Source of the DNA: Peptococcaceae bacterium BRH_c4b
GTDB taxonomy: Bacteria > Bacillota > Desulfotomaculia > Desulfotomaculales > Desulfocucumaceae
Assembly: GCA_000961595.1 (NCBI GenBank)
Contig: LADO01000021.1
Coordinates: 1-64,000 of the forward strand
DNA length: 64,000 nucleotides
Direction: 5' to 3'
Below are positions 1-64,000 of this stretch, in pieces (the first letter of the stretch is position 1; each line of letters begins with the position of its first letter). The translations under genes and the position numbers were made by a program. The notes below the pieces were generated by a model. That model made no database searches, was not told the origin of the DNA, and saw only the letters and a list, made by a program, of their open reading frames with translations.

Positions 1-339
1 CACGTTCAAATGCCTTTGTTTATTCTGAAAATATTCTCTAAGACCAAGTAAGGAGTACACTGACTTTGGCACAGTATAACCAAGATTTTTGCGCAATGCT
101 GCTTGATCCGGAAGTTTGGCTAATAGGTTAAGTTCTAACGTTTTCTGAGGAACTTCACTTTTGGAACGTTCCTTTGCGGCCTGCCTGAAATGAGCGATAG
201 GATCAGAATATTCCTTTTCCAGATCTTCAAGATAGCCAAGCTTCTCAACTGTTTTTTGTTTTACCTTCCCATCTTGCCTGTAACCTTGGACAAAAGATAA
301 ATAGGGTTTACCATTGCTCATACTTTTCTTTAGATACAT
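1..339 (-). CDS. DDE transposase, IS1634/IS4-like, N-terminal part (cut by window edge)
   Basis: The minus frame from the ATG at 339 stays open to position 1, giving the first 113 residues. It starts MYLKKSMSNGKPYLSFVQGY and continues with a lysine-rich stretch and EKLGYLEDLEKEY. This beginning is typical of IS1634-type transposases of the IS4 superfamily, which cut and paste DNA with a DDE catalytic core. That core would lie in the missing C-terminal part. A GAGGTG ribosome-binding site lies just upstream of the ATG. The family call rests on recalled similarity of the N-terminus only; the element may be intact or truncated beyond the window. Confidence 0.7.
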   Translation of the reverse strand, partial: MYLKKSMSNGKPYLSFVQGYRQDGKVKQKTVEKLGYLEDLEKEYSDPIAHFRQAAKERSKSEVPQKTLELNLLAKLPDQAALRKNLGYTVPKSVYSLLGLREYFQNKQRHLNV

Positions 340-415
340 AAATTCACCTCTAACCCTATTATATTTATATACACGACAATACACAACATAAAAATGCATA
401 AAGATTGACAAAAGA

Positions 416-437
416 AAAGCCCGAATTCTCGGGCTTT
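416..437. terminator. 9-bp hairpin upstream of the transposase
   Basis: The arms AAAGCCCGA and TCGGGCTTT are separated by ATTC. This perfect hairpin lies 77 bp before the transposase start. It could be a terminator insulating the element, or lie near its end. No clear target-site duplication was seen, so the outer boundary of the insertion is undefined. Confidence 0.45.
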
Positions 438-577
438 AAAGCGGCTTTTAATATTTAGTTATTGTAAAACAACGGAAAAAAAGCCCTGTTTCCAAGGCTT
501 CTAGAAAATCTATTGGTTATTCAACTGTCAAAGACCCGGGCAAACAAATAAATTTATATGAAAAATTAGAAAACTAC

Positions 578-606
578 TTGCATTATTCTTTATTCCGGGT
601 TATAAT
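578..606 (+). promoter_or_regulatory. sigma-A type promoter for the zinc-ribbon gene
   Basis: TTGCAT at 578-583 and TATAAT at 601-606 are separated by exactly 17 bp. The expected transcript would carry an untranslated leader of about 125 nt before the start at 739. A long leader is typical of cold-shock-type genes, and the next gene downstream is a cold-shock gene. Confidence 0.7.
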
Positions 607-738
607 AACTAGGCTCGAATAATGCTTGGATATACGGTAAAAACTTTCTCTGGTTGCCATTTGCTTGGGGAAAATTATAAAAACTGTTATTCCCTAGCTA
701 GCCGGGCAATCTTAAATTATTGAGGAGGTTTTTTATTT

Positions 739-1035
739 ATGTTTCAAGACAAAACTTTAACCTGTAAAGATTGTGGTAGTGATTTTACTTTTTCGGCTTC
801 CGAGCAAGATTTTTTTGCCGAAAAGGGTTTCACCAATGAGCCCGGTCGTTGTCCTGCATGCCGTGCTGCCCGTAAAGCGACCAGCAGAGGTAATAGCGGT
901 TACAGCCGCCAGGAACGTCAAATGTATGATGTCACCTGTTCAGCCTGTGGCAAAGAAACCCAGGTTCCTTTTCAACCCCGTGGTGACAAACCTGTATATT
1001 GCCGCGAATGCTACCGTCCCCGTAACAACTGGTAA
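739..1035 (+). CDS. Small zinc-ribbon domain protein
   Basis: This 98-residue protein contains four CxxC knuckles: CKDC, CPAC, CSAC and CREC. They suggest two zinc sites, one in each half, with an Arg/Ser-rich linker at about residues 48-60. It belongs to the widespread small zinc-ribbon family sometimes mislabelled cytochrome c551. Its biochemical role is unknown, though the basic linker suits nucleic-acid binding. It has a strong GAGGAGG site and its own promoter at 578-606. It sits directly before a cold-shock gene, so a linked stress response is plausible but inferred. Confidence 0.8.
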   Translation: MFQDKTLTCKDCGSDFTFSASEQDFFAEKGFTNEPGRCPACRAARKATSRGNSGYSRQERQMYDVTCSACGKETQVPFQPRGDKPVYCRECYRPRNNW

Positions 1036-1279
1036 ACCTTTAAATTTATAGAATAAGACTATGACCGTATAGAATTACTATACGGTCATTTTATCCAGGC
1101 TTATCAATGGAAAAAATCCGTTCTGTCGTAACACACTTATAACGAATTTTTTTAGTATGTAAAAAAATTCCAATTAACATAATAATTTTTAAGTATAACT
1201 TGTGATTTGTATTAACATAATAGATCATGAGACGAAAAAATCTCATAATAACAGAACATTTTGGGAGGTGCAGTATTAG

Positions 1280-1477
1280 ATGCTCGGTACAGTGAAATGG
1301 TTTAACCCCGAGAAAGGCTTTGGGTTCATTGAAAGAGAAGGTGGGGAAGATGTGTTTGTGCATTTTTCCGCTATAAAAGCAGAAGGCTACAAATCCCTTG
1401 AAGAGGGCCAAAGAGTTGAATTTGATATAGAAAAAGGCCAACGGGGCCTACAAGCCACGAATGTAACCCTCTCCTAA
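1280..1477 (+). CDS. Cold-shock protein (CspA/CspB family)
   Basis: The 65-residue product is a single OB-fold cold-shock domain. It shows the RNP1-type motif KGFGFIE (residues 13-19) and the RNP2-type motif DVFVHFSAI (about 24-32). Such proteins bind single-stranded RNA and DNA and melt RNA structure at low temperature. The length and start [16 protein letters not shown] match the family, and GGGAGGTG lies 11 nt before the ATG. The AT-rich 240-bp space before it could hold its own promoter and a structured leader. A strong terminator follows at 1493. Confidence 0.95.
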
Positions 1478-1492
1478 TTTTTATTGTAACGA

Positions 1493-1538
1493 AAAGGGGC
1501 ACTGATATTTTCTACAGTGCCCCTTTGGTTTTTTTTGG
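1493..1538 (+). terminator. Rho-independent terminator of the cold-shock gene
   Basis: A 12-bp perfect stem (AAAGGGGCACTG and CAGTGCCCCTTT) with a 10-nt loop is followed by a run of eight T after GG. It lies 16 bp beyond the stop codon. Confidence 0.9.
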
Positions 1539-1569
1539 TTTTTGGTGCTTGTTTTTGGCCTTCCCGCTC

Positions 1570-1785
1570 CGTATACAACTAATACAAGAAATTGTGCGAC
1601 GGGTAGGCGAGCCGATGAAATCGGGTTTTGACCCTTCCACGCTCGCTGCAGACCTCGCACGTCTAGGCTTACGTCTCGATAAGAATTTGAGTCCAACCGA
1701 CATCGAAGAACGCTACTTCCAGGGACGAACGGATGGCTATCATGCGTGCGAGCATTTCCACTTTGCGCGAGCAGTTGTGGAATAG
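1570..1785 (+). pseudogene. C-terminal remnant of a TIGR00027/LCMT-type SAM methyltransferase
   Basis: The plus frame encodes about 70 residues including GEPMKSGFDPSTLAADLARL, LDKNLSPTDIEERYFQGR and a stop after CEHFHFARAVVE. This matches the C-terminal tail of TIGR00027-type methyltransferases. The SAM-binding Rossmann part, normally around 200 residues upstream, is missing. The apparent upstream start falls inside the cold-shock terminator, so it is not a real start. Best read as a 5'-truncated relic left by a deletion or insertion. The family call is from memory of the tail motif. Confidence 0.6.
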
Positions 1786-1851
1786 CCCGACGCAAATGCC
1801 GAGTTAAGTATTCGTGACATCAATTCAGAAGTTTTTCAACAAACTCCTAGA

Positions 1852-3137
1852 TTAATAAACGATTAGAGATGTTGCTGTCAATAACTCCGCCCCCTTAACA
1901 TGCCTTATCAAACGAACCCCCTGAGGGTGCCTGGACAAAAAACGAACTGCCTCCTCCTCTGGCACCGGCCAGCTGAGAAAGTACCCCTGGACGCAGTCGC
2001 AACAGATCCGGGCCAAAAAATCGAATTGCTCTTGTGTTTCCACACCCTCAGCAACCACGGTCATTTCCATTGTGTGAGCCATATTCACAACATTCCCGAT
2101 GATCGCCTTATGGACTCTATCCACCGATATCCATATCTATAAAAGATTTGTCTATTTTTAAAGTCTTCACCGGCAAGTGTTGCAGGTAAGTAAGCGACGA
2201 ATAACCCGTGCCGAAATCTTCGAGCGCGAACTGCACTCCCATCCCTTGCAGTTCGCCAAGCCTGCGGGTGCTTTCCTCAAGGGAGACGATCAACACGGTT
2301 TCAGTAATTTCCAGCTTGAGGCGGCACGGTTCGACGCCAAAGTCATTCAGAGCGTCGCGGACACTGGCAATGAAACGGTCAGAGCACAGTTGGTAAGGCG
2401 ACACGTTGATAGCAACATGAATATGCCCCCATCCCTGATCGGCCAACCAGCGGGCGAACCGGCAAGCTTCCCGCAGTACCCATTCTCCGATGGCGTGGAT
2501 GAGTCCGCTCTGCTCAGCCAATGGGATAAATTGTACCGGCGATATAGATCCATGCTCCGGGCTGTTCCAGCGCAGCAAAGCTTCAAATCCGACAACGGCG
2601 CCGCTGTCAACGGACACCTGCGGCTGATAATGCAGTAAGAGTTCCCCTCGTTCAACCGCGTGATGCAGGCTGTTTGTCAGCAACACCTTTTCGTAGGCTT
2701 CCGCCTGCATAATTGCTTCATAGAACCGCCAGCAATTTCGACCGGCCTTCTTGGCCGCATACATTGCGTTGTCTGCATTCTTAAAGATCTCCTCGACCGT
2801 GTCGCCGTCGTCCGGATAGATGGCGGCACCGGCGCTGGCCGATATATGAAAGCGACTCTCTAGAATAGCAGCGTTCCGTGAACGAAAGCACTTTGTGCAC
2901 CTCTGCGCCTACCACCCAGACGTCGTCCGGGTGCACGAACTCCCCGGCATACACATCCGGAACCATAAAGGCGCCTTCCCGCGCCACATCGGTACCATAG
3001 ATGGCATAAAACTCATCACCAAATTCGAACAGGTTCGTCTTGGGATCATATTTCCATGGCCCCAGGTGTGCCAGTTCCACCGCCACGGAGAGAGTTTCCC
3101 TGCTGTCCCGCAGCGCCTTCTCGGCCCGCAGGCGGTT
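1852..3137 (-). pseudogene. Degenerate PAS-GGDEF-EAL cyclic-di-GMP signalling gene
   Basis: Read from 3137 downward, the pieces are a PAS domain (ELAHLGPWKYDPKTNLFEF), the last part of a GGDEF domain (ISASAGAAIYPDDGDT, then NADNAMYAAKKAGRN) and an EAL domain. The EAL part has GFEALLRW, NVSPYQL, EITETVL, DFGTGYSSL, KIDKSFID and VVAEGVET. The PAS-GGDEF junction near 2870-2890 lacks most of GGDEF, including the active-site motif, and shifts frame. A second frameshift at about 2117-2124 splits EAL after KIDKSFID. The gene cannot make an intact enzyme. The EAL signature residues survive, so the loss looks recent. Confidence 0.85.
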
Positions 3138-3524
3138 TCCTATTTATTGGATCGTTTAATGGAACGGATTATCCTATTTAGTAAATTTTGACGTTTATTT
3201 GCTATTTCCTTCGACAAATTAGTTTGTATCGACAAAAATTAAATCAAGGGATTATCGTCCATAACGGTGACAACCCCTTGATTTATAAGCATGGCGGAGC
3301 GGCGGCTAATCGGCGACTCGCAAGCAAATACACTTTTGGGTAAGCTACAGCCCACCTCGGGTTAAACTTTTACCACTGTCTGCCCTTGATACCCTCGTAA
3401 GTGAATTGCCTTACAACGCATACAACTACCTTTGCTGAGCAAACGGAAACTTTTTTTTGAAAAATGTCACAGACATTATTTTTCTGAATAGGATAATATT
3501 AGTAAATTAAAGGAGGTTTTAAAA
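3138..3524. other. Intergenic region with a long-loop inverted repeat
   Basis: No convincing gene is seen. AAATCAAGGG at 3241-3250 pairs with CCCTTGATTT at 3275-3284 across a 24-nt loop, possibly an old terminator or insertion-element end. The AT-rich stretch just before 3525 probably holds a promoter for the next gene, but no well-spaced pair of hexamers is evident. Confidence 0.4.
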
Positions 3525-3905
3525 ATGCAAGGCGACCTTATTTTGACAACTGGCGTATTGCGTAGAAACAGTAATACAGTTGCCGCGCACGTAGAGGTAG
3601 CTAATTTTAGTCAAAGCAAGGTAAGAGATGTAACTGTACAGTTTTACAATTGGGATACAACACCTCCAACGTTGATTGCTTCCTTCCCTATCAATCTTCC
3701 ACCTAGTTCAAATACGCCGCTTGATGTTTCCGTCACTTCGGATCACTACGAAGTAAGGGCAATATTCGATGATAAATATCATAAAGATGATGTAACTGTG
3801 AATAGTTATGGCAGAGATGCTAATTTTGTATTTCAAGAAGGTAATACAGTTTTATCTGAAGAATTAGTCCAATTGCAGCCTAAACATCATCATAATAATC
3901 CGTAA
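3525..3905 (+). CDS. Uncharacterised 126-aa protein, predicted beta-rich
   Basis: I do not recognise this family. The product has no signal peptide and no membrane segment. It begins MQGDLILTTGVLRRNSNTVA, is rich in Val, Thr and Asn, has alternating hydrophobic residues typical of beta-sandwich proteins, and ends in a His/Asn tail (KHHHNNP). A perfect AAAGGAGG site precedes the ATG and an isolated hairpin follows, so it is a stand-alone gene between mobile-element remains. A self-assembling or spore-surface role is conceivable but speculative. Confidence 0.7.
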   Translation: MQGDLILTTGVLRRNSNTVAAHVEVANFSQSKVRDVTVQFYNWDTTPPTLIASFPINLPPSSNTPLDVSVTSDHYEVRAIFDDKYHKDDVTVNSYGRDANFVFQEGNTVLSEELVQLQPKHHHNNP

Positions 3906-3923
3906 AACCTATAACCATTGATA

Positions 3924-3957
3924 TTTAACTAAATCCGCATTTGCGGATTTAGTTAAA
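3924..3957 (+). terminator. Perfect 16-bp hairpin after the orphan gene
   Basis: TTTAACTAAATCCGCA is followed by TT and its exact reverse complement, giving 16 uninterrupted base pairs 19 bp past the stop. No long T-run follows, but a termination or mRNA-stabilising role is likely. A second perfect 9-bp hairpin (GAGGGGGAT, loop GTA) lies at 3969-3989. Confidence 0.7.
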
Positions 3958-4001
3958 TAGGGGAGCACGAGGGGGATGTAATCCCCCTCAATTCATTGTG
4001 A

Positions 4002-4030
4002 AGCAAGCGGGGACGGTTCTTGTCTTGCTA
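4002..4030. repeat. REP-like element, GGGGACGGTTCTT family
   Basis: AGCAAG and CTTGCT arms flank CGGGGACGGTTCTTGT. The GGGGACGGTTCTT core recurs in this window, inverted at 33695-33714 and as GGAGACGGTTCTT at 36601, each with different flanks. It is a dispersed short palindromic element. Confidence 0.5.
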
Positions 4031-4140
4031 GGAATAGCAAAAGTTGTGATACCTGGTACCAAAGATATTAACCAATCCAGTCCCCCGGCATTGTAATGAA
4101 TTTGCATAGGACTGTTCATATTTTTGCATGTCATTTTATA

Positions 4141-4285
4141 GATAATAACCTCAAGTGAAGCCTCTCCCGCCTACGCTTCGCTGAGAGGCGGGAGCTTCCT
4201 GGTTCATTGACCGCAGCCGCATGGGTCTTACGCAATCTCCACAGGCTTAAGTTCGGGTGCTACCAGCCCTACTTAAAACTAAAAC
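4141..4285 (-). ncRNA. Probable omega RNA and right end of the IS605-type element
   Basis: The 145 bp after the tnpB stop are non-coding and end in a strong hairpin at 4157-4198, whose arms GAAGCTCCCGCCT and AGGCGGGAGAGGCTTC enclose the loop region. A GC-rich structured stretch just downstream of tnpB, ending in an imperfect palindrome near the element end, is the known layout of the omega (reRNA) guide scaffold for TnpB. The element end probably lies around 4141-4156. Exact RNA ends and the guide boundary cannot be fixed without comparison to an empty site. Confidence 0.6.
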
Positions 4286-5365
4286 CTATGCTGCTCTTTG
4301 CAATATCACCATTGCCGAAACTACGTCCCTATCTGCAACTAATCCACATTTAGTGCACTTATGCATTCGCATGCTCAGGTCTTTCGGCACATGAGCGCCG
4401 CATACACAGGTCTGAGAAGTACCGCCGGGCGGGACTTTTACGAACACCTTGCCAAATTTCAGGCATTTGTATTCCAGGTAGTCCACAAACTTGCCCCAGC
4501 TGGCGTCGGCAATGCTCTTGCTTAAGTAACGGTTTTTGACCATGTTTTTGACCGACAAATTTTCCACAGCGATCAAGTTGTATTTTTGTACGATGCTGTA
4601 AGAGGCCTTGTGTAAAAAATCCTTGCGCTGGTTGGCTATTTTATCGTGTAGCCTGGTCGCTTTGGTTTTAGCTTTCCCCCGATTGTTTGAACCTTTTTTC
4701 TTGCGGGAAAGCCGCCTCTGCAATCTGGCCAGCTTCTTCTCGGACTTGCGAAAGTATTTTGGGTTGTCAATTTTCGTGCCGTCGGAAATTGCCGCAAATG
4801 TCAAAAGCCCAACGTCAATACCAACTTTATTAACAATTTCTATTGCCCCGGCTTCTTGGATTTCTGAGGTAAGGTTGACGTACCACTTGCCGTTGTGGTA
4901 CTTGACATTAATCCGGCTAACTTTTGAAGGGTCAAACTCAAAATGGGCCTTTATCTTGACGTAGCCTATCTTCGGCAGATAAATGTAGCCCGGCCTTTTG
5001 AAATGATCCTGTTTATCCGCTTGCGGGTAGGTAAAAAAGCGGTAATAATCGCGACCTTTGTAGTGCGGGTAACCGGCCAGGCCGTTAAAAAACCGCTGGA
5101 ACGCGTCATCCAGTCTCTGGAGACAATCCTGCAGGACCTGGACGTTAACCTGCTTGTACTCGGGCAATTCCTTTTTCAATTCCGGGAATTCATTCTTTTG
5201 TGAAGTACAGGAAGGCGATCTGCCTTTTTGCCTGTAACAAATTTCCCTCTGTTCGAAAGCGGCATTATATAACCGGCGGCAAAGGGTGACCGTCTCAAAT
5301 AATTTTTGCTCCTGCTCTTTGGTTGGCTCAATGTGAAACCGGTGAACGATGATCATTTTTTTCAC
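4286..5365 (-). CDS. tnpB: TnpB, RNA-guided endonuclease of an IS200/IS605 element
   Basis: The 359-residue protein has the OrfB/TnpB layout: an N-terminal helical region (residues 1-70, HRFHIEPTKEQEQKLFETV), a RuvC-like core with the first Asp in KVGIDVGLLTF (about 183), Glu in AVENLSVKNMV (about 268), a zinc ribbon with TCVCG and CTKCG, and the last Asp in ADRDVVSAM (about 343). All catalytic acidic residues and zinc Cys pairs are present, so it may be active. TnpB proteins cut DNA next to a target-adjacent motif using an RNA from the element end. It overlaps the upstream tnpA by 38 bp. Confidence 0.92.
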   Translation of the reverse strand: MKKMIIVHRFHIEPTKEQEQKLFETVTLCRRLYNAAFEQREICYRQKGRSPSCTSQKNEFPELKKELPEYKQVNVQVLQDCLQRLDDAFQRFFNGLAGYPHYKGRDYYRFFTYPQADKQDHFKRPGYIYLPKIGYVKIKAHFEFDPSKVSRINVKYHNGKWYVNLTSEIQEAGAIEIVNKVGIDVGLLTFAAISDGTKIDNPKYFRKSEKKLARLQRRLSRKKKGSNNRGKAKTKATRLHDKIANQRKDFLHKASYSIVQKYNLIAVENLSVKNMVKNRYLSKSIADASWGKFVDYLEYKCLKFGKVFVKVPPGGTSQTCVCGAHVPKDLSMRMHKCTKCGLVADRDVVSAMVILQRAA

Positions 5366-6017
5366 CCTGGGACTCGATGTATTTTTTAATTACCTCAACC
5401 GGTGCTTCTCCGGTGGTCAAGAGGCAAAAACTCCGGGACCAGAAATACTCTTTCCAGAGATATTTCTTGATTTCGGGAAATTCCTTTTTAACCAACCGGG
5501 ACGAGGCGCTCTTGAAAGCGTTGATATACTTGGACAGGGCGCTTTTGGGATGGGCGCTGAAAAGTATATATACATGGTCGTGGTCGTGGTTGTATTCAAG
5601 AAACGTGATGTTGTAGTGTGGCGCTATATATTCACCTATTTCCCTGATACGTACAGCAACCCGGTCATTAATCACCTTTCGGCGGTACTTAACCACCAGG
5701 ACAAGGTGATAAGAGTCGTTGATTCTTTCTATTTTTAAAATAACTGGTCTTATTCCATTAGTACAACAAGCAATCATTGTTTTTTCATTCTTCATCCAAC
5801 CTTTAAAAATGTCCTTAGAGAAGTTACCACTGGTTAGTAGAGCTCTAATGAATCTTAACAGATCATTCCAAGCCCAATCACAAAATCCTACTGGTTTTTC
5901 AAATCCTGCAATAAATTCCTGCCCTTCTTTAAAACAAGGACAAGTATCAATTGCTTCTTGACAATACTCCTTTGCCAATTCAGAGTTTATAATTTTTTTA
6001 AAACAGTAATCCTGCAA
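5328..6017 (-). CDS. Fusion of a TIGR04076-type domain with IS200-family TnpA
   Basis: Residues 1-99 resemble TIGR04076 proteins: CPCFKEGQEF, GFCDWAWNDLL, and CCTNGIRPVILKIERI, which is normally near the end of that family. From residue 100 the sequence is Y1 transposase TnpA (YHLVLVVKYRRKVIND, KSASSRLVKKEFPEIKKYLW, then the catalytic-Tyr region EVIKKYIESQG). The junction at about 5720 leaves no room for the usual left end of the element. The metal-binding HUH motif, normally HVH, reads HVY (residues 148-150), so strand cleavage may be impaired. Whether the fusion is expressed as one protein is unknown; the native tnpA start is not evident. Confidence 0.8.
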   Translation of the reverse strand: MQDYCFKKIINSELAKEYCQEAIDTCPCFKEGQEFIAGFEKPVGFCDWAWNDLLRFIRALLTSGNFSKDIFKGWMKNEKTMIACCTNGIRPVILKIERINDSYHLVLVVKYRRKVINDRVAVRIREIGEYIAPHYNITFLEYNHDHDHVYILFSAHPKSALSKYINAFKSASSRLVKKEFPEIKKYLWKEYFWSRSFCLLTTGEAPVEVIKKYIESQGEKNDHRSPVSH

Positions 6018-6440
6018 CTAGGCATAAATTTCTCTCCCCTCAAACCAATAATTTGAAAATTATAACGTTTTTAAATCCTACATGGTCCGGCTGAAAATCT
6101 GGTTTGCCACTGCCAAGGGTCAAAACCGGTTGCCTTTGGGAATCAAACCGCCAAACCCGGCACCCCTCAACCTCATTCACCCGACCCCCTCTCTTTAACA
6201 ATTTGGAAATATATACGATGCCGCGGTTAGCTCACAGCCATATACTGCTCATTACTTTGGCTGACATTATACAGGATTAATCCCACATTTAATCAACCAT
6301 CTATAACCTTTCGGCGACTGAAGCTAACTTAAAACTTATAAAAAGATGTTTCCTGCTATAAAGGGTTTGGAAGTTTTTGTTTATATTTTTGTAAGTTCTT
6401 TTTGGGATAATAACTTCAAATGTTTTTGGGAGGTTTTTTT
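6018..6440. other. Intergenic region, no gene seen
   Basis: These 420 bp hold no supported gene. The part near 6050-6200 is rich in C and could be a decayed sequence. The AT-rich last 100 bp likely carry the promoter and leader of the gene at 6441; its GGGAGG site is at 6428-6433. Confidence 0.4.
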
Positions 6441-8492
6441 ATGGCCAATAGACTTGCCAATGAAAAAAGCCCTTATTTACTTCAGCATAAAAACAACCCG
6501 GTGGACTGGTATCCATGGGGAAATGAAGCTTTTGAAAAGGCTAAGCGGGAAGACAAACCTATTTTTTTATCTGTCGGTTATTCTACTTGCCACTGGTGCC
6601 ATGTGATGGAAAGGGAATCCTTTGAGGACGAAGAAGTGGCGGCACTACTGAACAAATATTTTGTAGCCATAAAGGTTGACCGGGAAGAAAGGCCGGATAT
6701 TGATCACATATACATGACGGTGTGCCAGGCTATGACCGGCAGCGGCGGGTGGCCACTGACGGTGATTATGGCTCCGGACAAAAAGCCTTTTTTTGCCGGT
6801 ACATATTTCCCCAAGCACAGCCACTACGGCAGGCCCGGGCTTATGGATGTACTGGAACAGATTCAGGAAAAGTGGAACAGTGATAAAAGCGAGATTATTA
6901 ATACCGGGGAAAGAATCTCCGAGGCGATAAAGCCTCAATTTCATGCAGACAGCTCCGGTAAACTAGGGGAGGATACCTTTAAAAAAGCTCGCCTGACTCT
7001 GGGAAAGAATTTCGATCCGGAGTATGGCGGCTTCGGCAGCGCTCCCAAATTCCCTACCCCGCACAACATGGCCTTTCTGCTCCGCTACTGGAAGAAGACC
7101 GGCGACCAGGAAGCACTGGCCATGGTGGAAAAGACCCTGCAGTCCATGCATGACGGAGGACTATACGACCACCTGGGCTACGGCTTCGCCCGCTACTCAG
7201 TGGACCGTCAGTGGCTGGTGCCTCATTTCGAAAAGATGCTCTACGACAACGCGCTGCTGGCCATGGTTTACCTGGAGGCATACCAGATTACCGGCAGGGA
7301 GCTATATGCCGGGGTAGCCCAGGAGATTTTTGCTTATGTTATGCGGGACATGACTTCTACTGAAGGAGGCTTTTACTCAGCGGAAGACGCCGACTCGGAG
7401 GGTGTGGAGGGCAAATTTTACGTCTGGCGGCCTGAAGAAATAAAGCAGGTTTTGGGAGAAGAAACCGGAGATCTGTTTTGCCGCTGGTATGACGTAACGA
7501 AAAAAGGTAACTTTGAAGAACACAGCATTCTGAACCGCATCTACGCAAATACCAGAGACTTTGACCCGGGCATGGGTCCGGAGGAATGGGAGAAAAAATT
7601 GGCGGAGGCCAGTCAAAAACTATTTGCCGTTAGGGAAAAAAGAATTCATCCCCACAAGGACGACAAAATACTCACTTCCTGGAACGGCCTGATGATAGCG
7701 GCTATGGCCAGAGGTTACGCTGTATTACAGGATCAAATATACCTTAACGCATCCATCCAGGCCGCAGAATTTATACTTTCCCGGCTGCGCAACGAGAATG
7801 GCCGCCTGCTGGCTCGCTACCGGGACGGCGAACCGGCCTATCTGGCATATATTGACGACTACGCTTTTTTAATATGGGCTATGATTGAACTGTACCAAGC
7901 TGACCGGCGGCCAGTCTGGCTGACGCACGCACTGGAATTACAGGAGGATCAAAACCGCCTGTTTTGGGACGCTGAAAACGGGGGATATTTCTTTTACGGC
8001 AGCGACGGCGAGGAACTCCTGGCCCGGCCAAAAGAAGTATACGATGGCGCCACCCCGTCGGGTAATTCCGTGGCCGCCCTCAACCTGCTCCGGCTGTCCA
8101 GGATTACCGGACGCAATGATTTTGCCTCCATGGCCGAAACCATGTTTGAAAGTTTCTCCGGCAACATAAATGGCTACCCAGCCGGCCACACCCACTTTTT
8201 AATGTCCTTTCTGTTTGCCACAACCCCGGGCAAGGAAGTGGTAGTGGTTTCCGGCCGGAATAAGGCGGATATACACAGGGAATTGCAAAGCTTAAATCGT
8301 ATTTTTTCACCTGAAGCGGTCTTTTTGTATCGCCTCCAGGGAGAAGACTACCGTGAACTGGAGGCCATCGCTCCTTTTACCCGGGCAATGCCTGTACCGG
8401 ATAACAAAACCATGTATTATGCCTGCCAGAATTTTGCCTGCGGGCAGCCCGTGGACGATTTAGCGGAAGTCAGCAGGATTCTTCAGTCGTAA
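6441..8492 (+). CDS. Thioredoxin-domain protein, YyaL/DUF255 family
   Basis: The 683-residue protein starts [16 protein letters not shown], a signature of the YyaL/SPATA20 family. Residues 1-165 form a thioredoxin-like domain with CHWC at about 52-55 ([14 protein letters not shown]). The rest resembles an alpha/alpha six-barrel of the glycosidase or epimerase type ([27 protein letters not shown]). Its biochemical activity is not established. GGGAGG lies 7 nt before the ATG at 6441; an in-frame ATG 21 nt earlier lies on the wrong side of that site. Length fits the family and no break is seen. It is monocistronic with a clear terminator. Confidence 0.93.
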
Positions 8493-8524
8493 TGGCAATT
8501 TAGCAATAGTCAAACCTGGTTAAT

Positions 8525-8566
8525 AAACCTCCTGAAACCCTACCCAGGGCTGCAGGAGGTTTTTTG
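8525..8566 (+). terminator. Rho-independent terminator after the YyaL-type gene
   Basis: The stem AAACCTCCTG / CAGGAGGTTT is followed by a T-run (TTTTTTG), 32 bp after the stop codon. Confidence 0.9.
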
Positions 8567-8570
8567 TTTC

Positions 8571-9701
8571 AGCTCTCCCATTTCAAAGTAAATAGCCCTG
8601 CCGTGAAGAATAACAGCCCCATCAGCAGCATGACCCCCACCGGAAGTACTGCATGGCTGATACCGTCTGCCTGCCCTTTTCGGTAAATTGCTTAAAATCA
8701 ATGGAGATGCCCGACTTATGAACCAGTCCTTCCATCTTCTCCCGGGAGATGTTTTGTTCTTCCACAGCAATGCCATAGCGGATTTGTTCCTCCCGTAAAA
8801 CGCTCATGGCAATGCGCGGTAAAGACAGGTTATCGGTAAAAGCCTTCATCACGCTTTCCATAACTGCTTTTTTTACAGCATTATCGGTGTTGGTGACGAT
8901 CCTTAGGGTTATGCTTTTGCCCATTATGTAATCCCTGGACAAGTTGCCCGGCAGAAACACGGCTGCATCGATTTTTTTATCTTCCAGATCCGCCTGGCCG
9001 TCTCAAGCGTTTCCTTTTCCCCCGCCATTTTTTTCAGTTCTTCTATACTATCCAGAGCAATCAACCTGCCGTGGTCCATAATCCCCACCCGCCTGCAGAG
9101 GTATTCTACCTCCTCCATGTAGTGACTGGTGTAAATCACCGTCATGCCCCGGTTGTTGAGATCCCTCACGGTATCCAGGATATATGCCGCCGGGACTGGG
9201 GGTCAATACCCACCGTGGGTTCGTCAAATATCAGCAATTCAGGCATATTCATCAGACCCACACGATGTTAATCCTTCTTTTCATGCCCCCGGAAAAGGTT
9301 GCCACCTTCTCCCCGGCCCTGTCCGTCAGGCCGACTGTTTCCAGCACCTCCCCCACCCGAAGCCTGAGTTCCCCGCCCCGCAGGCCATACATCCTGCCGA
9401 AAAACAACAGGTTCTCCCGGGCCGTCAGCATTGGGTATAGGGCTATATCCTGGGGCACCAGGCCGATTAATTTTTTTACCTTAGCGGGCTGCCCGTTGGT
9501 ATCATACCCGCCGACACGCACCCTGCCAGCCATCGGTTTCAACAAAGTACTGATTACCGAAATGGTGGTGGATTTGCCGGCCCCATTGGGGCCCAGCAAT
9601 CCAAACAGTTCGCCTTTTGCTATGGTCAGGCTGATCTCGTCAACCGCCGTGTGCCCGTTGTATTTCCGGGTCAATTTTTCAATTTCCACCATATACATCA
9701 T
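8571..9701 (-). pseudogene. Collapsed ABC transporter: ATPase fused to permease fragments
   Basis: From the ATG at 9701 the frame encodes an ABC ATPase: Walker A GPNGAGKST, Q-loop VPQDIALYP, signature FSGGMKRR. After the signature the frame breaks near 9250-9170 and Walker B is lost. It resumes with VIYTSHYMEEVEYLCRRVGI (H-loop) down to EKETLETA. At about 8985 it runs into a permease piece in another frame (FLPGNLSRDYIMGKSITLRI ... TVSAMQYF), then after a further deletion into a last membrane helix (VMLLMGLLFFTAGLFTLKW) ending near 8571. At least two large deletions and several frameshifts make it nonfunctional. The ATG overlaps the TGA of the upstream lipoprotein gene (ATGA). Confidence 0.88.
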
Positions 9702-10690
9702 GATTTCCCCCACCCGGTTTTGAACAATCCCTCGAACATCTTGGGCGTATTTTCATCAAAATCTTTTAAAGTGAAACTGTTTGCCGCATTGACTTCCGGC
9801 ACCTCCACCACCACGTCCTTACCGAAAGCCCAGCGCTGAATTTTCAGGTTAAAATCTGCGTTTACCGTGAACCCGTTTTCTGATTTATAGTTAGCTTTGC
9901 TGCTTCTGTATTCCTCCACCATATAGTTGTCCCTGTCTGTATAGGCAGTGTGATTAAACCGGGTAATTTTGGCCTTGCTTGCACTTTTTCTAATTTCACC
10001 CCAAAATTTATCCAGAGATTTTTCCGCCTCCTGCTTTTTTACACCGGACTGCACCATGCTATCCAGCACGGTTGCTCTTATTTTGCTGTCCTGTGTAATT
10101 ATACCGGCAGCGCTGACAATAAAACCCTCAATTTCCTGCTAGCTTAATGCAACATTATAAGCGGTGGTTTTAACCTCACCCTCGGGGGTGGATATAAGCT
10201 TGCCTTCCTTACGGGTTACGTTTTTGCTGTTAAGCAAGCCATTCCAGAGAGTCTCCAGCTTTTTATCCGTGTCGGCGGTTACTGGTTCCTTTTCCGTACC
10301 GGGTTTTGCTTCCACCACCAGATATTTTGTAAACATGGGCAGCATCAATACTGTCCTGTCCCCGTCACAATAGGCCTTAAAGTCAAATCCCATGCCCATC
10401 ATATCCACATGGCCGTCCAGCATGCTTAATCTTTTATCCCGGTCGAATTTTTTCGTAAAGGTTCCCTTTTTCTCTTTAAACATCTCCAAGTTTTTTCTGT
10501 CCTCGACGGTCAGCCCGGGCCCATTGAAATCCATGGTGTGGCTGAACTGTACCAGCATCTGTCCCTTGTTTACTTGCTCCGTCTTTTTCAAAACATGCAG
10601 GTATGACTGCAATGAATCTGCGGTGCAGCCACCGGCCAGCAGCACCAAGATAATAAGCCCGGACAGGACAGGTAATAATTTATTCTTCAT
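9698..10690 (-). pseudogene. Lipoprotein gene interrupted by one in-frame TAG
   Basis: From the ATG at 10690 (after GGGGG, 7 nt away) the protein has a signal peptide with lipobox LLAGGC. After 183 residues an amber codon at 10139-10141 (NVALS, stop, QEIEGFIVSAAG) interrupts an otherwise continuous frame that runs on to 9698. Without the stop it is a 330-residue lipoprotein of unknown function, probably the extracellular partner of the ABC transporter encoded next, whose start overlaps its stop. Because the transporter is wrecked, simple nonsense decay is more likely than amber decoding. The protein family was not recognised. Confidence 0.75.
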
Positions 10691-10999
10691 AAACAAACCC
10701 CCTGAAAATTTCTTCGCTTCATTTTATTATTTTTCCAGGACAGAGTCATGTTACCATATGCATGTTTTTCACCTGGGAGGTATGACATTTGTCATTTTAT
10801 GCGCTTACACGGACGCAAAAAAATGGCCTACACTGTAATAGGCCAACACTTACCTTAAACGAGAACCTCGCCACTTAGCAATGGATCGGTATTCCTAAAA
10901 GATATTTTCTTGAATACCTTTAAGAAACAATTCTTACATAAAAGCTGATTACCTTTGTTTAAGGCCTATGTAATATTGCAACATAAGGATAATGATGAT
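10691..10999. other. Intergenic region, nothing identified
   Basis: About 310 bp between the lipoprotein remnant and the toxin-antitoxin operon, with no supported gene or strong hairpin. A promoter for the lipoprotein operon would be expected close to 10730-10800, but no convincing hexamers were found. Confidence 0.3.
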
Positions 11000-11599
11000 T
11001 TATTTCCCTTCCTGAACCTCTTGGCTAAGTTCCATTATTTTGTTTGCAAGTAAAGTAACTAGATCAGAATTTATTTTACATGCTTTGTTAACTGTATGCA
11101 GCCCTTCAATGAAACTGGCAACTAATATTGCCATTGAATCAGGAGTATCTCTACATATGAGAGTGTTGTCGTTATTTAAGTTTATTATATATTCGAGCAA
11201 AAAATCATTGTCTCTTTGTATAATGTTAAAACTTGTATTTGTCCAACCGTACGGATTTTCTGTTTTTTGTTTAATCCTTGCATATATTGGCCCATATTTA
11301 GCTAATATAAACTTAATCTTGTTAAATAAGTTATCATCAATCTCAGCATGCTTAATCAAGCTTACTGTATCAGGTATGTTTGTGCGATCTAGACAAAATA
11401 TTAAAACATTTGAAAAACTATGACCTCCAATTAACCCTAATTGTTGTGCTAATTGCTGCTTAGTAAAGATATTTTCGAGAGCATATTCTAAAATCCTTTC
11501 AGTATCGGAGAATAATCTGTCAAGATCTGCATTTTCTTTTATGATTTCATTGCAATCTTGCTGAAAAGATCTTTGATTGCTTTTGTCCATTTCCGACAT
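11000..11599 (-). CDS. Uncharacterised 199-aa protein, third gene of the hicAB operon
   Basis: The product is a soluble, mostly helical protein with an acidic N-terminus (QQDCNEIIKENADLDRLFSD). There is no signal peptide and no recognised motif. The ATG is preceded by GGAGGAATTTAA, and the gene begins 31 bp after hicB ends, so it is very likely co-transcribed with hicA and hicB. A role as accessory regulator or cargo carried with the module is possible but unproven. Base composition is AT-rich like its two partners and unlike the neighbouring core genes, which suggests the three moved together. Confidence 0.75.
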   Translation of the reverse strand: MSEMDKSNQRSFQQDCNEIIKENADLDRLFSDTERILEYALENIFTKQQLAQQLGLIGGHSFSNVLIFCLDRTNIPDTVSLIKHAEIDDNLFNKIKFILAKYGPIYARIKQKTENPYGWTNTSFNIIQRDNDFLLEYIINLNNDNTLICRDTPDSMAILVASFIEGLHTVNKACKINSDLVTLLANKIMELSQEVQEGK

Positions 11600-11629
11600 T
11601 TAAATTCCTCCAAATGCTGGGTATTTACG

Positions 11630-12337
11630 CTAATTAATGTCATAACAGTATTCTGACTGCTTTTGATGCTTCATTGCTGTTAGCCTGTCAATCCCATGCG
11701 GTATTTCTGTTTTTCGAAATTCCTCATATTCCTTATGTCTTGAGTTTTGAGTATGTTGTACGGGATCATTTACCGTACGTAGGATATTGCTACTCAAGGA
11801 AAACGGTTTGTAATTATCTAATATTTCTTTTAATGACTCTTTGATTTTTGTTTCTGTATCAGTTTTTCCTAAGGCATATGCCAACAAATATAGTATTACT
11901 TGGTTGAGACTTATATCTTGGCTTTTAGATTTAATAATCAATTTCTGATGCAAGTCCTTGGGTAGTCTTAATAATATTCGTCCTGAATATTTATTGTGCT
12001 CGAGAGAAGAGGTTGGAGTTGGAATTTTCTCGTTATCACATAACCTTGAAAATATCCAACCAGTTTTTGCATCATCCAGATTTGATATCGCTTGTTCCTT
12101 AGTTTCACCATGTGTTTTGCATCCTGGTAAATCTGGATGTTCCGCAATCCAATATGATCCGTTTTCGTCATTTACTTTATGAAGTGTTATTGGATAATCA
12201 ATACTTAAAAATGCTTGACACTTCTCATTAATTTTTTCTTCATCTTCTGGAATATCTATATATTGATCAATATTAGGACTATTAAATATCTCAAGGTTAA
12301 CATTTTCTAAATTAAATTTTTTGTTTTTTCTAGTCAT
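11630..12337 (-). CDS. hicB: HicB-type antitoxin with RHH domain, enlarged form
   Basis: The 235-residue protein contains a HicB partial RNase-H-like fold at about residues 44-95 (YWIAEHPDLPGCKTHGETKE, EQAISNLDDA). A ribbon-helix-helix DNA-binding segment follows at about 117-152 (SGRILLRLPKDLHQKL, ISLNQVILYLLAYAL). The flanking ~45 N-terminal and ~80 C-terminal residues exceed the usual 130-150. HicB binds and blocks HicA and represses the operon. The start lies one base beyond the hicA stop, and its ribosome-binding site GAGGAGGAA is made of the last Glu codons of hicA, so translation is tightly coupled. Confidence 0.85.
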   Translation of the reverse strand: MTRKNKKFNLENVNLEIFNSPNIDQYIDIPEDEEKINEKCQAFLSIDYPITLHKVNDENGSYWIAEHPDLPGCKTHGETKEQAISNLDDAKTGWIFSRLCDNEKIPTPTSSLEHNKYSGRILLRLPKDLHQKLIIKSKSQDISLNQVILYLLAYALGKTDTETKIKESLKEILDNYKPFSLSSNILRTVNDPVQHTQNSRHKEYEEFRKTEIPHGIDRLTAMKHQKQSEYCYDIN

Positions 12338-12338
12338 G

Positions 12339-12602
12339 TTATTCCTCCTCCTCTGGACACATATCTAAATGCTCAAGGAGTTCTCTAACGTCATTGATTT
12401 GGTATCTTCTGATGGCTGTATTTTCCATTAATGTAATTGTTTTCTCATAATCTGGGTGTTTAAAGTGCCTATGGCTACCTCCGCTCTTTTTTCTCATACT
12501 ACAACCTATAGATTTCAAAAATCTTGACATGTCATCAAATGAAATGTCATTGGAAATTGGGCCACGGCATAGCCGAAGTAAAAATTTTATGAATGTGCTC
12601 AA
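12339..12602 (-). CDS. hicA: HicA-type mRNA interferase toxin
   Basis: The 87-residue protein carries the HicA double-stranded-RNA-binding-like fold, with the active-site His in KSGGSHRHFKHP (about residues 40-50) and the C-terminal helix YQINDVRELLEHLD. HicA toxins cut mRNA and block translation until bound by HicB. The start is TTG at 12602 with CGGAGGG 6 nt upstream. It is the first gene of a three-gene operon. The N-terminus has about 20 extra residues over short HicA proteins, so an internal start cannot be excluded. Confidence 0.88.
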   Translation of the reverse strand: MSTFIKFLLRLCRGPISNDISFDDMSRFLKSIGCSMRKKSGGSHRHFKHPDYEKTITLMENTAIRRYQINDVRELLEHLDMCPEEEE

Positions 12603-12624
12603 GGTGGACCCTCCGATATTATCT

Positions 12625-12658
12625 ATTATATGCTATTACATATGATATCATGTGTCAA
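12625..12658 (-). promoter_or_regulatory. Promoter and candidate HicB operator of the toxin-antitoxin operon
   Basis: On the minus strand TTGACA (12658-12653) is followed by TAGCAT at 17-bp spacing and by TATAAT (12630-12625) at 22-bp spacing. An 18-bp near-perfect palindrome, ACATATGATATCATGTGT (12638-12655), overlaps the -35 box and fills the spacer. This is where a ribbon-helix-helix repressor would act. Binding is inferred from position and symmetry. Confidence 0.6.
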
Positions 12659-12659
12659 T

Positions 12660-12875
12660 CATATAATAAAATTTATTAATAATTCAATAATTTATAAAAA
12701 ATTCCTTCTCAAACAGATTTGTTCATATTAATCCAAGTTAAATTTCTGCGACGTGCCATAATATAGCCTCCAATGCGGTTTATTTGCAGTCATTTCTGCA
12801 CACGTCCAGCCGGACACGTCCCTCACGAACAAATTCTTTTACGTACACGTGTCACGCGTACGTCCAGAAATATAA
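12660..12875. other. AT-rich intergenic stretch
   Basis: No gene is visible. The part at 12795-12870 has short GC-rich repeats of the ACACGT/ACGTCC type (cacgtccagccggacacgtc), small palindromes of unknown meaning. Confidence 0.3.
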
Positions 12876-12908
12876 AAGCCGAACGTGAAACATTTCCACG
12901 TTCGGCTT
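12876..12908 (-). terminator. Terminator of the vanished tRNA gene
   Basis: On the minus strand a perfect 12-bp stem, AAGCCGAACGTG / CACGTTCGGCTT, is followed by TTTATATTT. It lies 25 bp after the tRNA CCA end at 12934, where a tRNA terminator is expected. Confidence 0.8.
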
Positions 12909-12933
12909 AAACCGTTGCCATTACTGACTTTTC

Positions 12934-12963
12934 TGGTGTCGGAGGCGAGACTTGAACCCGCAC
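12934..12963 (-). pseudogene. 3' end of a tRNA gene (probably tRNA-Leu), 5' part missing
   Basis: The minus strand reads GTGCGGGTTCAAGTCTCGCC followed by TCCGACACCA: a T-arm with the TTCAAGT loop, the 3' acceptor strand and an encoded CCA. The matching 5' acceptor strand, D-arm and anticodon arm are not found upstream; the sequence passes straight into the end of a response-regulator gene. The T-arm matches bacterial tRNA-Leu. It is either the remains of a deletion or a tRNA 3' end carried by an integrated element. Confidence 0.65.
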
Positions 12964-12997
12964 TGTCTCCCATACGCCCCTCAAAAGGGGTATATGG

Positions 12998-13600
12998 CTA
13001 CGATACCATGTTATTCTTAATGGCAAATATGGCCAGTTGGGTCCTGTCTCTCAGACTGGTTTTAGCCAGAATGCTGCTGAGGTGGTTACGCACCGTTCCC
13101 TCGCTTAAGAATAGTTCTCCGGCAATCTCGCGGTTGCTTTTACCCTCCCCCACCAGGCGGGCAATTTCCTTTTCCCTGTCTGTGAGCAGTCTCACCCTTT
13201 CATCCGTTTCCGCCGGAACCGGTTCACTATTGCCCAGCAGGGAAAACCGCCGCACCACTTTGTCGGCCACACCGGACTGCAATAGGGCACCGCCTCTGTA
13301 TACCGTTTTCACCGCAGTGACAATTTCTTCAGGAGTCGATTCCTTTATCAGATATCCGAAAGCCCCCCCGGCAAGAGCGTCAAAAATATAGCCGTCCTCG
13401 TTAAAAGTGGTCAGGATGATTACCCTCACCCCCGGGAAATCCCTGGTTATAGCGGCTGTAGCCTCAACCCCGTTCATGACCGGCATTTTTATATCCATCA
13501 GGACTACATCCGGCCGTTGCCACTTACAGAGGTTATACGGCCTCTTTTCCGTTGCAGGCCGTACCGGTTACGATAATGTCTTCACGGCTTTACATCGTAT
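12998..13600 (-). pseudogene. Truncated and frameshifted NarL/LuxR-family response regulator
   Basis: The frame from 13525 to 12998 holds the phospho-acceptor region PDVVLMDIKMPVMNGVEA, the switch region VIILTTFNEDGYIFDAL, and a LuxR-type HTH (LTDREKEIARLVGEGKSN, LSEGTVRNHLSSILAKT). Upstream the N-terminal receiver continues in another frame (GTACNGKEAV) and joins after a frameshift near 13535. Beyond about 13600 the receiver start is absent. No sensor kinase gene is adjacent. A hairpin at 12970-12997 follows the stop. The output domain could in theory be made from an internal ATG at 13498, but a functional receiver could not. Confidence 0.85.
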
Positions 13601-13774
13601 AACAAAAAGAACATCTCCCATACCCTTTGTGTTGCCTGTTTATCATCGCCTCATAAAGTTACGGTTTTAAAAGCAATATATGGAATGAGATATGATAACA
13701 CAACTTTCCTCCGTGAAATACATATTTTTTTATGATTTTGAAAAAATAACAAAAATATGATTGGAGGTTTCAGT

Positions 13775-14011
13775 ATGCAGGAACAACAGATAACTGTTTA
13801 TACTACCCCTACCTGACCCCATTGCCGCTCGGTGAAAGAGTTTCTTTCCCAAAAAGGCGTGAAATATAAAGAGCAGGACGTGGCCGCAGACCAGCAGGCC
13901 AGAGATGAAATGGTTCAAAAATCGGGCAGGCTGGCAGTTCCGGTGGTTACCGTGGGAGACAAGGTAATAATGGGATATAACCCCTCCGAACTGGAAAAAG
14001 CCCTTCACTAG
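13775..14011 (+). CDS. Glutaredoxin-like selenoprotein (in-frame TGA as selenocysteine)
   Basis: From the ATG at 13775 (GGAGG 7 nt upstream) the frame reads MQEQQITVYTTPT, then TGA at 13814-13816, then PHCRSVKEFLSQKGVKY, and continues to TAG at 14009. With the TGA read as Sec (U14) the product is a 78-residue glutaredoxin/NrdH-like protein with active site U-P-H-C in place of C-P-H-C. It also keeps the cis-Pro region LAVPVVTVGDKVIMGYNPSEL. Replacement of precisely the attacking Cys by TGA in an otherwise intact gene is the mark of a selenoprotein. Homologues with UxxC or CxxC are known in clostridia. It would act in thiol-disulfide exchange in the cytosol. It is flanked by a good terminator. 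Confidence 0.85.
13831..13850 (+). promoter_or_regulatory. Candidate bacterial SECIS hairpin
   Basis: Downstream of the TGA, GAAAG and CTTTC (13834-13848) form a stem with loop AGTTT, 22 nt from the TGA, with G in the second loop position as bacterial SECIS elements require. A competing stem, CTC / GAG with loop GGTGAAA (13828-13840), sits 14 nt from the TGA. Either could serve; folding was done by eye. Confidence 0.45.
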
Positions 14012-14030
14012 ATATAACAAACTGCATAAA

Positions 14031-14072
14031 AAAACAGCGCCCGCTTATGTAGTGATCCGGCGCTGTTTTTTA
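14031..14072 (+). terminator. Terminator after the selenoprotein gene
   Basis: AAACAGCGCC pairs with GGCGCTGTTT across a 17-nt loop and is followed by a T-run, about 20 bp past the TAG. It shows that the TGA-containing frame is a real transcription unit. It can also serve the converging thioredoxin gene. Confidence 0.85.
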
Positions 14073-14116
14073 TTTTCTTGTCTAGATTTTAAGTAGGTTA
14101 AAACGCAAATGAATGA

Positions 14117-14440
14117 TTAGTCTTCAATAAGCGCATCTAATTTTTTAACCAGAAGGGCTTTGGGAGTCAATCCAACTGTCTGACCTACATTTTGCCCGTT
14201 TTTAAACATAACCAGAGTGGGGATACTCATCACTCCGAAGCGTCTGGCTAATTCCTGGTTTTGATCCACATTGATCTTGGCGATTTTGACCTTGCCCTGG
14301 TACTCAGTGGATAACTCTTCAATTACAGGGGCCATACTGCGGCAAGGCCCGCACCAGGGTGCCCAGAAATCCACCAGAACAGGCTGTTTCGATTGCCCTA
14401 CTTCCGCTTCAAAGTTGCTGTCGTTTAATTCCAGTGCCAC
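14117..14440 (-). CDS. trxA: Thioredoxin
   Basis: The 107-residue protein has the canonical redox site WCGPC in VLVDFWAPWCGPCRSMAP (about residues 19-36) and cis-Pro in GVMSIPTLVMFKNG. It reduces cytosolic protein disulfides using thioredoxin reductase. The GTG at 14440 is chosen as start because GAGGAGAG lies about 7 nt before it and it gives the usual length and N-terminus (VALELNDSNFEAEV). A longer frame would add 21 residues encoded by a REP-like palindrome and the ribosome-binding site. A second thioredoxin lies at 37655. Confidence 0.93.
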   Translation of the reverse strand: MALELNDSNFEAEVGQSKQPVLVDFWAPWCGPCRSMAPVIEELSTEYQGKVKIAKINVDQNQELARRFGVMSIPTLVMFKNGQNVGQTVGLTPKALLVKKLDALIED

Positions 14441-14462
14441 ATCATCTCTCCTCTCTAATGTA

Positions 14463-14497
14463 CGGGGACACACCTTCACGAAGGAATGTCCCCAATT
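14463..14497. repeat. REP-like element, GGGGACA...TGTCCCC family
   Basis: GGGGACACACCTTC pairs imperfectly with GAAGGAATGTCCCC. Related copies occur at 23452-23505, 29394-29514 and 51037-51093. It lies just upstream of the thioredoxin ribosome-binding site and may be part of its leader. Confidence 0.6.
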
Positions 14498-14533
14498 TAT
14501 CAACGAAGACCAACGGCCTCCAAATTATATACC

Positions 14534-14719
14534 TCAGCCACCGCCGGTTTTTATGGTTGGGCTGCCACAGCCCCCAACCTTTACGGCACAGGCGGAAATA
14601 AGCTGTTCCACCTCGGAACTGCCGCATTTCAGGCAGGTTACTTTATCACGGTCATTAATGCTGACCATCACCGTAAACCTGTCACTGCACTTTTTACACC
14701 GGTAATCATAAATCGGCAT
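14534..14719 (-). CDS. FmdB-type zinc-ribbon protein
   Basis: The 61-residue protein begins MPIYDYRCKKCSDRF, with CxxC knuckles CKKC and CLKC and a Gly-rich end, the pattern of the FmdB/YjgA-type zinc-ribbon family. The founding member was proposed to regulate a formamidase or formate gene, but the general role is unknown. GGAGGTG lies upstream of the ATG. Its start overlaps the end of the ferredoxin gene by 14 bp, so the two are translationally coupled. Confidence 0.85.
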   Translation of the reverse strand: MPIYDYRCKKCSDRFTVMVSINDRDKVTCLKCGSSEVEQLISACAVKVGGCGSPTIKTGGG

Positions 14720-14909
14720 CTTTGCTCACACCTCCGTCGCCGCCGGTAATCGCCCCGTTGGGGCAGATAAATATACATTCCTCACAGTCTTCGCACAGGC
14801 TTACATCTACCCTGGCCCTTTTCAATATCACGGTTATAGCCTTGGCAGGGCAAATCTCAGCGCAGGCTCCACAGCCCAGGCACAACTCCGGTACCACATA
14901 TGCAGCCAT
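14706..14909 (-). CDS. Small 2[4Fe-4S] ferredoxin
   Basis: The 67-residue protein holds two complete four-cysteine motifs, CLGCGACAEICP and CEDCEECIFICP. Each binds a [4Fe-4S] cluster with its last Cys ligating the other half's cluster, as in clostridial-type ferredoxins. It would carry electrons in the cytosol at low potential. The spacing is standard and no Cys is missing. It is the first gene of a two-gene unit with the FmdB-type zinc ribbon. Its redox partner cannot be told from context. Confidence 0.9.
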   Translation of the reverse strand: MAAYVVPELCLGCGACAEICPAKAITVILKRARVDVSLCEDCEECIFICPNGAITGGDGGVSKDADL

Positions 14910-14947
14910 TATGACCTCCGCACGCTGATATTATGTAAAATGTTATT

Positions 14948-15715
14948 TCAACTTAAATCCGATTTTTTAAACAACTGGATAAAATTGAGCACGAATTGAA
15001 GTTCTTTTTCGTTCAGGTTGCATATCAGGTTAAGCACCGCCTGGACATTGGGGTGCATGAGGAGTTCCCTGAGTTCCGGGTTCATGAGACTGAGCATCTG
15101 GTCCACCGCACCGGGTTCCATAATGAAATAGCAGGGCGATACCCCCATCACCTCGGCAAGTTTTTCCAGTGTCTTCAACGAAGGTTGAACTTTACCCTGT
15201 TCAATCTGCCCGATTAATCCTGCGGTAACCCCGGCCATATTGGCCAGTTGCGCCTGGGTAAGTCCATATTCCTCCCGCAGGGCTTTCAGCTTGTGGCCGA
15301 GAGAGCCCTCGTGCCCCATCACTGCGGAAGGGTGTACCCCGAGCCCCTCAGCAATCCTTTTCAGCGTGTTAAGGGCCGGGTAAACCGTACCTCTTTCTAT
15401 TTCACTGAGATAGGAGAGTGATATGCCGGCCTTGACGGCCAAATCCTGTAAAGAAAGATTCTTTTCACCGCGCATGAGGCGGATTTTATCTCCCAGGGAC
15501 AGGCCGGTATCTATAATGTCGCCCTCGATGAGATTGGCCTTGGACACATTAAGAGCAGAGGCCAGTTTATCTATGGTTTTCAGTGAGGGACGTTTGGAGC
15601 CCCTTTCAATTTCGCTGAGATAGGACAGAGACAGGCTTGCGCGGCGTGCCAGATCCTGCAGCGTATAGCCACGTTCTTCACGCATAGCGCGGATTTGATC
15701 TCCTTTAACAATCAT
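14948..15715 (-). CDS. Regulator with three tandem XRE-type HTH domains
   Basis: Three Cro/CI-type helix-turn-helix domains follow one another: residues 6-60 (YTLQDLARRASLSLSYLSEI), 75-128 (LSLQDLAVKAGISLSYLSEI) and 141-195 (LTQAQLANMAGVTAGLIGQI). A 55-residue helical C-terminus may oligomerise. The first two share SLSYLSEIERG, so they look like an internal duplication; the third is more divergent. One HTH per chain with dimerisation is usual, so three suggest recognition of a long or repeated operator. Its targets are unknown. It is divergent from nothing and sits alone, with the PBP gene on the same strand upstream. Confidence 0.9.
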   Translation of the reverse strand: MIVKGDQIRAMREERGYTLQDLARRASLSLSYLSEIERGSKRPSLKTIDKLASALNVSKANLIEGDIIDTGLSLGDKIRLMRGEKNLSLQDLAVKAGISLSYLSEIERGTVYPALNTLKRIAEGLGVHPSAVMGHEGSLGHKLKALREEYGLTQAQLANMAGVTAGLIGQIEQGKVQPSLKTLEKLAEVMGVSPCYFIMEPGAVDQMLSLMNPELRELLMHPNVQAVLNLICNLNEKELQFVLNFIQLFKKSDLS

Positions 15716-16012
15716 CTCTCACACTGCCTCCCGGCTAAAAAATATAATATTATCCTACTATACTTTCACTAGGCAGTCAATCAAAGCCTGCTTGATTTTA
15801 ATCGTCAGCGTAATTTTTCTGAATTTCTATTATTTATTGCTAAACTATATACATCCGCTGCTGTTATATACAACTTGCTCTGCCTGTCTCATAAATCGAC
15901 AGATTAATTATAATGTGCAGCAACTATGTCCCTGTTTTTAAACCACCATCAGTGCTGCCGCAGGCTATACGTTTTACTGACATTCGCTATGAGAAACTAC
16001 AACAGCCGGGAC
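15716..16012. other. Intergenic region before the triple-HTH gene
   Basis: About 300 bp, AT-rich, without a supported gene. Its half nearest 15716 should contain the promoter and probably autoregulatory sites of the triple-HTH gene. No obvious tandem operator was recognised by eye. Confidence 0.3.
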
Positions 16013-17737
16013 TTACGGTAATTTCATAATCTCTTTTGCGATCTCACGGAACAGCGGCGCTGCCGTCTTTCCCCCGCTTTCTCCGTCTCTTACCAGGACG
16101 GTAATAATATATTGCGGATTATGCAGGGGAACAAAGCCGGAAAACCAGGCGTTAACAGCAGTCATGTCATCACCCAGTTGAGCGGAGCCGGTTTTGCCGG
16201 CGCTGCCGAAGCCGGGAACGTATGCCTCCCGCCCAACCCCTTCGGAAGTAACCATACCCAGCAACTTCACCAGCCTATCCGCCGTCTCCCGGGATAAAAC
16301 CCTCTTTCCCTCCCCGGCAGGAAAAGTCTGTTTTTTCCCGCCTGCACCGGATATTTCACTTACCAGGCGGGGCTGCCTGTATATGCCTTCGTTGACAATG
16401 GTGTTCATCATGGCCGTTATCTGCACCGGACTGGCCAGCACCGGGCCCTGGCCGACGCTGCTGTTCACGAGGCTATACTTTTGGGCGATCAGGTTCAGGT
16501 TTTGCCTGTTATCCCGAAGAACCGGATAGCCGGTTATAGCCTGGTTATTGAGTCCCAGCCGTCCGGCGTAGGCAATTATTTTGGAAGCGCCGAGACTGAG
16601 CCCTACCCTGGCAAAGGTGGGGTTGCAGGACTCCGCAAAAGCCCGGGCAAAGGATATCTCACCGTGTCCCGGATGCCAGCAGGATATCAGTGTATCCTTC
16701 CGGCCGCCGCAAAAAAACATGGTATCCTCGGATACCATCCCCTCTTCCAGGGCAACGGCGGCCACCACCACCTTGAAAATTGAGCCTGGCTGAAAAAGTG
16801 CCGTACACTGATCCAGGAAAATTTCTTTTCCCGCATGCATATAGTCCTTAATTTTATCCGGGTCGGGATTATAGGAAGGGCGCCCGGCCATGGCCAGTAT
16901 ATCCCCGCTACGGGACATGACCACCACCGCACCTTTGACCGCCCGGCGGTCCATTATATCTTCCACCTTTGACTGTATTGCCCCGTCGATGGTGGTTACC
17001 ACGTTGCTGCGGGTAGGATCTGCCTCATCGGTATTCACCTCCAGCGGCAACCCCTGAAGCACATTGCCGGCAGCATCAATATACAGCCTTGCGCTGCTTA
17101 TTGGATAATCACTCTTTAATACTGGCTCAAAAAATTTTTCCAGACCCTGTCGTCCCACCCAGTCGCTTAACCCGTAACTCCTGCCGTTCCGTTCCGATAA
17201 TTCCTCTGCTTCAGCCATATCCCTAACCCGGCCCAGATGACCAACCACCTGAACGGCCAGAGGCCTGCTGCCGTATCGGAAATTAACAGGCGCTACCACT
17301 ACTCCCTTCCAGTTCCGGCTTTCTATGGCTGAAGCCTGTTCCGGCGTCAGGGGATAGGGCAACCGAACCGGTCCCGCCTCAAGTTGCTCTTTGATTTCCA
17401 AAGCATCAACTCCCATTACGGAGGCAATTCCGGAGGCAACCGCCCGCTTATCATCCACCAACTTGGGAAAAACCACCAGCCGGTTAGCACTAAAGGAGCC
17501 GGTCAGAGGACTGAGGTTTCTATCCAGTATTGCGCCCCTGCTGTAATCCTCCAGCACCACACTGCCGGTCTCCCTTGCCAATGCCCGGCGGCTGTATAAA
17601 TCCCCCTGCACTACCTGAATGTAGCCCAGACGGGCTGTGAGTATACAGAGAAAAAAGGCTAGCAGTGAAAAAGTCCACACCAGCCTCTTGGCAATGCGAG
17701 TATCCATAACAACACCCTGCCTTCCAGGATTAGCCAT
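16013..17737 (-). CDS. Class B penicillin-binding protein (transpeptidase)
   Basis: The 574-residue protein has one N-terminal membrane helix (about residues 17-38, LVWTFSLLAFFLCILTARLG), a PBP dimerisation domain (about 50-230) and a transpeptidase domain. The catalytic Ser is in QPGSIFKVV (about 317), with the second motif in ESCNPTF (SxN, about 369) and the third in AGKTGSAQ (about 515). It crosslinks peptidoglycan on the outer face of the membrane and is the target of beta-lactams. It is shorter than most PBP2/FtsI proteins and could belong to the spore-related SpoVD/PbpA group, but no C-terminal PASTA domain is present. The start may be the ATG at 17707. Confidence 0.9.
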   Translation of the reverse strand: MANPGRQGVVMDTRIAKRLVWTFSLLAFFLCILTARLGYIQVVQGDLYSRRALARETGSVVLEDYSRGAILDRNLSPLTGSFSANRLVVFPKLVDDKRAVASGIASVMGVDALEIKEQLEAGPVRLPYPLTPEQASAIESRNWKGVVVAPVNFRYGSRPLAVQVVGHLGRVRDMAEAEELSERNGRSYGLSDWVGRQGLEKFFEPVLKSDYPISSARLYIDAAGNVLQGLPLEVNTDEADPTRSNVVTTIDGAIQSKVEDIMDRRAVKGAVVVMSRSGDILAMAGRPSYNPDPDKIKDYMHAGKEIFLDQCTALFQPGSIFKVVVAAVALEEGMVSEDTMFFCGGRKDTLISCWHPGHGEISFARAFAESCNPTFARVGLSLGASKIIAYAGRLGLNNQAITGYPVLRDNRQNLNLIAQKYSLVNSSVGQGPVLASPVQITAMMNTIVNEGIYRQPRLVSEISGAGGKKQTFPAGEGKRVLSRETADRLVKLLGMVTSEGVGREAYVPGFGSAGKTGSAQLGDDMTAVNAWFSGFVPLHNPQYIITVLVRDGESGGKTAAPLFREIAKEIMKLP

Positions 17738-17766
17738 TTAATCATAGCTTGACCCGGAAAAAAGGG

Positions 17767-18993
17767 TTATATACTACCCCTGCGCCTCAACATGCTGTGC
17801 GGGGTCAAAGGAAAGGGCACCGGCAGCAATACTGTCTGGCAGGGGTGGGGGGCTGATTCAATGGGTGATCCTTCCCCGTCGAACATTTTCTCCACCCTGA
17901 AAGTTCCGCCCGGCTCTCCCGGCGGGGCCAGCACTTCCAGTGTTTCCCCCGCCCCGAAGCGGTTGCGCTGCTGTATTTCCGCCATGCCCGTGGTAGGGTT
18001 ATAGTCTGCAACAATACCCACGAAGGAGTACGGGCGCCGGTATATTTTTTCCAGATGACCCTGGCCGGCAGTGTCAGGGCCCCCGGAGATAAACCCGGTG
18101 GTGTAATCACGGTTGCTTACCTTACCCAGTTCCTCCAGCCAGGCAGGGTCTGTTTTGTAACCGGACGGGTTGTCCAGGTAACGATCAATGGCCTCCCGGT
18201 AAACTTTAACCACCGTGGCCACATAATGCACACCTTTCACCCGGCCCTCAATTTTAAAGCTGCTCACCCCCGCCCGGATCAGGCCGGGAATATGTTCTAA
18301 CAGGCAAAGATCCCGTGAACTGAGAATATAGGTACCCCGCCCGTCCTCCGCCACCGGGAAAAACTGTCCCGGGCGCTTTTCCTCCTGTAATGCATAACGC
18401 CAGCGGCAGGCCTGGGCGCAGTCACCAAGATTGGCGTCCCGGCCGGTCATATAATTGCTCAGGAGGCACCTGCCCGAGTAAGAAATGCACATGGCCCCGT
18501 GTACAAAAACCTCCAGTTCAAGGGTAACGGACTTTCTTATGGCGTCTATCTCCTCCAGGGAGAGTTCCCTGGCCAGTACCAGACGCCGGGCACCCAGCCT
18601 CTCCCACAGGGCGGCGGACTCCCGGTTGGTTACGTTGGCCTGGGTGCTGATATGCACCGGCAGGTCAGGTACCTCCCTCGACGCCACAGCAAATACCCCG
18701 GGGTCGGCTACGATTATGCCGTCAACCCCGGTTTCCCGCAGCAGACAAAGATACTCCGGCAATCCCTCCAGGTCCCGGTTATGGGCAAAAATATTTACCG
18801 TTACATACAGCCTGACCCCTCTGGTATGGGCAAAATCAACAGCCTCTGCTATTTCACCGATATCAAAATTTTCAGCACCCATGCGCAGGCCGAAACGCTT
18901 CCCACCCAGGTACACGGCATCGGCCCCGTATAAAACCGCCGCCCTGAGCTTCTCCATGTCACCGGCCGGCGCCAATAACTCTGGTTTTTGCAA
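17767..18993 (-). CDS. U32 peptidase-family protein (TrhP/YrrO-like tRNA hydroxylation)
   Basis: The protein begins MQKPELLAPAGDMEKLRAAV and contains the U32 signature ELEVFVHGAMCISYSGRCLL (about residue 165) with the following GDCAQACRW Cys pair that may ligate an Fe-S cluster. U32 members TrhP (YrrN/YrrO in Bacillus) help make 5-hydroxyuridine at the tRNA wobble position from prephenate. The neighbouring mltG, ruvX and alaS match the Bacillus yrrK-yrrO region, which supports that role over proteolysis. TTG at 18993 is chosen for its spacing from AGAAGG and its N-terminus; upstream ATG and GTG are too close to that site. Confidence 0.88.
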   Translation of the reverse strand: MQKPELLAPAGDMEKLRAAVLYGADAVYLGGKRFGLRMGAENFDIGEIAEAVDFAHTRGVRLYVTVNIFAHNRDLEGLPEYLCLLRETGVDGIIVADPGVFAVASREVPDLPVHISTQANVTNRESAALWERLGARRLVLARELSLEEIDAIRKSVTLELEVFVHGAMCISYSGRCLLSNYMTGRDANLGDCAQACRWRYALQEEKRPGQFFPVAEDGRGTYILSSRDLCLLEHIPGLIRAGVSSFKIEGRVKGVHYVATVVKVYREAIDRYLDNPSGYKTDPAWLEELGKVSNRDYTTGFISGGPDTAGQGHLEKIYRRPYSFVGIVADYNPTTGMAEIQQRNRFGAGETLEVLAPPGEPGGTFRVEKMFDGEGSPIESAPHPCQTVLLPVPFPLTPHSMLRRRGSI

Positions 18994-19192
18994 CAGCATC
19001 ACCTTCTTATGTTTCTCATACCCCTAGCCTTATAATATCACTCATGATTTTATTACAAGGAACACGAGTGTTAATATATTTACCAGTTCAAACCTTTTTA
19101 GTATTCTCCATCCTTATTCCTGCGCCCTATAAAAAAATACACCTCCCGTATCATTAACCAGGAGATGCTATTTATCTCAATAACTTAATAAC

Positions 19193-20248
19193 TTAGTTTC
19201 CCGGTACCATCGCCTTGTTGGCATTATGCTCGGCCAGGGTCCTGGCAAAAGCATGGGAGCCGTCAGGCTTGGCCACATAATACAGATAGTCAGTTGTTGT
19301 CGGATTGATTACCGCCTTTAGTGAGGCCTCCCCTGGAAATGCTATGGGCCCGGGAGGAAGGCCGTAATACCGGTAAGTATTGTACGGCGAATCCACCTCG
19401 AGATCCTTGTAGTATATTTTTTCCCTGTGTCCCCCCAGGGCATACAGTATAGTGGCATCAATCTGTAGCTTCATACCCTTGTGCAGGCGATTCATCATAA
19501 CCCCTGCAATGACAGGCCTCTCACTGTCCACCCGGGCTTCCCTTTCAACCATTGAGGCCAGTGTAACCGCTTCATGAAGGGTCATTCCCACGGACTGGAT
19601 TTTTTCCAGATAGTTTAATTTCACCAATTCGCCAGCAAAACGTTGCAACATCATGTTGATAATTTCTTCCTCTGTGGTCTTGCTGCCTATATGGTAGGTG
19701 TCGGGAAATAGATACCCCTCCAATTGGCGTTCATCCCCGGGCAGTTCCTTTAAAAAGGGGTAGTTGAACTTCCCACCAGTAACCAGACGAACGAATTTTT
19801 CACGTTCTACCAGTCCTTTGTCCGCTAGCATGTCTTCCAAGTGCCGCAGATCATAACCCTCGGGCACAGTAAAAGTGATGGTATCCGGAGGACCGGCCAC
19901 TAGGCTGGCGGCAATTTCCTCCAGAGGTTGCCCCGGGTTGAAGATGTATTTGCCCGGCTTAAGTTGTCCTGTAATACCGTGATAGCGGGCATACAGATTA
20001 AAAACCTCCGGTCCCCGGGCCAGTCCGGCCTCGTATAGCTTCTGGCTTACATAAGTCCCGGGAGCATTGGGAGGGATGACAAACACCACTTCCGAGTCTT
20101 TTTTGGAAGGGTCCACAGGAGTCAGCAGCGCGTCGAAATATAGTTTTCCTAACACAGCGGTGCCCGCCAGGAGCACTGTTAAGACGATCAAAGCCCTGAC
20201 ATATTTCCCCCTGCTGCCTGCGGGACCCTTGGTATATATATGTTTCAT
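19193..20248 (-). CDS. mltG: Endolytic murein transglycosylase MltG
   Basis: The 351-residue protein has an N-terminal membrane anchor (about residues 18-37), a LysM-like segment (YVSQKLYEAGLA ... LKPGKYIFNPGQ) and the YceG catalytic domain. The catalytic Glu is in LASMVEREAR (about 232), and YNTYRYYGLPPGPIAFPGE is the substrate-cleft motif. MltG cuts nascent glycan strands in the membrane and so sets their length. The gene follows Bacillus order near yrrK and yrzB. A TGTGGGG site precedes the ATG. Length is standard. Confidence 0.95.
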   Translation of the reverse strand: MKHIYTKGPAGSRGKYVRALIVLTVLLAGTAVLGKLYFDALLTPVDPSKKDSEVVFVIPPNAPGTYVSQKLYEAGLARGPEVFNLYARYHGITGQLKPGKYIFNPGQPLEEIAASLVAGPPDTITFTVPEGYDLRHLEDMLADKGLVEREKFVRLVTGGKFNYPFLKELPGDERQLEGYLFPDTYHIGSKTTEEEIINMMLQRFAGELVKLNYLEKIQSVGMTLHEAVTLASMVEREARVDSERPVIAGVMMNRLHKGMKLQIDATILYALGGHREKIYYKDLEVDSPYNTYRYYGLPPGPIAFPGEASLKAVINPTTTDYLYYVAKPDGSHAFARTLAEHNANKAMVPGN

Positions 20249-20377
20249 TTATTCCCCACACGAAATTTTTCGTTAATTATACCATTCTTTTTCTTTTTGT
20301 TACAAGATGACACTTGCACCGACGGGTAACGTCAAAAAACAAAAACCTCTTCGTCAGAAGAGGAGTAAAAAAATTCT

Positions 20378-21139
20378 TTATACATTTCTCTTTTCTTTCG
20401 GAACCCTTATTTCCACCTGGGTCTGAGCCTGGGCATTATCCATCAGGAATACGGGTTCGTTAAGTCTTTTAATAACCTCTTCCAGCACAAGGTTTACATG
20501 CACACCCTGAGTTGCCACCACCGGAATGATTGGTTTGTGCCTGTAAATTCTCTGCAGTAATTTGATGGTGGTGGAAGACACATCCCTTGGCGTCTCATCA
20601 ATTTTTGTAACAACAACAATATCCGCTTCATCCAGGAGAATACTGCCCTGTTCCATGATAATCTCGCTCTTGATACCCGCCGGTATAATACTTATCAATA
20701 TGTCTGCCAGCTTTCTGCATTCAGCTGATTTGTAACCGTCATTAATCCCCACCGCCTCGATCAGCACCACATCCGGCAGGGCCGAGGTATGCGGTATATC
20801 CCGCTGGGAAAGGTTGCCCAGTTCCAACACCGACCTTACCTTATTCAATTCCTCCAGCGCTCTCCTGGCGTGTTGAATCAGCCTGTTCTTTTCCTGGATC
20901 TGGTTTACGTGATTCCTTATAACCCGCTCAATATCAGCCACCACATCCTTGCCCGGCTCCGGCACAGCTATGGTCAGATAGGTTACGTCTATCCCCTTAT
21001 GCAGGTATGGTTTTTCGTCCTGTATGCCTGAGCCCACGGCCAGGGGCTGATATTCCTTGCCCTTGAGACCGCGGTACAATTCACCCACAATGGTTGATTT
21101 GCCGCTGTCATTCCGGCCGGCAATGACTATTCTTTTCAT
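20378..21139 (-). CDS. SIMIBI-class P-loop GTPase (HypB/UreG/CobW-like), role unknown
   Basis: The 253-residue protein opens MKRIVIAGRNDSGKST, a Walker A loop at residues 8-16. A Walker B-like strand (PDVVLIEAVGINDG) follows near 135 and a base-recognition motif VVVTKIDET near 186. These fit the HypB/UreG/CobW or MMAA-like G3E group that works in metal or cofactor delivery. There is no His-rich metal-storage stretch and no neighbouring hydrogenase, urease or mutase gene. The ATG at 21139 is chosen because AAAGGGGTG lies upstream. Its place between mltG and a VanW gene may point to a cell-envelope role, an inference only. Confidence 0.75.
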   Translation of the reverse strand: MKRIVIAGRNDSGKSTIVGELYRGLKGKEYQPLAVGSGIQDEKPYLHKGIDVTYLTIAVPEPGKDVVADIERVIRNHVNQIQEKNRLIQHARRALEELNKVRSVLELGNLSQRDIPHTSALPDVVLIEAVGINDGYKSAECRKLADILISIIPAGIKSEIIMEQGSILLDEADIVVVTKIDETPRDVSSTTIKLLQRIYRHKPIIPVVATQGVHVNLVLEEVIKRLNEPVFLMDNAQAQTQVEIRVPKEKRNV

Positions 21140-21223
21140 TAACGGCTTACACCCCTTTCCATCGATCAATTGAATATATTAAAAAAATATGTGGAAAATG
21201 AAAATATTAGAATAAAAGAGACA

Positions 21224-21252
21224 TAAAAAAAGAGAGCTATGGCTCTCTTTTA
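21224..21252 (-). terminator. Terminator after the VanW-family gene
   Basis: On the minus strand AAAGAGAGC / GCTCTCTTT with loop CATA is followed by a T-run. Confidence 0.9.
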
Positions 21253-21262
21253 AGGCAACATA

Positions 21263-22786
21263 TTACATTTCGCTCCCCGCCGTTCCCGGCGGAATAATTC
21301 CGCCGGGCGGTGTTGGTGTGCCGCTTTCGGCGGTGTCCCCGCCAGCCTGGCCGTTGCCAGCTTCGACGGGTTTCTCGCTGTTATCATCAGGGCCGGCGGC
21401 CGGGTGCTGTCCTCCTGGCGGCTGGACCGGCACCGGCACACTCCCATTACCTTTACCCATCAGAATTAATTCGTTTAAAGGATGATAAAGACTGGGCGGC
21501 AGGGACTCAACCCTGGTAACACCGTTTTCCAGCACTATTCTGTCAGCCGTTACCCGGGAACCCTTAACCCCCTTTCTTTTTACTTTCTGTGCTCCGCTGG
21601 GCAGGGTGGGATCGTCTTCATATACAACCTTGTAGTCAAATGTTTCCACGGTCCTGGTATTTATCGAAATATTTTTCTTATATGATGAATTGCCGTATAC
21701 TTTAACTGTTATATAGCTGCCGTGAACGTATGTCTTGATGTATATATGCCTGTCCGTGCTGTTTTTAAATACAAAATCTATATTATCGTAAGCCACGGTG
21801 GCATCCCTGCCCGCAGGCGCATATGCCACCGGCAGGGAGTGGTTCTTACGGGAGACCACATCCAGGCCTGATAGGAGCACGACGTTGTAAAGAGTGGTGC
21901 TCACCTGGCAAACCCCTCCCCCCAGTCCGTCCACCAACTCGTTGTTTACTATTACCTTGGCATTTTTGTATCCCGCCTCGGAGCTTCTGGGTCCCACGAC
22001 TTTATTGAAGGAAACCTCCGTGCCCGGAGGGACCAGCAAATCGTCCAGTGCGGAGGCGGCCACCCGGACATTAAAAGCGCGGTCAGTAACAGCGGCGTTG
22101 AACCTGGTAGTATAAGACGCCAGCAAGGTGTCCAGGCCGTACCCCTGCACCTCTTCAGTGGTTATTTCCGGCGGCACTTTTTTCATGGTAAGTTCCACCC
22201 TTGGGGTTACCCGGTAATCCTCCAACACCGACACCAGGCTTTTAAGGGCCTTATCTTGATCCACCAGAACGCCTTCACGGCCAGGGATAATTTCCACGGC
22301 ATTATTTTTTGTTATGCTGATACCGGCATTTTCGGGCCGGACTGTTAATTCCGCGGTCAATTCATCCAGTTTCCCGCTAAAAACCGTCCTGTCTACTTTG
22401 ATTACCGGAGGTATTTCAACACCCTCCTCTTGCACCTGTTTCCTGGTCCGCCAGTTTTCCAGCAGGGAACCTTCTTTCCCGACTTGGAGGGCATTATCCA
22501 TCATTTTTTCCCGATCCAGTGATGCTCCCAGGGACGCCGGCAACACTTGCCAGGCATTACCCTGGTATTCCAGGTAAACAGGAGTGGAAAGAAGTTCTTT
22601 TTCTGTGGCGATAAGTTTTTCCAGCCCCGCTTCCCTGTTCAGACCTGACAAATCCACACCCATGAATTTTACGCCCGTCAGTACTTTCTGTGCATGAGAA
22701 GCCTTGGTTGCGCCCATGAAGAGTAATAGGGCTGCTGCCAGAAGTACTCCGATCAGCCCGCCGGTTATGGCTATTTTGTACTTCAA
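21263..22786 (-). CDS. VanW-family cell-wall protein with G5 domain
   Basis: The 507-residue protein has an N-terminal membrane anchor (about residues 5-27), a PG_binding_4-like region (GVKFMGVDLSGLNREAGLEK onward), and the VanW domain with NAKVIVNNELVDGLGGGVCQ and TTLYNVVLLSGLDVVSRKNH. A G5-type domain follows (about 390-440) and a Pro/Gly-rich tail of about 65 residues. Such proteins are secreted and bind peptidoglycan; the founding VanW lies in glycopeptide-resistance clusters, but most members are not resistance genes. It starts with TTG at 22786, 8 nt after AGGAGGT. It sits in a run of cell-wall genes (mltG, PBP). Confidence 0.92.
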   Translation of the reverse strand: MKYKIAITGGLIGVLLAAALLLFMGATKASHAQKVLTGVKFMGVDLSGLNREAGLEKLIATEKELLSTPVYLEYQGNAWQVLPASLGASLDREKMMDNALQVGKEGSLLENWRTRKQVQEEGVEIPPVIKVDRTVFSGKLDELTAELTVRPENAGISITKNNAVEIIPGREGVLVDQDKALKSLVSVLEDYRVTPRVELTMKKVPPEITTEEVQGYGLDTLLASYTTRFNAAVTDRAFNVRVAASALDDLLVPPGTEVSFNKVVGPRSSEAGYKNAKVIVNNELVDGLGGGVCQVSTTLYNVVLLSGLDVVSRKNHSLPVAYAPAGRDATVAYDNIDFVFKNSTDRHIYIKTYVHGSYITVKVYGNSSYKKNISINTRTVETFDYKVVYEDDPTLPSGAQKVKRKGVKGSRVTADRIVLENGVTRVESLPPSLYHPLNELILMGKGNGSVPVPVQPPGGQHPAAGPDDNSEKPVEAGNGQAGGDTAESGTPTPPGGIIPPGTAGSEM

Positions 22787-22895
22787 GTTTTATTACCTCC
22801 TGTTACAAGAAGGACGCCCTGATTTTTACCTGTGTTCCGACAATATATAAGTTTTAATCTTTTATGGCAAAATAATCCACGCAATCCCGCACAGC

Positions 22896-22933
22896 AAAAA
22901 AACCGGCGGGGACGCTTCCCACGGGCCGGTTTT
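22896..22933 (-). terminator. Terminator after the DUF1292 gene
   Basis: On the minus strand AAAACCGGCC ... GCCGGTTTT with a GC-rich inner stem is followed by a run of T. Confidence 0.85.
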
Positions 22934-22960
22934 ATTCCGGTTATTGATTATTATATCCCA

Positions 22961-23320
22961 TTATTCTTCTTGCGCAATCATTTCTTCCCAGGCATCCGCC
23001 ACTTTTTCCCATTCCTCGTCGTCTTCTATGTCAACCAGCAACTCGTTGCCCTCGGCATCCTTTTCAAACCTCAATATTATGGCCTCATCCGAATCATCAT
23101 CCACCGGCAACAGGATGGCGTATTCCGTTCCTTCTATTTCAATAACATCAATTACTGTAAAATCCCGCTCCTCGCCGTTTTCATCCACCAGTGTCAAAAC
23201 CTCATCTTCGCCGCAATCGCACCCGCAATCATGATCGTGTCCGCACTGGTGCCCGTCCTGATGTTCATCACCCGCGCCATTTCCAGATTGATTTTTATTG
23301 TTATGATCCTTGTCAGACAA
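22961..23320 (-). CDS. DUF1292 protein (YrzB-type)
   Basis: The 119-residue acidic protein has a DUF1292 core (LTLVDENGEERDFTVIDVIE ... YAILLPVDD) and an N-terminal His/Cys-rich stretch, HQCGHDHDCGCDCG (residues 24-37), that could bind metal. The core is the YrzB family, found beside ruvX and ireB across Firmicutes, as here. Its function is unknown. The start is TTG with GAGGTG upstream. The metal-like His/Cys stretch is longer than usual for the family. Confidence 0.88.
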   Translation of the reverse strand: MSDKDHNNKNQSGNGAGDEHQDGHQCGHDHDCGCDCGEDEVLTLVDENGEERDFTVIDVIEIEGTEYAILLPVDDDSDEAIILRFEKDAEGNELLVDIEDDEEWEKVADAWEEMIAQEE

Positions 23321-23393
23321 TTCAACTCACCTCAATAATAAAAAATTCACCCTATTGTATACCAGGAAAAGACACTTGTCAAGGAAAAGGAAT

Positions 23394-23585
23394 ATAAGTG
23401 AGCCTTGGGTTCGGAAGGGGTTATTCCCCTACCGAACATACGTTGGGGACATTCCTCACCCCAAAGTCAGACTTTTATTAGAGGTGTGTCCCCTTTCCTT
23501 AAAAGCGAACTTAGTTCGAGCTTTACAGCCTGTTTATCCTCGACCTTCGAGGACGGGGTCTTACAGGCTGTTAGCGAGATAATAG
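23394..23585 (+). repeat. Multi-hairpin repeat, copy A (with nested REP insertion)
   Basis: This copy begins ATAAGTGAGCCTTGGGTTCG and ends CAGGCTGTTAGCGAGATAA. It holds hairpin 1 (GGTTCGG ... CCGAAC), hairpin 2 (AGCGAAC TTAG TTCGAGCT) and hairpin 3 (ACAGCCTGT ... ACAGGCTGT). Copies B (38903, inverted) and C (51846) share all three. Between hairpins 1 and 2 this copy contains an extra ~60 bp. Confidence 0.85.
23452..23505. repeat. GGGGACA...TGTCCCC element nested in repeat copy A
   Basis: TTGGGGACATTCCTC pairs with GAGGTGTGTCCCC. It is absent from the corresponding place in copies B and C, so it inserted after the host repeat spread. Confidence 0.7.
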
Positions 23586-23609
23586 TCCGTTATGCAAAGA
23601 AAATCAAAC

Positions 23610-24032
23610 CTATTTTTTATTTCCGGCGGCATCCAGGTAACCCTGCAGTATTATGGCAGCTGCCACCTTGTCGATAACCTTTTTTCGCTTCGCTCTGCTG
23701 GTGTCCGCCTCCAGGAGGGCTTTTTCCGCCGCCACCGTGCTCAGACGCTCATCCCAGAGATCCACCGGCAGTGATAACAAGAAACCTATTTTTTCGGCAA
23801 AGGCCTTTGATTTTTCGCCCCTCTCCCCCAGGGTGCCGTTCATGTTCCTGGGCAGCCCAACCACCACTCTCTCCACATCGTAGCTGGCAGCCAGTTCCTT
23901 GATCCTACTCATATCCCTGCCCTGGTTGCCGTCACGGCGGATTACCTCCACGCCCTGGGCAGTCCAGCCCAGGGGATCGCTTATGGCAATCCCTATTCTT
24001 TTATCCCCCAAATCGATACCCATAATCCGCAC
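23610..24032 (-). CDS. ruvX: RuvX/YqgF family RNase H-fold nuclease
   Basis: The 140-residue protein has the YqgF pattern: first Asp in [17 protein letters not shown], then [19 protein letters not shown], and the closing [13 protein letters not shown] and [16 protein letters not shown]. The RNase H-like fold is linked to pre-16S rRNA processing and to Holliday-junction resolution. GTG at 24032 gives the family N-terminus (VRIMGIDLG); longer frames overlap the neighbouring reductase gene. It lies between yrzB and ireB as in Bacillus, but with an aldo/keto reductase gene inserted between. Confidence 0.93.
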
Positions 24033-24066
24033 CCAATCACCGCCGCTTAAGTTTATGATTATAAAA

Positions 24067-25014
24067 TTAAACAATTTTTATGCAAAATTCCGGGCAGGCA
24101 CTGCCGCAGTAGCCGCACAGGCGGCATAGGCCCTGCTCAATCTTCACCTTTCCGCCAACAATGCTCAGGGCCCCGGCGCCGCAGCGCTTTACGCATTCCC
24201 CGCAGCCCCGGCACCAGTCTTCAATATGCAGCTGGCGCCTCTGTGAGCTTACTATTTGTTCAATCTCCCGTGTAACCGTAAGTCCGCCAAATATAGCAAC
24301 ATTGTAATCCACCTCCGCAGCGGTCCTCATACCCACCGCCACGGAAGCCAGACCGGACAGGGAAAGCACAAAGGAGAAGGCCTCCCCGCTGTTTCCTATG
24401 AGATTTCCTCCCCCCAGGGCCTTCATGCCGTACAATCCCTTGCCCGCCCGCCAGGCTTCCTGAATGGCGCCAATCATATCCTCCACCGTGCCATCACAAA
24501 TACCTATACCGGAGATGTTAACCAGGGGATGTATGACGTCGAATTCCGGTACAGACGCAGCTGCCCTGACCCCCCGCACGGAATGGGTGGAGATGCCCAC
24601 AGCCCGCACCACACCCCGCCGTTTGGCCTCAAGTAAATATTCCACCGCCTCCCAGTGCCCCTGGATGGTAAGCTCCGACTCCTGCTCATGCAAAAGAAAA
24701 ATATCGATATAATCCCGCCCCAGCCCGGCCAAAGCAACGTCCAGGCTTTTTTTCATGCCTTCCCGGGTATAGGCGTAACATTTGGTGGTAATTATGGTTT
24801 CGTGCTCCCTGCCGCGAATGGCCTCCCTGATGTAAGGATAGGTCTGGTACAATTCCGCCGTGTCGATGAAATTAACCCCTGACTCCAGCGCCCGCCTAAT
24901 CACGGCGACTCCCTCCCCCACCGGAAGATTCGCCTGTAACGGTCCCACCGTAAGGGCGCCGAAACACAGTCGGGAAACCTTGATACCTGTTTTACCGAGA
25001 TAGTTATATTCCAA
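24067..25014 (-). CDS. Aldo/keto reductase with C-terminal 2[4Fe-4S] ferredoxin domain
   Basis: Residues 1-255 form an aldo/keto reductase barrel, with the catalytic-tetrad region [12 protein letters not shown], Lys in ITTKCYAYT and His in FLLHEQESE. Residues 266-315 hold two four-Cys motifs, [12 protein letters not shown] and [12 protein letters not shown], so the enzyme probably couples carbonyl reduction to Fe-S electron transfer. The substrate is unknown. It starts with TTG 7 nt after AGGTG. It breaks the usual ireB-ruvX adjacency and is preceded by two terminator-like hairpins, so it may have its own promoter. Confidence 0.88.
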
Positions 25015-25034
25015 AACGTTTCACCTTAATTTTA

Positions 25035-25060
25035 GGGAATTATCCACCTGGATAATTCCC
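25035..25060. promoter_or_regulatory. Perfect palindrome upstream of the aldo/keto reductase gene
   Basis: GGGAATTATCC / GGATAATTCCC with spacer ACCT forms an 11-bp perfect dyad 20 bp before the start codon. It could be an operator or part of a terminator; no long T-run follows. Confidence 0.5.
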
Positions 25061-25070
25061 AACCTCAATT

Positions 25071-25092
25071 AAAAAAGGGGCTGCCGCCCCTC
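25071..25092 (-). terminator. Rho-independent terminator between ireB and the reductase gene
   Basis: On the minus strand GGGGC GGCA GCCCC is followed by TTTTTT. Confidence 0.8.
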
Positions 25093-25119
25093 AGGACTAT
25101 CGGTCCTTCACCCCGATCT

Positions 25120-25147
25120 ATAAAAAACCCTGCCGGGTAGCAGGGTT
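25120..25147 (-). terminator. Rho-independent terminator overlapping the ireB stop codon
   Basis: On the minus strand AACCCTGC TACCCG GCAGGGTT is followed by TTTT. Its first bases are the stop codon of ireB. Confidence 0.85.
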
Positions 25148-25403
25148 ACTTTTCCAGGTAGTTTTTAACCAGTTCTTCCAGCAATTCGTCCCTTTCCAGC
25201 CGCCGGATAAGACTTCTGGCGTTACTGTGGCTGGTTATGTAGGCCGGGTCGCCGGACAACAGGTAGCCCACAATCTGGTTAATGGGGTTATATCCCTTTT
25301 GCTTCAGGGCGGTATACACCGTCAGCAGTATTTCCCTGGCCTGGTTTACTTCTTCTGCCTGCACCTTAAACATCACAGTTTCTTCAAATGGTTCTTTGAG
25401 CAC
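25146..25403 (-). CDS. IreB family protein (UPF0297, YrzL-type)
   Basis: The 85-residue protein contains [20 protein letters not shown] and [20 protein letters not shown], the core of the IreB/UPF0297 family. In Enterococcus IreB is a phosphorylation target of a PASTA kinase and affects cephalosporin tolerance. It starts with GTG after AAGGGGGGC. Position directly downstream of alaS is conserved across Firmicutes. Length is standard. Confidence 0.95.
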
Positions 25404-25543
25404 GGTTTAGCCCCCCTTAAGAAAAATATAACCTCATTTCGTATTAATAATTCGTTGTTGTTTAACCTTTTCCTCCATTACTATAAAAAGCCACTTAAAA
25501 TTATTATAAATAAGGTTTGAGCGGTTTGTTACACCCGCCCGTT

Positions 25544-28189
25544 TCAGTCCTTAATTTGCTCACCGGTAACGATCCTGGCCCTGTCCAGTGCATCCTGTAT
25601 ATGCCCGGCATCCTTACCCCCGGCCATAGCCATCTCGGGACGTCCGCCGCCGCCGCCGCCCACCACTGTGGCAGCCTCCTTGATAATCTTACCTGCATGC
25701 AGCCCGCGGCTAAGCAGGTCTTTGGTTACAGCCACCACCAAATTGACCCTGTCTCCCGCCGGACTTGCCAGCACTATAACTCCCGACCCCAGGCGATCCC
25801 TGAGCAGGTCCACCATGGCCCGCAGACTGTCCATGTCCGGAACGGCGGTTCGGGCGGCCAGGAATTTGATCCCTTTCAAATCTGTAACCTGGTCAAGCAT
25901 GCTTTGCACCTCAAAGCGGGCCAGCTTGGCCCTAAGGGCTTCGGTTTCATGCTCCAGTTCCCGGTAATCCCGGACCAGTGCATCCACCCGGTGCACAACC
26001 TCATGGGAGGCCGCCTTAACGCTCCGGGCGATTTTTTCCAGTTGCTCGTCTCTGGCGTAGATATAACGCAAAGCTCCCTCACCCGTAACAGCTTCCACCC
26101 TGCGCAACCCGGAACCCACTGAACTTTCTCCCAGCATCTTGAACAGGCCCACTTCGGCGGTGCAACGCACATGGGTACCACCACACAGTTCCAGGCTGAA
26201 ATCCCCCATTTTTACCAGCCGCACCCGCTCACCGTATTTCTCTCCGAAGAGCGCCGCCGCACCTGCGGCCCGGGCCTCTGCCAGGGAAGTTTCCGCAGTA
26301 TCCACCGGCAGGTTATCCAGCACCCTGGAGTTTACTATTTCTTCTATGCTGCGTATTTCTTCCGGCGACACGGTAGTAAAATGGGTAAAGTCAAATCTGA
26401 GCCTGTCAGGCTCCACCAGGGAGCCGGCCTGATTTACATGATCCCCCAATACCGCTTTCAGAGCCTTGTGCAACAGGTGGGTGGCGGAGTGGTTACGACC
26501 TACGGCGGCACGTCTACCGGCATCCACCGTCACCGACACCTCATCATTTTCCCGGATCATGCCGCTTACCACCCTGCCCCGGTGTACAAAAAGACCTTCC
26601 ACCGGCTTATATACCTCATATACGTCAATTTCCAGCTCCGTTCCCGTAACCCTGGCGTAATCCGTTACCTGTCCGCCTGATTCCGCATAACAGGGGGTGA
26701 TATCCAGCACAAAGTGAATTTCCTCCCCGGCCACCGCCCGGTCAGCCTGCTGACCCTCTTTAATTAAAGCCAATACCCTTCCTCTGGCTTCCAAGGTACT
26801 GTAGCCCACAAAATCTGTCTCGCCGTATTTATCCCGCACATTCTTAAACAATACTCCGGTTTCGGACAGGTATTCCGTCTCCTGCCTGGCACTGCGGGCC
26901 CGGTGGCGCTGCTCCTCCATAGCCACGGCAAAACCGTCCTCATCCACTCCCAGGCTATTTTCGTCAGCAATTTCCCTGGTTAGCTCCAGAGGGAAGCCGA
27001 AGGTATCGTACAGTTTAAAAGCATCTACGCCGGTAATCTGCTTTTTGCCCGAAGATTTGGCCTCCTGCACCAGTTTGTTAAGTATCTCCGTGCCCTGGGA
27101 AAGGGTTTCGCCGAAACGCTCTTCCTCGATACGCATTACTTTTAAAACGTGCTCCCGGTTCTCTTCCAACTCCGGGTAGGCGGCAGACATCTGCCGGATG
27201 ATGGCACCGGCCACCTTGTAGAGAAAAGGCTCGGCCTCGCCTAGCAGGCGGCCGAAGCGCACCGCCCGGCGGATTAGGCGGCGTAATACATAACCGCGAC
27301 CCTCATTGGAGGGAAGCGCCCCGTCGGCAACGGCAAAGGTAACCGCCCGGCAATGGTCGGCAATAACTTTCAGGCCGAGGTCGGTATCTTTATCTATACC
27401 ATATTTGACGCCTATTTCACCGGCGGTAAAATCCATTATTTCCCTGAACAAATCGGTATCAAAGTTTGAGGGTACATTCTGTAATACCGAAGCAACCCGC
27501 TCCAGCCCCATGCCGGTGTCGATTCCCTTGTTTTCCAGGGGTGCGTAATTACCGGACTCATCCCTGAAAAACTGGATAAACACCAGGTTCCATATCTCCA
27601 GGTAGCGGTCACAGTCGCACCCCACGGCACAATCCGGGCTGCCGCAGCCTCTTTCCTCACCCAGATCTATATATATTTCCGAGCACGGGCCGCATGGTCC
27701 CACGCCTATTTCCCAGAAGTTAGTATCTTTGTCCATTCTGACAATGCGGCTTTCCGGTATCCCCACATCCTGACGCCATATATCAAAGGCCTCATCATCA
27801 TCCAGGTAGATAGTAATCCACAGCCTGTCTGCCGGAATTTCCAGTTGTTCCGTCACAAATTCCCAGGCCCAGCTAATGGCTTCCTTCTTAAAATAATCTC
27901 CGAAAGAAAAGTTGCCCAGCATTTCGAAGAAGGTATGGTGCCTTGCGGTTCGCCCCACAGATTCAATGTCCGGTGTGCGCAGACATTTCTGACAGGTGGT
28001 AGCCCGACGCACTTCCGGCTTCGCCGCTCCGGTAAAATATGGCTTAAAGGGTACCATTCCGGCGGCGGTCCATAGTATACTGGGGTCGTTGGCCGGAATC
28101 AATGAGGCACTGGGCAAAATTCTATGCCCCTTGTTTTCAAAATAACTCAAATATTTCTCCCTGATTTCGCTTCCGGACATTCTCTTCAA
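25544..28189 (-). CDS. alaS: Alanyl-tRNA synthetase
   Basis: The 881-residue class II synthetase contains motif 2 region TARHHTFFEMLGNFSFGDYF, motif 3 GIDTGMGLERVASVLQ, the editing-domain HxxxH in NHSATHLLHKAL and the zinc/editing CxxxH in LCGGTHV, then the C-Ala domain ending in a Gly-rich GGGGGGRPEMAMAGG. It charges tRNA-Ala with alanine and removes mischarged Ser or Gly. TTG at 28189 lies 7 nt after GGAG, so it is preferred over the ATG at 28180. It has its own promoter and no T-box. Length is normal and no break is seen. Confidence 0.97.
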   Translation of the reverse strand: MKRMSGSEIREKYLSYFENKGHRILPSASLIPANDPSILWTAAGMVPFKPYFTGAAKPEVRRATTCQKCLRTPDIESVGRTARHHTFFEMLGNFSFGDYFKKEAISWAWEFVTEQLEIPADRLWITIYLDDDEAFDIWRQDVGIPESRIVRMDKDTNFWEIGVGPCGPCSEIYIDLGEERGCGSPDCAVGCDCDRYLEIWNLVFIQFFRDESGNYAPLENKGIDTGMGLERVASVLQNVPSNFDTDLFREIMDFTAGEIGVKYGIDKDTDLGLKVIADHCRAVTFAVADGALPSNEGRGYVLRRLIRRAVRFGRLLGEAEPFLYKVAGAIIRQMSAAYPELEENREHVLKVMRIEEERFGETLSQGTEILNKLVQEAKSSGKKQITGVDAFKLYDTFGFPLELTREIADENSLGVDEDGFAVAMEEQRHRARSARQETEYLSETGVLFKNVRDKYGETDFVGYSTLEARGRVLALIKEGQQADRAVAGEEIHFVLDITPCYAESGGQVTDYARVTGTELEIDVYEVYKPVEGLFVHRGRVVSGMIRENDEVSVTVDAGRRAAVGRNHSATHLLHKALKAVLGDHVNQAGSLVEPDRLRFDFTHFTTVSPEEIRSIEEIVNSRVLDNLPVDTAETSLAEARAAGAAALFGEKYGERVRLVKMGDFSLELCGGTHVRCTAEVGLFKMLGESSVGSGLRRVEAVTGEGALRYIYARDEQLEKIARSVKAASHEVVHRVDALVRDYRELEHETEALRAKLARFEVQSMLDQVTDLKGIKFLAARTAVPDMDSLRAMVDLLRDRLGSGVIVLASPAGDRVNLVVAVTKDLLSRGLHAGKIIKEAATVVGGGGGGRPEMAMAGGKDAGHIQDALDRARIVTGEQIKD

Positions 28190-28241
28190 ACTATCACTCC
28201 ACCTTCTTACCTTTTCCTGCCACCCCGAATTTTGCTGTATA

Positions 28242-28271
28242 ATTATACATAATACGCCCGTAAAGTGTCAA
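28242..28271 (-). promoter_or_regulatory. Promoter of alaS
   Basis: TTGACA (28271-28266) and TATAAT (28247-28242) on the minus strand are separated by 18 bp, a near-consensus sigma-A promoter about 45 bp before the alaS start. Confidence 0.85.
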
Positions 28272-28306
28272 GAATCGGTTTGAGCGGCAGTTTTGGAAGC
28301 GGCCTC

Positions 28307-29347
28307 CTAGACCAAAAAGAGCTTACGCCCTGCAAAGGACAGAAATATTTTCAAAACTGCCGTAGCCGGTACCGCCAGCAACATACCCGTAAGGCCGTAT
28401 AGCTTGCCGCCGGCGAACAGAAAAATGATAACCGCCAGCGGGTGCAGCCCCACCCTGTCTCCCAACAATTTGGGAGAAATGACGTTGCCCTCTAACTGTT
28501 GAATCACGAAAAAGGCCAGCACCACCTTAACGGCCAGCCACTTAGAGGTAAGCAGGGCCAGGGCCACTGCGGGAACGGCCCCAATGGCAGGGCCGAAATA
28601 AGGAATTAATTCGGTCAGCCCGGCAAAGATGCCCAGGGTGAGGGCAAATTCCACGCCCAGGGCGGCCAGGGTCAGTCCCACCAGAAGCCCCACCACTAGA
28701 CAGACCAGCAGGTAGCCCTGGATATAGTTTTTCAGCACACGGTTGACATCACCAAGCAGTTCCAGCACATCCATCCGCCAGCGCAAGGGTATCAACCGGG
28801 TCATTTCGGCTTTGCACCGCCCCAAATCCTTTAAAATATAAAAGGCCAGCACCGGGGCCAGTAAAATATTGACTATATGCCCCACCAAACCTACCATCCC
28901 GGCGGCGGCCCTCTCGGCTACGGATAATATTTTTTTCTCCAGATGGTTTATACGGGCATCGATTATTTCTTTCATTTCCCTGGGCAGCCCGGCCCTGGTA
29001 TACCTGTCCTGAAATTCTTCGGCCATATCCTGCACCTGTCTGGTGTACACCGGAACCGTGCCGGTCAGGGTGTTAAGCTGCCCCACCAGTCTGGGCAGCC
29101 CGTACAGTCCCATGGCCGCACCCAACACAACCATGGCCAGGTACACCACCAGGATCGACGAAACCCGCCTGTGCCCTCGCCTCTCCACGGCGTCCACCAA
29201 AGGACTCAGCAGGTACACCAGTACCCCGGCCATTAAAAAAGCCGGTAATATACTCCTTATTAAATAAAGCATGTACAGCGCGCCGGTAAAAATAATCGCA
29301 TAAAACAATCTGCGCCGGATTGTTATTTCACTCCACCAGGACACCAT
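28307..29347 (-). CDS. AI-2E/PerM family membrane transporter
   Basis: The 346-residue protein has about seven to eight membrane helices, starting with YAIIFTGALYMLYLIRSILP. It carries the AI-2E family hallmarks GFLVGL-like segments, APVLAFYILKDL in the central loop, LTELIPYFGPAIGAVPAVAL and the end region LGDRVGLHPLAVIIFLFAGG. Members export autoinducer-2 or act as Na+/H+ antiporters; which applies cannot be told. It lies on the same strand directly upstream of alaS, 118 bp from it, a common arrangement in Desulfotomaculum-like genomes. Confidence 0.92.
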   Translation of the reverse strand: MVSWWSEITIRRRLFYAIIFTGALYMLYLIRSILPAFLMAGVLVYLLSPLVDAVERRGHRRVSSILVVYLAMVVLGAAMGLYGLPRLVGQLNTLTGTVPVYTRQVQDMAEEFQDRYTRAGLPREMKEIIDARINHLEKKILSVAERAAAGMVGLVGHIVNILLAPVLAFYILKDLGRCKAEMTRLIPLRWRMDVLELLGDVNRVLKNYIQGYLLVCLVVGLLVGLTLAALGVEFALTLGIFAGLTELIPYFGPAIGAVPAVALALLTSKWLAVKVVLAFFVIQQLEGNVISPKLLGDRVGLHPLAVIIFLFAGGKLYGLTGMLLAVPATAVLKIFLSFAGRKLFLV

Positions 29348-29393
29348 ACGTCACCCCGAAAGTAATCAATATTCCAGTAGGGGTTAAAATGAA

Positions 29394-29514
29394 TGGGGAC
29401 ACACCTCTAAATAGGAAAGGAGACACACCTCCATTTGGAGCCTTGCTCTGGGGTAGGAGGAATGTCCCCAATTAAAACCTGACTTTAGGGTCGGAGGAAT
29501 GTCCCCAATTGTAG
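29394..29514. repeat. Cluster of GGGGACA...TGTCCCC elements
   Basis: GGGGACACACCTC (29396) and its weaker echo GGAGACACACCTCC (29421) face two copies of GGAGGAATGTCCCCAATT (29457 and 29496). Together they make a compound, nested palindrome, the most complex member of this family in the window. Confidence 0.75.
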
Positions 29515-29536
29515 AAAAAAAGTGAGGATTGTATCC

Positions 29537-29725
29537 TCACTTCATCCTGTTCACCCTTCTTGATATACCCTGGACCAGATTTTGCGCACTTTTCTGCCAG
29601 GCGCCGGTATCCGCCAGTTGCTTTAAATCTTTGACTTCCATTTTGCGTTGGGGTTTCATGAATAACCCGGCGAAAGCCCCCATCATGGCACCGGCAATCA
29701 CACCCCGTAGAAATCCCTTTTTCAT
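29537..29725 (-). CDS. Small YtxH-like membrane-associated protein
   Basis: The 62-residue protein starts MKKGFLRGVIAGAMMGAFAG, one glycine-rich membrane helix (residues 6-23), followed by a basic soluble tail ending RRVNRMK. This matches the outline of YtxH-type general-stress membrane proteins, though it is too short for a firm call. A GGGGGG site precedes the ATG. It lies 20 bp after the small zinc-ribbon gene on the same strand. Confidence 0.7.
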   Translation of the reverse strand: MKKGFLRGVIAGAMMGAFAGLFMKPQRKMEVKDLKQLADTGAWQKSAQNLVQGISRRVNRMK

Positions 29726-29745
29726 GAATATTCCCCCCGGTTATT

Positions 29746-29919
29746 TTACATAAGAAATTCGTTATGCGGATCAAAGGCTACCAGGCTGCCGTCCTCGGCA
29801 ACCTCATAGATCTGCACACCTTCCTTATTCAGCCTGTATTCAACGCAGCAATCCCAGCAGTAATACTGCTCCACACCCACTTTGCCGGTAGCTTTGCCGC
29901 CACAAATAGGGCACTGCAA
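29746..29919 (-). CDS. Small zinc-finger protein
   Basis: Starting with TTG at 29919, 7 nt after GGGAGG, the 57-residue product is LQCPICGGKATGKVGVEQYY followed by CWDCCVEY and an acidic C-terminus (EVAEDGSLVAFDP). CPIC and CWDC form one zinc-ribbon. The upstream in-frame extension to 30078 lacks a ribosome-binding site and looks non-coding. The function is unknown. It shares the strand with the YtxH-like gene and is probably co-transcribed. Confidence 0.6.
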   Translation of the reverse strand: MQCPICGGKATGKVGVEQYYCWDCCVEYRLNKEGVQIYEVAEDGSLVAFDPHNEFLM

Positions 29920-30265
29920 ATCGTCTCGCCTCCCAAACCCTTCATGATGAATATTATAACCGCTTATAAAACAAAAAATGCGCCACTTACGTACATTCAT
30001 ATTTGTCTCCACCACCGCTAAAAAGGAGACCAAGATATTGTGCCCCAGCAACTCCTTTAGCTGCATTTTAATGGTCAAAGAAGTTGTTTGTTATATTATT
30101 ACCACCATTTAATTATTGATTATTACCAATAAGTTAAATATAATTCTTCAAGGAGGGTATTCCATCTATAATCTATAGATTAGTATCGAATAAATGGTAA
30201 ATTTACCTTTAGCTTCCCTGTCTAACAAAATATTTAGCAAATTGGCAGAAAGGATTTTAAACACG

Positions 30266-30742
30266 ATGAAGAAAATAATTGCGGGCCTCACCACATTACT
30301 GTTTTCCCTGCTGATTTTGACTTCCGTAGCATTCGCCGGGGAGACGCAAGGGAAAACACTAACCTTTGATAATATTTACAGCATTAGTAACGGCCAGCAC
30401 GGCCATTACTGGTCCGGAGATATTGACTACAAGGTACCGGCCAAGATAAAAAAAATATACCGGTTTGACAGATTGTCCTACAGTGATTCCGGTCATAACT
30501 ACAGATATTACGACAAAAACGGTAAAATTTATTACACCGACGGACCGCTTTACAAAAACGAATACCGCAACCTGGACCTGGACTTTGACCGGGACGGTGA
30601 GTGGCATTTTTACAAGGACGCCAGAGGAAAGTTACACTATATCTACATTGACCCGGACCGGGAGGGTGAATGGCACAGTTACAAAGACAAAGACGGTGTT
30701 ACCCAGTACTATTTTGAAGACAAGGGATGGAAGCTGAATTAG
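30266..30742 (+). CDS. Secreted protein with tyrosine/aspartate-rich repeats, unknown function
   Basis: The ATG at 30266 follows AAAGGA and begins a signal peptide MKKIIAGLTTLLFSLLILTS ending in AFA. The mature ~134 residues hold imperfect repeats of the form DRDGEWHFYKDARGKLHYIY and DREGEWHSYKDKDGVTQYYF (about residues 110-150). They resemble YD-type or calcium-binding-loop repeats but match no family I can name. It is the only plus-strand gene in this region and is monocistronic. It is probably a secreted or wall-associated protein. Confidence 0.75.
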   Translation: MKKIIAGLTTLLFSLLILTSVAFAGETQGKTLTFDNIYSISNGQHGHYWSGDIDYKVPAKIKKIYRFDRLSYSDSGHNYRYYDKNGKIYYTDGPLYKNEYRNLDLDFDRDGEWHFYKDARGKLHYIYIDPDREGEWHSYKDKDGVTQYYFEDKGWKLN

Positions 30743-30760
30743 CTGTAGCATCCAGCATAT

Positions 30761-30796
30761 AAAAAGACCGGGGTTTCATAAATCCCGGTCTTTTCC
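30761..30796. terminator. Bidirectional terminator between the secreted protein gene and mnmA
   Basis: AAAGACCGGG with TTCATAAAT and CCCGGTCTTT has T-runs on both strands. It serves both converging genes. Confidence 0.88.
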
Positions 30797-30852
30797 TTGT
30801 ATACGAATAAAAACAAATACCGACCACTCACGGGAAAGTATAACCCGTCTAG

Positions 30853-31947
30853 CTAACGGCAGACTTTCTCAATGGTCCCCCCGCCCACCAGCAAATCCCC
30901 CCGGTAATACACCACCGCCTGGCCGGGTGTGATGGCCCGCTGGGGCCTGACAAAACTAACCCTGGCCCGGCCTCCCGGCAAAGGAGTAATAACCGCCGGG
31001 GAAGGGCTGCCGTTATAGCGTATCTGGGCTTCCACCTCCGTTGGGCCAGTCAATTCGTCGAAAACAATGAAATTATTGTCCGACGACTCCAGCTCTGGTG
31101 TGAAAAGATCTTTGTTATCCCCCAGCACCACATTATTAGTATCCTTGTCTATATCCACCACGTACATCCGCCGCCCGAAAGACGGGCCAAGTCCCCTGCG
31201 CTGGCCGATAGTGTAAAAGGGTATCCCCCTGTGCCTGCCGATAACATTCCCCTGCAGGTCCACAAAATTGCCGGGCTGAACCCGCTCCCCGGCCCTTTCC
31301 GCCAGAAAACGGTTGTAGTCGTCGTCCGCCACAAAACAAATTTCCTGGCTCTCGGGTTTATCAGCCACGGTTAAATTCCTTTCCGCAGCCATCCGGCGGA
31401 CTTCCTCCTTGGTATATGCCCCCAGGGGCATCAGGGTTCTGGCAATCTGTTCCTGAGTAAGATTGTACAGTACGTATGTCTGATCCTTTCTGACATCCAC
31501 CGCCCTGCGTACCAGGTGCCTTCCCGTGGTCTGATCATAGAAAAGCCGGGCATAGTGGCCGGTGGCCACATAGTCGGCGCCCAGGGCCACCGCCTTTTGC
31601 AGCAGTGAGGCAAATTTTACGTACCGGTTGCAGGCTATGCATGGGTTGGGAGTCCTGCCGGAAAAGTATTCTGCTATAAAATAATTAATTACCTTCTCCT
31701 CGAAGGTGCGGCGGAAATTCATAACGTAATAAGGTATGCCCAGCCGGTTGGCCACCCTCCTGGCATCTTCCACGGCTTCCAGGGAACAGCACCCCACATG
31801 CTCCCCTGCCACCTCGGTCACGTCCGGATCCCAGAGCTGCATGGTGACTCCCATGACCTCATAACCTTCTTCAAGTAAAATAGCGGCGGTGACCGAACTA
31901 TCCACCCCGCCGCTCATGGCTACTATCACTTTTTTACCTTTAGCCAA
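30853..31947 (-). CDS. mnmA: tRNA-specific 2-thiouridylase MnmA
   Basis: The protein has the PP-loop VIVAMSGGVDSSVTA (residues 8-22), the catalytic Cys in NPCIACNRYVKF and the partner Cys in PESQEICFV, then a beta-barrel C-terminal domain. MnmA makes 2-thiouridine at wobble U34 of Glu, Gln and Lys tRNAs, using sulfur from a cysteine desulfurase. That enzyme is encoded just upstream (iscS), so the cluster unites sulfur supply and use. TTG at 31947 fits the GGGTGA site better than the GTG six bases before. Length is standard. Confidence 0.96.
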   Translation of the reverse strand: MAKGKKVIVAMSGGVDSSVTAAILLEEGYEVMGVTMQLWDPDVTEVAGEHVGCCSLEAVEDARRVANRLGIPYYVMNFRRTFEEKVINYFIAEYFSGRTPNPCIACNRYVKFASLLQKAVALGADYVATGHYARLFYDQTTGRHLVRRAVDVRKDQTYVLYNLTQEQIARTLMPLGAYTKEEVRRMAAERNLTVADKPESQEICFVADDDYNRFLAERAGERVQPGNFVDLQGNVIGRHRGIPFYTIGQRRGLGPSFGRRMYVVDIDKDTNNVVLGDNKDLFTPELESSDNNFIVFDELTGPTEVEAQIRYNGSPSPAVITPLPGGRARVSFVRPQRAITPGQAVVYYRGDLLVGGGTIEKVCR

Positions 31948-31989
31948 TTGCACTCACCCGTAATATAATTTAACCGTGCTTGTACGCAA

Positions 31990-32367
31990 TTATTTCTTAC
32001 CCTTTTTGCTCATATAATCTTCTATAGCCGCCTGCAGCGCGTCGGCGGCCAGGTTGGAACAATGCATTTTTTTGGGCGGAAGTCCTCCCAGGGCGTCGGC
32101 CACAGCTTTATTACTAATTTTTAATGCTTCGTCCAGTGTCTTTCCCTTTACCATTTCCGTAACCATACTGCTGGTGGCAATGGCAGCCCCACAGCCGAAG
32201 GTTTTAAATTTTACGTCCTCGATTACGTTGTCATCATTTACTTTTAGATATATTTTCATGATATCGCCACAGGTTGGGTTACCCACCTGTCCAACACCAT
32301 CGGGATTTTCAATTTCCCCAACATTCCTGGGATTTTCAAAATGATCCATGACCTTCTCTGTATACAT
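31990..32367 (-). CDS. iscU: Fe-S cluster scaffold protein IscU/NifU N-domain
   Basis: The 125-residue protein starts MYTEKVMDHFENPRNVGEIE and keeps the three cluster-binding Cys in NPTCGDIMK, FGCGAAIATSS and MHCSNLAADAL. It receives sulfur from the cysteine desulfurase and builds [2Fe-2S] or [4Fe-4S] clusters. The ATG at 32367 follows GGGAGG. It lies between iscS and mnmA in an apparent rrf2-iscS-iscU-mnmA operon. Confidence 0.95.
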   Translation of the reverse strand: MYTEKVMDHFENPRNVGEIENPDGVGQVGNPTCGDIMKIYLKVNDDNVIEDVKFKTFGCGAAIATSSMVTEMVKGKTLDEALKISNKAVADALGGLPPKKMHCSNLAADALQAAIEDYMSKKGKK

Positions 32368-32407
32368 ACCCCAACCTCCCAAAAAATATCATTTCCCCGG
32401 AGCTAAT

Positions 32408-33631
32408 CTAAGATTTGCAGGAACCGCTGCTTTTACATGCATCACAGCCACCGTTGCTGGCAAACTCTGTTTCCTGGTCCAGCGGCGACATAGCCCTCAA
32501 CCTGTCCACAATGGGCGGCATGACCTCCAGAAAATAGTCGATATCCTCCATGGTATTGTCCCTGCCCAGGGTAATTCTGATGGAGCCGTGGGCGATCTCG
32601 TGGGGTATCCCCATGGCCAGCAGCACGTGGGAGGGCTCCAGGGAGCCGGAGGTACAGGCGGAACCGCTGGAAGCGGCTATGCCCTTCATGTCCAGGCTTA
32701 ACAGCATGGATTCGCCCTCAATAAATTCAAAGGTAAAGCTGGCGTGGTTGGGCAGCCTCTTATCCGGATGGCCGGTGAGTTTTACACGGTCGATTTTTGT
32801 GGTAACCTGCCGGATCAGCCGGTCCCGCAATGTTTTAAGATATTCCGTCTCCTTTGGCAGATCCGCCATGGCCAGTTCAGCAGCCTTACCCAGGCCGGTA
32901 ATACCCGGAACATTCTCCGTACCCGCCCGGCGCAGCCTTTCCTGGGCGCCGCCATGGAAAAGGGATTGCTTCCAGCGGGTGCCCTTCCTGATATAAAGTG
33001 CGCCTACTCCTTTGGGCCCGTATATTTTATGGGCCGATATGGTGAGCAGGTCCACTCCCAGTTCATTCACGTTCACCGGAATTTTACCGAAACTCTGCAC
33101 TGCATCGGTGTGCATAAAAATGCCCCTGGCATATGCCAGTTTAGCTATTTCCTGAATGGGCATGATGGTGCCCACTTCATTATTGGCATGCATAATGGTA
33201 ATTAATATTGTTTTATCCGTGATGGCGGCCACCACATCATTAACACTGACCATGCCGTATTTATCCACCGGCAGTATGGTTATGGTAAAACCTTCTTTGC
33301 CCAGCGCCTTTACCGTATTCATTACAGCATGATGTTCCACGGCGCTGGTTATGATGTGATTACCTTTGTTCTTATTGGACATGGCAACACCATGAATGGC
33401 CATGTTGTCCGACTCGGTTCCACCGCTGGTAAAAACTATCTCATTGGGAATGGCGCCGATAGCTGCAGCCACCTTTTCCCTGGCCGCTTCCACGTCCTTG
33501 CGCACCTGCCGGCCAAAATAGTGCAGGCTGGTGGGATTGCCGAAGTTTTCTTTCAGAGAAGTGCACACTTCGTCGACCACTTCCGGGCGAACCGGGGTTG
33601 TGGCGCTGTGGTCGAAGTATACTTTGCGCAT
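32408..33631 (-). CDS. iscS: Cysteine desulfurase (IscS/NifS)
   Basis: The 407-residue PLP enzyme begins MRKVYFDHSATTPVRPEV. The PLP Lys is in LLTISAHKIYGPKG (about residue 204) and the active-site Cys in SSGSACTSGSLEPSHV (about 327). It takes sulfur from cysteine for Fe-S assembly and tRNA thiolation. The ATG at 33631, 8 nt after AGGAGG, is chosen over a TTG two codons earlier. The C-terminus carries an unusual Cys-rich tail, GGCDACKSSGSCKS, which could hold persulfide or bind metal. Confidence 0.96.
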   Translation of the reverse strand: MRKVYFDHSATTPVRPEVVDEVCTSLKENFGNPTSLHYFGRQVRKDVEAAREKVAAAIGAIPNEIVFTSGGTESDNMAIHGVAMSNKNKGNHIITSAVEHHAVMNTVKALGKEGFTITILPVDKYGMVSVNDVVAAITDKTILITIMHANNEVGTIMPIQEIAKLAYARGIFMHTDAVQSFGKIPVNVNELGVDLLTISAHKIYGPKGVGALYIRKGTRWKQSLFHGGAQERLRRAGTENVPGITGLGKAAELAMADLPKETEYLKTLRDRLIRQVTTKIDRVKLTGHPDKRLPNHASFTFEFIEGESMLLSLDMKGIAASSGSACTSGSLEPSHVLLAMGIPHEIAHGSIRITLGRDNTMEDIDYFLEVMPPIVDRLRAMSPLDQETEFASNGGCDACKSSGSCKS

Positions 33632-33694
33632 GTCCAAAACCTCCTGTGATATATTATTTCTGCTGATTTCGCCCCCAGGCTATAAGCTACCGCT

Positions 33695-33714
33695 GGGGAC
33701 AAAAGAACCGTCTA
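33695..33714. repeat. REP-like element, GGGGAC...GTTCTT family, inverted
   Basis: GGGGACAAAAGAACCGTCTA is the reverse complement form of the GGGGACGGTTCTT core at 4009 and 36601. It lies in the 80-bp gap between iscS and the Rrf2 gene. Confidence 0.5.
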
Positions 33715-34158
33715 CTTCTCCACCTTCCCGGGAACCGGCGGCAGATTTTTAGCCTCCCGGCACATATCCCCAAGGCTTATGGAGTCAAGCACATCTACAA
33801 TACTATCCCTTACCCTGGCCCAAACGGTTCTGGTGATGCAAAAATCTGCATTGTCGCATTCCGCCGGGTCCAGCTCGCTGACACATTCCACCGGGGCTAT
33901 GGGACCCTCCATGGCCCTGATTACGTCCCCGACTCTAATTTCGCCGGGAGTTTTGGCCAGAATATATCCTCCCTGGGCACCCCGGACACTTCTTACCAGC
34001 CCCGCTTTCCTCAGCACAGCTATAATCTGTTCCAGGTAATATTCAGGCAGGTTCTGCCGTTCCGCCACGTTTTTCAAAGGAATGGGTTCCGTCCCGTAAT
34101 GCTGCGCCAGATCAAACATGGCCTTCAGACCGTAATGTCCCTTGGTGGAAAGCTTCAA
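33712..34158 (-). CDS. Rrf2-family Fe-S regulator (IscR/CymR-like)
   Basis: The 148-residue protein starts MKLSTKGHYGLKAMFDLAQH and has the Rrf2 winged helix (NLPEYYLEQIIAVLRKAGLV, then RGAQGGYILAK). Three Cys lie in PVECVSELDPAECDNADFC (about residues 91-107), the spacing used by IscR-type proteins to bind a [2Fe-2S] cluster. It probably senses Fe-S or cysteine status and controls the downstream iscS-iscU-mnmA genes. It starts with TTG after AAAAGGGGGTGGG. Palindromic sites flank its promoter, consistent with autoregulation. Confidence 0.92.
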   Translation of the reverse strand: MKLSTKGHYGLKAMFDLAQHYGTEPIPLKNVAERQNLPEYYLEQIIAVLRKAGLVRSVRGAQGGYILAKTPGEIRVGDVIRAMEGPIAPVECVSELDPAECDNADFCITRTVWARVRDSIVDVLDSISLGDMCREAKNLPPVPGKVEK

Positions 34159-34174
34159 ATACCCACCCCCTTTT

Positions 34175-34267
34175 AATCCAGAGTATTTTACTCTGGATTA
34201 TATGGCCTATATTACCACGGACATTTTGCCATGTCAATAATCCCGAGTGTTTTGGTCTGAATTATTT
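34175..34267 (-). promoter_or_regulatory. rrf2 promoter with two operator-like palindromes
   Basis: TTGACA (34237-34232) and TAATAT (34214-34209) are 17 bp apart on the minus strand. Downstream, at the expected transcript start, is a perfect 11-bp dyad AATCCAGAGTA / TACTCTGGATT (34175-34199). Upstream, next to the -35 box, is a related imperfect site (34237-34267, AATAATCCCGAGTG). Two sites bracketing a promoter fit self-repression by the Rrf2 protein. Confidence 0.75.
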
Positions 34268-34275
34268 TTTGGCGG

Positions 34276-35610
34276 CTATTTACCGTACTTTTTTAGTTTT
34301 TCCAGCAGCAACCGGATCTCCTTTTCCTCACCGCTGGCCGAGGGGGTGTAAAATTCACTCCCGACAACATTCTCCGGCAAATACTCCTGTTTAACATAAT
34401 GTCCCGGAAAATCGTGGGGATATTTATATTCATTCACCGTTTTGTTGCCCGCGATTCTTTCCAGTTTAAAAAAGCTGCCATCTCTTAAATGCCGGGGAAC
34501 GGCCGTGGCTTGCTCATCCCTCACCGTTTTCAGGGCGGCATTGATACCCATAACCACGGAATTACTTTTGGGCGCCAGCGCCACATACAGGGCCGCCTCG
34601 GCCATAATAATCCTTCCCTCGGGCATACCCACCCTTTCCACCGCCTGGGCAGCTGCTACCGCCACCATAATCGCCCTGGGGTCTGCCAGACCCACATCCT
34701 CCGCCGCATGTATCATAATCCTGCGGCAAATGAACTCCGGATCATCGCCGGCGTATATCATCCGGGCCAGCCAGTATAGGGTAGCCTGGGGATCGGTCCC
34801 CCGCATGCTCTTGATAAAGGCAGACACCGCATCATAATGTTCATCCTCCCGGTTAAACTGCAGCACCCTGCCGCCGCAGGCCTCCACAGCCAATTCCTTC
34901 CCTATCCTCCTGACCCCGTCTTCTCCGGGGGGCGTGGTCATAACGGACAGCTCCAGGCAGTTGAGAGCAGCCCTGGCGTCTCCGTTGGCGACCCCGGCCA
35001 TGTACTCCAGCACCCCGTCTTCCATATCTGCCCGGTAATTCCCCAGGCCCCTCTCCGTATCGTTCAGCGCCCGCCTCATTACCCGCACCAGCGCCTCCCG
35101 GGAAAGGGGTTCCAGGCGGTAGAGCCGGGAGCGGCTCAGCAGAGGCCTGTTTACGGTAAAAAGGGGGTTTTCGGTGGTAGACCCGATCAACGTTACCAGT
35201 CCGCTCTCCACAAAGGGCAGCAGGGCATCCTGCTGAGCTTTATTGAACCTGTGTATTTCATCAATAAATAGTACAGTGCCCTCACGGTAAAGGGTCAGCC
35301 TCTCCCTGGCCTCCTCCACCACCCGGCGGATATCCGCCACACCGGCCATCACCGCATTAATGGTTTCGAAGTGGCTTTTGGTCATCCCGGCGATAACTCT
35401 GGCCAGGGTAGTTTTACCGGTCCCGGGCGGTCCGTGCAGTATAACGGAGCTAAGGGTGTCGTTTTCCACCGCCCTGCGCAGAGGCGTGCCCGCACCGATA
35501 ACACCGTACTGCTCTTCAAAATCCTCCAGGGTGCGGGGCCGCATCCTTTCCGCCAGCGGAGCGCTCCGGCGCAAATGATCATTGAAGGAATGCTCAAATA
35601 AATTTTTCAA
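34276..35610 (-). CDS. rarA: Replication-associated recombination protein RarA (MgsA) AAA+ ATPase
   Basis: The 444-residue protein has Walker A HGPPGTGKTTLARV (about residues 59-72), Walker B TVLFIDEIHRFNKAQQ (about 110), sensor 1 STTENP, and the C-terminal tetramerisation domain (YPHDFPGHYVKQEYLPE). RarA acts at stalled replication forks. TTG at 35610 is chosen as it is 6 nt after GGGAGGTG; the GTG at 35619 lies inside that site. It is divergent from no neighbour; the rrf2 gene follows on the same strand but has its own promoter. Confidence 0.95.
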   Translation of the reverse strand: MKNLFEHSFNDHLRRSAPLAERMRPRTLEDFEEQYGVIGAGTPLRRAVENDTLSSVILHGPPGTGKTTLARVIAGMTKSHFETINAVMAGVADIRRVVEEARERLTLYREGTVLFIDEIHRFNKAQQDALLPFVESGLVTLIGSTTENPLFTVNRPLLSRSRLYRLEPLSREALVRVMRRALNDTERGLGNYRADMEDGVLEYMAGVANGDARAALNCLELSVMTTPPGEDGVRRIGKELAVEACGGRVLQFNREDEHYDAVSAFIKSMRGTDPQATLYWLARMIYAGDDPEFICRRIMIHAAEDVGLADPRAIMVAVAAAQAVERVGMPEGRIIMAEAALYVALAPKSNSVVMGINAALKTVRDEQATAVPRHLRDGSFFKLERIAGNKTVNEYKYPHDFPGHYVKQEYLPENVVGSEFYTPSASGEEKEIRLLLEKLKKYGK

Positions 35611-35752
35611 GAGCTTCACCTCCCGCCAAATAGTTACCGAACCTTTGTTTGTATTATTCTACCATACCATCCTCCAGCAAAACAAATAAAAACGGAGGCT
35701 AAGTTGTACCCCCGTTAGGGATGCGACAGCAAGAACCTCCCACCTGTCGCAC

Positions 35753-36049
35753 CTATGCACGCTCTTTCCATCGATTTGGATCGCGCTGCCCGTGTAATAC
35801 GGCCAAAACCACCAACTTCTCTGAAGATGCAATATAAAATATACCAAAAGGAAACCTGCGAATCAGTATGCGCCGAATATCTCTATGCACAATTGTGTAC
35901 ATTTCAGGATTTCGCTGGATTTTTGCTAACCCTTCTTCTACACAGAGTAAAAAGTCTTCGCCCAGTCCAAGGCGCTGCCCTTCATACCACAAGTAGGCTT
36001 CTTTTATGTCCTCTTCCGCTTCAGGGCGGACAATCAAAGGAGACATCAT
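35753..36049 (-). CDS. ParE/RelE-superfamily toxin
   Basis: The 98-residue protein, MMSPLIVRPEAEEDIKEAYL onward, has the RelE/ParE fold signature (AEEDIKEAYLWYE, RRFPFGIFYIASSEKLVVLA, VLHGQRDPNRW). ParE toxins poison gyrase and RelE toxins cut mRNA; the conserved R and W at the end fit the ParE side. Its ATG overlaps the antitoxin stop as ATGA, so translation is coupled. It forms a type II addiction pair with the gene upstream. Confidence 0.88.
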   Translation of the reverse strand: MMSPLIVRPEAEEDIKEAYLWYEGQRLGLGEDFLLCVEEGLAKIQRNPEMYTIVHRDIRRILIRRFPFGIFYIASSEKLVVLAVLHGQRDPNRWKERA

Positions 36050-36270
36050 TTCGATTTCTGTATGCGCAACTTGACTTCTTGCCAAGACAAGCCTTTTTCC
36101 GGGGCATTACTATAGAACTCCAGACGTTGTTCTAATTCATCCTTTTGAGCCTGTGAAATAGCAACCGCCTCTTGGTTTTCCACAATGCTGTCCCAGATTT
36201 CTTCTGCTAACAAAATTCGTTCAGCAACATCAAGCCGTTTTATTTCCTCTCGAAAATCGACGATTGTCAT
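36046..36270 (-). CDS. Addiction-module antitoxin, TIGR02574 type
   Basis: The 74-residue helical protein includes EIKRLDVAERILLAEEIWDS and ends SWQEVKLRIQKSK, the pattern of TIGR02574 antitoxins paired with ParE-like toxins. It would neutralise the downstream toxin by direct binding. It has no obvious DNA-binding domain, so autoregulation is uncertain. The antitoxin precedes the toxin, the usual order. Confidence 0.88.
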   Translation of the reverse strand: MTIVDFREEIKRLDVAERILLAEEIWDSIVENQEAVAISQAQKDELEQRLEFYSNAPEKGLSWQEVKLRIQKSK

Positions 36271-36833
36271 CTTTCTTTGCCTCGCTTTCTGGTTATTGCT
36301 GACGGCCTACACTTCAGCGCCGGGCCAAAGCATAGCAGAGTCCTGGTCGGCTGTATATCTTTTCATATTTGTCAATGAGTTTGGCTTACACATTTCTATT
36401 CGATCAGTGCAACTCTTCCCCGAACAATCAGATATTTGCAAATGCTTCGGGTGCGAGTGCCTTGCGCCGGTATTTGTCACAGCAGATACAGTGAATCCAA
36501 AGTGAGTAGACTGAATGACAGCCTTTGTCTACAGAGTATTTCACACCTTTATTATACCAGAAGAATCAAATACAGAACAATGGTTCATTGCGTTGCGACA
36601 GGAGACGGTTCTTCTCAACTGTCGCAACGCAACCAATTACCTAAAGAGGTAAATCCTTCTTCTCAGTTCCTGCAGTTAATGGACGCCTTTGTCATCTCGT
36701 CCTTGCCTCCCGGTTTTGTTGAAGGTTTTTCGAATAGCAGGGTTCCTTCGCTCCAGCGGCGTTACCCGCTTTCTTTGCTACTACGAACCCATCCGCCACC
36801 CTCTCGTCTTCGACTCATTTCCAGTTTCTGCGA
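36271..36833. other. Intergenic region with REP-like inverted repeat
   Basis: No supported gene. A perfect 14-bp inverted repeat, TTGCGTTGCGACAG / CTGTCGCAACGCAA, lies at 36588-36632 around GGAGACGGTTCTTCTCAA, a third relative of the GGGGACGGTTCTT elements. The plus strand at 36640-36840 can be read as an Arg/Pro-rich peptide (SLQRRYPLS, LLRTHPPPSRLR) familiar as a spurious frame in repeats. Confidence 0.5.
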
Positions 36834-37095
36834 TTATAGAGCCATATCTTTTCTATCAATTAATTCCCATGCAAATACACGACCTCTATCGTGAATAGGG
36901 TGGATGAGGTTATTAAACTCTGCTACATATTGCTCACCTATTATAAAGCTAGCAGCGGCCAATACTTCGAATGCCTCAATGGCTGGATCTAAAAGCCAAT
37001 CACTATGGTCGTAACCAAAGTTCAGAATTGCCTTTTTACCTCCAATTTTTGAATCAAGGAGTTTTTGACAATCCGTTAAGGCACTGCGATGGGCA
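36834..37095 (-). pseudogene. C-terminal remnant of an unidentified protein
   Basis: The minus frame encodes about 80 residues, including DCQKLLDSKIGGKKAILNFG, YDHSDWLLDPAIEAFEVLAA and a stop after ELIDRKDMAL. It has codon-like structure and a typical globular composition but no start, and an in-frame stop lies upstream near 37100. I do not recognise the family. It is best read as a 5'-truncated gene. Confidence 0.5.
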
Positions 37096-37244
37096 GGTCA
37101 AATGACCATCAAATACATTTAATACCGCATGACCTTTTTTAAGTCACCGGACAATACAAAAAAATTAAAAACCTCCGTCCTAATGCGAAGGTTTTGCCGG
37201 TTATATGTACCTGTTTTCCAGTCAATTCCAGTCAGTCAATAAGA

Positions 37245-37268
37245 AAGCCGGTTGTTATCAACCGGCTT
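37245..37268 (-). terminator. Terminator overlapping the end of the winged-helix gene
   Basis: AAGCCGGTTG ATAA CAACCGGCTT on the minus strand is followed by TCTT; the stop codon lies inside the stem. A weaker hairpin with T-run is at 37166-37197. Confidence 0.75.
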
Positions 37269-37533
37269 CTCTGATCAGGTTCAGGAATTCATCACCCAGC
37301 CTGGTCAGGCTGCATATTTTACTTTTTCCTTCTGTAGACACTTCCACCAGACCAAGGGCGTAAAGCTGCATCACCACATGATCCAGAACCGCCCTTTTAA
37401 CCTTTGCAGTAAGGGACAATTCCTCTTTATTCATGCTGCCCTGATCCACTAGCGCCAGTAAAACGCGTTCAGCTTCCTCAGGTAAGCGATCATTAACTTT
37501 TCTGAAATAATCCGCCAGCGGTGTAACTACCAT
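37258..37533 (-). CDS. Small winged-helix protein, unknown role
   Basis: The 91-residue protein (MVVTPLADYFRKVNDRLPEE onward) has a helix-turn-helix-like core: LLALVDQGSMNKEELS, KRAVLDHVVMQLYALGLVEV, then a wing ICSLTRLGDEFLNL. This resembles MarR- or PadR-type transcription factors, but it is short and lacks a clear ligand domain. The ATG at 37533 is 6 nt after GGGAGGTG. It is monocistronic. Confidence 0.7.
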   Translation of the reverse strand: MVVTPLADYFRKVNDRLPEEAERVLLALVDQGSMNKEELSLTAKVKRAVLDHVVMQLYALGLVEVSTEGKSKICSLTRLGDEFLNLIREAG

Positions 37534-37611
37534 CAAACTCACCTCCCGTGTAAAATATAAGATGCTAATAGTATGGTCATTTTTTTAATTAAATAATACC
37601 CGGGAAGGCAA

Positions 37612-37642
37612 AAAAAATAAAAAACGCGTGGGTTACACGCGC
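37612..37642 (-). terminator. Terminator of the second thioredoxin gene
   Basis: GCGCGTGTAACCCACGCG on the minus strand is followed by TTTTTTATTTTTTTT. Confidence 0.85.
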
Positions 37643-37654
37643 TTCTTCATGTTA

Positions 37655-37984
37655 TTATATATGTTTGTCAATTATTGCTTTCAATTCTTTTTTGGTTTTA
37701 AAGCCTATGGAGCGTTCAACCTCCTGGCCGCCTTTAAAAATAATCAATGTCGGAATACTTATAACTTTAAGCTCCGCCGGCGTAGACCGGTTTTCATCCA
37801 CATTCAACTTTGCCACCGATGCTTTGCCCTTATATTCCGCGGCCAGTTCCTCCACCACAGGGGCAATCATCTTACAGGGTCCGCACCATTCTGCCCAGAA
37901 ATCCACCACCACCGGCACGTCTGATTTGCCTACGAAATCCTTAATGCTGGCATCGGACAAATACTGAATAAGTTCGCTGGCCAA
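37655..37984 (-). CDS. Thioredoxin (second copy)
   Basis: The 109-residue protein carries VDFWAEWCGPCKMIAPVVEE with WCGPC near residue 36 and cis-Pro in VISIPTLIIFKGG. It is diverged from the thioredoxin at 14117. The longer frame to an ATG at 38020 contains the AAGGAGGG site inside it, so the TTG at 37984 is the likelier start. It probably serves general disulfide reduction or a particular partner; none is encoded alongside. Confidence 0.92.
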   Translation of the reverse strand: MASELIQYLSDASIKDFVGKSDVPVVVDFWAEWCGPCKMIAPVVEELAAEYKGKASVAKLNVDENRSTPAELKVISIPTLIIFKGGQEVERSIGFKTKKELKAIIDKHI

Positions 37985-38135
37985 TACTTCCTCTCCCTCC
38001 TTATATATAATCCCGGCCACTATGCCCGGTTTTATAGTAAAATAATATGTAAATTAATGTAATCAATGCCTTTCTCTTTCTAAATTATAATATTCCCTAA
38101 AAGTTATTGTCAATTCATTTACCTTAAAAAACCTA

Positions 38136-38822
38136 TTATGCCTTTAGCAGGTCCTCAACCACAAGAGCCGCCATAATAAGTCCGGCTACGGAAGGAACAA
38201 AGGAAATGCTGCCACTGTTAACGGCGTCGACCATCCTGGGCTTTTCGGTGGAATACACAACTTTTACCCCCTCTGTAATCCCCTCCTGCCTGAGCCGCCT
38301 TCTGACAGCGCGGGCTAGAGGGCAAACCGAGGTGGCCGCTATATCCGCCACTTTAAATGCTGTGGGATCAAGTTTATTGCCCGCCCCCATACTGGACAGC
38401 ACCGGAATACCAGTGGACACGCAGTATTTTAACAAATCCACCTTGGCCGGCACATCGTCAATGGCATCAACCACGTAATGCGGCCTTTCCTTAAAAAATT
38501 TTTGGCCGTCGCCGGGTACATAGCGCAGATAGCATGAACTGATAGACGCTGCAGGATTGATGGCAGCCATTCTGCCGGCCATCAATTCCACTTTGGGCCT
38601 GCCCACGGTATAATCCAGGGCATGCAGCTGACGGTTGATATTACTGATATCAACCACATCACCGTCCACCAGAATAAACCCTCCCACCCCAGCCCTGCAA
38701 AGGGCCTCAGCAGCAAAAGAACCAACCCCGCCCAGCCCGAACACGGCTACCCGGGCAGCTGCCAGTTTAGCCAGTCCCTCCTTGCCGATCAAAAGTTCGG
38801 TACGGGAAAAACGTCTGTCCAA
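38136..38822 (-). CDS. tcdA: tRNA threonylcarbamoyladenosine dehydratase TcdA
   Basis: The 228-residue E1-like protein has the nucleotide-binding loop VAVFGLGGVGSFAAEALCRAG (residues 26-46), the Arg/Asn motif SNINRQLHALDYTVGRPKVE and VVDAIDDVPAKVDLL. TcdA adenylates and dehydrates t6A at position 37 of ANN-reading tRNAs to the cyclic form. Other ThiF/MoeB-family activities are possible but no ubiquitin-like partner is nearby. It starts with TTG 7 nt after GGAGG. It lies beside the aspS-hisS pair, a frequent Firmicute arrangement. Confidence 0.92.
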   Translation of the reverse strand: MDRRFSRTELLIGKEGLAKLAAARVAVFGLGGVGSFAAEALCRAGVGGFILVDGDVVDISNINRQLHALDYTVGRPKVELMAGRMAAINPAASISSCYLRYVPGDGQKFFKERPHYVVDAIDDVPAKVDLLKYCVSTGIPVLSSMGAGNKLDPTAFKVADIAATSVCPLARAVRRRLRQEGITEGVKVVYSTEKPRMVDAVNSGSISFVPSVAGLIMAALVVEDLLKA

Positions 38823-38902
38823 TATGCTTCCTCCGACAAAATAATCCAGCCTGCAATCTGTTTTTGCAAAGGCCTGACAAATAACAAAAAAGCTTTCGAC
38901 TC

Positions 38903-39034
38903 TATTATCTCGCTAACAGCCTGTAAGACCCCGTCCTCGAAGGTCGGGGATCAATAGGCTGTAAAGCTCGAACTAAGTTCGCTCTAAGGGTTCGGCAGGG
39001 GAATAACCCCTTCCGAACTCAAGGCTCACTTATA
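38903..39034 (-). repeat. Multi-hairpin repeat, copy B
   Basis: Inverted relative to copy A. Read on the minus strand it runs ATAAGTGAGCCTTGAGTTCG ... ACAGGCTGTTAGCGAGATAA and holds all three hairpins without the nested insertion. It lies between tcdA and aspS. Confidence 0.85.
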
Positions 39035-39414
39035 TCCAGAGTACGAAAACTTGTTTATACGAAATGAACCCCACTAATGCCGTCAAAACCCCAAAATTTC
39101 CTTGAACCTGTTCAAACAGGTGGGTGCCCTCCTGATTGATTTTTACTTCCCTGGTGTTTCAAGGGCATGTAAGCCACAACCAGAGTCCGGACTCCCTTTC
39201 AAGCAGTGTTGGCTCAAAACTTCAGAGTAATCACGCACATAGCAGGGTGTTTTTCTTTGCATATATTATGTTACCATACCGGTGAACCCGTGGCAAGTGC
39301 AGACAAATAGTGCTTTGTTTTGATTATATTATAAAAAATATTTAACCTTCTTATACATGCCTGGATCGACACAATTTGTCCTTTTTCGTCTATCACTCCA
39401 TAATATGGATGCCT
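39035..39414. other. Intergenic region downstream of aspS
   Basis: About 380 bp with no supported gene. CTTGAACCTGTTCAAACAGG near 39101 gives a small hairpin. No clear terminator for aspS was found. Confidence 0.3.
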
Positions 39415-41217
39415 TTACGCCTGATTTATAGCCTTGGGCGGCTTTACCTCAGCCCGGACATGCAGTTCCTTGAGCTGGACCGGGTCCACCGTGCCCGGGG
39501 CACCGGTCATCAAACAGGTTGCGCTCTGGGTTTTGGGGAAGGGAGTAACGTCCCGGATGCTCTTTTTCCCTGCCAGCAGCATTACCAAACGGTCAAAACC
39601 AAAGGCTATGCCACCGTGGGGAGGGGTCCCGTATTCAAAAGCCTCCAGCATGAAGCCAAATTTCTCCATAGCCTCCTCCCGGGTAAGTCCAATAATCTTA
39701 AACATTTTTTCCTGAATGTCCCGCCGGTGTATCCGTATGCTGCCGCCACCAACCTCCACTCCGTTCAGCACCAGATCATAGGCTTTGGCCCTTACTTCAC
39801 CCGGATCGCTTTCCAGCAACTCCAAATCATCCTCCCGGGGTGAGGTAAAGGGGTGATGCATGGCCACAAACCGCTGCTCCTCCCCATCATATTCCAGCAG
39901 CGGGAAGTCGGTTACCCAGAGGAAGTTAAACAGGTTTTCCGGAATCAGCACCAATCTTTCAGCCAGATGCACCCGTAGTGCCCCCAGGGAGGCCGCCACA
40001 ACCTCCGGACTGTCAGCCACAAAGAGCAGTAAATCGCCCTCACGGGCTTCCAGACGGATCAGTATGGTGTCAATCTCTTCTTCCCTGAAAAATTTGGCTA
40101 TGGGTGATTTTACACCCTCTGCAGTTACTATAAAGTATGCCAGCCCCCTGGCCTTATAAATGGCAGCAAAGGCGGTAAGATCGTCTATCTCCTTGCGGCT
40201 GAAGCTCCCGCAGCCCCTGGCGTTGATGCCCTTAATTCTCCCCCCTGAAGCTGCGGCGGAAAACACTTTAAAGCCACAGTTTTTAGCCACATCGGTTATA
40301 TCCGTTAATTCCATACCGAAACGGGTATCCGGCTTGTCCGATCCGAAGCGGTCCATGGCCTCACTATAGCTGAGCCTGGGAAAGGGGTGGGATAGTTCCA
40401 GCCCGATGGTCCCGGCACAAATTGAGGTCACCATTTCCTCTGTTAATGTGATCACGTCATCCACATCCACAAAGGACATTTCCATGTCGATCTGGGTAAA
40501 CTCCGGCTGCCGATCGGCCCTCAAATCCTCATCCCGGAAGCAGCGCACAATCTGAAAATACCTATCCATGCCCGACACCATCAGTATCTGCTTGAACAAC
40601 TGGGGGGACTGGGGCAAGGCGTAAAAGCGACCCGGGTTAATCCTGCTGGGCACCAGATAATCCCTGGCTCCTTCCGGTGTGCTGCGGGTAAGCATGGGGG
40701 TTTCAATTTCCAGAAAACCGTTGTGGTCCAGAAAATCCCGCACTAATTTGGCGGTCCGGTGGCGTAATATAACGACCTGCTGCATTTCCGGCCTTCTGAG
40801 GTCCAGATAGCGGTAACGCAGGCGCAGGTTTTCATCCACGTCGATGCCATCTTCAATATAGAAAGGTGGTGTTTTGGCCCGGTTCAATATCTTTAGCCCT
40901 TGACAGCTGACGTCCACCTGACCCGTGGGCAAAGAGGGATTTTCGGTGCCTTCCGGCCTGGGAACCACTTTGCCCTCAATGGCCAGCACGTATTCACTGC
41001 GCACTGTTTCCGCTTTGGCAAAGGCTTCTGCGGAAGTGTCCGGGCTGAAAACCACCTGTACGATGCCGCTGCGGTCCCGCAGATCCACAAATATAAGTCC
41101 GCCATGGTCACGGCGCTTCTGCACCCAACCCATCAGCACAACCTGCTTCCCCACATCTTCGATTCTCAAATCCCCGCACATGTGGGTCCTTTTTAATCCA
41201 CCCATACTTTCAAACAT
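39415..41217 (-). CDS. aspS: Aspartyl-tRNA synthetase, bacterial type
   Basis: The 600-residue class IIb enzyme has an N-terminal OB-fold anticodon domain ([20 protein letters not shown]), motif 1 region [11 protein letters not shown], motif 2 [20 protein letters not shown], the bacterial GAD insertion ([14 protein letters not shown] ... ), and motif 3 [20 protein letters not shown]. It charges tRNA-Asp; whether it also charges tRNA-Asn is undetermined. CGGGAGG precedes the ATG. It lies 89 bp after hisS and is probably under the same T-box. Confidence 0.97.
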
Positions 41218-41306
41218 TATTTATTCCTCCCGGTCAAACATTTTTCGCATAGTCACTTTACTAAAAAATACTGGATATATTGGTACGGTGTCTTGCCCCT
41301 GGCTTA

Positions 41307-42560
41307 TTACCCTTTAATCCTTTGAACCAGCCCGGACAGCGGCACTTCTTCCTGCACCCCGCTGGCCATGTCCTTCAATCCGGCTGTGCCCCTGGCCAGT
41401 TCATCGCTGCCAAGCAGCACAGTGTAGCGGGGATTCAGTTTCCCGGCATATTTCATCTGGGCTTTGAGGCTACGGCCCATGTGATCCTTATCCGCGCCGA
41501 GGCCGTTTTTTCTGAGCATAAAAACTATTTCAAACGCCTTCATTTCGGCCCCCGGATCAACGGAAACCACAAAGGCGTCGATAAGCCGTTGCTCCGGAAA
41601 GGCGATGCCCTGGCTCTCCATGGTCAGTATAATGCGCTCCATGCCCAGAGCGTAGCCTATACCCGGGGTAGGAGGACCACCGCAGGCCTCCATCAAGCCG
41701 TCATACCGGCCCCCGCCTCCAATGGAACTCTGGGCGCCAATATCCGTAGCCATTATCTCAAAGGCGGTGTGGGTGTAATAATCAAGGCCCCTTACCAGCC
41801 TGGAATCAACAGAATACGATATATTCAGCAAATCAAGGTATCCTTTAACCTTCGCAAAATGCCCGGCGCACCCGTTGCACAGGCAGTCCAGGGTTGTGGG
41901 AGCACCCACGGAGAGTTCACCGCAGCGGCTGCTTTTACAGTCCAGAATACGCAGGGGGTTGCGCTGGTAGCGTCCCTGGCAATTAGTACAAAGCTCCTCC
42001 AGGGAGGGCCGGAAGAATTCCAGCAGCCTTTCCCCCAGCACGGGCCGGCATTGGGGACAGCCCACGCTGTTGATGCGAAGTTCCAGCTCCTTTAAACCCA
42101 GCCGGGCATAATAATCCATGGCCATGGCCATGACCTCGGCATCCAGCCCCGGATCACGGGAACCGAACACCTCCACCCCCACCTGATGAAACTGGCGGAA
42201 GCGGCCGGCCTGAGGCCGGTCATAGCGGAACATGGGTCCTGTATAATAAAGCTTTACCGGCTGCGGCCCGGCACTCAGCTTGTTTTCGAGATACGCCCTG
42301 ACTGCGGCTGCCGTTCCCTCCGGACGTAGGGTGATGCTGCGCTTACCACGGTCAAGAAAGGTGTACATTTCTTTTTCCACAATATCGGTTGTATCCCCCA
42401 CACCCCTTTCAAACAATTCGGTATGCTCGAAAATGGGGGTGCGGATTTCTTCGTATTTATATTCCCGGCAGACCTCCCGGAAGGTATCCTCCAGGTAATG
42501 CCATTTGTGGATTTCCCCCGGAAGAATATCACCGGTTCCTCTGGGTCTGGAGATAGCCAT
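41307..42560 (-). CDS. hisS: Histidyl-tRNA synthetase
   Basis: The 417-residue class II enzyme starts [16 protein letters not shown] and contains motif 2 [20 protein letters not shown], the HisA motif LVRGLDYYT and motif 3 [15 protein letters not shown]. Four Cys in the insertion region ([10 protein letters not shown] and CTNC) may bind zinc. It charges tRNA-His. GGAGGG precedes the ATG. A T-box leader lies directly upstream and likely controls both hisS and aspS. Confidence 0.97.
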
Positions 42561-42599
42561 CTATATTAACCCTCCTTAAAAAATAAACCCCCGCCCCCG

Positions 42600-42840
42600 G
42601 CCATGCAAAAAATACTGGCCAGGGACGGGAGCAGTTCCCGCGGTGCCACCCTGTTTGGAATAATTCCCTCTTGTCAGGCTTTTAACGGGGCCGCCGTGCC
42701 ACCCTACAGGCCAGTCAGGCCTTCAGGCGCCGCTCCCGGGTGTTCTTTCGGTGTATTCCCGGGGAAGGGCTTGCAGTCCCGGACCCTTCCTCCCTGCTCC
42801 TGAGATGGTACACTTACTTTTCCCGGTCAACACTTTTACT
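42600..42840 (-). promoter_or_regulatory. T-box leader of the hisS-aspS operon, with two T-box motifs
   Basis: On the minus strand the leader contains the T-box AGGGTGGCACCGCGG (42652-42638) followed by the stem GGGAACTGCTCCC, then GTCCCTGGCCAGTATTTTTT, the terminator. A second nearly identical motif, AGGGTGGCACGGCGG (42705-42691), lies 53 bp before it with one mismatch. T-box RNAs bind uncharged tRNA and switch between terminator and antiterminator. The specifier codon (His or Asp) could not be fixed by eye. Confidence 0.88.
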
Positions 42841-42923
42841 AAAGAATACTGTTTTATGAAATAAATTAATGTATATGAAAAGTTCACTAATAAATTTTAC
42901 GCAATGGGCAGAAGTTTGTCAAC

Positions 42924-43308
42924 TGCGCTATTATTTCCTTTCCCGCACTGGCGCCTATGCGGCTGGCCCCTGCTTCGATCATGGCCAGGGTCTGCAGGGC
43001 GTTTTTAATACCGCCGGAGGCTTTCACTCCCATGTCCGGGCCCACTGTTTTCCGCATCAGGGCTACATCTTCCACCGTCGCCCCGCCCGTTCCAAAACCG
43101 GTGCTGGTTTTAACAAAGTGTGCTCCGGCATCCCTGGATAGAATGCAGGCGGCAACCTTTTCTTTATCGGTCAGATAGCAGGTTTCGATGATAACCTTTA
43201 CCAAAGTGTCTTGCCTCTCAGACATGGCTTCCTCCACCACTGCCCGGATGTCTCGCCTTACCTCTTCATGATGGCCTGCTTTCAGCGCGCCCACCCCACA
43301 TTGATGAC
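42924..43308 (-). pseudogene. deoC fragment, direct repeat of the intact gene at 51099
   Basis: About 385 bp match 51112-51490 at roughly 95 percent by eye. They encode the C-terminal two-thirds of deoxyribose-phosphate aldolase, including the Schiff-base Lys in [20 protein letters not shown] 4-bp insertion near 43293 (CCCACCCCACA versus CCCACA) shifts frame, and the N-terminal third is missing. The 3' end also differs. It lies before the restriction island, in the same orientation as the intact copy after it. Confidence 0.9.
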
Positions 43309-43493
43309 TAACTAAAATGATTTTCTATCCTCTTGTTGAATAATAGGGGCCAGGGAGCCAATAGTAATAACTGTTTTATCGCAACATCCGTAACTTGTCT
43401 AAATGTACGAGATCATGAAGGAAACATCATTGAAATGCAGAATTGCTATAAATAGGTCAGACAAAAAGTGTAAAACAGAAAAGGATGTGCAGA

Positions 43494-45053
43494 ATGGCGA
43501 AGAATAACATGAACAGTAAAAAAGAAGAACCAATTGAAAAACAGCTTTGGAAAGCGGCGGACAAGCTCAGAAAAAACATTGATGCAGCCGAATATAAACA
43601 TATTGTTTTGGGTTTGATATTTTTAAAATATATATCTGATGTTTTTGAAGAGCTGTACCAGAAATTAAAAAAAGGTGAAGGGGAATATGCCGGTGCTGAC
43701 CCTGAGGACAAAGACGAGTATAAAGCAGAAAATATCTTTTTTGTTCCGGAAAAGGCCCGCTGGTCTTATCTGCAATCAAGAGCAAAACTGCCGGAAATCG
43801 GTAAAGACATTGATGGCGCAATGGATGCTATTGAAAAAGAAAACCCATCACTTAAGGACGTTCTGCCAAAAGTTTATGCAAGAGGTAACCTTGACACCAC
43901 AAATTTAGGCGGATTGATTGACTTGGTCGGAAATATTGCGCTTGGTGATGCCAAAGCCAGAAGTGCCGATATTCTTGGTCATGTTTTTGAATATTTCCTT
44001 GGCGAGTTTGCATTAGCTGAAGGCAAAAAGGGCGGACAGTTCTACACCCCAAGAAGCGTTGTTGAGTTACTGGTAGAAATGTTAGAGCCATACAAAGGAA
44101 GAGTATTTGACCCTTGTTGCGGCTCGGGCGGCATGTTTGTTCAGTCGGAAAAATTTGTACAAGACCATCAGGGAAAAGTGAACGACATATCCATTTATGG
44201 ACAGGAGAGCAACAAAACGACCTGGCGTTTGGCAAAGATGAATCTTGCCATCCGGGGGATTGACAGTTCACAAGTAAAATGGAATAACGAAGGTTCTTTT
44301 TTAAACGATAGTCATAAAGATTTAAAAGCCGAATATGTCATTGCCAACCCACCTTTTAATGACAGCGACTGGAGTGGTGATTTACTTAGAAAAGACGGCA
44401 GATGGAAATATGGCGCACCGCCCGCCAGTAACGCCAACTATGCCTGGATACAGCACTTCATCTATCATCTTAGCCCCAGTGGACAAGCCGGGTTTGTTCT
44501 GGCAAAAGGTGCATTGACTTCCAAAAGTTCCGGTGAAGGTGATATTAGAAAAGAATTTGTTGAAGCTCGACTGGTTGATTGCATTGTAAATCTGCCTGCA
44601 AAACTCTTTTTAAATACACAAATTCCTGCCAGTTTGTGGTTTTTGAGCAGGAATAAAGAAAACGGCAAATACCGCAATAGAACAGATGAAATTCTATTTA
44701 TTGATGCCCGGAATATGGGATATCTGATAAACCGCAGGACACGGGAACTTTCGAAAGAAGATATCCGAAAAATAGCAGAAACTTATCATAACTGGCGTAA
44801 TCCTGGCGGAAATTATGAAGACATAAAAGGTTTTTGTAATTCTGCATCCATTGAAAGGGTTAGAGAGCTGGATTATGTGCTCACACCGGGCAGATATGTC
44901 GGTCTGCCTGATGATGAAGATGACTTTGATTTTAAAGAACGCTTTACAAAGCTCAGAAAAGAGTTTGAAGAACAGCTTAAAGAAGAAGAAAAGCTGAATG
45001 CATTAATCATTGAAAATCTTGCCAGGGTGGTGATTAATAATGGCCAAGATTAA
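43494..45053 (+). CDS. hsdM: Type I restriction-modification methylase subunit HsdM
   Basis: The 519-residue protein has the HsdM N-terminal helical domain ([20 protein letters not shown]), SAM-binding motif [11 protein letters not shown] (about residue 206) and N6-adenine catalytic motif NPPF ([11 protein letters not shown], about 285). It methylates adenines at the site set by HsdS. The ATG at 43494 is 7 nt after AAAGGA; an ATG three codons earlier is too close to that site. It is the first gene of a plus-strand operon. No promoter was convincingly found in the preceding 180 bp. Confidence 0.96.
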
Positions 45054-45858
45054 TGTATTAGGAACTGAAATCACCTATTATCAATATGAGGAAAACGACT
45101 TTATTTCCCTGACTGATATGGTCAAGAATATGGAAAACGGATTAGCCCTTATTGAAAAATGGTTAAGAAACAAAAATACTATTGAATTCCTTGGCATTTG
45201 GGAAGAAATATACAACCCGGATTTTAATTCCCCCGAATTCGAGGGAATTAAAAGTCAGGCAGGGTTAAACAGATTCGTTTTGTCCGTGAAGCAGTGGGTA
45301 GAAAAAACAAACTCAAAAGGTATTGTTGCCAAGGCTGGAAGATACGGCGGAACTTATGCACATAAAGACATTGCTTTTGAGTTTGCTTCCTGGATTTCCC
45401 CCCAGTTTAAACTGTATCTCATCAAGGAGTTCCAGCGGCTTAAAGACGAAGAAAGAAAACAGCTTGGGTGGGACATCAGAAGAAATTTGACCAAAATAAA
45501 TTACCGTATTCACACCGACGCCATTAAGGAAAACCTCATACCGGCAGAACTGAGTAAATCACAGATTAGCAGTATCTACGCGTCTGAGGCGGATATATTA
45601 AATATGGCGCTCTTCGGAATGACAGCTGCACAGTGGAGGGATAAAAACCCCGATAAAAAGGGGAATATCAGGGACTATGCTGATGTTTCACAGTTGGTCT
45701 GCCTTGCCAATCTTGAAAATCTTAATGCGCTTTTTATCAATGATGGACTGCCACAAGAAACTCGCCTTGATAGACTGAATAAAATTGCCATACAGCAAAT
45801 GCGGATTTTGACCAATAGTTTAAGAATTAAAAGGCTGGAGGGCAATAATGATGAGTGA
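45040..45858 (+). CDS. KilA-N domain protein encoded within the type I RM operon
   Basis: The 272-residue protein has a KilA-N-like N-terminal DNA-binding domain ([20 protein letters not shown], then [39 protein letters not shown]). The C-terminal part is helical and contains [20 protein letters not shown]. It overlaps hsdM by 14 bp and hsdS by 11 bp, so it is an integral part of the operon. KilA-N proteins occur in phages and in some RM loci; the role may be regulation or control of restriction. That is inference. Confidence 0.88.
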
Positions 45859-47047
45859 GTGGAAGGAATATAAATTGGTGGATGTAGCAGAAAATTTTGC
45901 AATGGGTCCGTTTGGTTCAAATATTAAAGCTGAGAATTTTATTGAATCTGGTGTGCCTGTAATACGAGGAACGAACTTAAATTTTGCAAAATATGTAGAT
46001 GGATTCTTTGTATTCTTGAGCAACGAAAAGGCTGATCAATTAAAATCAAGCAATTGCTTTCATGGTGATCTGGTTTTTACCCATAGAGGAACGATTGGTC
46101 AAGTAGCATTAATTCCAGAAGGAAAATATCCGAGATATGTTGTATCTCAATCCGGCATGAAACTTTCGGTTAAGAAAGATCTTCTTGATAATAATTTTCT
46201 TTTTTATTTTTTCAGATCTGACGTTGGGCAACATGAATTACTTCAGAATGAAGCCCAAGTTGGGGTTCCATCGATAAGTAGTCCATTGACATCTTTAAAA
46301 TCAGTAAATATCCTTCTCCCCCCTCTCCCCGAACAAAAAGCCATAGCATCCGTCTTGAGTAGTCTTGACGATAAAATAGACCTGCTCCACCGTCAGAATA
46401 AAATCCTTGAAGCAATGGCAGAAACGCTTTTCAGGCAGTGGTTTATAGAGGAAGCCAGGAAGGATTGGAAGGAGGGATTCTTAGAGGATATTATTGAATT
46501 TAATCCAAAATATAAATTAAGTAAAGGAAATAGTGCCCCCTATCTTGAGATGTCAAATGTTGGCACTACTTCATATTGCCCTATTGGTTGGTATGATAGA
46601 GAATTTAATTCCGGAGTAAAATTCAAGAATGGAGATACTCTTTTTGCACGAATAACTCCATGTTTAGAAAATGGTAAAACGTGCTTTGTGGATTTTCTTG
46701 ATAATGAGGGAATAGTAGGTTGGGGGTCAACTGAGTATATTGTTATGAAAATGAAAAAGCCTTTTCATCCTTTTATTTCATATATCATTGCAAAAAATGA
46801 AGACTTTAGAGAATTCGCTATTAGTTGTATGACTGGTTCTAGTGGAAGACAACGAGCTCAAGCGAGTGACATAAAAAAATATGATATACGCATACCTCCA
46901 GATGATGTAATTGATAAACTTAATATAGTGTTATCAGAATTTGCGAAAAAGCTAAAAAACAACTCTAACCATATACGCACTCTCGAAAAATTACGAGATA
47001 CTTTGTTGCCAAAACTTATGAGTGGTGAAGTGAGGGTGGAATATTAA
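45848..47047 (+). CDS. hsdS: Type I restriction-modification specificity subunit HsdS
   Basis: The 399-residue protein has two target-recognition domains (about residues 1-155 and 215-350) separated by conserved helical regions. The central one is LLPPLPEQKAIASVLSSLDD with NKILEAMAETLFRQWF, and the second ends KLRDTLLPKLMSGEVRVEY. Each TRD reads half of a bipartite DNA site. GGAGGG precedes the ATG. The two TRDs are unlike each other, so the site is asymmetric. The recognition sequence cannot be predicted here. Confidence 0.95.
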   Translation: MMSEWKEYKLVDVAENFAMGPFGSNIKAENFIESGVPVIRGTNLNFAKYVDGFFVFLSNEKADQLKSSNCFHGDLVFTHRGTIGQVALIPEGKYPRYVVSQSGMKLSVKKDLLDNNFLFYFFRSDVGQHELLQNEAQVGVPSISSPLTSLKSVNILLPPLPEQKAIASVLSSLDDKIDLLHRQNKILEAMAETLFRQWFIEEARKDWKEGFLEDIIEFNPKYKLSKGNSAPYLEMSNVGTTSYCPIGWYDREFNSGVKFKNGDTLFARITPCLENGKTCFVDFLDNEGIVGWGSTEYIVMKMKKPFHPFISYIIAKNEDFREFAISCMTGSSGRQRAQASDIKKYDIRIPPDDVIDKLNIVLSEFAKKLKNNSNHIRTLEKLRDTLLPKLMSGEVRVEY

Positions 47048-47048
47048 T

Positions 47049-47609
47049 TTGGAAATGAAAAGATATAATCCCAACAGTCATCACCGACAGTCAATCCGGT
47101 TAAAAGGTTACGATTATTCCCAATCAGGATTGTATTTTATCACCATTTGCACCCAAAACAGAGAAAATATATTAGGGGAAATAAAAAACGGAGAAATGGT
47201 GTTGAATGAATATGGCCAAATTGCGTACGATGAATGGTTTAATTTGCCGAAACGGTCTTGCATTGTTAAACCGGATGTTTTTGTGGTAATGCCCAACCAT
47301 ATTCACGGGGTCATACAAATCACTGTAGGGGCACCCCTTGCGGGTGCCCGGAATGCGGGGGCATGGGTGAACCGGGCACCCGCAAGGGGTGCCCCTACAA
47401 CAACGATTGGGAATATTGTTGGTGCATATAAATCATTGGTATCAAATAGATGTTTGGATATTTATAAATCAAAAAATATAATAATGGGTAAATTATGGCA
47501 ACGCAATTATTATGAACACGTTATTCGTAACGAAAAAGACTATGTCAAAATTTCAGAATACATTTTAAACAATCCTATCAATTGGCTGGAGGATACATAC
47601 CATGGCTAA
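47049..47609 (+). CDS. REP-associated tyrosine transposase (RAYT), with internal REP palindrome
   Basis: The 186-residue Y1 HUH protein contains YDYSQSGLYFITICTQNREN, the HUH pair in MPNHIHGVIQI (His84, His86) and the probable catalytic Tyr in ISEYILNNPINW (about 171). RAYTs cut single-stranded REP hairpins. Residues 92-117 (APLAGARNAG ... APARGAP) are encoded by a perfect inverted repeat inserted in frame. The gene begins just after the hsdS stop and overlaps hsdR by 8 bp, so it sits in the operon without breaking it. Confidence 0.88.
   Translation: MEMKRYNPNSHHRQSIRLKGYDYSQSGLYFITICTQNRENILGEIKNGEMVLNEYGQIAYDEWFNLPKRSCIVKPDVFVVMPNHIHGVIQITVGAPLAGARNAGAWVNRAPARGAPTTTIGNIVGAYKSLVSNRCLDIYKSKNIIMGKLWQRNYYEHVIRNEKDYVKISEYILNNPINWLEDTYHG
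47324..47399. repeat. 28-bp perfect inverted repeat (REP) inside the RAYT gene
   Basis: TGTAGGGGCACCCCTTGCGG starts the left arm (47324-47351), and CCGGGCACCCGCAAGGGGTG starts the right arm (47372-47399), with a 20-nt centre. It is a REP/BIME unit lying in frame within the coding sequence of its own probable transposase. Confidence 0.9.
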
Positions 47610-50600
47610 AATAACCGAATCCGCCATTGAAAAATTTGCCATAGAACTCCTCGAACATCAAGGTTATCACTACATATACGCTCCGGATATCGCACCCGAC
47701 AGCGATACACCGGAGAGGCAATCCTTTGAAGATGTGCTGTTGCTGGAACGCCTGCAAACTGCTGTTGGCAGGATAAATCCCAAAATACCGGCAGATGTCC
47801 GGGATGATGCAATCAAACAAATACAGCGTTTTAATTCACCTGAACTGATCGCCAATAACGAAGCATTTCACCGGATGCTTACCGAAGGCATAAAAGTAAG
47901 CTATCAGAAAGACGGAAACGACAGAGGGGATATAGTCTGGCTGATTGATTTTAATAAACCTGATAATAACGATTTTATTGTTGCCAATCAATTTACGGTA
48001 ATTGAAAACGGAGTAAATAAGCGCCCGGATATTATTCTTTTTGTAAACGGATTGCCATTAGCCGTGATCGAACTGAAAAATCCTGCGGATGAAAATGCAA
48101 CAATAAAATCAGCTTACCAACAATTGCAAACCTACAAACAAGCCATCCCGGGCCTCTTCACCTTCAATGGCTTTATGATTATTTCCGATGGGCTGGAAGC
48201 AAAAGCAGGCTCACTTTCTGCCGGTTTAAGCCGCTTTATGACCTGGAAATCATCTGACGGTAAAACAGAAGCATCTCATCTTATCGGACAGCTGGAAACA
48301 CTAATTAAAGGAATGCTTAATAAGGAAACACTGTTAGACCTGATTCGTCATTTTATCGTATTTGAAAAGTCCAAAAAAGAAGACAGGGAAACCGGCATTA
48401 TCACCATACAAACTATCAAGAAATTAGCGGCTTACCATCAGTATTACGCAGTAAACAGGGCGGTAGAATCTACACTGAGAGCTGCGGGATACCTACCCCC
48501 ATCTGTGAATGATGGTGTGGATACGGTAATGGAATCACCTGAAAGTTATGGTGTGGCTGGTGTAAAACAACAACCTGTGGGTGACCGTAAAGGCGGCGTG
48601 GTCTGGCATACGCAGGGAAGCGGTAAATCACTGTCGATGGTGTTCTATACCGGAAAAATTGTACTCGCCATGAATAACCCAACCGTAGTGATCATAACAG
48701 ACCGAAACGATCTGGACGACCAGTTGTTTGATACTTTTGCATCTTCAAAACAACTTCTCAGACAAGACCCCGTGCAGGCAGAAGACAGAGAGCAATTAAA
48801 AGATCTGTTGAAAGTTGCCTCGGGAGGCGTGGTTTTTACAACCATACAGAAGTTTCAACCGGACGAAGGCAATGTTTATGAGCAGCTTTCAAACAGGAAA
48901 AATATTATTGTAATAGCAGACGAAGCTCACAGAACACAATATGGCTTTAAAGCAAAAACAATTGATGATAAGGATGAGCAGGGAAATGTAATCGGCAAAA
49001 AAATTGTCTACGGCTTCGCAAAATATATGCGTGATGCACTGCCCAATGCAACCTATCTTGGTTTTACAGGGACGCCAATCGAGAGCACAGATGTAAATAC
49101 CCCTGCTGTTTTTGGGAATTATGTTGATGTCTACGATATATCGCAGGCCATTGATGATGGAGCAACCGTAAGGATTTATTATGAAAGCAGATTGGCTAAA
49201 ATTAATCTCAGCGAAGAAGGTAAAAAGCTGGTTGCTGATTTGGACGAAGAACTTGATAAGGGTGAGTTGACAGAAACTCAAAAAGCCAAGGCGAAATGGA
49301 CACAACTGGAAGCTTTGATTGGCAGTGAAGATCGGATAAAACAAGTTGCACAGGATATTGTCAATCATTTTGAACAAAGACAGGAAGTATTTGAAGGCAA
49401 AGGAATGATTGTGTCCATGTCAAGAAGGATTGCCGCCGGCTTATATGATGAAATTATTAAAATTAAACCGCAATGGCACAGCGATGACTTGAAAAAGGGC
49501 GTTATCAAAGTGGTTATGACCTCTGCCTCTTCTGATGGACCAAAAATTTCAAAGCATCACACAACGAAAGAGCAGAGAAGATCACTGGCAGATAGGATGA
49601 AGGATCCGGAAGATGAGTTAAAACTGGTCATTGTTCGGGATATGTGGCTTACCGGTTTTGATGCTCCTTCGATGCATACTCTATACATCGATAAGCCTAT
49701 GAAAGGCCATAACCTGATGCAGGCTATTGCCAGGGTTAACAGAGTATATAAAGACAAGCCCGGTGGTTTAGTGGTGGATTATCTTGGCATTGCATCAGAC
49801 CTGAAAAAAGCGTTAGCTTTCTATTCTGACAGTGGAGGCAAAGGCAATCCTGCCATTGCTCAGGAAAAAGCAGTGAAATTAATGTTGGAAAAACTGGAAG
49901 TTGTGTCACAGATGTACCATGGATTTTCTTATGAGAATTATTTTGATGCGGATACAGCAAGGAAACTATCGATTATCCTTGCGGCAGAGGAGCATATTCT
50001 CGGTCTCGAAAACGGCAAAAAAAGATACATTGATGAAATAACGGCATTATCAAAAGCTTTTGCCATAGCCATTCCACACGAACAGGCAATGGATGTAAAA
50101 GATGAAGTTTCATTTTTCCAGGCTGTAAAGTCCAGATTAGCAAAGTTTGATATTACCGGCACAGGTAAAACAAACGAAGAAATTGAAACCGCAATCAGGC
50201 AGGTTATTGATAAAGCCTTAGTAACCGAGCAAGTGATAGATGTTTTTGATGCAGCTGGCATTAAGAAACCGGATATTTCCATACTTTCAGAAGAATTTCT
50301 TTTGGAAGTAAAAAATATGGAACATAAAAATGTCGCTCTTGAAGTTCTTAAGAAATTGCTCAATGATGAAATTAAATCAAGGACTAAAAGAAACCTAATA
50401 CAAAGTAAAGCTTTAATGGAAATGCTTGAAAATTCAATTAAAAAATATCACAACAAAATATTAACAGCGGCAGAAGTTATTGAAGAATTAATAACACTAG
50501 GTAAAGATATTCAAAGAATGGACAAAGAGCCTCAAGAAATGGGTTTGTCAGAATATGAATATGCTTTTTATACAGCTATTGCAAACAATGATAGCGCCAG

Positions 50601-50835
50601 GGAATTAATGCAAAAAGATAAGTTAAGGGAATTGGCTGTTGTACTATTTGAGAAAATAAAAGAAAACACGTCAATAGACTGGACAATAAAGGAAAGCGTA
50701 AAAGCAAAATTAAAAGTAATTGTAAAACGGACTTTAAGGCAATATGGTTATCCTCCGGATATGCAGAAACTTGCAACAGAGACAGTATTAAAACAGGCTG
50801 AATTGATTGCAGAGGAATTAACCCATAAAGGATAA
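47602..50835 (+). CDS. hsdR: Type I restriction endonuclease subunit HsdR
   Basis: The 1077-residue protein has a PD-(D/E)xK nuclease domain (RPDIILFVNGLPLAVIELKN, residues 141-160), helicase Walker A TQGSGKSLSMV (about 336), DEAH box IADEAHRTQYG (about 438), motif III GFTGTPIES and motif VI QAIARVNRVYKDKPGG. It translocates DNA and cuts at a distance from unmethylated sites. All key motifs are present, so with hsdM and hsdS a complete system exists. The ATG lies inside the end of the RAYT gene. Confidence 0.96.
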   Translation: MAKITESAIEKFAIELLEHQGYHYIYAPDIAPDSDTPERQSFEDVLLLERLQTAVGRINPKIPADVRDDAIKQIQRFNSPELIANNEAFHRMLTEGIKVSYQKDGNDRGDIVWLIDFNKPDNNDFIVANQFTVIENGVNKRPDIILFVNGLPLAVIELKNPADENATIKSAYQQLQTYKQAIPGLFTFNGFMIISDGLEAKAGSLSAGLSRFMTWKSSDGKTEASHLIGQLETLIKGMLNKETLLDLIRHFIVFEKSKKEDRETGIITIQTIKKLAAYHQYYAVNRAVESTLRAAGYLPPSVNDGVDTVMESPESYGVAGVKQQPVGDRKGGVVWHTQGSGKSLSMVFYTGKIVLAMNNPTVVIITDRNDLDDQLFDTFASSKQLLRQDPVQAEDREQLKDLLKVASGGVVFTTIQKFQPDEGNVYEQLSNRKNIIVIADEAHRTQYGFKAKTIDDKDEQGNVIGKKIVYGFAKYMRDALPNATYLGFTGTPIESTDVNTPAVFGNYVDVYDISQAIDDGATVRIYYESRLAKINLSEEGKKLVADLDEELDKGELTETQKAKAKWTQLEALIGSEDRIKQVAQDIVNHFEQRQEVFEGKGMIVSMSRRIAAGLYDEIIKIKPQWHSDDLKKGVIKVVMTSASSDGPKISKHHTTKEQRRSLADRMKDPEDELKLVIVRDMWLTGFDAPSMHTLYIDKPMKGHNLMQAIARVNRVYKDKPGGLVVDYLGIASDLKKALAFYSDSGGKGNPAIAQEKAVKLMLEKLEVVSQMYHGFSYENYFDADTARKLSIILAAEEHILGLENGKKRYIDEITALSKAFAIAIPHEQAMDVKDEVSFFQAVKSRLAKFDITGTGKTNEEIETAIRQVIDKALVTEQVIDVFDAAGIKKPDISILSEEFLLEVKNMEHKNVALEVLKKLLNDEIKSRTKRNLIQSKALMEMLENSIKKYHNKILTAAEVIEELITLGKDIQRMDKEPQEMGLSEYEYAFYTAIANNDSARELMQKDKLRELAVVLFEKIKENTSIDWTIKESVKAKLKVIVKRTLRQYGYPPDMQKLATETVLKQAELIAEELTHKG

Positions 50836-50877
50836 AATGATTCTTGGAAAATGAACAAGACAGGAATATCACATAGG

Positions 50878-51030
50878 AAAGCAAGTAGTCTTTTTGCCCC
50901 TAATTCAAGCGCTGTCATTGCTGTGGAGACCTTTGGAGATTTTCTGAGTTTCAACCTACACCTTCACATCATTGTAACGGATGGCTGTTTTAATAAAGAC
51001 GGCGGGGTTATGATTGGGGCCGTCCTATAG
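50878..51030 (+). pseudogene. Remnant of an IS91-family (Y2 HUH) transposase
   Basis: The frame reads SSLFAPNSSAVIAVETFGDF followed by LSFNLHLHIIVTDGCFNKDG and stops at 51028. AVIxVxTFGDFLxFNxHLHxI is the HUH-region signature of IS91/IS801-type rolling-circle transposases. Only about 50 residues remain. It lies between hsdR and the deoC repeat, at the edge of the island. Confidence 0.7.
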
Positions 51031-51036
51031 AGGAAT

Positions 51037-51093
51037 AGGGACACACTTCTCTTTAGGGTCTGTCTCCAGGGTCGGAAAAATGTCCCCAATTTG
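51037..51093. repeat. GGGACA...TGTCCCC element at the island edge
   Basis: AGGGACACACTTCTC and GGAAAAATGTCCCCAATT flank a central part. It is a further member of the family at 14463, 23452 and 29394, located between the IS91 remnant and the intact deoC. Confidence 0.65.
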
Positions 51094-51098
51094 AGGTA

Positions 51099-51773
51099 TC
51101 AACCAGGAAGTTGCGCTATTATTTCCTTTCCCGCACTGGCGCCTATGCGGCTGGCCCCTGCTTCGATCATGGCCAGGGCCTGCAGGGCGTTTTTAATACC
51201 GCCGGAGGCTTTCACTCCCATGTCCGGGCCCACTGTTTTTCGCATCAGGGCTACATCTTCCACCGTCGCCCCACCCGTTCCAAAGCCGGTGCTGGTTTTA
51301 ACAAAATGTGCTCCGGCATCCCTGGCCAGCATGCAGGCGGCGGCCTTTTCTTCATCGGTCAGATAGCAGGTTTCGATTATAACCTTTACCAAAGCGTCTT
51401 GCCTCTCAGACATGGCCGCCTCCACCACTGCCAGGATGTCTCGCCTTACCTCTTCATGACGGCCGGCTTTCAGCGCACCCACATTGATGACCATATCAAC
51501 TTCCGAGGCTCCGGCCCGCACCGCCTCCCCTGCCTCAAAAGCCTTGGCGGCGGAAGAGGTTGCCCCCAGTGGAAATCCAATTACAGCACAAACTACCACA
51601 TCAGAACCGGCCAATATTTTCGCGGCCAGAGGTACGTAACAGGGGTTAATGCAAACCGATGCAAAACCGTATTCCAGAGCCTCTCGGCAAAGATGCCGTA
51701 CATCCTCCCCGGTGCCCACTGCCTTCAGCAGGGTGTGGTCAATCATCCCGGCCATTTGTTTTTTATCAATCAT
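51099..51773 (-). CDS. deoC: Deoxyribose-phosphate aldolase
   Basis: The 224-residue TIM-barrel class I aldolase starts [20 protein letters not shown], has the proton-relay Lys in [17 protein letters not shown] and the Schiff-base Lys in [19 protein letters not shown]. It splits 2-deoxyribose-5-phosphate into glyceraldehyde-3-phosphate and acetaldehyde in nucleoside catabolism. AAAGGAGA precedes the ATG. Length is standard and it seems intact. Its 3' part is duplicated at 42924, across the island. Confidence 0.95.
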
Positions 51774-51845
51774 CGTCCCTGATCTCCTTTAACTGGGAAA
51801 ATCCTTCTGACAATCCCCAATGGCAATACTGAATTAAAGCATAAC

Positions 51846-51974
51846 ATAAGTGAGCCTTGGGTTCGGAAGGGGTTATTCCCCTACCGAACCCTTAGAGCGA
51901 ACTTAGTTCAAGCTATACAGCCTGTTGATCCCCGACCTTCGAGAACGGGGTTTTACAGGCTGTTAGCGAGATAA
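51846..51974 (+). repeat. Multi-hairpin repeat, copy C
   Basis: It begins ATAAGTGAGCCTTGGGTTCG and ends TGTTAGCGAGATAA, in the same orientation as copy A. The first two hairpins are directly joined (CCGAACCCTTAGAGCGAAC), as in copy B. It lies between divergently arranged deoC and the DUF896 gene. Confidence 0.85.
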
Positions 51975-52025
51975 AACCCGGGCACATACATCCGAATATA
52001 AAAAGTATACCAGATAGTTCTTTGT

Positions 52026-52054
52026 TTGGTACTGCTAATTGTAAGTGATATAAT
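52026..52054 (+). promoter_or_regulatory. Promoter of the DUF896 gene
   Basis: TTGGTA (52026) and TATAAT (52049) are 17 bp apart, about 20 bp before the start codon. Confidence 0.7.
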
Positions 52055-52074
52055 AGCAGCTAGAGGTGAATGAG

Positions 52075-52326
52075 TTGATAACTAAAGAATTGGTGGATAA
52101 AATCAATTATCTTGCCCGCAAGCAAAGAAGTAGCGGGCTTACCGACGATGAGCGTTATGAGCAGAAGAAACTGCGGGAACTCTACCTGGAGGGTATACGC
52201 GTACAAGTAGTTGACGCCATGGATTCCATGGGGCTGAAGCCCAAGAAGCAGCCCGGCAAAAAAACGGAAAAACATCACGGAGGCTGCTCCTGCGGGCACT
52301 GTCACGGCAGCGAAAAATTGCGTTAA
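52075..52326 (+). CDS. DUF896 protein (YnzC-type) with Cys/His tail
   Basis: The 83-residue protein starts MITKELVDKINYLARKQRSS with TTG at 52075 (AGAGGTG upstream), then GLTDDERYEQKKLRELYLEG and the DUF896/YnzC helical hairpin. In Bacillus the YnzC family is in the SOS regulon but its function is unknown. The C-terminus carries an extra GGCSCGHCHG motif that might bind a metal. It has its own promoter and is followed 90 bp later by the glycosylase gene. Confidence 0.88.
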   Translation: MITKELVDKINYLARKQRSSGLTDDERYEQKKLRELYLEGIRVQVVDAMDSMGLKPKKQPGKKTEKHHGGCSCGHCHGSEKLR

Positions 52327-52415
52327 CAAGAATTACGGTTAAAGTCGACTGTGAGAGTATATAAATCTGCTTACAACACAAATATCAAAATTTAACCGGG
52401 ACCGGAGACAGCACT

Positions 52416-53006
52416 ATGAAAAAAGAACTGGACTTACTTTACAAAGAAATAGCTAGTTGCACCAGGTGCCACCTGGCCCAGGAAAGAATAAACCCCGTCC
52501 GGGACCAAAGCGATCCGGGTAAGGCCAGGGTAATTCTGGTGGGAGAAGCACCGGGAGCAAACGAAATAAAACACGGCTTTCCCTTTGCAGGGGAAGCCGG
52601 TAAAAAATTAAGCACCTACCTATCCCTGGCAGGACTTACCAGAGAAGAAGTATACATTACAAATGTAGTCAGGTGCCGCCCCACAGCCAACGGCGGCAAA
52701 AGAAACCGTACCCCCGCCAAGGAAATACCTCTGTGCGGTGGCTGGCTGGACAGGGAACTGGCTATATTCCGCTCCCATACAGTGATTCCCCTTACCGTGG
52801 TGACTCTGGGTAATATTTCCCTGAAGTGGCTTTGCGGCAAGTCATGCATCATCGGCAACTGCCATGGCAGGCTGGTACAGTTAGACGAAATGAAAATATT
52901 GCCTATGTATCACCCTGCGGCAGCCATTTATAGAAAGGAACTGGACGCTCTAATCCGTTCTGAATTTGAGGAACTTGGTAAATATATCGAAGCAGCCGGG
53001 CAGTGA
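52416..53006 (+). CDS. Family 4 uracil-DNA glycosylase (Fe-S type)
   Basis: The 196-residue protein has Cys in ASCTRCHLAQERIN (residues 15 and 18) and in NVVRCRPTAN and PLCGGWL for a [4Fe-4S] cluster. The catalytic motif I is GEAPGANEIKHGFPFAGEAG, and the Leu-loop motif is MYHPAAAIY. Such enzymes remove uracil from DNA and resemble the SPO1 polymerase-associated family, for which the GEAPG start is typical. No clear break is seen. It may share a transcript with the DUF896 gene; an own GGGACCGG site precedes it weakly. Confidence 0.92.
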   Translation: MKKELDLLYKEIASCTRCHLAQERINPVRDQSDPGKARVILVGEAPGANEIKHGFPFAGEAGKKLSTYLSLAGLTREEVYITNVVRCRPTANGGKRNRTPAKEIPLCGGWLDRELAIFRSHTVIPLTVVTLGNISLKWLCGKSCIIGNCHGRLVQLDEMKILPMYHPAAAIYRKELDALIRSEFEELGKYIEAAGQ

Positions 53007-53021
53007 TCCATCACCTGCACG

Positions 53022-53171
53022 TTACCCTTCATCCTTTGCAGATGCTACAAACTCCTCCATTATTTTATCTTCACCGCCGCTGTTATAAGCCACGATATTT
53101 TTCAGGTGCACAAAGGAATCAAGGTCTACCTGTGCAAACTGCAGGGCGACGCCGTCGCTATCCTCAAACAC
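53022..53171 (-). CDS. Short open frame or remnant, 49 aa
   Basis: The frame VFEDSDGVALQFAQVDLDSF ... EDKIMEEFVASAKDEG looks like real acidic protein sequence and has a GTG start, but no good ribosome-binding site, and an in-frame stop lies two codons upstream. It is probably the C-terminal remnant of a lost gene. It lies between the glycosylase and MBL genes. Confidence 0.35.
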   Translation of the reverse strand: MFEDSDGVALQFAQVDLDSFVHLKNIVAYNSGGEDKIMEEFVASAKDEG

Positions 53172-53196
53172 CTTTTACGGCTGGCTAAAGGAAGGG

Positions 53197-53832
53197 CTAC
53201 CATGTCCCGTTAAGAAAGGGGTTATGCTTCGCTTCCTCCCCGATGGTGGAAGAAGGCCCGTGACCGGGATAAACCCCTGTATTTTCGGGAAAACCCAGAA
53301 GTTTATCTTTTATCGAAGCGATAAGCTGATTATGGTCCCCTCCGTGAAAGTCGGACCTTCCCACCGAACCGGCAAAAAGGGTATCGCCGGTGATTAGATT
53401 ATCCCCGGCAACAATGGTTATGCCACCGGGAGTGTGGCCGGGGGTATGAATCACCTTTAGTTTAACTTTGCCCACATCCACGGTATCCCCGTCGTTTAAC
53501 AGGCGATCTGCTTCTTTCAATTTGATATCTGACCCCGTGTAAGCAGAGAGGTTGTATTTGGGATTGGTCAACATGGCAGCATCCCCGGTATGTATCAATA
53601 CCAGCGCCCCTGTAGACTGCTGCACCTGCTGCAGTGCCCCGATATGGTCCACGTGCCCGTGGGTAAGAATGATATACCCGCATTTAAGGTTCAGACTCTC
53701 CAGCCGCTTCAATATTCTGCCGCCCTCGGCGCCGGGATCCACCACCGCAGCCTCCCGGGTCTCCTCACAACCAATAATATAACAGTTGTTATCCATCGGA
53801 CCTACGGAAAATCCTTCAAATATCAATATCAT
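53197..53832 (-). CDS. MBL-fold metallo-hydrolase, glyoxalase II-like
   Basis: The 211-residue protein starts MILIFEGFSVGPMDNNCYII and has the metal-binding motif ILTHGHVDHIGALQ (HxHxDH, about residue 78), then IHTPGHTPGGI, ITGDTLFAGSVGRSDF and VYPGHGPSSTI. It belongs to the small YqgX/YcbL-type hydrolases that act on thioesters such as S-lactoylglutathione. The natural substrate in this bacterium is unknown. A reasonable GGAGGT site precedes the ATG. Confidence 0.92.
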   Translation of the reverse strand: MILIFEGFSVGPMDNNCYIIGCEETREAAVVDPGAEGGRILKRLESLNLKCGYIILTHGHVDHIGALQQVQQSTGALVLIHTGDAAMLTNPKYNLSAYTGSDIKLKEADRLLNDGDTVDVGKVKLKVIHTPGHTPGGITIVAGDNLITGDTLFAGSVGRSDFHGGDHNQLIASIKDKLLGFPENTGVYPGHGPSSTIGEEAKHNPFLNGTW

Positions 53833-53856
53833 GACCTCCTTTTTATCTCGGCCGTT

Positions 53857-54062
53857 TTAAAACAATTTTTTACTGTCCAGAAGCATGGTCACCGGACCGT
53901 CGTTTATTATTTCCACCTGCATGTGAGCCTGGAAAACACCGGTGGCCACCTTCACACCCAGGTTCCGCATACCGGCCACGAATAATTCATACATTTCCTT
54001 TCCGGTTTCGGCCGGAGCAGCATCGGAAAACCCCGGCTCACCCTCTGCACAACCGCTCTCAT
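53857..54062 (-). pseudogene. dtd with internal deletion (D-aminoacyl-tRNA deacylase)
   Basis: From the ATG at 54062 the first codons read [10 protein letters not shown], the exact N-terminus of Dtd, after GGTGGA. The sequence then jumps directly, in another frame, to [20 protein letters not shown] and the normal C-terminus [20 protein letters not shown]. About 77 internal residues with the catalytic SQF(T) region are missing. Dtd hydrolyses D-aminoacyl-tRNAs. The order relA-dtd-MBL is the normal one, so this is the true locus after an internal deletion. Confidence 0.85.
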
Positions 54063-54152
54063 TGCACATTCCACCCTGTAAACTGTCTATCATATAATAT
54101 GCATGTTTGCTAATTCTCTCTAACCTCTCACTGCACACTTCCCAAATGCCTG

Positions 54153-56318
54153 CTAGCTGGTCCTTTGTACACCGTACACATCTTTTATCCTGCCTATTTT
54201 CGCCATGATGTGATTAAGCTGCTCCCTGGTTTTAACCTCCAGCAGCAGTTCAATGGTGGCTGAATCCTTGCGGCCCCTGGCATTAACGTAATTGGCGCTG
54301 ATTTTCATTTCCAGCAATACCGCCAGCACGTCACTTAGCATGCCGGCCCTGTCCATGGCGGATATCTCCAGCTTAACCTGGAAGGGTTCGTGAAAATTCT
54401 CATCCCAGGCCACTTCCACCAGTCTTTCCCCTTCGCCCCGCTGGAATACGGCAAGATTGCGACAGTCCTCACGGTGAATGGATACACCCCTGCCCCTGGT
54501 TATATAACCTACTATGGGATCGCCGGGAACCGGGTTACAGCAGTGCGCCAGCCTGATCAGAAGGTTATCTATCCCCCTCACCCTGATGCCCTGGGTGGGG
54601 CGACCCCAATCATCGGTTTTGGGACGCGCCTCGGTTACCAGGTTTTGCAATTCCTCAGCCAGGGTTCCCCTTTCTCTGGGTTTTTGATCTTCTTTCAAAC
54701 GGTTAGCAATCGAACCTGTAGTGATAACGCCGTCGCCTATAGCGGCATACACGTCATCAATAGTGTTCAGACTGAATTTTCTGCCAATCTCCAGCACCTT
54801 TTCCCCTTTAATCAGTTCATGGTCAAGGCCGAGTTTTTTGGCTTCCCTTTCCAGTATTTCCTTGCCTTTGACGACGTTTTCTTCCCGCTGTTCCTTTTTA
54901 AACCACTGGCGGACGCGGTTTTTGGCCTGGGAGGTCTTTACGAAATTCAGCCAGTCCCGGCTAGGCCCGGCAGTTGATTTTGAGGTCAGTATATCCACTA
55001 TGTCACCGTTTTTTAGTTTGTAGTCCAAAGGCACGATCCTGTTATTCGCCCTCGCCCCAACGCAGCGGTGACCCACCTGGGTATGCACCCGGTAAGCAAA
55101 ATCTACGGGAACAGAACCCGCGGGCAATTCTACCACGTCTCCCTTGGGAGTAAAAACAAAAACTGTATCGGTGAAAAAGTCTATCTTCAGAGTTTCCATG
55201 AACTCCCTGGCGTCCCGGAGGTCGTGCTGCCACTCCAATAACTGACGCAACCAGGCCAACTTCTGATCCAGATTCCTGTCGCCCCTGTCGCCTTCCTTGT
55301 AGCGCCAGTGAGCTGCTATACCGTATTCAGAGGTACGGTGCATATCCCAGGTACGAATCTGTATTTCCAGAGGTTCTCCCTGGTAGCCCATGACCGAGGT
55401 GTGCAGGGACTGGTACATGTTTGATTTGGGCATGGCTATATAATCATCGAACTGTCCCGGGATGGGCTTCCACAGAGTATGCACAATGCCCAGGGCGCCA
55501 TAACAATCCTTTACCGAGTTAACAATAACCCTTACCGCCATTACATCGTAGATCTCGCTGAGATCTTTTTGTTTTTTTTCCATTTTGGTAAATATGCTGT
55601 ACAGGTGCTTGGGGCGACCCTGAATATCAGCTTCAATACCAACGGCTTGCAGTTTTTCGCCAAGAACTTTTATGGCGCCCCGGATGTATTCCTCGCGTTT
55701 AAAGCGGGTATTGGCAATTTTTTCAGCCAGATCATAATACGCCCTCCGGTTTATGAACCTGAAGGACAGGTCTTCCAGTTCCCATTTGAGGCGGTAGATA
55801 CCCAGCCGGTTGGCCAGAGGCGCGTATATTTCCAGGGTCTCCCGGGCTATTTCCTGCTGCTTGTTTTCCGGCTGATAAACCAGGGTACGCATGTTGTGCA
55901 GTCGGTCAGCAAGTTTAATAAGAATAACCCGGATATCCTTGGCCATGGCCAGAAACATTTTGCGCAGGTTCTCCGCCTGTTGCTCTTCCTTGGATTTAAA
56001 CTCCAGACGCCCCAACTTGGTGACACCCTCCACCAGCAGGGCCACTTCCTCCCCGAATTCATCTTTTATATCTTCCAGGGATTTATTGGTGTCCTCGACC
56101 ACATCGTGAAGCAAGCCGGCCAGCAGTGTCTCCATATCCAGTTCCAGATCGGCCAGGATCATGGCTACGTTTAGAGGATGTATGATAAAATCCTCGCCGG
56201 AAAAACGGCGCTGCCCCTTGTGTGCCTCTTCGGCAAAGCGATAGGCATGGTGCAGCAAGGAAATATCCGTCTGAGGATTATAATGTATTAATTTTTGTAC
56301 TACATCCTCTATAGTCAT
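54153..56318 (-). CDS. relA: RelA/SpoT bifunctional (p)ppGpp synthetase/hydrolase
   Basis: The 721-residue protein has the HD hydrolase domain ([21 protein letters not shown], about residues 45-80), the synthetase domain ([42 protein letters not shown]), a TGS domain ([20 protein letters not shown], about 395), and a C-terminal ACT domain ([20 protein letters not shown]). It governs the stringent response by making and breaking (p)ppGpp. The length and domain order match Rel of Gram-positive bacteria. The gene lies upstream of dtd. Confidence 0.97.
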
Positions 56319-56449
56319 TATACCTTCCCGCCATCTCTGTCAAAAAAAATGAATCTACTAATAATTATACTGCACAAAGGAAATTGTGTCATAGTCCCTC
56401 AATTTATATCTTCCACCCAGGCCTGTCAATTCTCTTCTTCGCCAAGACC

Positions 56450-59122
56450 CTAACGCCAGTCAGACAGTTCAGCCCACCAGCCTAATACCTTCTCCCCTGT
56501 TTTTTGTCCCAGAGAATAAATGCTCGAATCTTTGAGATCCTTTTTTTTCTTTACCGGCAAAAAATTTATTTTATAAGCACCTTGATCAAGGACATGATTT
56601 ATAATCCCCAGTTCCGAAAAAATGGCCAGTGCTATCGCCACAGTTTTTCCATCAGCCCTGGCTAGCCCCTGCTCCCGCATAAAGACCGCCGCTTTTTCCG
56701 GATCTATGTATCCGCCGGTGCATTCCCGCCGCAGGTATTTATAAGTATCACCCAGTTCCTCCCTGCCTGGAAAACAGGCCCGCAATAGTTCTTTGCCTTC
56801 CTCAAGCATGATGTCACTGTAAAGCAAATAAAGGCTGTCCCCATCCCCTTTTCCGGTGACCAGCAGTTCCTCCCGGGCATAAGGCAGATCGTAAAAAACA
56901 ATGCGCTCAGTTTCCGGCCATGCATACGCATTTAACATGCCAGGAGTCGATACCAGTACTGAAAACTCCCCTGCGGCAAATCTCCCGGTCAGGGCAACCC
57001 TTGCTTCCCGGCTGAGACCAGGGTGAAAGAAATCCGCGGTTACGCCGCCCTGAGCAAGGAAGTGGGCCAGTTCCACGGTACGGCAGGGTGCATTAACCAG
57101 TACCAGAGCCCGGCCCGGCTCCCGGGCAAGGGACATAAGGGTCGCCGGACGGTGAGGCACATTTCTCCAATCCCTGAAGCGGTGGCAAAGTTCTGTCTTA
57201 ACACCCGGATTATATTCTGAGCTTATTATTATACTCTCAACAGCAGAGCCTGGTAAACCTAAAATATATTCCGGGTTTTGGTGCGTGCAAAGACACCGTG
57301 TAATATATTCCGGCAAAAAAGCTGCCTGACCAAGATTATCCAGTGACTCCATGGCATTAACGGTATCCATTCCCATAACAGGTCCAATCTCCTGTCCCCG
57401 CCGGGGTAGAGCCGGCTTAATGTCCCGGACCTCCAGTTGGACTGATACCCTGCCGTTCCACTGGTTAAGGGAAGGAATAAAAGCTACGTCCACCGCCGCA
57501 GCAGCTTCCAGGGCGCCCGCGGAAGAAGCCATATTGAAGGCAATGCCGTCCAGCACCGCATCATTGTCTTTTACCAGCAATTTAAGGTGTTTACCTGCCT
57601 TGCCCACCTCCCGGCAAGATAGCAGCCGGGCTTCCCTGCAAGCCAAAAGGGGGCCGGGGTTACAGTGGCCAAAAGGGGACATCATTTCCAGTTCCTCCAC
57701 CAGGCGCTGCGATACATCGCCCAGTGAGATTGTGCCATCCAGTTCCAGGCCGGGGGTATAGATATCCTCGGATACATGCCTGATGGCATAATCATTTATG
57801 TCCCTGCGCAATTCTTCTATATTTCCGGGACTGACGGAAAAGCCGGCTGCCTGGTCGTGCCCGCCGAATTCCTGCAGGCTGTCCCGGCAAAAGGAAAGGG
57901 CTTCATAAAGATGAAACCCGGGAATACTTCGCCCCGAACCCTTGCCTGGCCCCTCTTCTCCGTCCAGGGCAATCATTAGCACAGGACGGTAGTACCTTTC
58001 CACCAGACGTGAGGCTACTATGCCGATTACTCCCGGGTGCCAACCCCTGGAGGCCAGCACGATAACCCTGTCTTCTTTAATTTTCGGATCAGCATCCAAC
58101 ATGCCCAGGGCACCGGCCAGCACAACGCTTTCAATCTTCTGCCGTTCCTGGTTGCCCCGGTTTAACTGCCCCGCCAGTTCAGCAGCAGTAGCCGGATCGT
58201 CGCAAAGAAGCATCTCCACTGCCATAGAGGCGTCACCGACCCTGCCTGCGGCGTTTAACCTGGGAGACAGGGCAAAAGCAACCTCTCTGGTGCCCAGCCG
58301 TTCCCGGTGGACCCCGGCCGCCAACATCAAAGCCTGCAATCCCGGGTTTAAGGTATCAGCCAGTCTGGGCAGACCTTGTTTCACCAGTATTCTGTTTTCT
58401 CCCTGCAGGGGCACTATATCAGCAATGGTCCCAAGACAAGCCAGATCCAGATAATCACACCACTCCCCATTGCCGGTGCCGGCTTTAGCCAATAGGGCCT
58501 GGGCCAGCTTCAGGGCCACACCCACACCTGCCAGTTCTTTAAAAGGGTAAGGGCAGCCGATCCGTTTAGGATTTACCACCGCCAAAGCGGGCGGAATGAC
58601 TTCCGGAGGCTCATGATGATCAGTTATAACTATATCCGGGCCACCCAGGTCAGCGGCAGCTGCCACCTCTCTGGCCGCACTGATGCCGCAGTCCACCGTC
58701 ACCAGCAGTTTGTATCCTTCTGCCCAGGCATTTTTAATGACCTCCAGGTGAAGGCCGTAACCTTCCTCTATCCTGTTGGGCACATAATACCCAACCAATC
58801 CTCCCAGGCGTCGCAACACCTTTACAAGAAGAGCCGTACCGGTAGTTCCGTCCGCATCATAATCACCGTAAACCAGTATTCTCTCGCCTGCAGTCAAGGC
58901 CGAGGATATCCTCGCCACCGCCTTATCCATATCAGCCATCAGGAAGGGATCGTACATCAGGCCGGGGTCCGCCCCCAGGAAAAGCCGGGCATCATCCACT
59001 GTATATATTCCCCGGTTAACCAGTAGACGGGCAAGAACAGGGGAAATGTTCAACTCATGCTGAAATATTAATTGCAGGGCGGGATTGCCCTGTTTGATCC
59101 GCCAAACCTTTTCGCCTTTCAT
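56450..59122 (-). CDS. recJ: Single-stranded-DNA-specific exonuclease RecJ
   Basis: The 890-residue protein has DHH-phosphoesterase motifs: ILVYGDYDADGTTGTALLVK (about residues 82-100), VTVDCGIS, IVITDHHEPPEVIPPA, and the DHHA1 motif EFGGHDQAAGFSVSPG. The C-terminal ~320 residues (GLSREARVALTGRFAAGEFS, VLVSTPGMLNAYAWPETERI) resemble the second RecA-like helicase domain found at the end of Firmicute RecJ. It degrades ssDNA 5' to 3' in recombination and repair. Length is at the upper range because of that extension. Confidence 0.95.
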   Translation of the reverse strand: MKGEKVWRIKQGNPALQLIFQHELNISPVLARLLVNRGIYTVDDARLFLGADPGLMYDPFLMADMDKAVARISSALTAGERILVYGDYDADGTTGTALLVKVLRRLGGLVGYYVPNRIEEGYGLHLEVIKNAWAEGYKLLVTVDCGISAAREVAAAADLGGPDIVITDHHEPPEVIPPALAVVNPKRIGCPYPFKELAGVGVALKLAQALLAKAGTGNGEWCDYLDLACLGTIADIVPLQGENRILVKQGLPRLADTLNPGLQALMLAAGVHRERLGTREVAFALSPRLNAAGRVGDASMAVEMLLCDDPATAAELAGQLNRGNQERQKIESVVLAGALGMLDADPKIKEDRVIVLASRGWHPGVIGIVASRLVERYYRPVLMIALDGEEGPGKGSGRSIPGFHLYEALSFCRDSLQEFGGHDQAAGFSVSPGNIEELRRDINDYAIRHVSEDIYTPGLELDGTISLGDVSQRLVEELEMMSPFGHCNPGPLLACREARLLSCREVGKAGKHLKLLVKDNDAVLDGIAFNMASSAGALEAAAAVDVAFIPSLNQWNGRVSVQLEVRDIKPALPRRGQEIGPVMGMDTVNAMESLDNLGQAAFLPEYITRCLCTHQNPEYILGLPGSAVESIIISSEYNPGVKTELCHRFRDWRNVPHRPATLMSLAREPGRALVLVNAPCRTVELAHFLAQGGVTADFFHPGLSREARVALTGRFAAGEFSVLVSTPGMLNAYAWPETERIVFYDLPYAREELLVTGKGDGDSLYLLYSDIMLEEGKELLRACFPGREELGDTYKYLRRECTGGYIDPEKAAVFMREQGLARADGKTVAIALAIFSELGIINHVLDQGAYKINFLPVKKKKDLKDSSIYSLGQKTGEKVLGWWAELSDWR

Positions 59123-59154
59123 GCAGCCCCCGTTAATATAAAGTTATTGTTACT

Positions 59155-59275
59155 ATCAGGTATTCAGAATTCAGTAGTCAGAATTCAGAATATTTCGAGA
59201 CGATAAACCGTTCTCTTATGCTGACTTTTGACTCCTGTTGTTTTCGCCGGTTCTCCCATGCTGACTCCTGAGTAG
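59155..59275. repeat. Short degenerate CAGAATTCAG/TGACT repeats
   Basis: TATTCAGAATTCAGTAGTCA and CAGAATTCAGAATA are followed by two TGCTGACT(T/C)(T/C)TGACTCCTG-like units at 59220 and 59257. It is a low-complexity dispersed repeat in the gap between recJ and acylphosphatase. Confidence 0.6.
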
Positions 59276-59334
59276 TTACAAGTTATTTTTGATTATATCC
59301 AAGTACAAACCCCGAGGCAATGAAAAATACGGAA

Positions 59335-59378
59335 AAATAAGACCTGCGCCAATGTCAAAACATTATCGCAGGTTTATA
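59335..59378 (-). terminator. Terminator of the acylphosphatase gene
   Basis: ACCTGCGATAATGTTTTGAC and CATTGGCGCAGGT form a long stem (ACCTGCG/CGCAGGT plus AATGT/ACATT) followed by TTATTTTT on the minus strand. Confidence 0.75.
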
Positions 59379-59392
59379 TAATAACCGGAGCA

Positions 59393-59665
59393 TTAACCTG
59401 TAATGCTGAAATCCTCAAACTCACCCTGGTATGGCTCGGCTACAACCTCCACCTTATCAACCCTTGAGGAGGGAGAGCCTTGCCAGCACCATTTCAACAT
59501 TTCTTCCACCTGCCGCTCCTCCCCCTCAATAACAGCCTCCACCCGGCCATCCGGCAGATTTCTCACCCAGCCCCTCAGACCGAAACCAAGGGCGGCTTCT
59601 CTAGTGTAAACCCGGAAATAAACCCCCTGTACCCGGCCTGATATAAAAACTCTCTTTCTTTGCAT
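59393..59665 (-). CDS. acyP: Acylphosphatase
   Basis: The 90-residue protein has the phosphate-binding Arg in ISGRVQGVYFRVYTREAA (residues 8-25) and the catalytic Asn in GWVRNLPDGRVEAVIEG. It hydrolyses acyl phosphates such as carbamoyl phosphate. The ATG at 59665 after GGGGGG gives the normal length; 24 extra upstream codons lack a ribosome-binding site. It is monocistronic. Confidence 0.94.
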   Translation of the reverse strand: MQRKRVFISGRVQGVYFRVYTREAALGFGLRGWVRNLPDGRVEAVIEGEERQVEEMLKWCWQGSPSSRVDKVEVVAEPYQGEFEDFSITG

Positions 59666-59736
59666 CGGCAACCCCCCGGCTTTTTTACTATACCTAACCC
59701 TTATATTGGCAAATTTTAAAGTTAATGCAATTCTCA

Positions 59737-59814
59737 AATGTCAAAAGTCAAATGTCGAAAGTCTGAAGTCAAACTGACCTTAGACCTTAGACCTTGGACT
59801 TTTGACCTTGATAA
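59737..59814. repeat. Tandem short repeats GTCAAAAGTC and GACCTTAGACCTT
   Basis: AATGTCAAAAGTCAAATGTC and GAAAGTCTGAAGTCAAACTG are followed by three GACCTTAGACCTTAGACCTT-type units. This resembles a 7-9 bp periodic repeat and is unlike the surrounding sequence. Confidence 0.6.
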
Positions 59815-59848
59815 TAAAAGGCTGCCAACCGGAAAGCCGGTGACAGCC
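59815..59848 (-). terminator. Terminator of the stalk-domain protein gene
   Basis: GGCTGTCACCGG TTTC CCGGTTGGCAGCC-like arms on the minus strand are followed by TTTTA. Confidence 0.75.
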
Positions 59849-59858
59849 CGTAAATATA

Positions 59859-61169
59859 TTAATTGCCTGCATTATCTGCTGTTGCCTTGCTGAAGTCAGG
59901 TGCCGCTGTTGCCTTGCTGACGTCAGGCGCCGCAAACGGCTTGCCGCAATCTTTAATATAGAATTCACCCTGACTGTTAATTGCCATATTCATTTTCTGC
60001 ATGGCCTGCTCATTGTTAACCTTGCCTGAATTGTCGGTCTCGGGTATATCCATTGTAATATTCATTTTCAAATTAAATTTAACTATGTCGCTGACCAGTG
60101 TCTCTTTGTTGATATAGGTGGTATAGTAACAATCCATAACCATCTGCTCCAGCATTTTTTTCATGGAAGCCTGCATTTCCTGGGCAGACCCGGCTTCTTT
60201 CTCCTCCGCCGGGAGGTTCGGCATGATCTGGTTCATTATTTTCTGGTAGCCCTGTATAAATTTATCCTTGTCCATGGTGGCGTTGATAACGTAATAGTCA
60301 TGGCCGTTAACCGTTTCGTCGTTACCAAAATTCAGCAGTATACCGAATTCTTTCATCTGGGCTACAGCCTTGATGGGGTCGGACTGAATGTCCTGTTGCT
60401 GCTTCCAGAATTCCGGCGAAAAAGGCATATCCTGAGCCACCCACTCCTGCTGCGCCAGCTTCATGTACATTTTATCCTGCGTCATATATGTTTCTATTAC
60501 CATGCTTTCGGGCATAAGCTCTTTATTCTCGGGGTTGAGGTTTGTCTTCATATAAACACTGAAAGGATCGTTTTGATACTGGCTATACATCTTGCTGATT
60601 AATTTCATAGGCATTTTTATTGGGCCGTCCGGGGACGGGGACAGATTCATGTCAAAATCCATGGTGCCTTCCATGGCGTAGGTATTGAACTCCTGGCAGG
60701 TCTGAGCCGACTTGGCCAGCAAATCTCCTGGAGTCATGCTGTCCCTGGTTTCCTTGCGGGTTAAAGACACCTGCCACTGTTTACCGTCCCACTGCACGTC
60801 ATACCCAAAGGAGCCGGCCACAAAGCGCAGGGGAATCATTGTTTTGTCACCGGACTTTACCGGGCACCTGGGCAGGGTCACATTTTTATCACCCAGTAAA
60901 GCAGTTGACTGACCGATGGTCATGGTAAGGGTCTTGCCGTCTTCCCCGATCACCAGTTTGTCCGGTTCGGGATATTTTACATCCGCTCCGGCTATGCGGG
61001 CATACTCTTCCACTGAAATCATGGTAACGCCGTTGTCCAGAAACAATCCGGCTGATTTTACCGAATCGTCATTGACATTCAGAGTCACATTGCCGGCCAT
61101 GGCCGGCACGGCTGCGATCAGCACAGAAAAAACCAGCATACCTAAAATTACCAGTAATTTATTTTTCAC
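59859..61169 (-). CDS. Secreted protein with copper amine oxidase N-like (stalk) domain
   Basis: The 436-residue protein begins VKNKLLVILGMLVFSVLIAA and a signal peptide ends PAMA. Residues 28-150 form a stalk/copper amine oxidase N-domain (TMISVEEYARIAGADVKY, MIPLRFVAGSFGYDVQWDGK). The rest resembles DUF6612-like extracellular lipid- or ligand-binding proteins (FNTYAMEGTMDFDMNLS, HDYYVINATMDKDKFIQGYQ). The end carries a repeat PDVSKATAAPDFSKATA. GTG at 61169 is 8 nt after GGGAGG. It is likely an envelope protein of unknown role. Confidence 0.85.
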   Translation of the reverse strand: MKNKLLVILGMLVFSVLIAAVPAMAGNVTLNVNDDSVKSAGLFLDNGVTMISVEEYARIAGADVKYPEPDKLVIGEDGKTLTMTIGQSTALLGDKNVTLPRCPVKSGDKTMIPLRFVAGSFGYDVQWDGKQWQVSLTRKETRDSMTPGDLLAKSAQTCQEFNTYAMEGTMDFDMNLSPSPDGPIKMPMKLISKMYSQYQNDPFSVYMKTNLNPENKELMPESMVIETYMTQDKMYMKLAQQEWVAQDMPFSPEFWKQQQDIQSDPIKAVAQMKEFGILLNFGNDETVNGHDYYVINATMDKDKFIQGYQKIMNQIMPNLPAEEKEAGSAQEMQASMKKMLEQMVMDCYYTTYINKETLVSDIVKFNLKMNITMDIPETDNSGKVNNEQAMQKMNMAINSQGEFYIKDCGKPFAAPDVSKATAAPDFSKATADNAGN

Positions 61170-61526
61170 TCCCAATACCTCCCTAGAAATCTTAATTATT
61201 TAAAAAGGGAAATTCAATTCCCAATCTCCCCGTCAAAAAAATTCACACCCCCTGTATCAGATATTTCCTTTTATTTATATATTTGACTCCTTTCCAAAAA
61301 TAACCTTTTTCATTTTTGAAAAATATATGATTAACTTATTTGTCGTGCGGTTCATGCAAAATTTTTTACCCCTGGCTCATGAGCTGCGGGGGCAATAACA
61401 CCGCGTACAACCTTAACGCCACCCGCACCTTAACAGGGGCGGGTGGCGTGCTTATATAGGGAATCGACTTGTCTAATATAAAAAGAAGGATGAAAAAACT
61501 GATATAATTGTGTGGGGTGATTGTTA
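61170..61526. other. Intergenic region with hairpin
   Basis: Contains the strong hairpin GCCACCCGC / GCGGGTGGC (61418-61447). The part near 61200-61300 is AT-rich and probably holds the promoter of the gene at 61169. No other gene is visible. Confidence 0.4.
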
Positions 61527-61661
61527 ATGAAAAAGATTAAGCTGACCCGGGCAGCATGGCAAAGAAAACCACAAACCCAGGTTGTTCCCAATAAAAAAGC
61601 ACTGGGAAGAAAATACGCCTGCAGGAGGGGTAAGGGTTCCCAAAATAAAGAAACTACATAA
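61527..61661 (+). CDS. Possible 44-aa basic small protein
   Basis: The ATG at 61527 follows TATAATTGTGTGGGGTGAT and the frame MKKIKLTRAAWQRKPQTQVV ... KKALGRKYACRRGKG runs to TAA at 61659. It is Lys/Arg-rich. A TATAAT sits at 61503, but no matching -35 at ideal spacing was found. It could be a small ribosome- or nucleic-acid-associated protein, or spurious. Confidence 0.4.
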   Translation: MKKIKLTRAAWQRKPQTQVVPNKKALGRKYACRRGKGSQNKETT

Positions 61662-62054
61662 ACACGACCGCCATAGGTCTTTATTGAGACAAAAAACACC
61701 TTTCATACACCACATTTTAATTTTATGTTTAGCCTAACCTTATAAATAATCCAGCAAATTTCAATGCATCCATCCTATGTTGCCATTCGCAAGGTTACAC
61801 AAGACTGGACTTTTTTTGTCAGTTTAAATTCTTTCCACCACGCCTTCATATTTTTATAATCATACATCAAATTACCATTCCGACCCCCAACCGCATGCCA
61901 TAAAAAGGTAAGAAAAGAATGATCCGAGTAGAAAATTGTGGTAAAATATTATCCGCAAGGAAAAATAACCTAAATATTACGTTGTCTTCCTGCCATGTCA
62001 TATTAATGGTTTTTCGTATTTATAAGGAATATCTATTACGCGAGGTATTTTTAA
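61662..62054. other. Intergenic region before yifB
   Basis: About 390 bp of AT-rich DNA. No gene, tRNA or strong hairpin is seen; the last 100 bp likely hold the yifB promoter. Confidence 0.3.
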
Positions 62055-63584
62055 TTGTTAGCCATTATTAACAGTACTGCGCTACAAGGTCTTGAGGGAC
62101 ATATTGTAAGAGTGGAAGTGGATGTTGCTAATGGTTTGCCCTGCTTCGATCTGGTCGGGCTGCCTGATACCGCAGTGCGAGAGTCCCGGGACAGGGTTCG
62201 CGCAGCAGTAAAAAACGCGGGATTCAAATTCCCGGTTAAGCGCATAACCGTCAATCTCGCTCCGGCTAATTTGAAAAAAGAAGGCCCCATGTACGATTTG
62301 GCCATTGCCGTTGGTGTTCTGACAGCTACCGGGCAATTCGACCCCGATGTTTGCGCCGGCTATGTATTCATTGGCGAACTGTCTTTAAATGGTGACGTCC
62401 GCAGCGTTGCCGGAGTCCTGCCCAACGTTCTGGCGGCGGTGGAACATGACTTTACATCGGTGGTGGTGCCTGCTGAAAATGCCGGGGAGGCAGGGCTGGT
62501 TAAGACCGCCCGGGTTTACCCGGTGTCTTCTTTAAACCAACTGAGCAACTTTTTAACTGGTCAGGAGGATATACCACCGTATGCTGCCAGCCTGGAAGCA
62601 ACGACCCATGATGAAAAAGAATGTCCTCCCGATTTCTCAGAGGTTAAAGGCCAATTTACCGCCAGGCGGGCGCTGGAGGTAGCTGCAGCCGGGGGACATA
62701 ACTTTTTGATGATGGGCAGCCCCGGTTCCGGAAAAACTCTGCTGGCCCGCTGCATGCCGGGCATAATGCCTGACCTCACCTTTGAGGAAGCACTGGAGAC
62801 CACCAAAATATACAGCCTGGCCGGCCTGCTGAAACCAGGGCAGTCCATGGTGTCCGTACGACCATTCAGAGCGCCGCATCACAGCGCATCTTCCGTGGCC
62901 CTGGTGGGTGGGGGCAAATATCCCCGGCCAGGGGAGATAAGCTTGGCTCATAACGGCATATTATTTCTGGATGAAATGCCGGAATTCCCCAAGAACGCCC
63001 TGGAGGCCCTGCGCCAGCCCCTGGAGGATGGAACGGTGACCATCTCCAGAGTTAACGCCTCCATAAGCTATCCCGCCCGGCTAATGCTGGCCGGGTCATG
63101 CAATCCCTGCCCGTGCGGGTATTACGGCGACAGCGTCAAGGAATGCAGCTGTACACCACTGCAGATACAACGCTACATCGGGCGCATCTCAGGGCCAATG
63201 CTGGACAGGATTGACATTGTCATAGACGTGCCCAGGGTGACTTTTGAAGAAATGGCTGAAAAGCAGCCTGCGGAATCTTCCGCTGCCATCAAGAAAAGGG
63301 TTGAGACTGCCCGGACACTACAAAGGGAGCGTTTCAGGGGTACCGATATCTACTGCAACGCCATGATGAGCGGAGCCCGGGTAAAAAAATACTGCAATCT
63401 CACCCAGGATGCCAGGGAGCTTTTAAGATCGGTATTCAAGCAATTAAAATTAAGCGCCCGCAGCCATGATCGTATACTCAAGGTGGCCCGGACAGTGGCG
63501 GACCTTGCCGGAAGCGAAAGGGTTGAGGCTGCCCATCTGGGGGAAGCAGTACAATACCGCAGGGAGAAACAGGGGGTATCCTGA
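62055..63584 (+). CDS. comM: YifB/ComM-family Mg chelatase-like AAA ATPase
   Basis: The 509-residue protein starts MLAIINSTALQGLEGHIVRV and has the ComM N-terminal Lon-like domain (CFDLVGLPDTAVRESRDRVR, NLAPANLKKEGPMYDLAIAV). The AAA+ core has Walker A GSPGSGKTLLAR (about residue 220) and Walker B LFLDEMPEFP (about 303), and ends in the Mg-chelatase C-domain (LAGSCNPCPCGYYGD). ComM-type proteins help branch migration in natural transformation and recombination. It starts with TTG after GAGGT. Length is standard. Confidence 0.94.
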   Translation: MLAIINSTALQGLEGHIVRVEVDVANGLPCFDLVGLPDTAVRESRDRVRAAVKNAGFKFPVKRITVNLAPANLKKEGPMYDLAIAVGVLTATGQFDPDVCAGYVFIGELSLNGDVRSVAGVLPNVLAAVEHDFTSVVVPAENAGEAGLVKTARVYPVSSLNQLSNFLTGQEDIPPYAASLEATTHDEKECPPDFSEVKGQFTARRALEVAAAGGHNFLMMGSPGSGKTLLARCMPGIMPDLTFEEALETTKIYSLAGLLKPGQSMVSVRPFRAPHHSASSVALVGGGKYPRPGEISLAHNGILFLDEMPEFPKNALEALRQPLEDGTVTISRVNASISYPARLMLAGSCNPCPCGYYGDSVKECSCTPLQIQRYIGRISGPMLDRIDIVIDVPRVTFEEMAEKQPAESSAAIKKRVETARTLQRERFRGTDIYCNAMMSGARVKKYCNLTQDARELLRSVFKQLKLSARSHDRILKVARTVADLAGSERVEAAHLGEAVQYRREKQGVS

Positions 63585-63670
63585 TAGGAATCCATTACGG
63601 CAGGGTTATTTTCTAAATGTTGACGGCTACCACCGTAAATTTTCAAGACAGAATGGGACCTTATCACAGA

Positions 63671-64000
63671 CTATTCACCATATACGTCACTGTAAGCATC
63701 CCGTATATGAACCAGTTCTCCTATGTTATCTATAAATAGATCCACCAGTAACGGGTCAAAATGGTTACCCCGCTCTTCTTTAAAAAGATTTAAAATACGG
63801 TCCAGTTCCCAGGCCTTTTTGTAGCACCGGTCACTGCCCAGGGCGTCAAATACATCTGCAATAGCGGTTATCCTGCCATATATATGAATATCCTCTCCCT
63901 TTACCCCATCCGGATAGCCCCTGCCGTTCCACTTTTCATGATGCTGCCGGGCCACGATGGCAGCTGCTTTCAATATTTTTCTGCTGGAGCCCTTTAAAAG
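63671..64000 (-). CDS. HD-domain phosphodiesterase / response regulator, C-terminal part (cut by window edge)
   Basis: The frame is open to the window edge. It encodes SSRKILKAAAIVARQHHEKW and NGRGYPDGVKGEDIHIYGRI and DVFDALGSDRCYKKAWELDR, which are the HD-GYP/HD-type phosphodiesterase motifs common in response regulators with an HD output. It may hydrolyse cyclic-di-GMP. The N-terminal receiver or sensor part lies beyond 64000. Confidence 0.8.
   Translation of the reverse strand, partial: LLKGSSRKILKAAAIVARQHHEKWNGRGYPDGVKGEDIHIYGRITAIADVFDALGSDRCYKKAWELDRILNLFKEERGNHFDPLLVDLFIDNIGELVHIRDAYSDVYGE

What the first reader, a model, noticed from the sequence alone, without database searches (positions are those of the whole stretch)
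13775..14011. Hidden glutaredoxin-like selenoprotein with a UxxC active site
A short frame with a perfect ribosome-binding site and terminator is interrupted only by one TGA, placed at the first Cys of the CxxC redox motif (TPT-U-PHC). Everything around it, including the cis-Pro loop, is conserved. A random nonsense mutation would rarely hit exactly that codon while the rest stays intact. Automatic annotation would drop or split this gene. A candidate SECIS hairpin (13834-13848) lies at the right distance.
Basis: partly seen in the sequence, partly recalled or inferred. Interest (0 to 1): 0.8.

Follow-up and report, generated by a model that had tools for sequence, protein, structure and literature searches.

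The report
Selenocysteine-containing glutaredoxin gene in a Desulfocucumis
A small redox-protein gene that seems broken by a stop codon is really a working selenocysteine gene with its own recoding hairpin, conserved in dozens of anaerobic bacteria; such proteins have been known since 2005, so this is a solid new member rather than a new kind.

Summary
The finding is confirmed, and so is its interpretation. Frame 13775-14011 (+) encodes a 78-residue YruB-type glutaredoxin interrupted only by a TGA (13814-13816) at the first position of the CxxC motif. The host genome (nearest named relative Desulfocucumis palustris) has selA-selB, tRNA-Sec with anticodon TCA, and a selD that itself carries an in-frame TGA. 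The same TGA is present in 56 distinct sequences (this one included); 11 others have Cys there. Codons beyond the TGA are under strong purifying selection (dN/dS about 0.05 against the nearest relative). In the 56 UGA-bearing genes its synonymous codons are frozen (Glu always GAG, Leu 53/56 CTT, Ser always TCN), whereas 10 of 11 Cys versions lack the hairpin. The eleventh (L042) still carries it, apparently a recent Sec-to-Cys change. The kind is not new: UxxC selenoprotein glutaredoxins were reported in 2005-2006, including Moorella, and C. oremlandii Grx1 has been characterised. Two functional points differ from that model: no glutathione-synthesis gene and no Sec-MsrA partner were found. 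Reductant and target remain open; thioredoxin reductase is the likeliest reductant. No in vivo evidence of Sec insertion was available.

The parts
13764..13769 (+). Shine-Dalgarno sequence GGAGGT, a few bases before the ATG
   Evidence: read directly
13775..14011 (+). Sec-glutaredoxin gene, 78 codons plus TAG stop, YruB-type, active site UPHC
13814..13816 (+). in-frame TGA read as selenocysteine (residue 14)
   Evidence: same TGA in 56 distinct sequences, Cys codon in 11; complete Sec machinery
13832..13850 (+). SECIS hairpin: G13832-C13850 closing pair, U13833 unpaired or bulged, stem 13834-13838 with 13844-13848, loop 13839-13843 holding G13840-U13841
   Evidence: codon freezing and hairpin energy against synonymous recodings; covariance model built without this sequence finds it at E 3.5e-12 in the window and as best hit in the genome
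14029..14072 (.). bidirectional intrinsic terminator shared with the convergent trxA gene
   Evidence: fold z = -4.96
14117..14503 (-). thioredoxin gene trxA (WCGPC), convergent neighbour, not part of the transcript; its true start probably lies inside this ORF
   Evidence: Pfam Thioredoxin 122.4 bits; thioredoxin genes recur beside the gene in relatives

Best explanation
The gene makes a small cytosolic glutaredoxin-fold oxidoreductase whose attacking residue is selenocysteine. The ribosome reads UGA 13814-13816 as Sec because SelB with Sec-tRNA-Sec binds the hairpin at 13832-13850, which lies inside the coding sequence just downstream. The Sec selenolate (U14) then attacks a protein disulfide or sulfenic acid, and Cys17 resolves the mixed selenide-sulfide. 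Shown here by sequence: the frame, the TGA in place of the catalytic Cys, selection on the codons after it, RNA-level selection on the hairpin, and the complete Sec machinery. Inferred: actual Sec insertion, the redox chemistry (by homology), and recycling by thioredoxin reductase or another thiol donor rather than glutathione.
For: Sec machinery: tRNA-Sec 67.5 bits with TCA anticodon; selA 612.9 bits next to selB 397 bits on one contig; selD 390 bits with its own in-frame TGA. TGA at the catalytic position in 56 distinct sequences, while 11 have TGC or TGT. Downstream codons against nearest relative L015: dN 0.053, dS 0.97. RNA constraint: Glu GAG 55/55 at the hairpin against 81/286 elsewhere in the gene; Leu CTT 53/56 against 36/209; Gln CAA 33/40 against 16/78; Ser TCN 56/56. 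Hairpin more stable than synonymous recodings (mean z -3.3, 91% of genes in the best 5%), but not in 10 of 11 Cys homologues. selA over cut-off in 53 of 56 UGA-bearing genomes; the 3 exceptions are 64-84% complete. The best structural match, 7c10, has Cys13/Cys16 and its sibling 7c12 has Ser16, the same numbering as the C. oremlandii Grx1 U13C/C16S mutants (PMC4479559).
Against: No peptide, Se-75 or readthrough data exist here. Base-pair covariation in the hairpin is weak, because most pairs never vary (24 of 500 shuffles reach the observed score). No Rfam SECIS family matches. No gshA or gshF was found and the only GSH-synthetase-like hit is, judging by its sequence, an unrelated ATP-grasp ORF, so the name 'glutaredoxin' may not describe how it is recycled.
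Confidence: 0.95

Rival explanations
1. Pseudogene: a nonsense mutation truncates an ordinary Cys glutaredoxin.
For: A TGA splits the frame; a neighbouring response-regulator gene (12998-13498) does look truncated.
Against: The same TGA is kept in 56 distinct sequences across families; codons beyond it are under purifying selection; no other stop interrupts the frame.
Confidence: 0.01
2. UGA is read as Cys or Trp by a suppressor tRNA or a changed code, not as Sec.
For: Any UGA readthrough would keep the frame open.
Against: A TCA-anticodon tRNA-Sec and the full sel set are present; the frozen hairpin right after the UGA is what SelB-directed insertion predicts; selA accompanies the UGA form in 53 of 56 genomes.
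Confidence: 0.02
3. The codon freezing reflects protein-level or general codon preference, not an RNA element.
For: Residues V-K-E-F-L-S are also conserved, and they form the helix after the active site in Grx folds (inference).
Against: Freezing is at synonymous positions and against the usage elsewhere in the same genes. Cys homologues keep only K, F/Y and L, use TTA for Leu in 7 of 11, and mostly lack E and S.
Confidence: 0.03

Closest known systems
Clostridium (Alkaliphilus) oremlandii Grx1, selenoprotein glutaredoxin (U13; Kim et al. 2011, cited in PMC13188914; mutants in PMC4479559)
   Same: Sec two residues before the second Cys (UxxC) in a Grx fold of similar length; the closest solved structure (7c10, E 4e-17, CPHC) fits its numbering
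   Different: C. oremlandii Grx1 reduces a selenoprotein MsrA. Here the only MsrA found has no in-frame TGA, and no gshA or gshF was found.
Glutaredoxin (Grx) selenoprotein family of Zhang and Gladyshev (PMC1088965, PMC1794560)
   Same: UxxC, PF00462/COG0695, bacterial SECIS with G in the apical loop, reported in Clostridia including Moorella thermoacetica and Alkaliphilus
   Different: Nothing of principle; no Desulfocucumis member appears in the passages read. The 2006 list gives Desulfotomaculum reducens no selenoprotein Grx.
NCBIfam TIGR02196 (YruB-family glutaredoxin-like)
   Same: Scores above the curated cut-off (95.9 against 88.55)
   Different: The score was obtained with Cys written for Sec; the family name says nothing about Sec
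UXX-star selenoprotein families (NF041212, NF041114, NF041211)
   Same: Grx-like proteins with Sec in the active site
   Different: Scores fall below their cut-offs (63.5 against 66; 39.6 against 72; 45.3 against 100); the review lists other motifs for them (UxxT, GxGU), whereas this protein has UxxC

Membership tests
Selenoprotein glutaredoxin (UxxC) | Glutaredoxin domain PF00462 | tested here: met
   72.8 bits, cut-off 22.9
Selenoprotein glutaredoxin (UxxC) | In-frame UGA at the first Cys of CxxC, with Cys homologues at that site | tested here: met
   56 TGA and 11 TGC/TGT sequences
Selenoprotein glutaredoxin (UxxC) | SECIS-like hairpin just downstream with G in the apical loop | tested here: met
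   hairpin at nt 19-37 from the U of UGA, loop G in 55/56, U in 56/56
Selenoprotein glutaredoxin (UxxC) | Host has selA, selB, selD and tRNA-Sec | tested here: met
Selenoprotein glutaredoxin (UxxC) | Selenocysteine actually present in the protein | not testable with these tools
   needs Se-75 labelling or mass spectrometry
TIGR02196 YruB family | Score above the curated cut-off | tested here: met
   95.9 against 88.55
UXX-star families | Score above the curated cut-off | tested here: not met
   63.5/66, 39.6/72, 45.3/100
Glutathione-dependent glutaredoxin | Host can make glutathione (gshA or gshF) | tested here: not met
   no match to TIGR01435 or PF04262; the PF02955 hit looks like an unrelated ATP-grasp ORF; uptake of glutathione not excluded
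Sec-Grx/Sec-MsrA tandem pair of C. oremlandii | Selenoprotein MsrA in the same genome | tested here: not met
   one MsrA, no stop inside

The most novel reading that the evidence does not exclude
A selenoprotein glutaredoxin widespread in the Desulfotomaculum-Pelotomaculum lineage that works without glutathione: it draws electrons from thioredoxin reductase or a ferredoxin-linked donor and serves targets other than a selenoprotein MsrA. In about a third of the relatives examined it lies beside a conserved convergent block with a triple-HTH regulator, often with thioredoxin.
Probability: 0.35. Interest if true: 0.4.

Novelty: new member of a known kind. Interest (0 to 1): 0.3.

Why it matters
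It shows that this apparent 'broken' gene is a conserved selenoprotein, and it gives a well-supported SECIS consensus (GUGAARGAGUWUCUYUCNC, 15 nt after the UGA) that could help annotate the gene across the lineage. The Cys-coded homologue that still carries the SECIS (L042) is a clear example of a probable recent Sec-to-Cys exchange. Specialists would not be surprised that the family exists.

Tried and rejected
Rfam found no SECIS family at the hairpin, even at relaxed thresholds. Base-pair covariation was too weak to carry the SECIS argument, since most pairs never vary; the synonymous-codon test was used instead. The next-best genome hits of the SECIS model (L129-L131) have no convincing in-frame TGA gene around them and were taken as noise. 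An operon partner was sought: the recurrent downstream neighbours (PBP-like gene, triple-HTH regulator, trx) are on the opposite strand, not co-transcribed. The protein tree is poorly resolved; it needs 6 Sec/Cys changes, of which well-supported branches force only 2. The paper on C. oremlandii Grx1 itself is not held.

Full report
Observation. The window holds a 78-codon frame, 13775-14011 (+), with a GGAGGT ribosome-binding site and one in-frame TGA at 13814-13816. Reading the TGA as Cys gives a clear glutaredoxin: PF00462 72.8 bits, TIGR02196 YruB 95.9 bits against a cut-off of 88.55. The motif is U/C-PHC and the cis-Pro loop is 'AVPVV'. A strong terminator hairpin lies at 14029-14072, between this gene and a convergent thioredoxin gene.

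Sec machinery. The window's own genome (3.62 Mb, 66 contigs, completeness 100) has a tRNA-Sec (67.5 bits, anticodon TCA), adjacent selA and selB on contig C6 (612.9 and 397.1 bits) and selD (390.4 bits), which itself has an in-frame TGA. The nearest named relative is Desulfocucumis palustris NAW-5 (91% identity over the stretch after the TGA).

Conservation of the TGA. In 200 related genomes, the best matches carry exactly one stop, a TGA, inside the aligned frame. After removing duplicates, 56 distinct sequences (this one included) have TGA at the catalytic position and 11 have TGC or TGT. Six fetched loci were skipped because the strict motif search did not catch them. Downstream of the TGA, the comparison with L015 gives dN 0.053 and dS 0.97, and more distant pairs with finite dS give dN/dS 0.10-0.23. 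A truncating mutation cannot explain this. selA is over its cut-off in 53 of the 56 UGA-bearing genomes searched, and the three exceptions are only 64-84% complete; it is over the cut-off in 7 of 12 genomes chosen for Cys forms.

SECIS. Number the bases from the U of UGA. The hairpin runs from nt 19 to 37 (window 13832-13850). In 56 UGA genes, pairs 21-35, 22-34 and 25-31 never vary, 24-32 alternates A-U and G-U, the loop G27 is kept in 55 and U28 in all, and U20 is kept in 54 while the base opposite (36) varies freely. In this genome C36-C37 let G18-G19 pair around a bulged U20. That resembles the bulged U and loop G-U recognised by E. coli SelB in fdhF, a comparison from general knowledge that was not tested.

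The strongest evidence for the SECIS is at synonymous sites. Glu is GAG in 55 of 55 at the hairpin but 81 of 286 elsewhere in the same genes, Leu is CTT in 53 of 56 against 36 of 209, Gln is CAA in 33 of 40 against 16 of 78, and Ser is never AGY. Natural hairpins are more stable than synonymous recodings (mean z -3.3). Ten of eleven Cys homologues show no such hairpin and have mostly lost the E and S residues that encode it; the eleventh, L042, keeps it intact, as expected of a recent Sec-to-Cys change. A covariance model built without the window sequence finds 13826-13855 at E 3.5e-12, with the next hit in the window at 0.41, and it is also the best hit in the genome. Pair covariation is weak and was not relied on.

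Function. By homology the protein is a thiol-disulfide oxidoreductase with Sec14 attacking and Cys17 resolving. The best solved-structure match, 7c10, with its Ser16 sibling 7c12, fits the numbering of C. oremlandii Grx1 U13C and U13C/C16S (PMC4479559); that identification is inferred from the numbering, since the tool gives no organism. In C. oremlandii, glutaredoxin reduces a selenoprotein MsrA (PMC4479559). That pairing is not reproduced here: the one MsrA found has no in-frame TGA. Glutathione-synthesis genes gshA and gshF were not found, and the only GSH-synthetase-like hit looks like an unrelated ATP-grasp ORF. A thioredoxin reductase (398.6 bits) and a second related reductase are present. 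Recycling by thioredoxin reductase is therefore the likeliest, but unproven. The gene appears to be transcribed alone. In about a third of the relatives examined it lies beside the same convergent block with a triple-HTH regulator and a PBP-like gene, and thioredoxin is also a frequent neighbour.

Novelty. Selenoprotein glutaredoxins with UxxC were described in the Sargasso Sea data in 2005 (PMC1088965) and in Moorella thermoacetica, Alkaliphilus and Geobacter in 2006 (PMC1794560), and a 2026 review lists the family with a functional study behind it (PMC13188914). This gene is a well-supported new member of that kind.

Noticed in passing
12998-13498 (-): LuxR-type response regulator lacking the first ~47 positions of its receiver domain; the stretch upstream holds stops and a fragment like the missing part, so it is probably a pseudogene.
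   Followed up: partly
12935-13010 (-): Sequence resembling the 3' half of a tRNA (GCGGGTTCAAGTCTCGCCTCCGACACCA), though ARAGORN finds no tRNA in the window; possibly the attachment-site remnant of an integrated element.
   Followed up: no
11630-12602 (-): HicB-like antitoxin (40.4 bits) next to a weak HicA-like toxin match (26.3 bits, cut-off 27).
   Followed up: no
L012 (G000:C21:23522-24445): selD in the same genome has an in-frame TGA, so selenophosphate synthetase is itself probably a selenoprotein.
   Followed up: partly
L042 (Pelotomaculum sp. PtaU1.Bin035, same as L066): Cys-coded homologue (TGT) that still carries the complete SECIS hairpin: a likely recent Sec-to-Cys change in a genome that keeps selA.
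   Followed up: partly
39064-39251 (-) and 42618-42839 (-): 6S RNA (102.4 bits) and a T-box leader (98.9 bits), both above Rfam gathering scores.
   Followed up: no
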